In this document: positions 1 through 37,184 of the stretch, piece after piece
How the letters are laid out: the number at the start of each line of letters is the position of its first letter
Position numbering within the stretch: position 1 is the stretch's first letter
Virus record (IMG/VR): IMGVR_UViG_3300044646_001918
Span: 1-37,184 of that record
DNA from: a virus
Direction: 5' to 3' (one strand)
Length of the DNA: 37,184 nt
The notes under the pieces: generated by a model
Told to the model about the DNA's origin: nothing
Databases searched by the model: none
What the model saw: only the letters and a program-made list of their open reading frames with translations
Made by a program: the position numbers and the translations under genes

Positions 1-203
1 AAATCCAAGTCGCAGTCGTGCCCTACTGCTGGTACACGGGCACGCTCGGCGCCGGCATCACACTGCAGCCCAAGGCTGTCATGGTGCATGACCTCGTCAC
101 TTGGGGCGACGGCGGCAGCGCCGTTGCCTACGGCTTCGACGTGAGCGAGGCCAAGCCCGCCGCTCGCAAGACCGGCACCGACGACGAAGAGATCACCTGG
201 TAA
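1..203 (+). CDS. C-terminal end of a phage ssDNA-binding-like protein (partial)
   Basis: The reading frame is open from the window edge (first full codon at base 3) to a TAA at 201-203, so only the last 66 residues or so are present. The tail ends in an acidic segment (DDEEITW), a common feature of single-stranded-DNA-binding proteins, and its GxGITLQPKAV and YGFDV patterns resemble DUF2815-type phage ssDNA-binding proteins. The next gene encodes a PD-(D/E)XK exonuclease, which fits a recombination pair. The family call rests on the C-terminus and neighbour only and is tentative. Confidence 0.5.
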   Translation, partial: IQVAVVPYCWYTGTLGAGITLQPKAVMVHDLVTWGDGGSAVAYGFDVSEAKPAARKTGTDDEEITW

Positions 204-208
204 CCCTC

Positions 209-985
209 ATGCCAGCCAAAAACACCACAGTCAAAAGGGGGGCGGCAAAACGCCGCCTCCCTTCGGCCAAGGCCACCAAGCCCGCCGAGCCGGATCGCTT
301 CACCGAGGACGGACGCAAGATCGTCCGCCTCGAGAAGACCCGCGCGCACCAGAAGTATCCGCTCAAAGACGGCACCGATGTTCCCGGCGCCAGCACCATC
401 GCCAAGATCGGCGAGGACAGCAGCGGCCTCATCCACTGGGCGTGGAAGCTCGGCATGGACGGCCAGGATTACCGCAAGGTCCGCGACAAGGCCGCCGACA
501 TCGGGACCATCGCCCACTTCCTCATTGAGTGTTTTCTCCACAACCACGTTGCCGACCTCTCCGAGTTCAGCTCCGCGGACATTGAGAAAGCCACCATCGC
601 GTTCAACAACTTCAAGCGCTGGTGGGATGACGAAGGTCTCACCGTTATTGAGCCGGAGGTGCAGCTTGTCTCCGAGGAGTATCTCTTCGGCGGAACCATC
701 GATGCACCGTCCCGCGACCGTGACGGCAAAATCGTCTTGTTGGATTGGAAGACGAGCAAAGCCATTGTCGGCGCGCACAAAGTCCAGCTCGCCGGCTACG
801 AGCAACTCTGGAACGAGAACCGGCCGGACATGAAAGTCCAGCGCCGCGGCATCGTCCGCATCGGCAAAGAATCCCCAGACGATTTTGAGGTCGCCTGGAT
901 GTTCTCAGCCGAGCCGTTCTGGAAGGTCTTCCAAGCGCGCCTCAACCTCCACTACGTCCAGCTAATGGCGAAGAAAGCCGCCTAA
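209..985 (+). CDS. PD-(D/E)XK (RecB/Cas4-like) phage exonuclease
   Basis: A 258-residue protein with the signatures of RecB-like nucleases: GTIAH near residues 99-103, GGTIDAP with Asp165, the DWKTSK core with Asp179 and Lys181 as expected metal/catalytic residues, and a following QLAGYEQLW motif (Gln193) typical of the Cas4/RecB exonuclease group. Known phage relatives resect DNA ends for single-strand annealing recombination, working with an ssDNA-binding or annealing protein such as the candidate just upstream. The first 30 residues are basic and low in complexity. The ATG at 209 sits five bases after the upstream stop; an open extension back to 101 overlaps the preceding gene and looks spurious. 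The TAA overlaps the next ATG (TAATG). Confidence 0.82.
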   Translation: MPAKNTTVKRGAAKRRLPSAKATKPAEPDRFTEDGRKIVRLEKTRAHQKYPLKDGTDVPGASTIAKIGEDSSGLIHWAWKLGMDGQDYRKVRDKAADIGTIAHFLIECFLHNHVADLSEFSSADIEKATIAFNNFKRWWDDEGLTVIEPEVQLVSEEYLFGGTIDAPSRDRDGKIVLLDWKTSKAIVGAHKVQLAGYEQLWNENRPDMKVQRRGIVRIGKESPDDFEVAWMFSAEPFWKVFQARLNLHYVQLMAKKAA

Positions 986-1335
986 TGAAACGCACCCGCC
1001 GGTTCGTCGTCCGAGAGCAGACCTTTGGTCTGGTCGTGGAGTTCTATTGCGGAACCCCGCAGTCATCGGCGATCCGGCGGTGTGCGAACATTCTCAATCT
1101 CGACCCCAAAGACCCCGACAACCAGCCCGACGACAGTGACGCCGCCTGGGCGATGTATTGCGGCAGCCAAGCGGTCGTTTGGATCGAAGACGCCGCGGAC
1201 ACCGGCAGCCTCGTCCATGAGCTGTATCACGTTGTGCAGGATTTCTTAAAGCACATCACCAGCAGCGACGAGGAAACCGGCGCTTACTTGATCCAATACC
1301 TTTTCCGAGAAGCCATCCGAAAAAACAAACCATGA
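985..1335 (+). CDS. Small HExxH zinc-metallopeptidase-like protein
   Basis: This 116-residue protein has a zincin-type helix, LVHELYH (His78, Glu79, His82), followed about 14 residues later by an acidic DEE stretch (residues 95-97) that could give a third ligand. The spacing resembles minimal gluzincins and ImmA/IrrE-like peptidase cores. No signal peptide or membrane segment is visible, so it should act in the cytoplasm. A role in cleaving a host or phage regulator is a guess from the fold. It is translationally coupled to the exonuclease gene by a TAATG overlap. Confidence 0.6.
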   Translation: MKRTRRFVVREQTFGLVVEFYCGTPQSSAIRRCANILNLDPKDPDNQPDDSDAAWAMYCGSQAVVWIEDAADTGSLVHELYHVVQDFLKHITSSDEETGAYLIQYLFREAIRKNKP

Positions 1336-1481
1336 AACAAGGACTATACGCCAACATACACGCCAAAAAAGCCCGCATCGCCGCCGGAAGCGGCGAGAAG
1401 ATGCGCAAGCCCGGTTCCGCCGGCGCCCCCACCGCCAAAGCCTTCCGCGCCTCAGCCAAGACCGCCAAGGCGCGCCGATGA
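1332..1481 (+). CDS. Small basic phage protein, 49 aa
   Basis: A 49-residue Lys/Arg/Ala-rich protein starting MKQGLYANIHAKKARI and carrying the pattern GSGEKMRKPGSAGAPTAKAF. Proteins with this pattern recur as small hypothetical proteins in phages; their function is unknown to me. The high positive charge suggests nucleic-acid or capsid contact, but this is inference. The ATG overlaps the end of the preceding gene, and the TGA overlaps the next ATG. Confidence 0.7.
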   Translation: MKQGLYANIHAKKARIAAGSGEKMRKPGSAGAPTAKAFRASAKTAKARR

Positions 1482-1690
1482 GCGACACGCCGGAAACAGA
1501 TGCAGCATGGCGTGAGCTTCGTGAAAATAACCGCGTGCAGCCATTATTGTATCTCGCCAATAAGCTAGAACGCGAGCGGGACGAGGCGCGCAAGGCGCTG
1601 CATGAGATTGCTTCACTAGACACCTCGCAAGACGCCAGCCCGCAGCAATGCGCTGCCGTTTTACTAGCAATGAACGCACTGGAGCAATGA
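1478..1690 (+). CDS. Coiled-coil small phage protein, 70 aa
   Basis: A 70-residue protein beginning MSDTPETDAAW and containing a charged helix, LANKLERERDEARKALHEIA (about residues 26-45), that should form a coiled coil. Proteins with the same start and a LERERDEA helix are frequent in phage early regions, without assigned function. It overlaps both neighbours by four bases (ATGA), indicating translational coupling. Confidence 0.7.
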   Translation: MSDTPETDAAWRELRENNRVQPLLYLANKLERERDEARKALHEIASLDTSQDASPQQCAAVLLAMNALEQ

Positions 1691-1842
1691 CCTTCACCCC
1701 GCTCGTCATCACCACCATCTGCTACGCCGTCACCGCGGTGGGCTTTTGGCGCGAAGGAAACGCCGGTCTCGCCCTTGCCTTTGCCGGATACAGTTTTTCA
1801 AATTTTGGATTCCTCTACATCTGCGTGAACGGACAACCCTGA
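1687..1842 (+). CDS. Small membrane protein, 51 aa
   Basis: A 51-residue hydrophobic protein with two short apolar stretches (about residues 5-18 and 25-46), split by a charged WREGN turn. It probably sits in the cytoplasmic membrane as a hairpin. I do not recognise a family. The ATG at 1687 overlaps the preceding TGA; an in-frame ATG at 1648 lies well inside that gene and is less likely. Confidence 0.5.
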   Translation: MTFTPLVITTICYAVTAVGFWREGNAGLALAFAGYSFSNFGFLYICVNGQP

Positions 1843-1846
1843 CTTT

Positions 1847-2002
1847 ATGGAGAAGTACAAAATTATGACGCCAGAGATTCAAGCCATCGACAACGAGATC
1901 ATGCGCCTCAAGGGACTGCGCGCCTCCATGGTCGCCAAGGCCGCCAAGAAAAAAGCCGACGCCCTCTGTGCCGAAATGGCCGCCAAGAAAGCCCGCCGAT
2001 GA
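1847..2002 (+). CDS. Small charged helical protein, 51 aa
   Basis: A 51-residue, Lys/Ala-rich, probably all-helical protein (starts MEKYKIMTPE, ends AEMAAKKARR). It fills the gap between two genes exactly: it starts four bases after the upstream stop and its TGA overlaps the next ATG. The Lys/Ala/Arg tail resembles that of the 49-residue protein at 1332, so the two may be distantly related or of similar composition only. Function unknown. Confidence 0.55.
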   Translation: MEKYKIMTPEIQAIDNEIMRLKGLRASMVAKAAKKKADALCAEMAAKKARR

Positions 2003-2283
2003 AAGCCGCAGCCGACACCCTACGAATCGCCGCAGAAGCGGTCTGTGGCGAACGGAACGAGAGCTACGGCTCGCCGGTGGACGACTTTCGCACGCAGGCC
2101 GAAATGTTCAGCAGCTACCTCTCGCGTACAAACGGCACCAACGTGCTCGTCACGGCCAGCGACATCGCTGCGTTGATGATCCTAGTGAAGATCGCCCGTC
2201 AAGCGCACCGCGCGAAACCGGACAACTGGATCGACGCCGCCGGCTACGCAGCCTGCGGAGCGCAGTGCGACTCACAGTTATGA
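1999..2283 (+). CDS. DUF6378-like phage protein
   Basis: A 94-residue protein with the pattern ERNESYGSPVDDF, then SDIAALMILVKIARQ and DNWIDAAGYAACG. This arrangement matches the DUF6378-type proteins common in phages, whose conserved YG, K-x-x-R and DnW-D-a-GY residues suggest a small helical domain. Their biochemical function is not established as far as I know. It is coupled to the upstream gene by ATGA and is the last gene of this string before a long gap. Confidence 0.75.
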   Translation: MKAAADTLRIAAEAVCGERNESYGSPVDDFRTQAEMFSSYLSRTNGTNVLVTASDIAALMILVKIARQAHRAKPDNWIDAAGYAACGAQCDSQL

Positions 2284-2716
2284 TTTACAACCTGCAGGCT
2301 CAATCGGGTTTTCGCCGGGATTCCATGTGGTGTGGTCCCGCGGCGCATGCCGTTATGCCCAGCCCCGCCGAGCGAAACGAGCGGGGCGCCTGCACATCTT
2401 TTGGCAGGGTGCTGAAAGCGGCAGACATAACATCTGTGCGGCTAGGTTCAGCCCAATGTGGTATCGCCCAGCCCTGCCTCACTTTGTCCGCCAACGCCTC
2501 TGCTTTCTTGCATGCGCAACATGGACCTGAATCAACAGGTTTCGCCCATGGGACGCCTTGGGAATGCGGAGCTATTTTGACCGGGCAGCGCAGTAAACGA
2601 GGAGCACCGTATGGTGTGTCCTGTGGTCGGGAGAGGGATACGGCTTATCGGCCTGTGTCGGCCTATAACACGGCACCCCACTACCCTCGTCACCATGGCA
2701 ACCCGTGCGCTGAAAA

Positions 2717-2730
2717 GGTGAGCGCTCACC
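2717..2730. promoter_or_regulatory. 14-bp perfect palindrome
   Basis: GGTGAGCGCTCACC is a perfect inverted repeat without spacer, about 43 bp before the ATG at 2773. Its position and symmetry suit the operator of a dimeric DNA-binding protein; as RNA it would form a poor hairpin. I saw no second copy in the window. Confidence 0.4.
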
Positions 2731-2749
2731 GTTCCCGGCAATCTTTCTG

Positions 2750-2770
2750 AAATCTCAAATTTCAAATCTC
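2750..2770. repeat. Three tandem 7-bp repeats (AAATYTC)
   Basis: AAATCTC, AAATTTC and AAATCTC follow one another without spacing and end two bases before the ATG at 2773. The AT-rich heptads replace a normal Shine-Dalgarno region. A second heptad array of different sequence lies before the capsid operon (6228-6262). Confidence 0.6.
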
Positions 2771-2772
2771 CA

Positions 2773-2985
2773 ATGATCCATGAGTTCGCCCGCCCCGTTC
2801 CCGTCAAGACCCCGCTCGGTCTTGGCTCGGTGTGGTATGTCGAATCGCAGGGAGCCTACTTCAACAACATCTACGCCGTGATCCTCGAGGACACCGGCGA
2901 GACGCGCTACATGCGCAGCGATCAGTTCGTCGTCTTGGAGAATCCCACGATGGACATCAAGAATTTGGGCGCTGGCTCGGCTTAA
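2773..2985 (+). CDS. Small conserved-looking phage protein, 70 aa
   Basis: A 70-residue protein with the pattern GLGSVWYVESQG, then NIYAVILEDTGE and RYMRSDQF. It looks like a small beta-rich domain; similar short phage proteins exist, but I know no function. No clear Shine-Dalgarno precedes the ATG; the start is chosen because the heptad array and non-coding DNA end directly before it. Confidence 0.6.
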   Translation: MIHEFARPVPVKTPLGLGSVWYVESQGAYFNNIYAVILEDTGETRYMRSDQFVVLENPTMDIKNLGAGSA

Positions 2986-3032
2986 CAAAATCGGCCCTGG
3001 GGAGGGTCCGAGCGTCAACCAGCCAGCGCCCA
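2966..3032. repeat. 12-bp inverted repeat across a gene junction
   Basis: TGGGCGCTGGCT (2966-2977, inside the last codons of the upstream gene) is perfectly complementary to AGCCAGCGCCCA (3021-3032), with a 43-base loop. The right arm ends ten bases before the ATG at 3042, which has no visible Shine-Dalgarno. An RNA stem here could affect translation or stability of the downstream gene. There is no U-run, so it is not a classic terminator. Confidence 0.5.
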
Positions 3033-3041
3033 TTTCCATTC

Positions 3042-3833
3042 ATGCCAGAACATCCTCTCATCGTAGCCTACGGCGGCGGCACCAACAGCACCGCCATGCT
3101 ATGCGGATTCCGCGAGCGCGGCATCCGCCCTGCGCTAATCCTCTTTGCGGACACTGGCGGCGAACTCCCGCACACCTACGAGCATCTGCGCTTCATGTCG
3201 GACAAGTGCCAAGAATGGTTTGGGCTGCCGATTGAGACAGTCTTCAAGACCTACAAGGGAGAGCAAACATCTTTGGAGGGCGACTGCCTCCGCAATGAAA
3301 CACTGCCTTCTCTCGCCTACGGATTCAAAGCCTGCTCAATGAAATACAAAGTTGAACCGCAAAACAAAAGGGTGCGAAAATGGATGGACGAGCAAGGCGT
3401 AAAGACCGTTACCAAGGCTATCGGTTACGATTTTGCAGAGGGTCATCGCGGCGGCTCGATCACGACCAAGGATTTAGGCAAGGGGCGCATCGAGAATTAC
3501 TGGTATCCGCTCATCGAGTGGCAGTGGAAGAGGCAGGAGTGCATGGATGCCATTTGCCGCCACGGCCTCCCGCAAGCAGGCAAATCCTCCTGCTTCTTCT
3601 GCCCCGCCATGAAGCTGCGCGAAATCCTGCGCCTCCGCGACCAAGCGCCGGAATACTACCAGCGGGCGATTGCGTTGGAAGACAACGTCAAGGTTAAGGG
3701 GCCGAAGGAAGGACTGGCGTTTGGCACCAAGTGGACTGAGATCGTCAAAGCGGACGACGACCAGCTCAAACTTTTCGACTGGTTGGACAAACACGACCCG
3801 CACCATGTGCCGTGCGGGTGCTATGACGGATGA
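3042..3833 (+). CDS. PAPS-reductase-like PP-loop protein (first copy)
   Basis: This 263-residue protein starts MPEHPLIVAYGGGTNSTAML; residues 9-18 form a PP-loop (the usual SGGxDST read as YGGGTNST), the ATP-pyrophosphatase signature of PAPS reductases, thiolation enzymes and DndC-like proteins. FADTGGELPHTY follows, as in PAPS-reductase-like phage proteins, and SCFFCPAMK supplies a Cys184-x-x-Cys187 pair. The sulfate-reduction reaction itself is unlikely; phage members are suspected to modify nucleic acid or metabolise sulfur or nucleotides, without proof. The ATG at 3042 directly precedes the motif; longer upstream frames overlap another gene. Its TGA overlaps the terminase ATG. A second PP-loop gene lies at 20772. 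Confidence 0.75.
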   Translation: MPEHPLIVAYGGGTNSTAMLCGFRERGIRPALILFADTGGELPHTYEHLRFMSDKCQEWFGLPIETVFKTYKGEQTSLEGDCLRNETLPSLAYGFKACSMKYKVEPQNKRVRKWMDEQGVKTVTKAIGYDFAEGHRGGSITTKDLGKGRIENYWYPLIEWQWKRQECMDAICRHGLPQAGKSSCFFCPAMKLREILRLRDQAPEYYQRAIALEDNVKVKGPKEGLAFGTKWTEIVKADDDQLKLFDWLDKHDPHHVPCGCYDG

Positions 3834-5452
3834 ACGAGCACCAGACACGCTTCAAGCCCACACCGCACCCCGTCATGCAGGTCGATCTCGACTTGCTCGA
3901 AAAACTGGGGCCGGACGAGGGCTGGAAATATCTTAAAACACGCGAAGAACTGATCGCCCGCGAGGGCAGCGACCCGTTCCGCTATGGCTACATCCCGCCG
4001 GTGTGGAAGCGCGCGTCCGAATTGCTGGAAAAGCACCGTGAGATCCTCGTCATGGGCGGAAACCGCAGCGGAAAGACGGAATGGGCGGCCAAGGAGGTCA
4101 TTAAGACCATGTATTCCAAGCCCGGAGCAGTTGTCTGGTGCTTCCAAACTACTGCGCCCAACTCCATTGAGCTGCAGCAGCCCCGCATTTGGAAATATAT
4201 GCCTCCCGAGTGGAGGAACGCGCGCAAAGGCCAGATCACCAACATCACCTACAGCGTCAAGGGTGGCTTCACCGAGGCAAAATTCGTTGCACCGAACCAA
4301 TCGATCTGCATTTTCCGCAACTACGCGCAAGATCCGTCCACGCTCGAGGGCGGCGAGATCGATTTCGCCTGGGCGGACGAATTAGTCCCGCTTGATGTCT
4401 TAGAAACCCTCCGTTTCCGCCTCGTAGACCGCAACGGCAAGCTCGCCGTGACCTTCACGCCGGTCGAAGGCTGGAGTCCTACGGTTGCCGACTATTTGTC
4501 CGGCGCCAAGACCATCACCGACACCGACGCCGAGCTGCTGCCGCTCAAAAACGACAAAGGCGAGATCTCCGGCTACGACAAAGTGCCCATCGAGCAGATC
4601 AATCCCAAAGGCCGCCCGATTCTTTACTTCCACACGCAGTCAAATCCTTGGGCCGGCTGGTCCCGCATGAAGAAAGAGCTGCAGAGCGAGACCAAAGAAA
4701 AAATCCTCTGCCGCGCTTACGGCGTCCCGACCAAAGCCATCAGCGGCCGCTTCCCGCTCTTCAATCCGAAGGTCCATGTCATCCGTCACAGCGATGTCCC
4801 GCAAGGCACTCGCTACCACTGGGTCGATCCGGCGAGCGGCAAAAACTGGGCGATGATCTGGACGGTGCATGACACCGCCGGCCGCATCGTTGTCTACCGC
4901 GAGTGGCCCGACCAAACGTCCTACATCGAGGGCATTGGTTATGCCGGCGAGTGGGCGTTGCCAGACGGCAAGAAGCTCGACGGCAAGCCCGGACCCGCGC
5001 AGCAGGACTTCGGCTTCGGCCTTGAGCGCTACAAAGACGAGATCCTGCGCGTCGAAGGCGGCGAGGAAGTTTTTGAGAGGTGGATGGATTCGCGCTACGG
5101 CAACGCCCGCACGCTAGGCAAGGAATCCCCGACGACCCTCATCGACGAAATGGCCGACCTCGGCATGCTCTTCACCGCAACTCCGGGCGACAGCATCGAT
5201 GAGGGCGTGTCGATGATAAATGATGCCCTTAGCTACAACCCGGAAAAGCCGGTGGACGCGCGCAATCAGCCGAAGCTGTATATCAGCGAGAACTGCAAAA
5301 ATGTCATCTACGCCCTACAAACTTACACTGCGGCTGACGGTAAAAAGGGAGCAACCAAGGACTTCGTCGATTTGCTTCGTTACGTTTGCCTCTCCGACGC
5401 CATCAACGTCGAGGGCGACATCCTGCGCAGCCACGGAGGAGGCAGCTACTGA
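3830..5452 (+). CDS. terL: Terminase large subunit
   Basis: A 540-residue packaging motor protein. The N-terminal ATPase has Walker A GGNRSGKT (residues 76-83) and Walker B with its catalytic acid in IDFAWADE (Asp183-Glu184). The C-terminal half has an RNase-H-fold nuclease pattern starting with HWVDPASGKNWA, where the Asp should bind metal. Family knowledge: the protein pumps DNA into the prohead through the portal and cuts concatemers. Length is normal. No small subunit gene lies directly upstream; the PP-loop gene does, coupled by ATGA. A candidate small subunit is at 35184. Confidence 0.93.
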   Translation: MNEHQTRFKPTPHPVMQVDLDLLEKLGPDEGWKYLKTREELIAREGSDPFRYGYIPPVWKRASELLEKHREILVMGGNRSGKTEWAAKEVIKTMYSKPGAVVWCFQTTAPNSIELQQPRIWKYMPPEWRNARKGQITNITYSVKGGFTEAKFVAPNQSICIFRNYAQDPSTLEGGEIDFAWADELVPLDVLETLRFRLVDRNGKLAVTFTPVEGWSPTVADYLSGAKTITDTDAELLPLKNDKGEISGYDKVPIEQINPKGRPILYFHTQSNPWAGWSRMKKELQSETKEKILCRAYGVPTKAISGRFPLFNPKVHVIRHSDVPQGTRYHWVDPASGKNWAMIWTVHDTAGRIVVYREWPDQTSYIEGIGYAGEWALPDGKKLDGKPGPAQQDFGFGLERYKDEILRVEGGEEVFERWMDSRYGNARTLGKESPTTLIDEMADLGMLFTATPGDSIDEGVSMINDALSYNPEKPVDARNQPKLYISENCKNVIYALQTYTAADGKKGATKDFVDLLRYVCLSDAINVEGDILRSHGGGSY

Positions 5453-5661
5453 TGACCATGTCGCCGCCATCCCCGCCCAGCCGCCTGCGCCCCGGACGCC
5501 GCGGCAGTGACATCCCGCGCTGCGGCATCTGTGCCAAGCCGCTTCGTATCCAAGACATCCACGGCCACGACACCCACCTCGGCCCCGCCTGCCGAGAATG
5601 CGGCCCGCACCTGCAGAACGCCATTCACGCCCTAGAGATTATCGTCATGCGCCGCGGCTAA
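5452..5661 (+). CDS. Small zinc-ribbon-like protein, 69 aa
   Basis: A 69-residue protein with CGIC (CxxC) followed after about 22 residues by CREC (CxxC), a plausible zinc-binding pair, with HGHDTHLGPAC between them. The Pro/Ser/Arg-rich N-terminus looks disordered. It starts at an ATG overlapping the terminase TGA, so it is translated with terL. Possible nucleic-acid binding; no specific function. Confidence 0.6.
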   Translation: MTMSPPSPPSRLRPGRRGSDIPRCGICAKPLRIQDIHGHDTHLGPACRECGPHLQNAIHALEIIVMRRG

Positions 5662-5689
5662 TTCGCCATTCGCGAACAGCAAACACCTT

Positions 5690-5974
5690 ATGTTCACCAA
5701 AACCAAAACCATCCCCACTGACCTCTACACCGTCAGCGAAGACTTCGACCGCGACGGCGCCCTTGCCTTCAGCCGCGACCAGGCACCGCCCGCCTACCTC
5801 GCCGTCATGCTTGAGCTGCAGGACCGCATCGCCGACGCCAGCACCTTGGTCGCCACCATGGCTACCGCCAAAGAACCCGGCTACCTCGCCCACGCCGCCG
5901 GCCAGCTCAACGCCTTGCAGGAACTCTGGGACACCCTCGAGCAGCGCCGCACCGAAGCCTCTCGCTTAGTGTAA
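5690..5974 (+). CDS. Small helical phage protein, 94 aa
   Basis: A 94-residue, mostly helical acidic protein (starts MFTKTKTIPTDLY; LQDRIADASTLVATM and LQELWDTLEQRRTEA are predicted helices). I do not recognise a family. It is the last gene before the long promoter region of the capsid operon, and no Shine-Dalgarno is visible. Confidence 0.55.
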   Translation: MFTKTKTIPTDLYTVSEDFDRDGALAFSRDQAPPAYLAVMLELQDRIADASTLVATMATAKEPGYLAHAAGQLNALQELWDTLEQRRTEASRLV

Positions 5975-6227
5975 AGCCATGTTCCCGCTCGCACCCTTTC
6001 GGGTATAATCCGGCCGCTTTCCCGGTATTTATCCCCGCTCGGGAACTCGTTGCAAACCGTATAACTCCGCGCGCAAGTGCATACGCTTTGTATCAAAAAC
6101 ACCGCACAAAAGGTGACAGAAAGTGCAATCACTTGTGCAGAACTATAGCCGATCCTATCCACGCCACACCTGCCAAATGTCTCCCGGCGACACAATCGAA
6201 GTATCACACAACGAGATTTTCCCGCCC

Positions 6228-6262
6228 CATTTTGCATTTTGCATTCTGCATTCTACATTTTT
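6228..6262. repeat. Five tandem 7-bp repeats (CATTYTG)
   Basis: Units CATTTTG, CATTTTG, CATTCTG, CATTCTA and CATTTTT follow without spacing and end four bases before the -35 element at 6266. Their place suggests an activator-binding array or UP-like element. The 7-bp period differs from the 10-11-bp helix repeat, so the units rotate around the helix. Confidence 0.7.
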
Positions 6263-6265
6263 TGC

Positions 6266-6293
6266 TGGACATTTGTCCAGTAGTTGCTATACT
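6266..6293 (+). promoter_or_regulatory. Sigma70-type promoter of the scaffold/capsid operon
   Basis: TGGACA (6266-6271), a 16-bp spacer and TATACT (6288-6293) with an extended -10 TG two bases upstream make a strong match to the bacterial vegetative consensus. The -35 overlaps the palindrome CTGGAC-attt-GTCCAG (6265-6280), a possible operator. It reads rightward into the scaffold and capsid genes. Confidence 0.6.
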
Positions 6294-6386
6294 GGTAGTA
6301 TCAAAGTTGAGTCGTGCCCGCATGGCACACCGGTTTGATCGGACTGGCAGACGCTCTGCCTGGTTCCTACTTGAGAGGTAAAGCTC

Positions 6387-7409
6387 ATGGCGACAGATAA
6401 CGCGGCTCCGGCCGCAGAGGTGGAAGATTTCGACGTTATGTCGATCAGCGAAGCGCTAGTCGGACTGGATCAACCAGCACCGGAAGCGGCTGATCTTAAG
6501 ACCGACGCCGAAGAAGAAAAGCTCTCTGACAATGACGAGTCGGACGAATCCGAGGCTGAAAAGCCCGCGGAGGAGTCCGAAGATGAAGATGCCAAGGAGT
6601 CCGAGGACGAAGAGTCCGAAGACGACGACGCCCCGGTTCCGCAGGAGAAAGTCCAAAAGCGGATCGACAAGCTGACGGCCCAGAAAAAAGAAGCCCTCGA
6701 AAAGGCTCAGACGCTGGAGACCGAATACAGCGCGGCCAAGACCAAGCTCGCCGAACTAGAGGCGCAGGTCAACGAAGCCAGCCGCCCCGTCCTTCAGCCC
6801 TCCGCGGACAACCCGCTGGCTGATGTCGATACGCAGGAAGCGCTCGAGGCCAAGGTCAAAAGCGCGCAGGAAGTCCGCCGCTGGGCACTAAAGAACAGCG
6901 ACGGCGCCACGGTAAAACGTCCAGACGGCAGCGAGGTCTATGTGGACAGCGATGCCGTCAAAGAATATCTGCTCAAAGCAGACGACGTTCTGACCCTGCA
7001 CGCCCCCGCGCGCCAGCAATGGCTCGCCCAACGCCAGCCGGCCGTCGAAGCAGCCAAGAACCTGTTCCCCGACATCTTCACCAAAGGCACCGCGCTCAAC
7101 ACGGCCTACCAAGCCACCGTGAAGCAAGCGCCCGAGCTGCTCAAGCTGCCCCAAGTCGAATACTGGGTCGGCCTAGCCCTCTACGGCGAGCAGCAGCTCA
7201 TGCAAAAGCAAGAGGCCCAAAAAGCCAAAGCCAGCGCCGCCAAGAAAGTCTCGTCAGCAAAATCAGAAGCCAAACTTCCCACACCTGCATCCCCGGTTAG
7301 CGCAGCCAAATCTGCCACCAAGACAAGCAGCAAAGACGCTGCAAAACGACTCTACGAACGAGGCGACCGCCAATCGCTGGAAGCCTTCGCCGAGAGTCTT
7401 CTTAGCTAA
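6387..7409 (+). CDS. Scaffolding-protein-like, acidic coiled-coil protein
   Basis: A 340-residue protein. Residues about 40-90 are an extremely acidic Glu/Asp/Ser stretch, residues about 91-130 form a coiled coil (KVQKRIDKLTAQKKEALEKA), and the C-terminus is Lys/Ala/Ser-rich and basic. This composition and the position directly before the major capsid gene are typical of phage scaffolding proteins, which chaperone capsid assembly and leave or are degraded before packaging. No protease motif is visible. A GAGAGG site precedes the ATG. Confidence 0.75.
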   Translation: MATDNAAPAAEVEDFDVMSISEALVGLDQPAPEAADLKTDAEEEKLSDNDESDESEAEKPAEESEDEDAKESEDEESEDDDAPVPQEKVQKRIDKLTAQKKEALEKAQTLETEYSAAKTKLAELEAQVNEASRPVLQPSADNPLADVDTQEALEAKVKSAQEVRRWALKNSDGATVKRPDGSEVYVDSDAVKEYLLKADDVLTLHAPARQQWLAQRQPAVEAAKNLFPDIFTKGTALNTAYQATVKQAPELLKLPQVEYWVGLALYGEQQLMQKQEAQKAKASAAKKVSSAKSEAKLPTPASPVSAAKSATKTSSKDAAKRLYERGDRQSLEAFAESLLS

Positions 7410-7435
7410 CCCAAAAACAGAAAGAACCAACCATC

Positions 7436-8452
7436 ATGGCTACTGGATCAATTTTCCCAGTGACAGGTCAACGTGAAGACCTGAGCGACGTTATCACTAT
7501 CGTCGATGCAAAAAACACGCCCTTCGTTTCGGCCGCCCGCAAAGGCTCCGACATCACCAACGCTGCCGTTTACAGCTTCCAAGCTGACAAATACAACGAC
7601 CCGTCCTTCGACGGCGTCTTGAGCAACTCGGACGTTTCCACGTTCGACGATCCGGCCAAAAACCGCGCCCTCCTGAGCGCCCGCGGGCAGATGTTCCGCC
7701 GTGCCGTTAAGGTGGACACGTTCGTCCAAGAGGCCAGCGACATTGCCGGCATCGGTCGCAAGAAGCAGCTCGCCGTTGGCGTTTCCAAGGCTCTCTTGGA
7801 GACCAAGCGCGACATGGAGTCCGCCTTCTGCTCCGACCGCGAGTCCCAAGAGCAGAGCGGCGCCAACCCGTATCGCACCCGCGGCCTGTTCCGCTGGATC
7901 GACGTTTCGGCGCAGAGCGACCTCCCGGTTCCTGCGGCCTACCGCACTCCGACCGCCAGCGTTGACACCAACGCCGCTCCGACCGAGTCCCAAGTGCAGA
8001 CGCTCCTCCAGAGCATCTACAGCCAGACCGGCCAGATCGACGACATGGTGCTCCTCTGCGGACCTTCGCTCAAGCGCACCTTCACCGAATACACCCGCTT
8101 CAGCACCGGCGCGACCTCGAACGCCCTCAGCATCCGCACGTTCAACACGTCGGCCGAGGCCAAGAAGATCGTCAGCGCGGTGAACGTGTTTGAAGGCGAC
8201 TTCGGCACGCTCCGTCTGTTGCCCTCGCTGTATCTGCGTCAGAACAACTCCAGCGACACGGCGAAAAACTCGTCCGGTCTGGTGCTCAACATGGACCAGT
8301 GCGAAGTCCGCTTCGCCAAGCGTCCGGCCATGCGCGAACTCCCTGACCTCGGCGGCGGCCCCCGCGCGCTGATCGATGCTATCGCTTCGGTCACCTGCTT
8401 GGCCCCGCAGTCCCAGGGCAAGTTCACCGCCAACGTGGCGCTCGCAGCCTAA
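7436..8452 (+). CDS. Major capsid protein, SU10/DUF5309-like
   Basis: A 338-residue protein starting MATGSIFPVTGQREDLSDVI, with VDAKNTPFVSAARKG near the N-terminus and long helices with a GIGRKKQLAVGVSKALLETKR pattern in the middle. This fits the SU10-like (DUF5309) branch of HK97-fold major capsid proteins, in which the mature shell protein has no long cleaved prosequence. The C-terminal part (RFAKRPAMRELPDLGGGPR) resembles the same family. Its place between the scaffold and the decoration candidate supports the call. Confidence 0.82.
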   Translation: MATGSIFPVTGQREDLSDVITIVDAKNTPFVSAARKGSDITNAAVYSFQADKYNDPSFDGVLSNSDVSTFDDPAKNRALLSARGQMFRRAVKVDTFVQEASDIAGIGRKKQLAVGVSKALLETKRDMESAFCSDRESQEQSGANPYRTRGLFRWIDVSAQSDLPVPAAYRTPTASVDTNAAPTESQVQTLLQSIYSQTGQIDDMVLLCGPSLKRTFTEYTRFSTGATSNALSIRTFNTSAEAKKIVSAVNVFEGDFGTLRLLPSLYLRQNNSSDTAKNSSGLVLNMDQCEVRFAKRPAMRELPDLGGGPRALIDAIASVTCLAPQSQGKFTANVALAA

Positions 8453-8477
8453 TCATTAACCAAGGAAATAACTTAAA

Positions 8478-8939
8478 ATGAAAGTCTACGAACTGCCCTA
8501 CGAAAGCAAAGCCGCCTTCGGCTACACGCACAAGGTCATCCTCGACCACAACGACCTCACCGACACCGATGACGCCCAGACGATCAATTTGATCCCTGTC
8601 GTTGCCGGAACGGTTGTCAAAGCCGCAGCGACAAACCTGACCGCTGTGTTCGACAGCTCGGACGCTGCGACCATCACCACCACGGTGAAGATTGGTCACA
8701 ACGACACGACCGCTGACGACGATGCGTTCATCACGTCTCAGGAGTTGAACCCTAGCGGCACGGAAGTGTTCTACAAGGTCAACCCATCTGCGACCCCGTT
8801 CGTGTTTGTGGACGGCACGGCAGCCTCGCCCAAGTATATCCAAGCGGCCTTCGCTTGCACTGCTAGCGACAGCCTTGCGGATCACAACACCGGCGAGCTG
8901 GAGATCTTCCTCGACATCGCCAACGTCAACGCGCTCTAA
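8478..8939 (+). CDS. Probable capsid-associated (decoration) protein
   Basis: A 153-residue, Thr/Ala/Asp-rich, predicted beta protein (MKVYELPYESKAAFGYTHKV at the start). Proteins of this size directly after DUF5309-type capsid genes are commonly virion proteins that decorate the shell or line the head. No signal or membrane segment. A CAAGGAAAT sequence about 12 bases before the ATG gives a reasonable ribosome site. The exact role is inferred from context. Confidence 0.6.
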   Translation: MKVYELPYESKAAFGYTHKVILDHNDLTDTDDAQTINLIPVVAGTVVKAAATNLTAVFDSSDAATITTTVKIGHNDTTADDDAFITSQELNPSGTEVFYKVNPSATPFVFVDGTAASPKYIQAAFACTASDSLADHNTGELEIFLDIANVNAL

Positions 8940-8961
8940 GTCAGACCAAGTCTTGAATCAC

Positions 8962-8990
8962 CTGCGGCGTCTCCGGGCGCCGCAGCTTTC
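8962..8990 (+). terminator. Strong hairpin after the capsid genes
   Basis: CTGCGGCG (8962-8969) pairs perfectly with CGCCGCAG (8978-8985), with an 8-base loop, followed by CTTTC rather than a long U-run. This suggests a leaky terminator or processing stem that would favour high expression of capsid genes over downstream ones. Confidence 0.6.
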
Positions 8991-8993
8991 AGG

Positions 8994-9329
8994 ATGGCCG
9001 ACTCACTCTGGACCGGCATCGCCAACGACCTGGGCGATGAGATGGCCCACCTCGTCAAAGAGGAACTTCTCACAGGTTGGAACGCCAAAGCCGTCATGGC
9101 TGGCCTTGAGCAGCAGCGCATCGCGCAGGCCAACGAGCGCCTCGAGCAATGCGCCGTCGAAGGCATCGGCCAGCACACCATGAGCATCGACGCCGATGTC
9201 TACTGGGCTTGGGAAAAAACCGAACCCGGGTGCTGGGCCGACAAGGGTTGGCGCGATGACTTCAAAAAGCGCCACCCCGAGACCGCCGTCCACTACACCC
9301 CGCGCCGCACCACGGTGCTTGTCCCTTAA
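8994..9329 (+). CDS. Phage hypothetical protein between capsid and portal genes, 111 aa
   Basis: A 111-residue protein, N-terminal half helical (MADSLWTGIANDLGDEMAHL), C-terminal half with W-rich YWAWEKTEPGCWADKGW and a basic end. I do not recognise a named family. Its stop directly abuts the portal ATG (TAAATG), so the two genes are co-translated; a head-assembly role is plausible from position only. Confidence 0.6.
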   Translation: MADSLWTGIANDLGDEMAHLVKEELLTGWNAKAVMAGLEQQRIAQANERLEQCAVEGIGQHTMSIDADVYWAWEKTEPGCWADKGWRDDFKKRHPETAVHYTPRRTTVLVP

Positions 9330-11438
9330 ATGATCAAAGCACCCGACCGCGACAAAATCTCCGAGATCCTCTCGGACATCGATGAGGCCGACGCCGACGG
9401 CAGCGGCTACGTCCAGCGCAAGCTCCGCAACTGGAACACCCGCTTCTGCATCTGGGCCGGCCAGACCGACGACGGCCGCAAACACCAAGAGGCTCTCGGC
9501 AAGCGCCCGTTTCCTTGGGACAAGTCCCTGGATTCCCGCGTGCGCATGGCCGACACCATCGTCCGCGACCACGTTGCCATGCTGACCAACGCCTTCTTCA
9601 AGGCGCGCGTCCAGGTCCAGCCCGTCGAGTCCATGGACATCGACAAGCGCAGCGCCGCGGAGTCCGTCCTCAAGTGGCTCCTCTTCCAGCACGTCCTTGA
9701 TGATCTCCGCAGGGAAGTGCAGCTCGCCGCCAACTTCCGCGAGACCTACGGCCTGGCCGTCATGGCCGTCGATTGGATCAAGACCACCCGCACCGAGATC
9801 AAGAGCTTCTCCATGGAAGACGCCATGATGATGCTGCAGGAGTCCCAAGACCCCAACCTGCAGGCCCTCCTCGAGGTCGTCCTTGACCCGGAGCAGGAAG
9901 AACTCGCCGCCCAACTCATGGGCGAAGTCATCCCGGAACTCGGCACCACCGCCAAAGTCCGCCAGTTCCGCGAACGCGGCTTCGTCGAATGGGAGCAGCC
10001 CTACGTTTTTGAAAGCCGGCCCCAGTGGACCGCGCTTGAGCCTTGGGAAGACATCATCTTCCCCGCCCAGACCTACTCATTACAGCGTGCCGCGTTCGTT
10101 GCCCGACGCGAGCTAATGACCGAACCGGAGTTGCGCGAGCGTGCCGCTGTCGAGGGTTGGGACGACAAATGGGTCGAGCAAGTCGTGGAAAAGAAAGGCG
10201 ACATCCGCCGCATCTCGCTGAACCTCCACCGCAGCGACCAGTTCCTTTACGACCACCAGCGCGACATGATCGAGATCTGGCACGTCTACCGCAAGGAACA
10301 CGACGACCGCACCAAAGCGATGCGCGTCACCCGCACCGTCCTCAGCTACCACGTCCCGGATCGCACCGCCGTCCACGACATCCTGCCCTACGCCCACGCG
10401 CTCTATCCCTTCGTCGAGCTGCCCCGCGAGCGCGCCTCGCGCCCTATCCTTGAGTCCCGCGGCGTGCCGGAGATCGTCCAGACCGCCCAGGAAGAAGTCA
10501 AAATCCAACGCGACATGCGAGGCGACCGCGCCAGCATCGTCACGTTGCCCCCGCTCAAAACGCCCGCCGCGCGCGGCAAGATGGACCTCATCATGGGGCC
10601 GGGCGTGCAGATCCCCGAGCGCCGCCCCGGCGAGATCTCCTGGATGAACCCGCCGCAGCCCGACGCCGGCAGCATCGAAGTCGAAATGTCCATCCGCAAC
10701 GACGTGGACAACTACTTCGGCCGCATCAGCGAAGCCGTCCCGCCGCAGCGCTACATGCTCCACACCCAAGAGCTGGTCGATAGCTGGCTTCTTGATATGA
10801 AGCTCTGCCTCGTGCAGACGCTCTCGCTCTGTCAACAATACATGACCGAGGAGGAAGTCGCCCGCGTCACCGGCAACCCCAACCTCCCGCTCACCGCCAG
10901 CCCCGCCGACATCCGCGGCCGCTTCGACGTGACCTGCGAGTTCGACGCCCGGTTGCTCGACTCCGAAGCCCTGGGCGCCAAATTAGACTACCTCGCCAAA
11001 GTCTTGGTTCCATTGGACAGCTTCGGCGTTATCGATCGAGTCGGCTTGGTCCAATATATGATGCAGGCAGTAGACCCAAATCTCGCCGGCATCCTCATCA
11101 AAGACATCGGCGCCGCTACCCAGGCCGAGCAGGAGGACGAGCAAGGAGCCTTCGCCAAAATCGCCGCAGGCACCGAGCCACCGCTCAAAGAAGGCGGACA
11201 AAACGCGCAGGTAAGACTGCAAACCCTGCAACAAATCATCCAGTCCAACCCCGCCGTCCAGCAGCGGTATCAGCAAGACGAAATCTTCCGCTCAATGATC
11301 GACGCGAGGGCACAAGCCTTCCAATTCCAACTGCAACAGCAGCAAAACGCCGTAATCGGCCGCACCGGCGCCCAGCCCGCGCTGCAAAAGATGGCGCAAG
11401 ACCAGCAGCTCGGCATGACCGCCGCACCCGCCGCCTAA
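9330..11438 (+). CDS. Portal protein
   Basis: A 702-residue protein of the size of podovirus-type portals. The N-terminus (residues about 1-90) has the pattern WNTRFCIWAGQTDDGRK then PFPWDKSLDSRVRMADTIV, which fits phage portal proteins. The C-terminal 90 residues are Gln-rich and helical (FQFQLQQQQNAVIG), consistent with a barrel or crown that extends into the head. Known portals form a dodecameric ring at one vertex, the channel for DNA and docking site for terminase and tail. Location beside the capsid genes supports the call. Confidence 0.82.
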   Translation: MIKAPDRDKISEILSDIDEADADGSGYVQRKLRNWNTRFCIWAGQTDDGRKHQEALGKRPFPWDKSLDSRVRMADTIVRDHVAMLTNAFFKARVQVQPVESMDIDKRSAAESVLKWLLFQHVLDDLRREVQLAANFRETYGLAVMAVDWIKTTRTEIKSFSMEDAMMMLQESQDPNLQALLEVVLDPEQEELAAQLMGEVIPELGTTAKVRQFRERGFVEWEQPYVFESRPQWTALEPWEDIIFPAQTYSLQRAAFVARRELMTEPELRERAAVEGWDDKWVEQVVEKKGDIRRISLNLHRSDQFLYDHQRDMIEIWHVYRKEHDDRTKAMRVTRTVLSYHVPDRTAVHDILPYAHALYPFVELPRERASRPILESRGVPEIVQTAQEEVKIQRDMRGDRASIVTLPPLKTPAARGKMDLIMGPGVQIPERRPGEISWMNPPQPDAGSIEVEMSIRNDVDNYFGRISEAVPPQRYMLHTQELVDSWLLDMKLCLVQTLSLCQQYMTEEEVARVTGNPNLPLTASPADIRGRFDVTCEFDARLLDSEALGAKLDYLAKVLVPLDSFGVIDRVGLVQYMMQAVDPNLAGILIKDIGAATQAEQEDEQGAFAKIAAGTEPPLKEGGQNAQVRLQTLQQIIQSNPAVQQRYQQDEIFRSMIDARAQAFQFQLQQQQNAVIGRTGAQPALQKMAQDQQLGMTAAPAA

Positions 11439-11441
11439 CCC

Positions 11442-11651
11442 ATGCACCCCAACGTCTCAGTCAGAAACATCGCCGGTCTAAATATTCCGCAGCATAACGC
11501 CGTCGAGCTGAATTACGTCTCAACGACAAACAATCTCTCAACGGTGGTCTACAAGGAGGGCGCTCAAACCGTTGCCACGCTCACCTTCACCTATGTCGGC
11601 GGCACGCCGTCCAGCGATGACGCAAAGATCGCCACAGTGACCCGCAGCTAA
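11442..11651 (+). CDS. Small beta-rich phage protein, 69 aa
   Basis: A 69-residue protein (MHPNVSVRNIAGLNIPQHNA at the start; then two Val/Thr-rich strands with TVATLTFTYVGG). It resembles short accessory proteins found before tail-fibre genes in phages. It begins four bases after the portal stop and its TAA overlaps the next ATG. Confidence 0.55.
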   Translation: MHPNVSVRNIAGLNIPQHNAVELNYVSTTNNLSTVVYKEGAQTVATLTFTYVGGTPSSDDAKIATVTRS

Positions 11652-12901
11652 TGGCCATCAAGTTCAATCCGCTGACTGGCAACTTCGACTTCACCGGCTC
11701 CGGTGGAGGCGGCGGATCGTCGTATATCGACGGCGAGGTGCAAAACTTCAGCGCATTGCCCACCGCCAACCCGCCAGCCGTAGACAGCGCCTACCTCGTC
11801 CGCGAACCCGAAGGCACTTGGCTCATCAGCCGCAAGCCCGCGGGCATCTACATTCGTGTTGCCACCACCGGAACACGCGCAACTGACTGGACCTACGCGG
11901 GGATTCTGCCGGATGTCTTCAACGACGCCAACTTCCTCCTCTACGACAACGCGGACAGCTCCAAAAATCTAGCCTTCCAACTCAGCGGCATCAGCGCCAG
12001 CACGACCCGGACCTTAACCGCCCCCGATGCCTCCGGTAAAATCGCCCTGCAAAGCGAAGCCTACGACTTCTACTACGCAACAGCACCGTCTGGAGCCACA
12101 GGCGGTTCTGGCTCCGTATGGGTCTGGAACATTCCGTCATGGTCTACGATGCAAGTCATCACAATGATCGGCGCGGGTGGCGGCGGCGGCAGTGGTCGCG
12201 TAGGTGCTTCCGGCGCGGTTTGCGGCGGTGGCGGTGCTGGCGGTGGCGGCGCGTATGGCACGTTCATAACGCGCATTACAGGTGGAGATCAAATTGAGGT
12301 GCTCGTCGGCGCAGGCGGTGCAGGCGGTGCGGCGGTGGGCACGGCCACAAGCAACGGATTAAGCGGAACGACAGGAGGCGACACCTCTGTCAAATGGGTT
12401 ACGCCAAACATCACACTGCGGACAGGCTCCGGTTTTGGGGCAGGAGGCGCTGGCGGTGGCGGCGGCAACAATGCACTTGGAACCGCTGGGACTGCTGGAA
12501 CGGGAACCACAGGAAGCATACTTGGCGCTGGCGGCAACGGAGGCGCTGGCAACGCGGGCAGCTTGGTCGGCAACGCTGGTGGCGGCGGAAACAACAACTC
12601 AACGCAAGGCGGACGCGCGGGCGGCTCCATCGACGCAACACCAACGGCATATAATGGCGGAACGCTGGCGGGCGGTTCCTTTACAGACGTTCGTGAATCT
12701 TTTCTTTTGCCCAGCCTCTCGCCGAAAATCGGCACAGGCGCAAAGGGTGGCAACGCCTCAACAACCGCCAACGCACAAGCGGGAGACAACGCTGGTGGGC
12801 TTGGCGGCGGTGGCGGCGGTGGTGGTGCGGCGCTTTCTGGATTTTTAAGTGGCGCTGGCGGCAACGGAGGCGACGGCTTTGTCCGCATCAACTGTTACTG
12901 A
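11651..12901 (+). CDS. Glycine-rich fibre/adhesin-like protein
   Basis: A 416-residue protein. The start MAIKFNPLTGNFDFTGSGGG is a common N-terminus of phage fibre-type proteins. From about residue 170 the chain is dominated by Gly runs separated by short loops (GAGGGGGSG, GGGGAGGGGAYG, GAGGAGGAA and others), ending GGNGGDGFVRINCY. Such arrays can fold as a polyglycine-II sandwich, as known for phage receptor-binding adhesins of the S16 gp38 type. The inferred role is binding to the host surface. It lies between portal and connector genes, an unusual place for a fibre. Confidence 0.65.
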   Translation: MAIKFNPLTGNFDFTGSGGGGGSSYIDGEVQNFSALPTANPPAVDSAYLVREPEGTWLISRKPAGIYIRVATTGTRATDWTYAGILPDVFNDANFLLYDNADSSKNLAFQLSGISASTTRTLTAPDASGKIALQSEAYDFYYATAPSGATGGSGSVWVWNIPSWSTMQVITMIGAGGGGGSGRVGASGAVCGGGGAGGGGAYGTFITRITGGDQIEVLVGAGGAGGAAVGTATSNGLSGTTGGDTSVKWVTPNITLRTGSGFGAGGAGGGGGNNALGTAGTAGTGTTGSILGAGGNGGAGNAGSLVGNAGGGGNNNSTQGGRAGGSIDATPTAYNGGTLAGGSFTDVRESFLLPSLSPKIGTGAKGGNASTTANAQAGDNAGGLGGGGGGGGAALSGFLSGAGGNGGDGFVRINCY

Positions 12902-12902
12902 C

Positions 12903-13313
12903 ATGAACTCACTCGCCATCATCCGCGAATCAGACGGCAAGGTTGTGACCTTTGTTCGCCCCGACCAGCCGCAGGGGTGGAAGCCGCCCGCAGGCACCCG
13001 CGCCATTCCCGACACCGAACTTCCGGCCGACTGGGAGCAAGCGGAAGAGGTCAACACCTCCGAGCCGATCACCGCCGAAGAACACCTCCGCAGTGTCGGC
13101 CTCGCAGGCGACCGCCAGCCCACACTTTTGTATCTGCGCCAGTCCCTCACCGCCGCAGGCAAAACCTGCGCCGAGCTGGACGCCGTTGAAGCCTACTTGC
13201 AGCAGATCCTGACAATGTTCGCCGCCAATCCGGCGCCGCGTAACGACTGGCCGAATCCCAGCGTCACTTTTGAATCCGCCGTCCAGTCGGCCATGAACGC
13301 ACTCAACAGCTAA
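12903..13313 (+). CDS. Phage hypothetical protein after the fibre gene, 136 aa
   Basis: A 136-residue protein starting MNSLAIIRESDGKVVTFVRP, with W-rich PQGWKPPAG and a helical C-terminal half (LLYLRQSLTAAGKTCAELDA). The layout resembles small proteins encoded beside tail-fibre genes, some of which are fibre assembly factors. I cannot assign a family. The start at 12903 lies just after the upstream stop; the longer frame from 12849 overlaps that gene. TAATG overlap with the next gene. Confidence 0.55.
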   Translation: MNSLAIIRESDGKVVTFVRPDQPQGWKPPAGTRAIPDTELPADWEQAEEVNTSEPITAEEHLRSVGLAGDRQPTLLYLRQSLTAAGKTCAELDAVEAYLQQILTMFAANPAPRNDWPNPSVTFESAVQSAMNALNS

Positions 13314-13930
13314 TGCGCACCGTCACCTTACAGTCTATCCTCCTCCGCGCATGGCAGCGCGCCGGCAACGACGGCTCGGATATTTCTAACATCCCATCCG
13401 GCGCCAAGACCATGATGGTCGCCGCCGCCAACGAACGCATCGCCGACTGCTGGGAGTGGACGGATTGGCCAGAGCTTATGCGCGTCGAAGAACGCACCGT
13501 CGAAGGCAACGACACGACCGGCTACTTCATCCCCTACGAGCAAACCGGCGAGACCGCCATGGGCGAAGTCTTCGCCGTCCTCCGCGACAACCCTGCGACC
13601 CACGTTGCTCCCCGCCAGATCGGCTACACGCTCCTCGGCGACAACGTGCGCTTCCCGCAAAGCACCGACCTGCCAACCACCGTCTGGGTCAACTACCGCA
13701 TCCGCCCGACCGAATACAGCGCCAGCAACCTCACCGCGACCGTTCCCGCCGTCATCGCAAAAGCAGTCGGTCTGATGCTGAGTGCAGATTTGCTCCAAGA
13801 GGACGGACAGACCGACAAAGCACTCGCCATGGAACAGATGGCCGAGTCCGAGCTGATCTCCCAGCGCGACAAATATTACTTTCAGCAGGGCCAACCCTCC
13901 ATGTGGACGGCCCGCGTCAACCAATACTAA
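13313..13930 (+). CDS. Head-tail connector (tail-tubular-A-like) protein
   Basis: A 205-residue protein with an N-terminal helix (TLQSILLRAWQRAGNDGSD), a central beta region and a C-terminal helical tail (ALAMEQMAESELISQRDKY). This order and length resemble the podovirus head-tail adaptor / tail tubular protein A (T7 gp11-like) group, which docks on the portal. Together with the 711-residue protein at 15320 it would make up the short tail. The call is from pattern and context. Confidence 0.6.
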   Translation: MRTVTLQSILLRAWQRAGNDGSDISNIPSGAKTMMVAAANERIADCWEWTDWPELMRVEERTVEGNDTTGYFIPYEQTGETAMGEVFAVLRDNPATHVAPRQIGYTLLGDNVRFPQSTDLPTTVWVNYRIRPTEYSASNLTATVPAVIAKAVGLMLSADLLQEDGQTDKALAMEQMAESELISQRDKYYFQQGQPSMWTARVNQY

Positions 13931-13942
13931 CCAACCAACACT

Positions 13943-14200
13943 ATGGGATTCCCTAATTCACGCATCACGAACCGCACGTCCGGCGCCGTCAGCATCGCCG
14001 ACACAACCCAAGTCAGCGCCGACTTCGTCTCCATCGACGTGATGACCGACACTAAGTTTGAAGTCCTCACCGGCAACCTGACGGGAGCTGCCAATGCCTC
14101 GTCAGGCTCCGCGCACACGATCAAGGCTGGCACGACCATCGACGGCTTCTTCAGTGCGATCAAGCTGCACAGCGGAACGGTCATCGCTTACCGCAAATAG
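13943..14200 (+). CDS. Small beta-rich virion-type protein, 85 aa
   Basis: An 85-residue Thr/Ser/Ala-rich protein (MGFPNSRITNRTSGAVSIAD start; GTTIDGFFSAIKLHSGTVIAY end). Predicted beta, no membrane segment. It resembles small phage virion proteins, but I cannot name a family. It is the last gene before the lysis-type cassette. Confidence 0.55.
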   Translation: MGFPNSRITNRTSGAVSIADTTQVSADFVSIDVMTDTKFEVLTGNLTGAANASSGSAHTIKAGTTIDGFFSAIKLHSGTVIAYRK

Positions 14201-14214
14201 TGAGGAGCCGGACG

Positions 14215-14430
14215 ATGAGCCTGTCGTATTTTCATCACAACATGAGCACCACCGAGAAAGGTGTCATCGGCACGGCCACGTCCATCGGCTCCTCAGTGTT
14301 CAGCATGCTGCCCCACTTGGAAGCAACCCTCCGTATAGGCGGACTAATTATAGGAATTTTGGTCGGACTGGCCACGCTCATCAGCGTCCTTCACGACATT
14401 CGGAAAAAACAGAAAGAACTAAAGAAATGA
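14215..14430 (+). CDS. Holin-like membrane protein, 71 aa
   Basis: A 71-residue protein with one clear membrane segment (IGGLIIGILVGLATLISVL, about residues 42-60) followed by a very basic tail (HDIRKKQKELKK), and a weakly hydrophobic segment earlier. This is the layout of small phage holins, which open the cytoplasmic membrane at lysis. The ATG at 14215 has a GAGGAG site eight bases upstream; an internal ATG at 14242 could give a shorter product, as in dual-start holins, but that is speculation. Confidence 0.55.
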   Translation: MSLSYFHHNMSTTEKGVIGTATSIGSSVFSMLPHLEATLRIGGLIIGILVGLATLISVLHDIRKKQKELKK

Positions 14431-14600
14431 GAAACTGGAAAACCTCGCTCCTCGGAGCACTCACCATCATCGCAAGTCTTAGCACCGCTGGCCGCGAGTT
14501 CCTCGCCAACGGCAGCATCCCCGACCTCGGCCTCGTTGCCGCGAGTCTACTCGCGGGCTGGGGGCTAATTGTAGCGAAGGATAATTCGGCCCGCCTCTGA
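14427..14600 (+). CDS. Second small membrane protein of the lysis cassette, 57 aa
   Basis: A 57-residue protein: MRNWKTSLLGALTIIASLSTA, a polar loop, then LVAASLLAGWGLIVAKDNSA. The two hydrophobic stretches suggest a membrane hairpin. The ending WGLIVAKDN is common among small phage membrane proteins encoded near lysins. It is coupled to the preceding gene by ATGA. A holin or holin-accessory role is inferred. Confidence 0.6.
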   Translation: MRNWKTSLLGALTIIASLSTAGREFLANGSIPDLGLVAASLLAGWGLIVAKDNSARL

Positions 14601-14604
14601 CTCC

Positions 14605-14763
14605 ATGAGCCACGCCCGCGCCACAAAACTCATTGCAGTTGCGATCCTCGCTGTGAGCTGGGCTGTCGCTGCGGCTGGCTGCGTCACGGTCGGCTATGAC
14701 TTCATTAAGCAGCAGGCCACCGTCAGCTTCGACGCCAAGACCATCAAAAAGCCAACCAAGTGA
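14605..14763 (+). CDS. Small lipoprotein (possible outer spanin), 52 aa
   Basis: A 52-residue protein with an N-terminal hydrophobic signal and a lipobox-like AAGC at residues 23-26, so the mature peptide would be a lipid-anchored chain of about 27 residues ending in a Lys/Pro-rich tail. Size and place in a lysis cassette suit an Rz1-type outer spanin, though the mature part is not notably proline-rich. It could also be an unrelated lipoprotein. Confidence 0.5.
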   Translation: MSHARATKLIAVAILAVSWAVAAAGCVTVGYDFIKQQATVSFDAKTIKKPTK

Positions 14764-15320
14764 TCCCCAAGAGCCGACCACAACAAAAGCGCGACGAGAC
14801 GATGAAGCAGCTCAAGGCTGCCAACGTCAGCGATCCGGTGTGCTTGGTCGGCATTCGTGGCTACTACCGCGACAGCATGGGCGCCAAGGGCAAGCAGGAT
14901 CGCGGAATCTATGACGATGCCATCATCCTTGTCTCGCCCAACGCGCACGTTGCCTTCAACGCCAACGTCGATCCCGCCCGCTACGGAATTAACCCAAAGA
15001 TCGGCAAGGGCTACGCATCGCTCAAGTCAGGGGTCTACCGCTACAAACTGGGCAAGCACGGCATTCGGAGCGGCAACCCTTACAAGGCTCTGGTGCAGGG
15101 CGATGCAGTCACCGTCCAGCGCGACGGTGGCAACGAAGAGACCGGCTTCTTTGGCATCAATATCCATCGCGGCGGAATCACCCGCACCAACAGCGAAGGC
15201 TGCCAGACCCTGCCGCCCGCCCAGTGGCCCGCCTTCATCTCCCTCGTTGAATCCGAGATGAAAAGGAACAACGCGAAAACCGTCAGCTACGTCCTGACTA
15301 GCCGGAAGGACGCCGCCTAA
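14760..15320 (+). CDS. L,D-transpeptidase-like cell-wall enzyme (lysin candidate)
   Basis: A 186-residue protein if read from the GTG at 14760 (GTGA overlap with the upstream stop); an ATG at 14802 gives 172 residues and is an equal alternative. The C-terminal half has FFGINIHRGG (His136), then TRTNSEGCQTL with Cys148. This His...S-x-G-C pattern is that of YkuD-type L,D-transpeptidases, whose Cys attacks peptidoglycan stem peptides. Next to two holin-like proteins and a lipoprotein it may be the lysis enzyme or remodel the wall. No signal peptide. The TAATG overlap links it to the tail gene. Confidence 0.6.
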   Translation: MIPKSRPQQKRDETMKQLKAANVSDPVCLVGIRGYYRDSMGAKGKQDRGIYDDAIILVSPNAHVAFNANVDPARYGINPKIGKGYASLKSGVYRYKLGKHGIRSGNPYKALVQGDAVTVQRDGGNEETGFFGINIHRGGITRTNSEGCQTLPPAQWPAFISLVESEMKRNNAKTVSYVLTSRKDAA

Positions 15321-17455
15321 TGGCTTTGGAGAGTCCAGTCCAACGCGACGGCGACAACGGCTTCATCGGCTTCGCCAGCCGCTTAAACCCGCTGACGTTG
15401 CCCGCAGGCATGCTGCAAGAAAGCGTGAACATGCGCTTGGACAGGGGCGTTGCACAAACCCGCAAGGGCAGCAAGCGCCTCACCGACACCATCGGCACGA
15501 CCGGCGCCCCGCTGACGCTCGACTTTACCCTCGGCACCGACAGGGCTGTCACCTCGATCACCCGCGCCTCGACCACCGCGACCGTCACCGCAACCGCCCA
15601 CGGATTCACGACCGGCGACCAAGTGAACATTCGCGGCGCCGCCGAGACCGACTACAACGGCGACTTCATCGTCACCGTGACGGACGCCAACACTTTTACC
15701 TACACCGTCAGCGGCAGCCCCGCGACACCGGCGACCGGCACTATCGTTGCCAACAACGGCCCCGAAGTGCGCGACTCCTACGAGGGAGGACTCTATGCGG
15801 CCGGAGTGTTCGCCAGCCAGAACTACGACAACGCCAACGAATTTATCGTCCTTGCCGGATCTGACAGCGCCACGCTTTACCGGCAGGGACAATCGCCGGT
15901 GGTCAAAACCTACCCGACCAGCCCCGCCGAGAAGATCGAAGGCACCGACACCGTCAGCGTGCTGCAAGCCTTTGATCGCTTGTATATCCTCCGCGAAGCA
16001 TCCCGCACTGCAACCGGCTACGAGGAAAAGCTGACTGACGCCGGAGGTATCAGCGTCAGTTCAACGACAGCCACCGTGAGCTTCGCCTCGGCCCATGGCT
16101 ATCCGGTTGGCGCCCGCGTCCGTATTGAAGGATCTACAACGCCTGCGTTCGACGGCCATGAGTTTGACATCGTGGACGCGGCACCGGCAGGTGACAACAC
16201 GCACTTCACTATTACCGTCCCAAGCGGCACCGCCACGCATGCCGCCGCAGGCATCAAGGTGCGCCGGACAAAACCGCCGATCTACTGGGACGGCGGAAGC
16301 GGCAACTTTGTCCGCGCCAGCGCGGGCGTGCCCAACGAAGGCGTCACCTACACGCGCATGCCGAGTGTCGGCTGGGCCAGCTACCACAACAACCGCCTCT
16401 GGATCGCCAAGAACCGCGACACGGTCGGCATCTCGGACGTTCTCGATCCTGACTTGTATGACCCATTCTGGAACAGCTTCCGCGCAGGAGCTGGCGGCGA
16501 TGACCGCATTGTCGCCGTGCATCCGTGGGTTGAGGGGCAGGCGCTCGTCTTCTGCCGCAAATCTATCTGGCTCGCCACGCTCAATCAATTTGCCTCAACC
16601 GATGGCAGCGACTTCTCGGTAGATACTCCGGTGTCTCAACTCACGCTCCTCACCAACGAGATCGGATGCAGCGCAAGGAACACCATCGTCACCGCTGGTA
16701 ACTTTGTCTTCTTCCTTTCGGACGCAGGCATCTACCGCTTAGACCGCGCCCTTGACCTCAAGGTTCGCGGCGACACCAAGCCTCTCAGCGAACCTATCGC
16801 CGACCTGTTCAGCCAAGTCGTCCAGTCCCGCGTAGAAAAGTCTGCCTTCGGCATCTGGCATGCAAATAGATACCTGATCGCACTGCCAACGAGCACTGAG
16901 CCGCTTGATGGAAACCAACTGGTGGTCGCATGGAACGCCTTAACGGACACATGGGAATACCGCGACACCTATCCGAGCAGCGCCAGCGTCAACCAGATCC
17001 TTGTCGGCACCTACGACAACCAACGCCGCGTCTTCTCGGTGCCGCGCTCCGGCAACCTCTACCTGCTGGAACAAGAAGACACCGCGCTGGACGACAACGC
17101 CGTCAACGCGGGCACCAGCCCCATCACCGGCAGCATCAAGACCCGCCGCTACGATTTCGGCGACATGCACAGCAAGCGCTTCCTCCGCACCATCGCCGAT
17201 GTCGTCATTCCAGCAGGCGCCAGCGTCAGCACCAAGATCAGCACTATCAACCCTGACACTGAAACAACAGTGGGCACGCTCACCAACAGCAATGCGGCAA
17301 GCGAAGACTACAACATGAAGTCTCCAGTGCGCTACAAAGCGCACAGCGCCGAAGTCATTTACGAAACCTCCGGCGGGCGGCCGGAAATCAGATCCGCCAG
17401 CATTGAGGCATCGCCCAAGTCCTTGCCTCCGACCGAAACAAGATCAGCAGCATAA
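15320..17455 (+). CDS. Large tail protein (tail-tubular-B / stabiliser-like)
   Basis: A 711-residue protein. Its start, GFIGFASRLNPLTLPAGMLQ then MRLDRGVAQTRKGSKRL, is the pattern of large podovirus tail proteins that describe a wound beta-propeller or nozzle (T7 gp12-like). Two copies of an FCCH-like beta module are visible: TATVTATAHGFTTGDQVNI with YNGDFIVT, and TATVSFASAHGYPVGARVRI with FDGHEFDI (about residues 88-140 and 250-310). The rest is beta-rich with a W/N-rich central core (WASYHNNRLWIAKNRD). It probably forms the tail nozzle. Confidence 0.65.
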   Translation: MALESPVQRDGDNGFIGFASRLNPLTLPAGMLQESVNMRLDRGVAQTRKGSKRLTDTIGTTGAPLTLDFTLGTDRAVTSITRASTTATVTATAHGFTTGDQVNIRGAAETDYNGDFIVTVTDANTFTYTVSGSPATPATGTIVANNGPEVRDSYEGGLYAAGVFASQNYDNANEFIVLAGSDSATLYRQGQSPVVKTYPTSPAEKIEGTDTVSVLQAFDRLYILREASRTATGYEEKLTDAGGISVSSTTATVSFASAHGYPVGARVRIEGSTTPAFDGHEFDIVDAAPAGDNTHFTITVPSGTATHAAAGIKVRRTKPPIYWDGGSGNFVRASAGVPNEGVTYTRMPSVGWASYHNNRLWIAKNRDTVGISDVLDPDLYDPFWNSFRAGAGGDDRIVAVHPWVEGQALVFCRKSIWLATLNQFASTDGSDFSVDTPVSQLTLLTNEIGCSARNTIVTAGNFVFFLSDAGIYRLDRALDLKVRGDTKPLSEPIADLFSQVVQSRVEKSAFGIWHANRYLIALPTSTEPLDGNQLVVAWNALTDTWEYRDTYPSSASVNQILVGTYDNQRRVFSVPRSGNLYLLEQEDTALDDNAVNAGTSPITGSIKTRRYDFGDMHSKRFLRTIADVVIPAGASVSTKISTINPDTETTVGTLTNSNAASEDYNMKSPVRYKAHSAEVIYETSGGRPEIRSASIEASPKSLPPTETRSAA

Positions 17456-17460
17456 TTCCT

Positions 17461-19035
17461 ATGGCCTCCTATAATTACACCTTCACCTCTGGGGATACCG
17501 TGACCCCGACTAAGTTGAATTCCGCACGCACCGTCAGCGAGATCGTCAACGCCGATGTCAGCGCCACCGCCGCCATCGCCGGAACCAAAGTCGCACCCAA
17601 CTTTGGGAGTCAGAACGTCGTTACCACCGGCACCTTGAGTGTCGACGCGACAACCGTGTCTTCCACTGCGGCCGTTGCCGTAAGCGCATTCCGATCATTG
17701 GACGTTACATCGGTTGGCACAGCATCGCAAAGCATTCAAATCGGAGCTTTATCGGGATCAACGCCAACTGCCGCAGCGCAAATTGTAGGCGCTTTAGAGA
17801 ACCCAGCAACTACGGGATTTTTAAGTTTTCACACCCGCAATAGTGGAACTTTGAGCGAACGCATGCGCATCGACGCCAGCGGGAATGTGGGGATTGGGAC
17901 AAATTCGGGCACGGCAAAACTTACAGTGTATGGAGCCGGCACTTCCGCAGACACACTCGATGTCATTAACCCATCCGCTACGAATGGTGCGACCATTCGC
18001 TTTGCCGACGCAAATAGTAGTTCAGCAATTAAAACAATTCCGGCAGGCGGAACTCATTCATTAGGCTTTTTTGTGGCCAGTTCAAATACCGAACGCATGC
18101 GGATCGACGCCAGCGGGAATGTGGGGATCGGGACCGCACCTACCGAAAAGCTTGATGTTAATGGCGCCGTGAAAGCCACGGCATTTAGCGGGCCATTAAC
18201 CGGCAATGTTACAGGCAATGTTACAGGCAATGTGACCGGCAATGTTACGGGCAATGCTTCTGGAAGCGCGGCAACGCTCGCAACAGGTCGAACCATAGCA
18301 CTAACCGGAGATGTGACCGGAACTACTGGATCTTTCAATGGCGCGGCTAACGTCAGCGCGGCAACCACGATTGCCAACAACGCTGTCACCACGGCGAAGA
18401 TTGCCGACAGCAACGTGACCACAGCAAAGATTGCCGACAGCAACGTCACCGATGCCAAGCTCGCCACTGGCATCGACGCCAGCAAGCTCACCACTGGAAC
18501 GCTGCCGATTGCGCGCATTTCCGATGCCGCCGTCACGCCTGCCAAGCTCTCGCAGCCGCTCACGCTTGCCACCGCGCAAAACACCACCAGCGGCACCAGC
18601 ATCGACTTTACAGGCATTCCGTCTTGGGTGAAGCGGATTACGGTGATGTTTAATGAGGTTAGCACAAGCGGGACGAGTGCTTACATTGTCCAACTGGGTG
18701 ATTCTGGAGGCATTGAGAACACGGGCTATGCGTCCAAGGGGATGTTGGTTGACAACACTGGCCCCGCTGGCACTGCTGGGACATCGGGATTCATTATCGG
18801 TTCAGCGGGGGCCAGCACCGTTATTCAAGCAGGCGTTATTACGCTAACACGGTTTGACTCTGGAAATACTTGGATAGCAACGGGCGTCTTTAATCGCGCC
18901 GATGCCGCCACGGCGGTTGCGTTAAGCGCCGGAACAAAAACCCTCTCCGACACCCTCGACCGCATCCGCCTAACCACCGTCAACGGCACCGACACGTTCG
19001 ACGCCGGATCGGTGAACATTATGTATGAGGGCTAA
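17461..19035 (+). CDS. Tail fibre protein with repeats
   Basis: A 524-residue Thr/Ala/Asn-rich fibre protein. Two copies of ERMRIDASGNVGIGT (about residues 135 and 212) match repeats common in phage tail fibres. They are followed by NVTG tandem repeats and AKIADSNVT repeats, typical of trimeric beta-helical shafts. The C-terminal 140 residues, after LTLATAQNTTSG, look like a globular beta head domain. It probably binds the host receptor. No C-terminal intramolecular chaperone motif is obvious. Confidence 0.75.
   Translation: MASYNYTFTSGDTVTPTKLNSARTVSEIVNADVSATAAIAGTKVAPNFGSQNVVTTGTLSVDATTVSSTAAVAVSAFRSLDVTSVGTASQSIQIGALSGSTPTAAAQIVGALENPATTGFLSFHTRNSGTLSERMRIDASGNVGIGTNSGTAKLTVYGAGTSADTLDVINPSATNGATIRFADANSSSAIKTIPAGGTHSLGFFVASSNTERMRIDASGNVGIGTAPTEKLDVNGAVKATAFSGPLTGNVTGNVTGNVTGNVTGNASGSAATLATGRTIALTGDVTGTTGSFNGAANVSAATTIANNAVTTAKIADSNVTTAKIADSNVTDAKLATGIDASKLTTGTLPIARISDAAVTPAKLSQPLTLATAQNTTSGTSIDFTGIPSWVKRITVMFNEVSTSGTSAYIVQLGDSGGIENTGYASKGMLVDNTGPAGTAGTSGFIIGSAGASTVIQAGVITLTRFDSGNTWIATGVFNRADAATAVALSAGTKTLSDTLDRIRLTTVNGTDTFDAGSVNIMYEG
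18202..18261. repeat. 12-bp tandem repeats in the fibre gene (NVTG)
   Basis: Units GGCAATGTTACA, GGCAATGTTACA, GGCAATGTGACC, GGCAATGTTACG and a diverged GGCAATGCTTCT encode a Gly-Asn-Val-Thr repeat. The near-identical codons make unit number prone to change by slippage, altering shaft length in steps of four residues. Confidence 0.8.
18391..18450. repeat. 30-bp direct repeat in the fibre gene
   Basis: Two adjacent 30-bp units (18391-18420, 18421-18450) differ at only a few positions and encode T-A-K-I-A-D-S-N-V-T twice. They are part of the fibre shaft. Confidence 0.75.
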
Positions 19036-19037
19036 AA

Positions 19038-19382
19038 ATGCTGCCATGGCAAAGCGCAAAACACTGGTGGGACGAGCACTCGACGCAGGACTTCTGGGAC
19101 GCAGTCGGCGAGCATCTGTCGGCGGGCTATGTGTGGAACTCGCCGGAATGCTTCATGCTGGCTCGCGCCTGCCGGTGGAACGCGGAGGAGCAAAACTTTG
19201 AAAGCGGCGAGCCTAACACTTGGTTCGTCACTTTGGCTGCTGGCGCTGCTGGCACAAACCCTGTGCGGGAGTGCCTGCGCGTGGCGCCGCATCCGCAGGC
19301 CTATGTGGCATGGTGCCGCCGTGGGAGCTTTGAGCCGCGCGTCTATTCGTGGGAACAACTAACTAAGAAAGTAAGGAGATAA
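19038..19382 (+). CDS. Phage hypothetical protein after the fibre gene, 114 aa
   Basis: A 114-residue, Trp-rich protein (WWDEHSTQDFWDAV; GYVWNSPECFMLARACR; VRECLRVAPHPQAYVAWCRRG). Proteins with a GYVWSSPE..MAR-type pattern occur in phage tail regions, but I know no function. It begins two bases after the fibre stop. A strong AAGGAG site for the next gene lies inside its last codons. Confidence 0.6.
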   Translation: MLPWQSAKHWWDEHSTQDFWDAVGEHLSAGYVWNSPECFMLARACRWNAEEQNFESGEPNTWFVTLAAGAAGTNPVRECLRVAPHPQAYVAWCRRGSFEPRVYSWEQLTKKVRR

Positions 19383-19386
19383 CATT

Positions 19387-20772
19387 ATGGGAGGAGGAAG
19401 ACCTTCAGCACCAGCGCCGCAACCAGTGCCACCAGCACCTGCGCCGATTGACTACGACAAGATGGCAGAGGCGAGCATCCGCGTTGCTCGCGCACAAACC
19501 GCCGAGGAAGAAGCAGCGATCAAGCGGCTATACCCTGAGTATATCCGCATGCAGTTCGGCACCGCCGACCAGCTCTCGCGCAACCTCAACAATCAATACT
19601 TGGCCCAATCGCGCGGTGTCATCGGCGATGAATTGGGCGCCGCTTCCGCGCCGTCGATGCTTGAGGACGCCATTCAGCAGCGGTCGGTCAATCAGTTTGC
19701 CGCCGGACCTACGTTGGCCGACCGACAGATCCTCGGACAAAGCATGATGGCGATGCGCCAGCGCGCCGATCAAGTCGGCGCACCAAGCAATATCCGCGAG
19801 ATCGGCGCCCCGCAAGTTTCGGGCGTCAACGCCGCCCGCGTGCGCGATGTGCGCACCCGCGATGTCGGCGCTGGACAACTTGGCGGCGCCCTCATGCAGC
19901 AAGCCATTGAGCGTGCGCAAAGTGGCGGTCGCCTTTCGGCAGAAGCCGAGCGCGATGCGGTGCAGGCCACCCGCGCCGGTATGGCGGCACGCGGCATGGC
20001 GACCGGAAGCGCCGGTCTTGCCGCTGAGTTGCTGAATCGCGACCGCTTCGCCCGCGCCCGCCAAGCGGAGGACAACGCCTTTGCCAGCGCTGTGCAGGGA
20101 CAAGACCTCACGCGCCAGTTCAGCAATCAAGAAGCACGCATGCGCGCTGCCATGGCCAACCAGCAGATGGCTGGTCAAATGTCGCTGGCAGACCAAGCGG
20201 CCATGATGGACGCCCAGCGACTCAACCAAGCAACCAGCATGCAGGCGCAGATGTCGAACCAGCAGCGCGACCAGTCCCTCGGCGATATGCTCATGCGTGC
20301 GCAGATGGCGAACCAAGCGGCTAATCAAAATCAACTCGCCCAAAACCGCGAGTTTATGATGGCCGGACGCGATGCGTTCAACGCGGGCGAAGACCGCCGG
20401 ATGAACATGGCGCTCGGAGCCAACCAGCTCGACCTCGCCCGCCGTCAGCGGCGGATCGGCCTCGGCGGAATGTATCTGGAGACTGACCCGTATCGTCAGG
20501 CGTTGGGACCGGCTTTCGGTCTGGGCGGCGACACGCTGCGGACCTCGCAGGGGCAGGTCAGCAACATCTTTAACAACTCGCTGGCGCAATCCGGCAACGT
20601 AATGACCTTCAACACGAATATGGCGGCGAGCAACCGCAATGCCATCCTCAACAACAACGCCGCCATGCAGGCTGCAGCAATGCAGGCTGGTGCCTCGCAG
20701 AACGCGGGCATGATGGGGATGATCGGCGGGATCGGCGGCGGTGCAGTGATGGGCGTTGGCCTCGCTATCTAA
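19387..20772 (+). CDS. Internal virion / DNA-ejection-type protein, 461 aa
   Basis: A 461-residue Ala/Gln/Met-rich helical protein. The N-terminus is Pro-rich (APAPQPVPPAPAPIDYD); the middle has long amphipathic helices (MAAMANQQMAGQMSLADQAAM-type); the C-terminus is a hydrophobic Gly-rich tail, MMGMIGGIGGGAVMGVGLAI, that could insert in membranes. This profile is typical of podovirus ejection proteins that leave the head and build a channel across the envelope. AAGGAG lies eight bases before the ATG. TAATG overlap with the next gene. Confidence 0.62.
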   Translation: MGGGRPSAPAPQPVPPAPAPIDYDKMAEASIRVARAQTAEEEAAIKRLYPEYIRMQFGTADQLSRNLNNQYLAQSRGVIGDELGAASAPSMLEDAIQQRSVNQFAAGPTLADRQILGQSMMAMRQRADQVGAPSNIREIGAPQVSGVNAARVRDVRTRDVGAGQLGGALMQQAIERAQSGGRLSAEAERDAVQATRAGMAARGMATGSAGLAAELLNRDRFARARQAEDNAFASAVQGQDLTRQFSNQEARMRAAMANQQMAGQMSLADQAAMMDAQRLNQATSMQAQMSNQQRDQSLGDMLMRAQMANQAANQNQLAQNREFMMAGRDAFNAGEDRRMNMALGANQLDLARRQRRIGLGGMYLETDPYRQALGPAFGLGGDTLRTSQGQVSNIFNNSLAQSGNVMTFNTNMAASNRNAILNNNAAMQAAAMQAGASQNAGMMGMIGGIGGGAVMGVGLAI

Positions 20773-21731
20773 TGGAACAGCTCATTTCAGAAACATGCCG
20801 CAAGGTGGAACGCTGGCTCGCTGCCAGCGCCAACCCGGTAGTGCTCTGGAGCGGCGGCAAGGACAGCACCGCCATGCTGCACTTAATGCGCTTCAAGGTG
20901 GGCGTGAAGACGCCGGTGGTGCAGTGGCGGGAGCCGCGCTTCCGGCACCGTTACGCGCACTCCGACATGCTGGCGCAGGCTTGGGATCTTGAGATGTATG
21001 ACTGGACGCCGCGGGCCTACGCGCTGACGGACGGCTACGACATCGAGACCGGCGTGCCGCGCTTTGATTTTGTGAAGTGCTACGAGATGGCGCCGAGCAA
21101 GGTGATGTTCCTCTGCCTCGGCACCGAAGAACCCCAACCGGAGGAGCTGGCCAGCGGTCGCTACCTCTGCGGTCTAGATGCGCTGAAGCGGCCGACCGGC
21201 ACGTTCAACTTTCCTTGGGACGCCGCCTTCCACGGCCAGAAGTCGGCCGACGTGGATCTCATCAAGGGCCAAGTGCCGCTGGCGCAGGACGCCTTGGTGC
21301 AGGCCGGCGTGCCGACACAATACTATCCCATGCGCCACTGGAGCGATGCGGACGTGTGGAACTACCTTGAAGCCGAGGGCGTGCCGAACGACGAGACCCG
21401 CTACGAGAAGTCAGACGGCGTGTGGCAGCACCGGAAGGACAAATCGGCGAACTCGGACTACTACCCGGTGTGCTGGAGCTGTATCAACCGCCACCTCGGC
21501 GACACGGTCTGGTGCCCGAAGAACTCATGCGAGACGAACAACATATCTCATCTGGCCCCCTATGTGGACCTGACGAGCCAAGCGCAGGGCTTCCGCCCGA
21601 CGTGGCAAGATTCGACTGTCAACGGTGTGGGGCATGCTGCGCTCACAAGTGGTCTTGGCCTGTCCTGCGGCGGGACCGATCTGACGCTGCCGGCATCCCG
21701 CCATGGATGCTGCGCAACGACTACCCACTGA
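20772..21731 (+). CDS. PAPS-reductase-family PP-loop protein (second copy)
   Basis: A 319-residue protein with a canonical PP-loop SGGKDST (residues 27-33), then QWREPRFRHRYAHSDML and a Cys cluster C234-x2-C237-x10-C248-x4-C253 (CWSC...CPKNSC), which may bind zinc or an iron-sulfur cluster. Phage PAPS-reductase-like proteins of this type are widespread and probably activate a substrate with ATP; the true reaction is unknown. It lies inside the structural operon between virion genes. About 130 bases of its 3' end also encode the start of the YkgJ-like protein, and its last ~40 residues look less conserved. Confidence 0.78.
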   Translation: MEQLISETCRKVERWLAASANPVVLWSGGKDSTAMLHLMRFKVGVKTPVVQWREPRFRHRYAHSDMLAQAWDLEMYDWTPRAYALTDGYDIETGVPRFDFVKCYEMAPSKVMFLCLGTEEPQPEELASGRYLCGLDALKRPTGTFNFPWDAAFHGQKSADVDLIKGQVPLAQDALVQAGVPTQYYPMRHWSDADVWNYLEAEGVPNDETRYEKSDGVWQHRKDKSANSDYYPVCWSCINRHLGDTVWCPKNSCETNNISHLAPYVDLTSQAQGFRPTWQDSTVNGVGHAALTSGLGLSCGGTDLTLPASRHGCCATTTH

Positions 21732-21892
21732 TGAAGACAACGAACAGCAGATGCGTGGCGCTGACCGGCGAAGTCGGATGCGGCGTCTCTTGCTCAATTT
21801 ACAACAACCGACCAAACGCCTGCCGCGCGTTTGTGGCGGGATCACCACTGTGCCTCGAAGCACGGGCTGCGGCGGGAATCTTGGAGGAATAA
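21602..21892 (+). CDS. YkgJ-type cysteine-cluster protein
   Basis: A 96-residue protein read from GTG 21602. It starts MARFDCQRCGACC, giving CxxCxxCC (Cys6, 9, 12, 13), and continues with CSIYNNRPNACRAFVAGSPLC. This is the signature of YkgJ-family proteins, thought to bind zinc or an iron-sulfur cluster. An ATG at 21527 in the same frame would add 25 residues of non-typical sequence. The gene overlaps the PP-loop gene in the +2 frame, so the two products are probably coupled and may act together. Confidence 0.62.
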   Translation: MARFDCQRCGACCAHKWSWPVLRRDRSDAAGIPPWMLRNDYPLMKTTNSRCVALTGEVGCGVSCSIYNNRPNACRAFVAGSPLCLEARAAAGILEE

Positions 21893-21897
21893 AAACT

Positions 21898-22356
21898 ATG
21901 TTTGCTTATAACCCGACAGAGAACGACCAAAGCGGACGCATCATCGCCCAAGGCATGATGGGCGCCGCGCAAACCAACGCCCAGACGATGGGACAGCTCG
22001 GCCAGGATATTGGCGGGGCGCTGGCCAGCCTTGGCGGCATGTACGCACAAAACAAGGGGCTGGAAGCCGAGGCTGCGGGCTACGACCGCATCGGCGAGAT
22101 CCTTGGCGGGTCGATGTTCAAGGACAACCCGGCCGTTGGAGGCTTCCTTGCCGACCTGCGCAAACAGAAGAACCCGCAGATGAAGATTGCCGGGTACAAC
22201 GCGCTATTCAACATGGCGGGGCCGATCAGCAACGCCATGATGTCGCAGCGGAACACAGCAGTTCGCGCCAGCGCCCCGATTGCCCAGCAGAATATCGACA
22301 ACGCCAACACCCTCGCCGAAGAGGGCGCGAACTTTGACGGCACGGTGCTTCCCTGA
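21898..22356 (+). CDS. Virion-type protein, 152 aa
   Basis: A 152-residue Gly/Ala/Met-rich protein (GRIIAQGMMGAAQTNAQTMG; GGALASLGGMYAQNKG) with a helical middle and no clear membrane span. Similar low-complexity helical proteins sit between ejection-protein genes of podoviruses. GGAGGA lies about eight bases before the ATG. Its TGA overlaps the next ATG (TGATG). Confidence 0.55.
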   Translation: MFAYNPTENDQSGRIIAQGMMGAAQTNAQTMGQLGQDIGGALASLGGMYAQNKGLEAEAAGYDRIGEILGGSMFKDNPAVGGFLADLRKQKNPQMKIAGYNALFNMAGPISNAMMSQRNTAVRASAPIAQQNIDNANTLAEEGANFDGTVLP

Positions 22357-23447
22357 TGTCTCGTCAGCGCAATCAACGATACCCGCTGAACCAACCTCCA
22401 GATGGCATGGTGGTTGAGCCAGCACTACCCACCAGAGACCCTATGACCCCTAGCCAAACCAGCGTTAATAATTCACTCACCACGGCCGATGACGAAACCC
22501 TTCCGCCAGTGCGCGACGCCCAGGGCAACCCCGTTCCGCTGACGGAGTTTGGCGGGATGACCGATGATGCGCCGGAGGATGTTCCAGTTGAGGTGCGCCG
22601 TGCTACGGCCAGCGTGCCGGCCAAGGGCGTGCATTTTAACTTTCAGCCGTTTCAGCAGATTGCCCAACTCCATGCCGCTGGGCAGACGCAGGAAGCTATC
22701 GCCATGCGCGACTCCCTTGACCCCCAGTCGCGCTACGTCTACGACAATATTAAGAACATGAAGAAGGTGCCGGCTTCGGAGGCCGCGCGGCTGGCTGATG
22801 AGTTCCGGCAGAATCAGGACCGGATTGCGATGCAGGAGCAGACACCGCAGGCGCGGGCGCTTAAAACAGTGGAAGCCGAAAAGGCGCAAAAGACGGTGGA
22901 GATGTCGAACGACATTCTTTCGATTATGGACCGCCTGCGCGGATTCAAGAAGGGCGAAAAGGGTTCTGAGAAAAAGACGCCGAAGTATTTTGGGCGCGTT
23001 GGGACGTTCGATAGCCTTTTGCCGGCTGCGACCAGCGGAGATAGGGCTGGCTGGTATATCGACCACAAGACTTTGGAGGACACACTTGCATTGGCCGAGG
23101 CTCAAGCAAACCGAGGCCAGGGCAACTTCACCGAAACGGAGCGGCTTATGCTTCGCTCTGCTGCAACGGGCGGCCTTAATTACGGTCGCGATGATGCGTC
23201 CTATGCTCAGATCTTTGAGGGCATGTACGACATGTTTAAGAATAAGGCAGAGGAACAAAAAGCAATCGCAAGCCCCGCCCAAAGCGCCCCCGCAGCGGCA
23301 GCCCAGCCGGCGACACCCGCGCAGCCAGCACCTGCTGCTGCCGCGCCGGGATTTCAACCCGGCAAAATCTATCGTGACGGCCAAGGGCGTCCCGCCAGAT
23401 TCCGCGGATACGATGCACAAGGAAACCCAACCTTCGACAAGATTTAG
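22356..23447 (+). CDS. Internal virion-type protein, 363 aa
   Basis: A 363-residue protein. The N-terminal 90 residues are polar and probably disordered; residues about 150-200 form a charged helix (KTVEAEKAQKTVEMSNDILS); a central helical part contains TERLMLRSAATGGLNYGRDD; a long Ala/Pro linker is followed by a small beta C-terminus, GKIYRDGQGRPARFRGYD. This last motif recurs at the ends of phage virion proteins. It sits between two other internal-virion-like genes, so it is probably packaged in the head. Confidence 0.58.
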   Translation: MSRQRNQRYPLNQPPDGMVVEPALPTRDPMTPSQTSVNNSLTTADDETLPPVRDAQGNPVPLTEFGGMTDDAPEDVPVEVRRATASVPAKGVHFNFQPFQQIAQLHAAGQTQEAIAMRDSLDPQSRYVYDNIKNMKKVPASEAARLADEFRQNQDRIAMQEQTPQARALKTVEAEKAQKTVEMSNDILSIMDRLRGFKKGEKGSEKKTPKYFGRVGTFDSLLPAATSGDRAGWYIDHKTLEDTLALAEAQANRGQGNFTETERLMLRSAATGGLNYGRDDASYAQIFEGMYDMFKNKAEEQKAIASPAQSAPAAAAQPATPAQPAPAAAAPGFQPGKIYRDGQGRPARFRGYDAQGNPTFDKI

Positions 23448-23449
23448 TA

Positions 23450-26400
23450 ATGGCCCAAGCCGACCCCGATTTCGATTGGACGACAGCGCAGCCGGTTGAG
23501 GAGGACGAAACCTCCGCGACTCTGACCGCTACCACATTTGGCCAGCGGTCAATGCCAGCCCCAACGCAGGGTCCGGTCAATATCGACACGGAGTTTGACT
23601 GGAAGACGGCGACTCTGGATGAGCCGTTTGATCCGGCAACGGCGCAGCCTATCTCGGAGCAGGAAGAGCAGCAGTTCTACCAAGACCTCGAGGTCGCCAG
23701 CCGCGACCCGCAGCGCATTCTGACCAATACGGAGCACTCGCTCTTGTACGATCACCGGCAGCAGCAGGATGATGCGGTGGCGCGATTCTTTCAAGGCGCC
23801 GAGGATGTTCCGGGCAACCTCCTAAGTCTCGGCATGGATGCCGGCACAGAGCTGCGCGAAAACTGGTTTGAAAACATGTTCCGCCCAGATCGTTTTGCGG
23901 CGCGTAACTTAGCCACTGGCATGGAGATTGGCCGCAAGGCTGGCGTGCAGTTGTTGCAGCTTCTTAATTGGGGTCAAAACAAGGTCGCCGACACCATCCA
24001 GCGCGGCAACGCCAATGACGCCAAGATGCGCGAAATCGCCGCCGCAGTTCCCAAGACTGGCGACGAAAGAGTCGATGGCGACAACGTGATGGCGGCCATC
24101 GCCAAGGCGCGCGACGAGGGTGTGTTTGAGGAGACGCCGTTCGGCCCGGATAAAGAGCAGGACTACGAGCGCTATCTGCGGCAGAACAGCTACGCCCGCT
24201 CGCACGCTGGCAACATCACTGAGGCCACGATGGGTGGGAAGACAATGACCTTCCCCAACGAGCAGACAACGGTCTTGGGGCAGCAGCCCATGCAGGCGGT
24301 GTCAACGATTGGGGCAATGGGTCTAGATATTACCAACGCACTGCCAATGGGTGCCGGCATATTCTCCAAGCTGCGCGTGCTGCGCCGCCTGTCTCGAGTG
24401 ACTGGAATGCCGTTGCCGGCCGTTGAGCGCGGCTTGGCTGGAGTTGCGGACGGCATGGAAGACTTTGGGTCTAGGGTCGCTGCGCGCGTTACCGACAAGA
24501 CGGGACTTAGCAAAACGCAACAGGTGGCCTCGCTTGCTGCGGTCAGCGGCGGCGCAGGTCTGCTGGCAGCCAATACGGATGGCATGGACGGCGTGCTGCT
24601 TCCGGTCGCAGCGGTAAGCGGTATTGTGCCAGCCTACAAGCTGGTCGGCGGGACGATCCGCAAGACCTCCCAAGCCGCTGGCACTAGCGCCATGGTGCTG
24701 CGCGAGATGCGCGCCGGCAACATTGGTGTCGTGCGCCAGGCGGCGGCCGATGATTTGCTGCGCACCGGCACCGTGCCGCCACAATACGCCGCCTACATGC
24801 GACCCTACGCCAATGGCGTGGAAAGCACGCTGGGCCGTGTGGCCAAGAATCCCGACAACCCGGAGATCACGCGGAAGCTGGCGCGACTGGCTGACGGCTC
24901 AGGCGTGACGCAGGCGGTGCGCTTTGCGGATGACGCCGTGTCTTCCGGTATTGCGGCCACGCTGGCGTCTACGCCGTTCGCCTTGCTGGCGCCAGACGCA
25001 GAGCAGGCGGGCGCCATTGTTGGCGGCGCCGCAACACTCGGCACCTTTGCGGGACCATTTGCCGGTGCGTTCGGGCGTAGCAGCTCTCGCAAAGATGCCG
25101 ACATCGCCAGAATGCTGATCGACGTGCATGCGGTGAACGGCGATGTGCCCGCTCTAATTTCCCTTGGGCGCGACCGCCTCGGCCAGATCGCTGGCATGCA
25201 GGGTGTGGTGGCGGGCAAGACGGACTTTGTGACTCTGCGCGCCTCGGACTACCGCGCGAATGTGGACGTGCGGGCCACGGGCAACGAGACCGGTGCCGGT
25301 GTGTTTATCGAGAAGGCCAGCAACGGCACGGCGCGTATCTTCATCAATGTCGGCGAGCCAGCCTCAATGGATGGCAAGGTGCGCGTGCGCGACCGCGGCG
25401 ATGGTGTCCGCGAGGTGCGCGTCCGCGGGAATGATGGCCGCACGGAATTTATCGCTGCACCCAAGGGACGGCGACTACTGGTCAATGACGGCGACACGGT
25501 CAAGGCCGGTCAGCAGGTCGTGGACTACATGCCGCCGAGCCGCTCAATGCCGCACGAAATTGCCCACGCAATCCTGACCAGCGACATCCTCGACGGAGAC
25601 ATCCGCACTGACATGCGCAACTACGTCACGCAGGTCTACGGCGAGGACGGTATCAAGGCGCGCGGGCGCGAATACATGGCACAGATCGTGGACGGCGACA
25701 TCATGTTCGGCACGCATGAAGGGGCCGTGGCGCTGACGCCGGAAGAGGTCGCCGACGTGCGCAGCGGCAAGCGCACCATGTCGGACGTGATGAAGGGCAA
25801 GCCGGTGGAGGCTGCCGAGCGCGATGCGCTGATCAACGCCCGCATCGATGAATACAACCAGCGCAGCCGCGAGAAGGGCGGCAACGATTACGACTGGGCG
25901 CGGGACGAAGTGGTCGCCGAGCAGTTTGCCGGTGAGGCCAAGGGCATCGACTTCCGCGGCATCCGCGCAGGCGGACCCAAGGTGCTGGAGAGCGCTCTGG
26001 CTACCTCGGCGCGCGTGCTGGAGGTGCTGGGCGCCAAGTTCGACCGCACGACCGGCAAGCCGCTGGACAACCCTTCGGTGCTGTTCCGCGACAACCCGCT
26101 CTTCCAGTCACCGGTGCTGCGTAAGCGGATGATTGAGCATGTGCGCGCCTACAATGATTTACTGGCCGGACTAGAGGACGCTGGCAAGCGGGAGACCCGC
26201 GGCACGAAGGTGTCTGTCGATGGCACACCTGACAGCGCGGCCCGCTCGCCACACACCAAGATGCGCCCAGACCCGGACAAGGGCGGCCAAGTTGGCAACG
26301 AGTTTTTGTATGTGGACGAGACCGGCAAGACGCAGTGGCGCAGCCCGAGCGAGGTGCGCGCCCGCGAAGGCTCCCGCACGTCCCAAGCCAACACGATGTA

Positions 26401-28330
26401 TAACCCGTCGCGCATCTTGGCGCCCAACTCAACGGAGTTTGGTCGGCGCACGACAGACTCCGGTCGCACTATCGTCAGCGGCCCCACGCTTCCGGCGCAG
26501 TTCGACCACTTCGTCCACTTCCCCAAATGGATGCGCGAATTTGCCCGAGTGCTTGAGGCCAGCCGCGAGCGCGGCATGACGTTCATCGCCGACTACAACG
26601 CCATCGGCGACGGCAAGGACGGCGTTTACCGCGTCCGCAACCGAGGCGACATCCGGGCGATCCAGCGCGAGGTGGCGTTCGTGGGCTGGGAGCTGACGGG
26701 CAACAAGCACCTCAAGACGGTGCTCATGGATCTCAACGCCTTCCGCGCGTCTGCCATGAAGGCGATCAACAACGGCGAGCTGGGGATCTTTAACAATGAT
26801 ATGCAGGTGATTGAGGCGGACCTCAGAACCTACCTCGGCAACCATCGCAACGGACTGCCGGGCGAGGCTGGTATCGGACAAGCCAAGCGGGACATGCTCA
26901 ACGGCTTGATCGGCACCGGCACCGCCGTGCAGCGCAAGGCCAACCCGCTATTCAGCGACCTCAACCCGCGCGGCAGCGTGCGCAGCTTCCGCCTCGACCG
27001 CTACAACGACCTCACGCCGACAGGCCGCGAGGGTCTTTCCTTCGACTACGACAAGATCAACAACAACCGCATGCCCCAGCAGATCCCGCGGGACGCGCAG
27101 GGGATGCCGGATGCCGTCGATGCGCTCACCACCGACCAACTCCTACGCCAATACGAGGAGAACCAAGGCTACCTCGGGCTGTCCACTTTGGGCATGCGTG
27201 AGGGCCGTCCGGTGCGTGGCGGCGCCGCGCAGACCCGCGAGCTGCTTCGGCGCAACGAGGCGATCAGCGCAGAGCTGCAGCGCCGCGGCGTGCGGTCGGA
27301 AGATTCGCAGTTGCAGCGGGCGTTGCAGAGGCGTGGGCAGGCGATGCCGGATGCTGCACCCGCAGAAGTTCGCCAAGACGGCCTGGTGGTTGCACCGCCA
27401 GAGCAACCAGCCTTCAAGTTAACTCCTCGGGCAATCGCCCAGTTCATGCCGGATGCTGGCGTGGATCTGGCGGCCTACGCCGACCGCACTGTAATTGCAT
27501 TGCCCGCCGACCGCATGGGCATCGGCGAGATGATGGTCGGACCCAAGGGCAAGGAACGCGCCATGAGCGTGAAGGGACAAGGCGGCGCGGGGTTCATGCA
27601 GATTTACAATGGCGGTGGCTGGGCGTTCTCAGACGAGGCGACTGGCGGCCGATTCATGAAGCGGTTGCGCGAGGCGGCAGAACCCGGTGAGGGCAGCGTG
27701 ATTGTCGGCATCACGGCGATGAGTGAGTTTAACCACCTCAAGAATCAGACCGGCCAGCTTGCCTATGTGGAGGCGCTGGAAGCGGCGATTGCCGGCCGGT
27801 CGATCAGCAAGAAGCAAGCGGACGCGCACATCAAGGAAATCGCCCAAGCCATTGTGCGTTCTGAGGCGGTTTCGGTGGGCGACAGCACGCGGAGGAAATT
27901 TGCGGCAATCAAGAACTTCGCCGACTTCTCCAAGGCAGTGCGCGCCAAGTCGCTGAACTTTGCCGACGCCTCGCCGTATGCCGTGCAGATCGCCCGTAAG
28001 AAGCTGCCAATCCCATACAAGGAGGCCAAGGACATCGGCATCTCGTTTGAGGACATCGGCAAGCAGACTGCCGACCCGCGCTATGCGGACGTGCCCTTCG
28101 GCACGGTGGTGGCATTGCTCGAAGTGCCTCTGGATCAGTCGCCGGTGAAGTCGGACTTTCACTACAGCTATCCCTTTAAGGTCACTGGCAACCGGATTGG
28201 CTTCCTCAAACAATACTATCCGGTCGGCGAGCTAACCAGTGACCCGCGAATCCGCAACAAGGCCGGTGCCGTGCAGGCGCAGCCGTTGCAGACGGTGCTG
28301 CCCAAGTTGGACCGGATACCGCAACAATAG
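23450..28330 (+). CDS. 1626-residue internal virion protein with zincin-like motif
   Basis: The largest gene of the window (1626 residues). It starts with an acidic region (FDWTTAQPVEEDE) and has a hydrophobic, Ala/Gly-rich helical stretch around residues 280-550. Residues 702-707 read HEIAHA, an HExxH zincin core in MPHEIAHAIL. A C-terminal domain from about residue 1320 (LTPRAIAQFMPD; FKNxTGQLAYVEALEAA-like) resembles domains found at the ends of large polyvalent phage proteins. Such giant proteins are typically carried in the head and injected. Peptidase action on the host wall or on host proteins is possible but not shown. Confidence 0.65.
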   Translation: MAQADPDFDWTTAQPVEEDETSATLTATTFGQRSMPAPTQGPVNIDTEFDWKTATLDEPFDPATAQPISEQEEQQFYQDLEVASRDPQRILTNTEHSLLYDHRQQQDDAVARFFQGAEDVPGNLLSLGMDAGTELRENWFENMFRPDRFAARNLATGMEIGRKAGVQLLQLLNWGQNKVADTIQRGNANDAKMREIAAAVPKTGDERVDGDNVMAAIAKARDEGVFEETPFGPDKEQDYERYLRQNSYARSHAGNITEATMGGKTMTFPNEQTTVLGQQPMQAVSTIGAMGLDITNALPMGAGIFSKLRVLRRLSRVTGMPLPAVERGLAGVADGMEDFGSRVAARVTDKTGLSKTQQVASLAAVSGGAGLLAANTDGMDGVLLPVAAVSGIVPAYKLVGGTIRKTSQAAGTSAMVLREMRAGNIGVVRQAAADDLLRTGTVPPQYAAYMRPYANGVESTLGRVAKNPDNPEITRKLARLADGSGVTQAVRFADDAVSSGIAATLASTPFALLAPDAEQAGAIVGGAATLGTFAGPFAGAFGRSSSRKDADIARMLIDVHAVNGDVPALISLGRDRLGQIAGMQGVVAGKTDFVTLRASDYRANVDVRATGNETGAGVFIEKASNGTARIFINVGEPASMDGKVRVRDRGDGVREVRVRGNDGRTEFIAAPKGRRLLVNDGDTVKAGQQVVDYMPPSRSMPHEIAHAILTSDILDGDIRTDMRNYVTQVYGEDGIKARGREYMAQIVDGDIMFGTHEGAVALTPEEVADVRSGKRTMSDVMKGKPVEAAERDALINARIDEYNQRSREKGGNDYDWARDEVVAEQFAGEAKGIDFRGIRAGGPKVLESALATSARVLEVLGAKFDRTTGKPLDNPSVLFRDNPLFQSPVLRKRMIEHVRAYNDLLAGLEDAGKRETRGTKVSVDGTPDSAARSPHTKMRPDPDKGGQVGNEFLYVDETGKTQWRSPSEVRAREGSRTSQANTMYNPSRILAPNSTEFGRRTTDSGRTIVSGPTLPAQFDHFVHFPKWMREFARVLEASRERGMTFIADYNAIGDGKDGVYRVRNRGDIRAIQREVAFVGWELTGNKHLKTVLMDLNAFRASAMKAINNGELGIFNNDMQVIEADLRTYLGNHRNGLPGEAGIGQAKRDMLNGLIGTGTAVQRKANPLFSDLNPRGSVRSFRLDRYNDLTPTGREGLSFDYDKINNNRMPQQIPRDAQGMPDAVDALTTDQLLRQYEENQGYLGLSTLGMREGRPVRGGAAQTRELLRRNEAISAELQRRGVRSEDSQLQRALQRRGQAMPDAAPAEVRQDGLVVAPPEQPAFKLTPRAIAQFMPDAGVDLAAYADRTVIALPADRMGIGEMMVGPKGKERAMSVKGQGGAGFMQIYNGGGWAFSDEATGGRFMKRLREAAEPGEGSVIVGITAMSEFNHLKNQTGQLAYVEALEAAIAGRSISKKQADAHIKEIAQAIVRSEAVSVGDSTRRKFAAIKNFADFSKAVRAKSLNFADASPYAVQIARKKLPIPYKEAKDIGISFEDIGKQTADPRYADVPFGTVVALLEVPLDQSPVKSDFHYSYPFKVTGNRIGFLKQYYPVGELTSDPRIRNKAGAVQAQPLQTVLPKLDRIPQQ

Positions 28331-28357
28331 CTCATCTGGCACGTCCAGAAAGAGACT

Positions 28358-28388
28358 AAGGGTCAGCTCCGGCTGGCCCTTTCTTTTT
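28358..28388 (+). terminator. Rho-independent terminator of the structural operon
   Basis: AAGGGTCAGC (28358-28367), loop TCCG, GCTGGCCCTT (28372-28381) form a 10-bp stem with one G-U pair, followed by TCTTTTT. It ends rightward transcription 28 bases after the giant gene; its other strand is also fairly U-rich, so it may also stop the leftward HNH gene. Confidence 0.9.
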
Positions 28389-28390
28389 GC

Positions 28391-29080
28391 CTAAGCCGCC
28401 AGCATCTCCAGCACCACATCCTCGCCCTCCACCGTGTCGCCCTTGGCCATGTTGGCGGACGCCCAGAGCGGCTGGAGGTTGGTGTAGTGGAAGGCTTCGC
28501 GCTGTTGGGCTGGGTCGGTGAGATCGTAGGTGGCGAGGGGAATTACATGGTCAACCTGCCACACGGTGCCGTAGTTCTCCCATGTCATGCCGGGTTCAAA
28601 GCGGGCCTCGAGGCACAGACGCAGGTCGGCGGGCGAGCAACCGAGGAGCGCCATTGACTTGTCGGCCTTTAGATGGCCGTGCAGGGCATTGAGCATGCGG
28701 CGGCGGACAGAACAGGCCAGCCGGTATTCGGGGCTTTCTTTGCGCAGCTTGGCTAGGCGCTGGCGATCCAAGGCGCGGCGGCGCTCTCGGACATCCTCGC
28801 GAGCCTTGTAGGCCTTCCGTATAAGCTGGACGCGCGGCGTCTGTTGGCGCTCTCGGGCCTTCTGGCGCTGGGTCTCAATGTTCCGGTAGTAGTGCGCAGC
28901 AACGGCAAGGCGCACCCGTTCGCGGCGGGCCTTGAGGTCTTCTGGCGCAACCCACTGCTCACCACTCTTGCGGTATCTCCAAAAGACTAGGCCGTCTGGA
29001 CGAGTGTCGCCGCGCTTGAGGGGCTTATTGGGATTGACGCCGCGTCGAGTGACGGGCATAATAGACGTAGCTTTGATCAT
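28391..29080 (-). CDS. HNH endonuclease-like protein
   Basis: A 229-residue protein on the minus strand. A long basic helical region (residues about 50-130, with KARERQQTPRVQLIRKAYKA) precedes a C-terminal HNH pattern WQVDHVIPLATYDLTDPA...FHYTNLQPLWASANMAKGD, in which DH, N and the final N..K give the metal and catalytic residues. Phage proteins of this type cut DNA as free-standing homing endonucleases or nickases. It lies alone, divergent from the integrase, and ends against the operon terminator. An internal ATG at residue 8 is a possible start. Confidence 0.78.
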   Translation of the reverse strand: MIKATSIMPVTRRGVNPNKPLKRGDTRPDGLVFWRYRKSGEQWVAPEDLKARRERVRLAVAAHYYRNIETQRQKARERQQTPRVQLIRKAYKAREDVRERRRALDRQRLAKLRKESPEYRLACSVRRRMLNALHGHLKADKSMALLGCSPADLRLCLEARFEPGMTWENYGTVWQVDHVIPLATYDLTDPAQQREAFHYTNLQPLWASANMAKGDTVEGEDVVLEMLAA

Positions 29081-29177
29081 GGTATCTCATGGTTGAAGTT
29101 AGTTGGCAGAGTGGGCAGCAACCCACTTTGTCAACGTCTATTATGACAGATCAGCTATCAAAAGTCAAGTCTGAATA

Positions 29178-29378
29178 CTGCCAAACTATTGGCCATACCC
29201 CTTAGAACGTCTGAGTAAACCCGGCAAAATCACCTGAGAACAAATCAGGTGCACTACCGCTGTGCTATGCCGGCGAGCTATCAAATTCTTGTGACGAGAG
29301 TGCAAAACATTGCGTCTGGTTGCATTTGGTTTCACTCACATTTTGCCAAAGTTTCGACCAAAGTTCTGCCAAACTATT
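29178..29378. other. attP: Candidate attP with repeated arm sites
   Basis: The 13-bp sequence CTGCCAAACTATT occurs twice in the same orientation (29178-29190, 29366-29378), bracketing the tRNA-like element. Near the right copy CCAAAGTT occurs twice (from 29346 and 29358) and a further GCCAAA at 29369. Repeats around a tRNA-derived core directly upstream of a tyrosine integrase are what an attP with arm-type sites looks like. The exact core cannot be fixed without the bacterial attachment site. Confidence 0.5.
29220..29274 (-). other. T-armless tRNA-Thr(TGT)-like element
   Basis: Read on the minus strand, 55 nt fold as: acceptor GCCGGCA with TGCCGGG (6 of 7 pairs), D-arm GCAC-AGCGGTA-GTGC, anticodon arm CCTGA-TTTGTTC-TCAGG with apparent anticodon TGT, then only six bases before the 3' acceptor strand. 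A T-arm is missing and position 37 is T rather than a purine. The 5' half matches ordinary bacterial tRNA-Thr very well. A functional tRNA is unlikely; a tRNA-derived attachment-site core is the better reading. Confidence 0.55.
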
Positions 29379-29411
29379 TGACGCGCTGTTTTTGCCGTGC
29401 GAAAGAGCGGC

Positions 29412-30512
29412 ATGCACACAATCAAAAGCAGCGGCATCACCGGACGCATTTACACCACGAGCGCCTCGCCGCGCTGGCAACTCAAGTTCTACCATCCCGG
29501 CCTGCGCAAGCGGCAGCGGGTCTCGCTCGGCACCGCCAACCTCGACATGGCCAAGGCCAAGGCGCAGGTCATCCTTAACGCCACGGCCATCAAGGGCATC
29601 GCAGCCCTTAAAGATCACGCCATGCGATCCACGGCGCTCCCAGTTGGTAAGGCAATTGATCATTATTTGCAGGTGAGCAAAATCGCCAGCCGCCACGCCA
29701 ATGTCAACTGCCTGCTCCTGATTCTGCGCACGGTCTTCGGCGGCGACAACGATGCGGTGCGCGCCAAGCCGCTCTCGGTTATCTCGCCTCTATTGGTGGC
29801 CAAGTATCGGGAGAAGTTTCAGGGAAGCGCCTACAGCGTGCGCACCAATCTCGCCGCCACGCGCGCCATCTTTGCGCACCCGCTGGACTGGGAAGGCTTT
29901 GAGTTGCCGGACACCATCGCCAAGTTCGCCGCATCAACCAAGGGCATGCGGGCGCCGGTCTCGACGTTTGTGCGGATTCCGCCCGAGATACTTATCAAGA
30001 TGGATAATTCCAGCAAGACAATCGGCGGGTCTACGCGGCGCGCATTTTTGCTGACGCGCTACCTGGGCATGACGCCGAAGGAGGTCGCCTACTGCCGGAA
30101 GGGCTGGATCGAAGACCGTGGCGACCGGCGAGTGTTGGTGCTGATTGAGAGGGAAGACGAAGGGCTGACACTCAAGACCGGCTACAAGCGCGGGCGCGTC
30201 ATGGCGATCCCAACGTGGATGGTGCCGGAGCTACTTGACGCAGACGACTTCATGGTCGTTGGCCGCACTGCTGGCACGCGGATGAAATTCATGGAACGCA
30301 ACTTCAACATGTGGGTGCGCGAGTTTTTACCGGATCGCCGGTCTGCCGCTTACGAGCTGCGACGGCAAGCTGGTAGCGATATGCTGAACGCCACGGGACG
30401 CATCTCGGTTGTGCAGCACATGCTCGGCCACGTAAGCCCCAACACAACCAGTCGTTTTTATAGTGTGTACGACCGCGAGGTGGACGTGGCGTCCGTTTGG
30501 GATCAGCAGTAG
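29412..30512 (+). CDS. int: Tyrosine-recombinase integrase
   Basis: A 366-residue site-specific recombinase. The C-terminal catalytic domain shows Lys255 in LTLKTGYKRGR (beta-hairpin lysine), Tyr314-x-x-Arg317 in AAYELRRQA (box II), His340 in MLGHVSPNTT and the likely nucleophile Tyr350 in SRFYSVY. The box I arginine, expected in LGMTPKEV, seems to be Thr221. Known family members join attP to attB through a covalent phosphotyrosine. ATG 29412 follows GAAAGAG; a GTG at 29397 is less likely. Its end overlaps a convergent gene by 10 bp. Confidence 0.85.
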   Translation: MHTIKSSGITGRIYTTSASPRWQLKFYHPGLRKRQRVSLGTANLDMAKAKAQVILNATAIKGIAALKDHAMRSTALPVGKAIDHYLQVSKIASRHANVNCLLLILRTVFGGDNDAVRAKPLSVISPLLVAKYREKFQGSAYSVRTNLAATRAIFAHPLDWEGFELPDTIAKFAASTKGMRAPVSTFVRIPPEILIKMDNSSKTIGGSTRRAFLLTRYLGMTPKEVAYCRKGWIEDRGDRRVLVLIEREDEGLTLKTGYKRGRVMAIPTWMVPELLDADDFMVVGRTAGTRMKFMERNFNMWVREFLPDRRSAAYELRRQAGSDMLNATGRISVVQHMLGHVSPNTTSRFYSVYDREVDVASVWDQQ

Positions 30513-30727
30513 GCGGCTTCCCTGCGGAGAATGTGTCGCTCAATCGCCGCAACCTCCTCGGCGAATGGCAGGACATCGAGGTCTGCGCAGGCGTGGCGGA
30601 CGCAGTTGTCGCTGAGGCACTGCCGGCGCATCATGGCGAACAGCTCGGGGCTGTCGAAGCGGCGGCCGGCGAGGCGTAGGCCGGACCACGGGAAGGTGCC
30701 GGTGGCGAAGTAGTCGTGGCGGGTCAT
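30503..30727 (-). CDS. Small protein convergent with the integrase, 74 aa
   Basis: A 74-residue protein (MTRHDYFATGTFPWSGLRLA start) with an MMRRQCLSDNCVRHAC stretch containing several Cys and His. I do not recognise it. The ATG at 30727 overlaps the upstream gene's TGA; the longer frame to 30808 overlaps that gene. It is the last gene of the leftward operon. Confidence 0.5.
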   Translation of the reverse strand: MTRHDYFATGTFPWSGLRLAGRRFDSPELFAMMRRQCLSDNCVRHACADLDVLPFAEEVAAIERHILRREAAYC

Positions 30728-31017
30728 TGCTCCTCCAAGATTAGCTCGCGTTTCACTTTGCCGCGGAAGACGCGGACGCACTTGGTTTCGTAGATGTAGA
30801 ACTCCCACGGTGCCCCGATCTCGTCATCTTCGTCGGTGGCGTAGGTGTGGCTTTTCTCGCGGCAATAAGCCTCAGCCTCGGCGAGCGTATCGAACGATCC
30901 GTCGTGTTCCCATTCGCCGTGCTTTTCGACGCTGTAATAGACTTGGAACTCGGTGGCGTTGAGGTCGGTATTATCGCAAGCTGGCTTGCGCTTGGTGGAT
31001 TTGGTTTTGGATTTCAT
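30724..31017 (-). CDS. Phage hypothetical protein, 97 aa
   Basis: A 97-residue protein with a basic N-terminus (MKSKTKSTKRKPACDN), a middle patterned like SFDTLAEAEAYCREKSH, often seen in small stress or phage proteins with a beta-alpha-beta fold, and acidic EDDEIGAP. No membrane segment. Function unknown. It belongs to the leftward operon downstream of the lipoprotein gene. Confidence 0.5.
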   Translation of the reverse strand: MKSKTKSTKRKPACDNTDLNATEFQVYYSVEKHGEWEHDGSFDTLAEAEAYCREKSHTYATDEDDEIGAPWEFYIYETKCVRVFRGKVKRELILEEQ

Positions 31018-31050
31018 GTGGTGTGTTTGTGTTTGGGTTGGGTGAAAGTT

Positions 31051-31428
31051 TCAAGGGTTAACGGCAAGCGGTTGTGGTGGCTTGGGCTGGGTGGCGCTGT
31101 ACCAGTGCGTGTACCCAGGGACGCGCAGCAGGACGCGGGACGGCACTCGGTAGCCGCTCGGATACACCATCTCTTCGTAGGCCACGCTGTCATGCGGGAC
31201 AACGGCGCGGATGATGCTGTCTTGCTTCCATTTGCCGAACTGATCGGCGACCAGCTTAACGGTGAGCGGCGAGGTGCCGAGGTATTCGGCATTGAGGTAG
31301 ACGAGCGCGCCGGGTGGCAGCGTGGCGACCTGCACGGTGACGACCGGCTCGGCGGTGCGGTAGCGCTCGGGCACCGGATCGGTGGCGCAGCCGGCGAGGA
31401 GCACGGCGAGGATGGCGAGCGGTCTCAC
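31051..31428 (-). CDS. PEGA-like lipoprotein, 125 aa
   Basis: A 125-residue protein with a short signal and lipobox LLAGC (Cys14). The mature part holds LPPGALVYLNAEYLGTSPLTVKL, a PEGA-type surface beta module, then a beta-rich tail. It should be exported and lipid-anchored. Prophage-encoded envelope lipoproteins can exclude superinfecting phages; this is a plausible role here because the gene sits in the presumed lysogeny operon, but there is no direct evidence. Confidence 0.65.
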   Translation of the reverse strand: MRPLAILAVLLAGCATDPVPERYRTAEPVVTVQVATLPPGALVYLNAEYLGTSPLTVKLVADQFGKWKQDSIIRAVVPHDSVAYEEMVYPSGYRVPSRVLLRVPGYTHWYSATQPKPPQPLAVNP

Positions 31429-31601
31429 TGGGCGACCTCCAAGGGTAGCGAAAGCTGCGGGTCGGCGGCTTCTTTGCGCGCAAGCTGCACCATGTGAGCG
31501 TGTGTGATGATCAGCTCAGTGAGCTTGAGCGCGGCGCCGACATCGTAGTCGTGGTCCGCGTTGAATGTGGCGGCGGATTGGGCGATGGCGTGGATGTTCA
31601 T
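31425..31601 (-). CDS. Small helical protein, 58 aa
   Basis: A 58-residue protein (MNIHAIAQSAATFNADHDYD start, then an amphipathic helix LKLTELIITHAHMVQLARKEA). Coupled to both neighbours by ATGA overlaps. The ATG at 31601 is chosen because the frame before it overlaps the upstream gene. Function unknown. Confidence 0.5.
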   Translation of the reverse strand: MNIHAIAQSAATFNADHDYDVGAALKLTELIITHAHMVQLARKEAADPQLSLPLEVAQ

Positions 31602-31828
31602 GATTGCAGCGCCAACACTATGGAGCGGCCAGCGTTGGTGGTCGGCTCCCAATTGATAATGCGGACAACTGCCGCTGACGGCATGTCGCGGGTGATGGCA
31701 CGATCCTCGCGGCGCGCTGCTTGCAATGCGGCATGCGCCGTCTTGTAGGTAGTGCCGCGTTCTTTCGCCAGCCAGCCGGTCGGTAGCTCGCGGATCGTTG
31801 CCGATTTGCGGATGATGTGTGTGCTCAT
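31598..31828 (-). CDS. Small basic protein, first gene of the leftward operon, 76 aa
   Basis: A 76-residue protein (MSTHIIRKSATIRELPTGWL start) with a basic helix, AKERGTTYKTAHAALQAARRE, that could be a helix-turn-helix recognition segment. A DNA-binding role is possible but not certain. The ATG at 31828 lies about 33 bases after the likely -10 of the operator-rich promoter; the longer start at 31852 would fall inside the promoter. Confidence 0.5.
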   Translation of the reverse strand: MSTHIIRKSATIRELPTGWLAKERGTTYKTAHAALQAARREDRAITRDMPSAAVVRIINWEPTTNAGRSIVLALQS

Positions 31829-31845
31829 GTGGTGTGTCGATGCTG

Positions 31846-31906
31846 TTGGCATCTGTCAGCACTATATGGCATCTGTTGGCATCTGCAAGCAATATTTTGC
31901 ATCTGG
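31846..31906. repeat. Four phased GGCATCTG repeats (operator array)
   Basis: GGCATCTG starts at 31848, 31868 and 31878; a fourth copy, TGCATCTG, starts at 31898. Spacing is 20, 10 and 20 bp, so all copies face the same side of the helix. The array covers the likely promoter of the leftward operon. Related copies lie at 32224, 32286-32302 and 32371-32388. Confidence 0.75.
31861..31888 (-). promoter_or_regulatory. Leftward promoter under the operator array
   Basis: On the minus strand, TTGCAG (31888-31883), 16 bp, then TATAGT (31866-31861) forms a moderate vegetative promoter. The -10 is 5 of 6; the -35 is weak. Two GGCATCTG copies overlap the spacer, so a bound regulator should block or modulate it. 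It reads into the gene at 31828. Confidence 0.5.
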
Positions 31907-31941
31907 TGCAAAATAGTTACTTCCCTCTGTAAATCAGCGGG

Positions 31942-32202
31942 TTACTTGAGGGCTTTTTCCAGCTTGGCGGCCATCCCGCCGACGTTGCGCAGAATCATCG
32001 ACCGGAACTGCTCGGTCATGGGGCCACCGAAGGCTTCCTCCAGCTCCATGTAGAACTCGAGGGCAACGCCGGTGTATTTGGCTGCGGTGAGATGCGCTGC
32101 CGGCGCCCTCCGCTGCAGCCGGGCGTGTGCCTGGTCGCTGATGTTGGCAAAGACCGACCTGCGTGAGCCGACAAGTCGTTTTGCTGTGGGTGTGGTGTTC
32201 AT
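31942..32202 (-). CDS. Possible ribbon-helix-helix regulator, 86 aa
   Basis: An 86-residue protein with a basic N-terminus (TPTAKRLVGSRRS), then a strand and two helices of the kind seen in ribbon-helix-helix repressors: VFANISDQAHARLQRRAP, then AAKYTGVALEFYMELEEA. The fold call is weak by eye. No other cI-like repressor is visible between the two divergent sets of genes, and its own promoter region contains one copy of the repeated operator, suggesting autoregulation. The ATG at 32202 is preferred; the frame is open to 32280. Confidence 0.5.
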   Translation of the reverse strand: MNTTPTAKRLVGSRRSVFANISDQAHARLQRRAPAAHLTAAKYTGVALEFYMELEEAFGGPMTEQFRSMILRNVGGMAAKLEKALK

Positions 32203-32394
32203 AGCGCAAACAGACTCCAACGGTTGCCTACAATTGTCAATTGGGGTGAATTCCCCATGGCGGAAAAATAATGCTTGCACCTGTGGGCATGTGTAGGCAT
32301 CTTTAGCGAAATCAATGCAAGCCCACCTCGCACTGATCGCCTGCCGCCCTGCGCATCGTCGTGCCTTGTGTGCCTACAGATGCCTACACTTTTT
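32203..32394. promoter_or_regulatory. Divergent control region with repeated operators
   Basis: Features: a perfect minus-strand -35 TTGACA (32240-32235) followed by an operator copy TGTAGGCA (32232-32225) before the regulator gene; an inverted repeat TGGGG/CCCCA (32242-32257); two plus-strand copies GGCAT and GGCATCT exactly 10 bp apart (32286, 32296); and a tandem pair TGCCTACAGATGCCTACA (32371-32388) directly before the excisionase-like gene. This is probably the lysis-lysogeny switch. Confidence 0.55.
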
Positions 32395-32583
32395 ATGACA
32401 CACCACACACAACTGCTCACGATCCGCGATGCGGCTTCGGCCCTGCGCGTGAGCTACGCCACGGCCCGCAAATGGGTCATCGACGGCCGGCTGCCGAGCA
32501 TTGCCTTCGGGCAACGCACGCGCCGGGTTCCCGCAACGCAACTCGCCAAGTTCATCGCGGCGAACACGACGGGAGGAAACTAA
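32395..32583 (+). CDS. Excisionase-type helix-turn-helix protein
   Basis: A 62-residue protein with LTIRDAASALRVSYATARKW, VIDGRLPSIAFGQRTRRVPA: the MerR-like winged helix of the excisionase / HTH_17 group. Members bend DNA at att sites to direct excision, or act as small regulators. It is the first gene of the rightward early operon. The ATG at 32395 lies seven bases after the operator pair; an ATG at 32380 inside the operator is unlikely. TAATG overlap with the next gene. Confidence 0.7.
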   Translation: MTHHTQLLTIRDAASALRVSYATARKWVIDGRLPSIAFGQRTRRVPATQLAKFIAANTTGGN

Positions 32584-32702
32584 TGAGCGCGCTCGAAGTT
32601 CTCTCCTACTTGACGGACACCACGTTCACCACGGTTGTCTTGCTGACCATCGGCACGTTCGCTGCGCTGGAAATCATTAACAAGATCGGAGGCGCGCGAT
32701 GA
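32583..32702 (+). CDS. Single-pass membrane peptide, 39 aa
   Basis: A 39-residue peptide, MSALEVLSYLTD then TTVVLLTIGTFAALEIINKI, with one membrane segment. The start overlaps the upstream stop (TAATG) and the end overlaps the next ATG. Too short for family recognition; inner-membrane location is likely. Confidence 0.5.
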   Translation: MSALEVLSYLTDTTFTTVVLLTIGTFAALEIINKIGGAR

Positions 32703-33040
32703 TCGACCTCAACATCGACCGTCCGTATCACCCGGAAGCCCTGTGCGAATGCGGTGACGCTGAATGCCTCGGACCCGCGGACGCTGTCATTCCGGTGGTT
32801 GAAGCGCTGGCTGCCACGCTGCCGCAGTTGCAGTCGCCGATGCTCAAGCTGATCAAGGAGCGGAACGAGGCGCGCCGCCTCTGCGAACTCCTCGCCGGCT
32901 CCTTCCCCGACATCGCCACGTTGACCAACAAGAAGGCCATTGATGCGGCCAATGCTGAGATGCACCAGGCTTTGTGGGCTTACTGCAAGACCAAGAAGGA
33001 CTGGGACAAGCGCAGCTATCAGCTCGGAGATGCGGAATGA
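32699..33040 (+). CDS. Phage hypothetical protein with N-terminal Cys pair, 113 aa
   Basis: A 113-residue protein: CECGDAEC (about residues 16-23) suggests metal binding, followed by helices (LKLIKERNEARRLCELLAG; AEMHQALWAYCKTKKDWDK). No known family. Coupled to both neighbours by ATGA. Confidence 0.55.
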   Translation: MIDLNIDRPYHPEALCECGDAECLGPADAVIPVVEALAATLPQLQSPMLKLIKERNEARRLCELLAGSFPDIATLTNKKAIDAANAEMHQALWAYCKTKKDWDKRSYQLGDAE

Positions 33041-33240
33041 GCCAGCCAGCCCGCATCCCGAATCGCTTTGCCATGCAGCGCACCGGCGCCAAGCGCAAGG
33101 TAACCAAGAACGCGCTGATGGATCGCCCAGCTACGCGCAAAGACTCCGGCACCAAGGACACCGCCTTCCGCGGGCGCCGTAAGGCCAAGCGGGTGTGTGC
33201 GCGCAAGGCGCAGCGTCAAGCGAGGAGGGTGCAACGATGA
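33037..33240 (+). CDS. Very basic small protein, 67 aa
   Basis: A 67-residue protein rich in Lys and Arg (RTGAKRKVTKNALMDRPATR; RRKAKRVCARKAQRQARRVQ). It is likely to bind nucleic acid. The next gene encodes an acidic protein of similar size, so the two could pair, but this is speculation. ATGA overlaps on both sides. Confidence 0.5.
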   Translation: MSQPARIPNRFAMQRTGAKRKVTKNALMDRPATRKDSGTKDTAFRGRRKAKRVCARKAQRQARRVQR

Positions 33241-33455
33241 GCTACGAACTCGGAGACCCGGACGACCGTTGCTGCGATGAGGGCCGCGAGGCGGACATTG
33301 AGGAGCGTGACGCGGATGACTGCAGCAAGGCTTACGGCGTGCCGCACGATCCCTACGCGCATCGCACGCCGGAGGAAGACGCCGAGTGGGAAGCGGATAA
33401 GCGCTTGGACTACGAGGCGGATCGGATCTGCGGCCACGAATGGAGCAACATATGA
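33237..33455 (+). CDS. Acidic small protein, 72 aa
   Basis: A 72-residue very acidic protein (GDPDDRCCDEGREADIEERD start; HRTPEEDAEWEADKRLDYEA). Strongly negative charge could mimic DNA, as some anti-restriction proteins do; no homology is seen. ATG overlaps the upstream TGA. Confidence 0.5.
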   Translation: MSYELGDPDDRCCDEGREADIEERDADDCSKAYGVPHDPYAHRTPEEDAEWEADKRLDYEADRICGHEWSNI

Positions 33456-33646
33456 AGACCGTCGATTTCCAAACGGCCGACATCCTCATGATGTTCATGG
33501 ATGCGCATCGCAACGAGTTCCATGCGTTCGCGCAGGAGTTTGGCGAGCATTCCCGCAGGGAAACGTCGGCGATGGTCACGGCCATTATCAACAACATCCA
33601 CAAGATGCTTGAGGCGCCGCAATGGCAGCAGGAGGAAAATGAATGA
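33452..33646 (+). CDS. Small helical protein before the methyltransferase, 64 aa
   Basis: A 64-residue helical protein (FQTADILMMFMDAHRNEFHA; AMVTAIINNIHKMLEAPQW). Function unknown. Its end contains the GGAGG ribosome site and both start codons of the dual-coded methyltransferase locus, so translation of this gene may influence both. Confidence 0.55.
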   Translation: MKTVDFQTADILMMFMDAHRNEFHAFAQEFGEHSRRETSAMVTAIINNIHKMLEAPQWQQEENE

Positions 33647-34571
33647 GCTGGCTCTTTTCGCAGGCGCTGGTGGCGGAATACTCGGCGGCAAGCTCCTCGG
33701 ATGGCGCACCGTCTGCGCCGTCGAATACAACGCCTACGCCGCAAGCGTTCTTGTGGCGCGACAAAACGACGGATGCTTGGAGCCGTTTCCCGTCTGGTCT
33801 GACGTGCGAACGTTTGACGGACGACCGTGGCGAGGGATTGCTGAAGTCGTTTCTGGCGGGTTTCCATGCACCGACATCAGTGCCGCCGGCAAGGGCGCCG
33901 GAATCACCGGCAAGCAGTCAGGACTATGGACCGAAATGGCGCGAATTGTCGGTGAAGTTCGACCGCGCTTCGTCTTCGTGGAAAACAGCCCACTGCTTGT
34001 TAAGCGAGGACTTGCCGTGGTCCTTGGTGACCTTGCCGAAATGGGGTATGATGCGCGCTGGGGAATTGTGGGAGCGCACCACGTTGGCGCTCCCCACAAG
34101 CGGGACAGGTGCTGGGTTGTGGCACACGCCTCGAGCCAACGAGTGCAGCGAGAGGAGCGAGACGTTTGTAAAGCGGAACGCGGATCGGGGCGCGCATTGC
34201 TTCAGCGGTCTGTCGGCACAAGTGCGGGCATTTCCGAGGATGTGGCCAACGCCGACCGGCATAGACAACCCTCAGGTGCGCGGCGTAGGCAAGGCGGCGA
34301 AACATCCGAAGCGGGGAACAACACTCGGCGGCGCCGTGAGGATGTGGCCAACGCCAACGGTGCAGGACTCCAAGAACAATGGAGCGCCTTCACAGATGGA
34401 GCGCAATACGAAGCCGCTGAATGCGGAAGTTGGTGGAGCGCTGAACCCGGATTGGACCGAGTGGCTAATGGGGTGGCCAATAGGGTTTACCGCATCCGAT
34501 GCATTGGCAACGGACAAGTTCCAGCAGTGGCTGCGCTCGCATGGCGTTTGCTCGGCGGACCAACAGCATAA
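33639..34571 (+). CDS. C5-cytosine DNA methyltransferase (frame A of a dual-coded locus)
   Basis: A 310-residue Dcm-type enzyme. Motif I LALFAGAGG (residues 4-12), motif IV GGFPCTDIS with catalytic Cys77, motif VI VFVENSP (residues 113-118), motif VIII HKRDRCW (153-159) and a final block CIGNGQVPAVAALAW (about 288-302) are all present. The reaction is transfer of methyl from SAM to cytosine C5. The segment between motif VIII and the end is low in complexity, with repeated DVANA(D/N), so sequence specificity is unclear. Start ATGAATGAG; GGAGG is three bases upstream. Likely role: protection from host restriction. Confidence 0.88.
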   Translation: MNELALFAGAGGGILGGKLLGWRTVCAVEYNAYAASVLVARQNDGCLEPFPVWSDVRTFDGRPWRGIAEVVSGGFPCTDISAAGKGAGITGKQSGLWTEMARIVGEVRPRFVFVENSPLLVKRGLAVVLGDLAEMGYDARWGIVGAHHVGAPHKRDRCWVVAHASSQRVQREERDVCKAERGSGRALLQRSVGTSAGISEDVANADRHRQPSGARRRQGGETSEAGNNTRRRREDVANANGAGLQEQWSAFTDGAQYEAAECGSWWSAEPGLDRVANGVANRVYRIRCIGNGQVPAVAALAWRLLGGPTA

Positions 34572-34584
34572 GGAGGCCGCATGA
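33643..34584 (+). CDS. WPTP/WLMGWP protein encoded in the +1 frame over the methyltransferase
   Basis: A 313-residue open frame that overlaps the methyltransferase over its full length. It is not random: it contains SGLTCERLTDDRGEGLL, FHAPTSVPPARAPESPAS, SWKTAHCLLSEDL, two MWPTPT blocks, LNPDWTEWLMGWPIGFT, then ALATDKFQQWLRSHG. These blocks match, from memory, a family of phage proteins often listed as hypothetical or methyltransferase-associated. The ATG is seven bases after GGAGG, better spaced than that of the methyltransferase, and the TGA overlaps the next gene's ATG. Function unknown. Confidence 0.72.
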   Translation: MSWLFSQALVAEYSAASSSDGAPSAPSNTTPTPQAFLWRDKTTDAWSRFPSGLTCERLTDDRGEGLLKSFLAGFHAPTSVPPARAPESPASSQDYGPKWRELSVKFDRASSSWKTAHCLLSEDLPWSLVTLPKWGMMRAGELWERTTLALPTSGTGAGLWHTPRANECSERSETFVKRNADRGAHCFSGLSAQVRAFPRMWPTPTGIDNPQVRGVGKAAKHPKRGTTLGGAVRMWPTPTVQDSKNNGAPSQMERNTKPLNAEVGGALNPDWTEWLMGWPIGFTASDALATDKFQQWLRSHGVCSADQQHKEAA

Positions 34585-34736
34585 CCGCCCACGACATCGA
34601 CCTCGTCACCCAATGGCTCGCCGCGCGCGACAACGAGAAGACCGGCGCCAAGGTGTATCACGGCGAGCGGCCGTGTTTGCCGGCGAAGGCGATGTTGGCT
34701 GTCGCTGAACGCATCTGGAGGAAGCGCGCACGGTGA
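34581..34736 (+). CDS. Small helical protein, 51 aa
   Basis: A 51-residue protein (MTAHDIDLVTQWLAARDNEK start; LPAKAMLAVAERIWRKRAR end). Probably helical and basic at the end. AAGGAGG lies seven to nine bases before the ATG. Coupled to both neighbours. No family recognised. Confidence 0.55.
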   Translation: MTAHDIDLVTQWLAARDNEKTGAKVYHGERPCLPAKAMLAVAERIWRKRAR

Positions 34737-34915
34737 TGACCTTCAAGCAGTGGCGAGCGTGCGGACGGAAGCGGCGGTTTCACACCGCGGCACAGGCGCG
34801 TCGCTGTCAGCCGATGATGACCGTGTACGAGTGCAAGTATTGCGGACGCTACCACCTGACCAAGGGAATCGACTGGTGGGCCAAGCACATCCTGCAGCGG
34901 AGGCTGGCGGCTTGA
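34736..34915 (+). CDS. Zinc-finger-like protein, 59 aa
   Basis: A 59-residue basic protein with MTVYECKYCGRYHLTK, a CxxC-x3-H zinc-ribbon pattern common in small phage proteins, preceded by a Lys/Arg-rich helix (WRACGRKRRFHTAAQARRC). It probably binds nucleic acid or a protein partner. ATG overlaps the upstream TGA; a GTG three bases earlier is possible. Confidence 0.62.
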   Translation: MTFKQWRACGRKRRFHTAAQARRCQPMMTVYECKYCGRYHLTKGIDWWAKHILQRRLAA

Positions 34916-34917
34916 AG

Positions 34918-35187
34918 ATGGCGCCTCTCCTTTGCGCCTGGCCGGTCGCCCACAATGAGTGGCGCATCCAGTCGCGCATCGGTGCGGCGTCCAAATACCT
35001 GCGCTCCGGGCTGAAGCTGACGCGCTGCGCCTGGGCGATCTGTGGCGGGCACCTGGTCATCTTCAAGGTCATCGGCTCGAAGGCTGACGCTCAAAGGGTG
35101 ATGGCGAGTGTGACCCGCTATTTAAGGGAGATTTCTACAGAGAGGGCAATTCACGAAATGCCCCGCAGAGGCACTTTGATTTCATGA
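34918..35187 (+). CDS. Phage hypothetical protein, 89 aa
   Basis: An 89-residue protein (MAPLLCAWPVAHNEWRIQSR start), Trp- and Arg-rich in the first half, with an alternating strand region (HLVIFKVIGSKADAQRVMAS). No family recognised. The start follows the upstream stop by two bases; its TGA overlaps the next ATG. Confidence 0.5.
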   Translation: MAPLLCAWPVAHNEWRIQSRIGAASKYLRSGLKLTRCAWAICGGHLVIFKVIGSKADAQRVMASVTRYLREISTERAIHEMPRRGTLIS

Positions 35188-35771
35188 CCATGGCAAGACC
35201 GCGGACGACATCTAAACCCAAAAAGAAAGCAGCCAAGCCGGAGCCAGAGATTGCTCCGGTGCATGTGGGCCGCTCAACCGGCCTCGAGGTGCCCGAAGCG
35301 AAGGCTGAGAAGATCGCCGCAGCGCATATGGCCGGCATGTCGATCCGTGAGATGTGCCGCGCGTTCAACACGTCGTACCACACGATCATGGCGCTGATAC
35401 GCAACAGGCCGGAGCTGTTGGAACGCGCGCGGGAAATCACGTCGAAGAACTGGAAGACCTTGGCCGCAGTTGGGACCGCGGAACTCTTTGAGAGGATACC
35501 CGACATGAAGAGTCACGAACTCACTATCATGTCTGCGGTTGCAACAGAGAAATCTGAACTGCTGGCTGGTGGAGCAACGCAGCGTGTGGAGCATGTGATG
35601 GCTCCGGCGGCTGACTCTTGGAATAGCTTTGTGCGTGGACTGAGGAGCGAGCAGGTGATCGATGTGACGGCGGAACGGGTGGATTTATCGGTCGGCTCAG
35701 AAGGACGCGAGGCGCAAAAGGCCGCTGCACTGCCCGATCGTGCTGATAACTCCGAGATCAATGTCCCGTAA
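35184..35771 (+). CDS. Helix-turn-helix protein, candidate terminase small subunit
   Basis: A 195-residue protein with a basic Lys/Pro N-terminus and a helix-turn-helix, KAEKIAAAHMAGMSIREMCR then AFNTSYHTIMALIRNRPEL (about residues 40-80), followed by long helices. The order DNA-binding head then helical oligomerisation region fits terminase small subunits, but TerL lies far away at 3830, or about 5.8 kb downstream if the genome is circular. A transcription regulator is equally possible. A G-rich element that might be a packaging site lies 100 bp downstream. Confidence 0.5.
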   Translation: MTMARPRTTSKPKKKAAKPEPEIAPVHVGRSTGLEVPEAKAEKIAAAHMAGMSIREMCRAFNTSYHTIMALIRNRPELLERAREITSKNWKTLAAVGTAELFERIPDMKSHELTIMSAVATEKSELLAGGATQRVEHVMAPAADSWNSFVRGLRSEQVIDVTAERVDLSVGSEGREAQKAAALPDRADNSEINVP

Positions 35772-35956
35772 CTCATTGCAAGTCAACGCATCGTGAGCAT
35801 AACCATATACAATGTAGGTCATGACAAATCCGCTCATATCTGCACATCAACAAGCATATTCCTCTGTCCGACCAGGGGGGGCGGGGGTCGATGCTCTGAC
35901 TTTTGCAAATACCCCCCACCGATAGCAGCCCCCGAAATTTTTTACAAAAACACTTT
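35772..35956 (+). promoter_or_regulatory. Intergenic region with G-run and C-run elements
   Basis: The 185 bp hold an AT-rich first part (ATATACAATG near 35808) and a striking GGGGGGGCGGGGG (35875-35887), followed by CCCCCC (35912-35917) and CCCCC (35929-35933), which could pair with it. A T/A-rich stretch precedes the ATG at 35957. A cos or other packaging cut site, a promoter or an RNA stem are possible; I cannot decide. Confidence 0.4.
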
Positions 35957-36334
35957 ATGATCAAGCACATCCTAGCCGCCGCCAAGTCAACAATCAGCCA
36001 ACCCATCAGTCAACCTGCCGAAAATCCTCCCGAAGCCACCCTCAAAGCCTCCCCAGTCACCGACCAGCAGCTCGCCGAGACTGTCGCCAAACAGGTCGGC
36101 TACCAACCCGGCGACCAAGTGACCGGCGCCGTTCTCCCCAAGAAAATCCCCAACACCCGCCTGCTCTACGTCTCCGTGCCGGACTGGTCGGAGCCGGTGA
36201 TCTGCTCAGTGCAGAATGCCGCGGACTGGTCGGCCGGCGAGCGCATAAAGTGTGTGTACGTTAAGGCCGACACTGAGGGCCGCCTCGTCTTTGAGAACCG
36301 CGACGGCATCCGCCGCAACCGGTGGCGCCGATGA
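35957..36334 (+). CDS. Small possibly OB-fold protein, 125 aa
   Basis: A 125-residue protein. The N-terminal 40 residues are Pro/Ser/Gln-rich; the rest looks like a five-stranded beta domain (GDQVTGAVLPKKIPNTRLLY; WSAGERIKCVYVKADTEGR), compatible with an OB or S1-like fold that binds nucleic acid. This is an inference from pattern only. It is coupled by ATGA to the replication initiator gene, suggesting a role in replication. Confidence 0.5.
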   Translation: MIKHILAAAKSTISQPISQPAENPPEATLKASPVTDQQLAETVAKQVGYQPGDQVTGAVLPKKIPNTRLLYVSVPDWSEPVICSVQNAADWSAGERIKCVYVKADTEGRLVFENRDGIRRNRWRR

Positions 36335-37164
36335 GCGTGGCCGCCACCAATTACGTCTGGACGCAATCGCCTGCAGAAGGCGCCGACCGGCTTGTCCTGC
36401 TGGCCTTGGCCGACTTTGCCGATGAGGCGGGCAACTGCTTTGGTTCGTGGGGCAAGCTCGAGGAAAAGACCCGCCTCGCCCGCGCCACGGTCGCCCGCTG
36501 CCTTCGCCGCCTGCAAGACCGCGGCGAGCTGATCATGGTCGAAAAAGGCCACCGCAAGCTGGCCGGCGACGGCGCCGAGGCATCGATTTGGAAGATCCCC
36601 GGTGTGTCCGCCGAGATGGGTCTCAGAATGAGACCGGTCTCAGAAAGAGACCCAAGTAGTGTCAGAATGAGACCCAAGTGGTGTCAGAATGAGACCCCAA
36701 CAATAAGGAACATAAAGGAACGTAATAAAGGCGCTGACGCGCCTGCTCCGGCGACTTCGTCGCCTTCGCTACCTTCTTCGGAAAAGGAAGCACCCAAACC
36801 CAAACGCGCCCCCGCTCCCAAATTCGACCCATCGTCCTTGCCCCTGCCTCACGGCCCAGGGTTTGCTGCGGTCTGGGTTGATCTGATTGAACACAAGCGC
36901 CAGAAGCGATCGCCCCTCACTGAGATTGGCGCCCGCCGACTCCTCAAGCAATTAGCTGAGTTCAACGAGCGCGATGCGGTCGAGAAGATGGAACGCGCCA
37001 TCGTTAACAACTATTCCGGCGTCGTCTTCCCCGACGAGCTGCAGAAGCTGCGCCAACAGCGCCAGCCGATCCCCTTGCCTGTGCAAGGCCAACCCAAACA
37101 AACCGCCCTCGAGCGCTCCCTCGCCGAGATGCGCGAACAGTTCGCCAAAGAAAACGCAGCCTAA
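36331..37164 (+). CDS. Replication initiator (lambda-O-like winged-helix protein)
   Basis: A 277-residue protein. Residues about 20-75 form an HTH_36-type winged helix: RLVLLALADFADEAGNCFGS, then RATVARCLRRLQDRGELIMV. A flexible middle (residues about 97-165) is encoded by DNA iterons and rich in Pro/Ser/Lys. The C-terminal part (residues about 175-240) is helical, ending with MREQFAKENAA. Such proteins bind repeats in their own gene and load the helicase. The gene start is the ATG at 36331 that overlaps the upstream TGA. The next gene probably encodes a helicase or loader. Confidence 0.7.
   Translation: MSVAATNYVWTQSPAEGADRLVLLALADFADEAGNCFGSWGKLEEKTRLARATVARCLRRLQDRGELIMVEKGHRKLAGDGAEASIWKIPGVSAEMGLRMRPVSERDPSSVRMRPKWCQNETPTIRNIKERNKGADAPAPATSSPSLPSSEKEAPKPKRAPAPKFDPSSLPLPHGPGFAAVWVDLIEHKRQKRSPLTEIGARRLLKQLAEFNERDAVEKMERAIVNNYSGVVFPDELQKLRQQRQPIPLPVQGQPKQTALERSLAEMREQFAKENAA
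36612..36735. other. ori: Candidate replication origin with iterons
   Basis: Within the initiator gene: GGTCTCAGAATGAGACC (36619-36635), GGTCTCAGAAAGAGACC (36636-36652), then two GTCAGAATGAGACCC units (36661-36675, 36683-36697) 22 bp apart. The first two are also inverted repeats. An A/T-rich stretch (36697-36730, with AATAAGGAACATAAAGGAAC) follows directly, as expected for an unwinding element. The arrangement parallels the lambda ori inside gene O. Confidence 0.7.
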
Positions 37165-37168
37165 CCCT

Positions 37169-37184
37169 ATGAGCACCCTATTCG
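37169..37184 (+). CDS. Start of the next gene (partial)
   Basis: An ATG four bases after the initiator stop begins MSTLF and runs to the window edge. In this position a helicase loader or helicase is usual, but five residues cannot show it. Confidence 0.4.

Follow-up and report, generated by a model that had tools for sequence, protein, structure and literature searches.

In the multispecific C5-cytosine methyltransferases of SPbeta-type Bacillus phages, motifs VIII and IX are separated by a series of target-recognition segments. The beta polypeptide of M.EcoHK31I (YGGCCR), said to be about 176 amino acids long, is reportedly the product of a second reading frame within the alpha gene. The large subunit of M.EcoHK31I comprises motifs I–VIII and X and the predicted target-recognition domain, and the small subunit carries motif IX only; in M.AquI (CYCGRG), motifs I–VIII are located on one chain, and the distal variable region and motifs IX and X on the small subunit (PMC3404938).

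The window studied here, a stretch of viral DNA of 37,184 nucleotides (IMG/VR record IMGVR_UViG_3300044646_001918, positions 1 to 37,184), was judged to be probably a temperate phage from its integrase-like, exonuclease-like and replication-initiation genes and a weak terminase match. Two genes on its plus strand, read in frames A and B (+1), overlap almost completely, and it is highly likely that they encode the two chains of one C5-cytosine methyltransferase. Chain A (alpha-like) would supply the AdoMet-binding and catalytic domain (motifs I–VIII) and motif X. Translation from a start 4 nt downstream, with the same ribosome-binding site but in a frame shifted by one base, would give chain B (beta-like), which would contribute a target-recognition region of one to six WPTP modules and motif IX. 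By analogy with M.EcoHK31I, A and B would associate into one active enzyme, and B would be required for methylation. The segment of A beneath the B modules would be largely passenger sequence, as would, to a lesser degree, the first half of B beneath the catalytic motifs of A. The whole enzyme plausibly protects the phage DNA from host restriction.

The locus resembles M.EcoHK31I in its motif layout, with motifs I–VIII and X assigned to the large chain and motif IX to the second, and in the position of the second chain inside the first in another frame, as is reported for that enzyme. It differs in that B spans the whole gene, starting 4 nt after A, and shares a ribosome-binding site with A. 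As in M.AquI, the catalytic motifs I–VIII are on one chain, and motif IX and the distal variable region are assigned to the second; motif X, which is on the second chain of M.AquI, lies here in frame A (GNGQVP, 34506–34523). AquI-like relatives of the locus do occur (L229, L341, L374 and RedFox gp42/gp43). Single-chain actinophage enzymes of the Tweety gp72 type likewise have WPTP-type modules and an EWMMGWPxGW block between motifs VIII and X, but with every motif in one frame and on one chain. The serial target-recognition segments of the SPbeta-type enzymes are, in general terms, comparable to the repeated WPTP modules; these enzymes differ in being single-chain, and the SPbetaL6 methyltransferase has no B frame. 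A two-frame methyltransferase arrangement is known from very few studied bacterial enzymes; in phages it is apparently ancient and widespread.

Most long overlapping gene pairs described from DNA phages and bacteria are single cases, and such pairs are often doubted for that reason; the present pair is supported by some 300 loci from several phyla and by codon-level tests, and its two frames clearly divide the work between them. Annotation at times keeps only one of the two chains, and phage C5-methyltransferases of this type may seem inactive when chain A alone is cloned.

Layout of the overlapping genes

The features of the locus are as follows, with the basis of each in brackets.

33440–33646, plus strand: small upstream ORF, the stop of which overlaps the B start as ATGA (ORF list)
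33630–33635, plus strand: AGGAGG ribosome-binding site common to the A and B starts (sequence; spacing survey of relatives)
33639–33647, plus strand: double start ATGAATGAG, A ATG at 33639 and B ATG at 33643 (start contexts of relatives)
33639–34571, plus strand: frame A, predicted catalytic chain (alpha-like) of a C5-cytosine methyltransferase, 310 aa, motifs I–VIII and X (PF00145, phrog_363, omega A)
33643–34584, plus strand: frame B (+1), putative beta-like chain, 313 aa, with WPTP modules and motif IX as its C-terminal half (phrog_1008, permutation test, omega B)
34120–34242, plus strand: frame B module 1, WHTPRANECS... (module split)
34243–34344, plus strand: frame B module 2, WPTPTGIDNPQVRG...HPKRGTTLGGAV (module split; similar by eye in ESSI2 and SAKp11)
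34345–34440, plus strand: frame B module 3, WPTPTVQDSKNNGAPSQMERNTKPLNAEV (similar module in L006, L013 and RedFox)
34441–34491, plus strand: motif IX-like block LNPDWTEWLMGWPIGFT in frame B (aligned to the motif IX region of single-chain methyltransferases)
34506–34523, plus strand: motif X, GNGQVP, in frame A (sequence; spacing to frame-1 motif IX in dual-coded loci)
34581–34736, plus strand: next small ORF, the start of which overlaps the B stop as ATGA (sequence)

Both reading frames are as the first-pass annotation had read them from the sequence and the ORF list, including the double start. They overlap by about 926 nt, A ending in TAA and B in TGA. As had also been noted, both starts are served by one GGAGG site and the B stop overlaps the next gene: AGGAGG is spaced 3 nt from the ATG of A and 7 nt from that of B, and the TGA of B overlaps the ATG at 34581. 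At the other end, the ATG of B overlaps the TGA (33644–33646) of the upstream ORF. By these ATGA overlaps at both ends, B is placed like an ordinary coupled operon gene. Neither the upstream nor the downstream ORF gave a match in the PHROG search. The same DNA encodes DVANAD/N in frame A and WPTPT in frame B, and likewise CIGNGQVPAVAALAW and ALATDKFQQWLRSHG; these correspondences had been given correctly.

The double start was surveyed in relatives. NTGANTG was present in 198 of 259 unique start contexts; in these 198, A starts with ATG (102), GTG (74), TTG (21) or CTG (1), and B with ATG in 193. The Shine–Dalgarno spacing in relatives is typically 4–5 nt to A, hence 8–9 nt to B. Judged by start codons and spacing, initiation of B seems at least as good as that of A.

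Frame A matched PF00145 over amino acids 4–189 only (1e-29, Pfam search) and phrog_363 along its length (7e-65, PHROG search). FAGAGG, GGFPC, ENSP and the motif VIII region are conserved, and motifs I, IV (PC), VI (EN) and VIII are present. By its sequence, A is a C5-cytosine methyltransferase with motifs I–VIII and X. It had been described as complete; no motif IX was recognisable in chain A, the PF00145 match ending at amino acid 189.

Two further ORFs of the window were recorded. A phosphoadenosine phosphosulfate reductase-like gene (2832–3833; phrog_424, 1e-32) adjoins the terminase-like gene, and a 282-codon antisense ORF on the minus strand (33019–33867) overlaps the start of the locus.

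Conservation and selection in the two frames

In the window alone (GC content 61 %), frame B was left without a stop in 5.6 % of synonymous-codon permutations of A, and one open +1 frame at this GC content is weak evidence beyond chance. A chance open frame was compatible with the window and was rejected with the homologues. Viral contigs were scanned with B and, separately, with A; this gave 157 loci, many of them common to both scans, and nearly all of them, A-recruited ones included, have a long +1 ORF homologous to B. The number of +1 stops in homologous genes and the constraint on synonymous sites of A had been proposed as checks. Interior +1 stops were almost absent in 74 non-redundant homologues, compared with 4.8 per gene expected from permutation, and the +2 frame had a mean of 15 stops. 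Such B stops as occur lie mostly at the extreme ends, with clear interior cases in L120 and L135; frame A is broken by a stop in L220.

Permutations preserving the A protein and its codon usage were scored with a two-fold cross-validated B profile. The real B exceeded all 20 permutations in 74 of 74 homologues (mean 339 versus 181 bits). Similarity of B by proxy from A is real and sizeable (∼181 bits), yet insufficient, and proxy conservation was rejected, the real B being above the permutations in every case. Eleven regions from ten distantly related named phages (of Vibrio, Acinetobacter, Pseudomonas, Synechococcus, Mycobacterium, Paenibacillus and Arthrobacter, and Escherichia ESSI2 and Klebsiella SAKp11) exceeded all 100 permutations; among these regions, Tweety gp69/gp72 and RedFox have no full-length overlapping B. 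The negative controls gave no B signal in the permutation test (E. coli Dcm, Bacillus SPbetaL6, Streptococcus phi-SC181, Klebsiella Slopekvirus Dmt and two Terrisporobacter phage methyltransferases, including that of TPDSL_ph1). The internal ORF gp51 of Streptococcus phage P0095 was rejected as a B homologue; motif IX of this methyltransferase is in frame with motif X, and the +1 score is within the permutation range.

Another 155 loci were recruited from viral contigs, archaeal MAGs and the genomes of bacteria of several phyla, and in every one of them (155 of 155) A and B are both present in the same phase. B without A was seen in none of these, which, as they were recruited by the motif IX block, holds for B forms with that block. 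L364 and L403 are B forms without it, a type that such recruitment would miss. A literature search, with subscription papers largely outside its reach, gave no paper describing the B/A family as dual-coded.

Selection was estimated from 78 independent homologue pairs. Divergence at codon positions 1/2/3 of A was 0.146/0.081/0.174, compared with 0.135/0.092/0.299 in flanking ORFs, a control that contains some shadow ORFs and is therefore conservative. Changes silent in A numbered 0.18 per site if they alter B and 0.50 if they are silent in both frames, so the constraint on synonymous sites of A is present. The omega values, obtained by a simple counting method of our own and hence approximate, were 0.18 [0.16–0.21] for A and 0.77 [0.67–0.88] for B in motifs I–VI, 0.30 and 0.57 in motifs VII–VIII, 1.06 [0.97–1.17] (neutral) and 0.57 [0.48–0.66] in the variable region, and 0.45 for either frame in the last region. 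Selection therefore moves from A to B at the position of the methyltransferase target-recognition domain. Purifying selection acts on both frames, each being conserved beyond the constraint imposed by the other. The main first-pass prediction holds: in other genomes, too, one and the same DNA encodes the two conserved patterns in this phase, and the overlap is old.

Motif IX and the modules of frame B

B matched phrog_1008 (1e-18) and phrog_26627 (4e-13) in the PHROG search, in agreement with the phage protein pattern that had been recognised in it; the Pfam and NCBIfam models gave no match to B. Four PHROG families (phrog_1008, phrog_26627, phrog_35493 and phrog_27243) match frame B or its C-terminal end. 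The first bears the label "DNA methyltransferase", which may stem from the overlapping frame, and the other three "unknown function". For a family of phage proteins with no name or a wrong one (phrog_1008), the present analysis suggests a function.

The C-terminal half of B consists, in the homologues, of one to six WPTP-type modules followed by LNPxWxEWLMGWPxGWT. Blocks of the same kinds are found in frame within the single-chain methyltransferase of Tweety (gp72) and its relatives, ahead of motif X. Profile–profile comparison of B with the single-chain methyltransferases (probability 97.6, E 4.8e-12) aligned B 158–287 with their variable region and motif IX. The single-chain profile in turn places the block and motif X on M.HhaI 273–310 (KLHPRECARVMGYPDSYK...GNSVV), that is, on motifs IX and X, this part scoring weakly alone (−0.9); the Pfam match does not reach the motif IX region. 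From the profile match and the M.HhaI alignment, frame B very probably holds the motif IX that is absent from A, and frame A motifs I–VIII and X. An AlphaFold model of the single-chain L329 (pTM 0.70) had M.HhaI and M.HaeIII as its best PDB matches (Foldseek, E ∼1e-13). The rmsd was large over the variable region, which was modelled with low confidence, and the comparison thus confirms the family but not the details. AlphaFold gave a poor model of B alone (pLDDT 52.7), and a PDB sequence search with the B profile gave no credible match.

The modules are shared between B proteins. Between proteins whose A catalytic regions are less than 70 % identical, 425 ungapped module matches were found at a B identity of at least 60 %, many of the pairs not being mutually independent. 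Mean identity was 0.70 in frame B and 0.31 in frame A, and divergence at B-codon positions was 0.28/0.24/0.60, a coding pattern in frame B. As the choice of these matches by frame B could itself favour that frame, the search was also run the other way, from frame A; it gave 0 matches at the same thresholds. Modules 2 and 3 of the window resemble, by eye, modules of ESSI2, SAKp11, RedFox, L006 and L013. Modules common to different backbones would be the pattern expected of exchangeable target-recognition segments, and we infer that the WPTP modules set specificity; if so, they form a natural repertoire of target-recognition parts that can be exchanged. Selection and module sharing place target recognition apparently on B, whereas the predicted target-recognition domain of M.EcoHK31I is on the large chain.

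Arrangements among relatives, rival readings and origin

Among the natural REARRANGEMENTS, scored for the 308 loci in which both motifs IX and X were located, motif IX is in frame 1 (frame B) and motif X in frame 0 in 271, with a spacing of 15 codons in 263 of these dual-coded loci. In 23 of the 308 loci both motifs are in frame 0 (single-chain), mostly 22–27 codons apart, and in 12 both are in frame 1, as in M.AquI. In L229 (Spirochaetia MAG) and L374, a single ORF contains motif IX followed by a segment of the A type that includes motif X. In L364 and L403 both motifs are in frame 0, and a shorter ORF in frame 1 still carries the WPTP modules, an indication that these have a function of their own. 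Sequencing errors in individual contigs could account for some unusual architectures, but each type was met repeatedly.

B had been proposed as a second, independent anti-restriction product. Such a protein (or a regulator or an inhibitor), overprinted on the gene of a methyltransferase that does not depend on it, would have its own start and stop coupled to the neighbours and would be conserved, as B is; moreover, no methyltransferase counterpart was found for the first half of B, which is mildly constrained (omega B 0.77). Against this, B never occurred without A in the 155 further loci recruited by the motif IX block, no motif IX is recognisable in A, the variable region of which evolves neutrally, and the C-terminal half of B matches the C-terminal region of single-chain methyltransferases and is in frame with motif X in L229 and L374. 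B thus looks like the part that chain A lacks for a whole methyltransferase, namely motif IX and the target-recognition region; it is probably not a separate anti-restriction protein, and the independent role as a whole is improbable. It is still less probable that programmed ribosomal frameshifting joins A (motifs I–VIII), B (modules, motif IX) and again A (motif X) into one polypeptide. Pieces so joined would give the usual C5-methyltransferase motif order, as in the single-chain relatives, but two shifts in opposite directions would be required, the ATG of B is at a fixed place (193 of 198 NTGANTG contexts), the coding signal runs through the first half of B, and M.EcoHK31I is reported as two polypeptides (PMC3404938). 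That the +1 frame is untranslated and conserved only as a by-product of the A amino acids, base composition or nucleotide-level constraint is hardly credible: the single window is not significant and the proxy similarity is large, but permutations preserving A and codon usage fail in 74 of 74 homologues, the shared modules diverge in a coding pattern in frame B with no such frame-A matches, and canonical methyltransferases give no comparable signal.

The two-chain enzyme encoded by overlapping genes is therefore retained as the preferred reading, and its origin was considered from a tree. When rooted on canonical C5-methyltransferases (100/100), dual-coded members are basal, and the single-chain and AquI-like enzymes of actinophages branch from among them, the deep branches being poorly resolved; this suggests an old dual-coded state with later re-fusion, and that direction is likely on the sequences compared. 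We lean towards the wider view that an ancient overlapping pair stands at the base of a large, phage-rich C5-methyltransferase family, with catalysis in one frame and the target-recognition module array and motif IX in the other. Phages would exchange modules in frame B, which frame A would merely tolerate, and the single-chain and AquI-like actinophage enzymes would be later re-fusions.

Several single loci are recorded here as observed. L229 (2470–3667) and L374 are possible de-overlapped forms, such as a tandem duplication of the overlap would produce. Adjoining actinophage genes, both annotated as methylases, are found in L162 (RedFox gp42/gp43), L413 (Maverick gp78/gp77) and L409 (SuperAwesome gp89/gp88); the RedFox and Maverick pairs read as AquI-like halves, motifs I–VIII being followed in the +1 frame by the modules and motifs IX and X. 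In L223 (Gallionella MAG, 2385–3484), A and B exchange frames close to motif IV, as either a true frameshift or an error of sequencing would explain. The annotation of Pseudomonas phage phPA-G lists only B, and that of Acinetobacter phage ABMM1 only A; the annotators of Paenibacillus phage Diva had marked an "internal gene".
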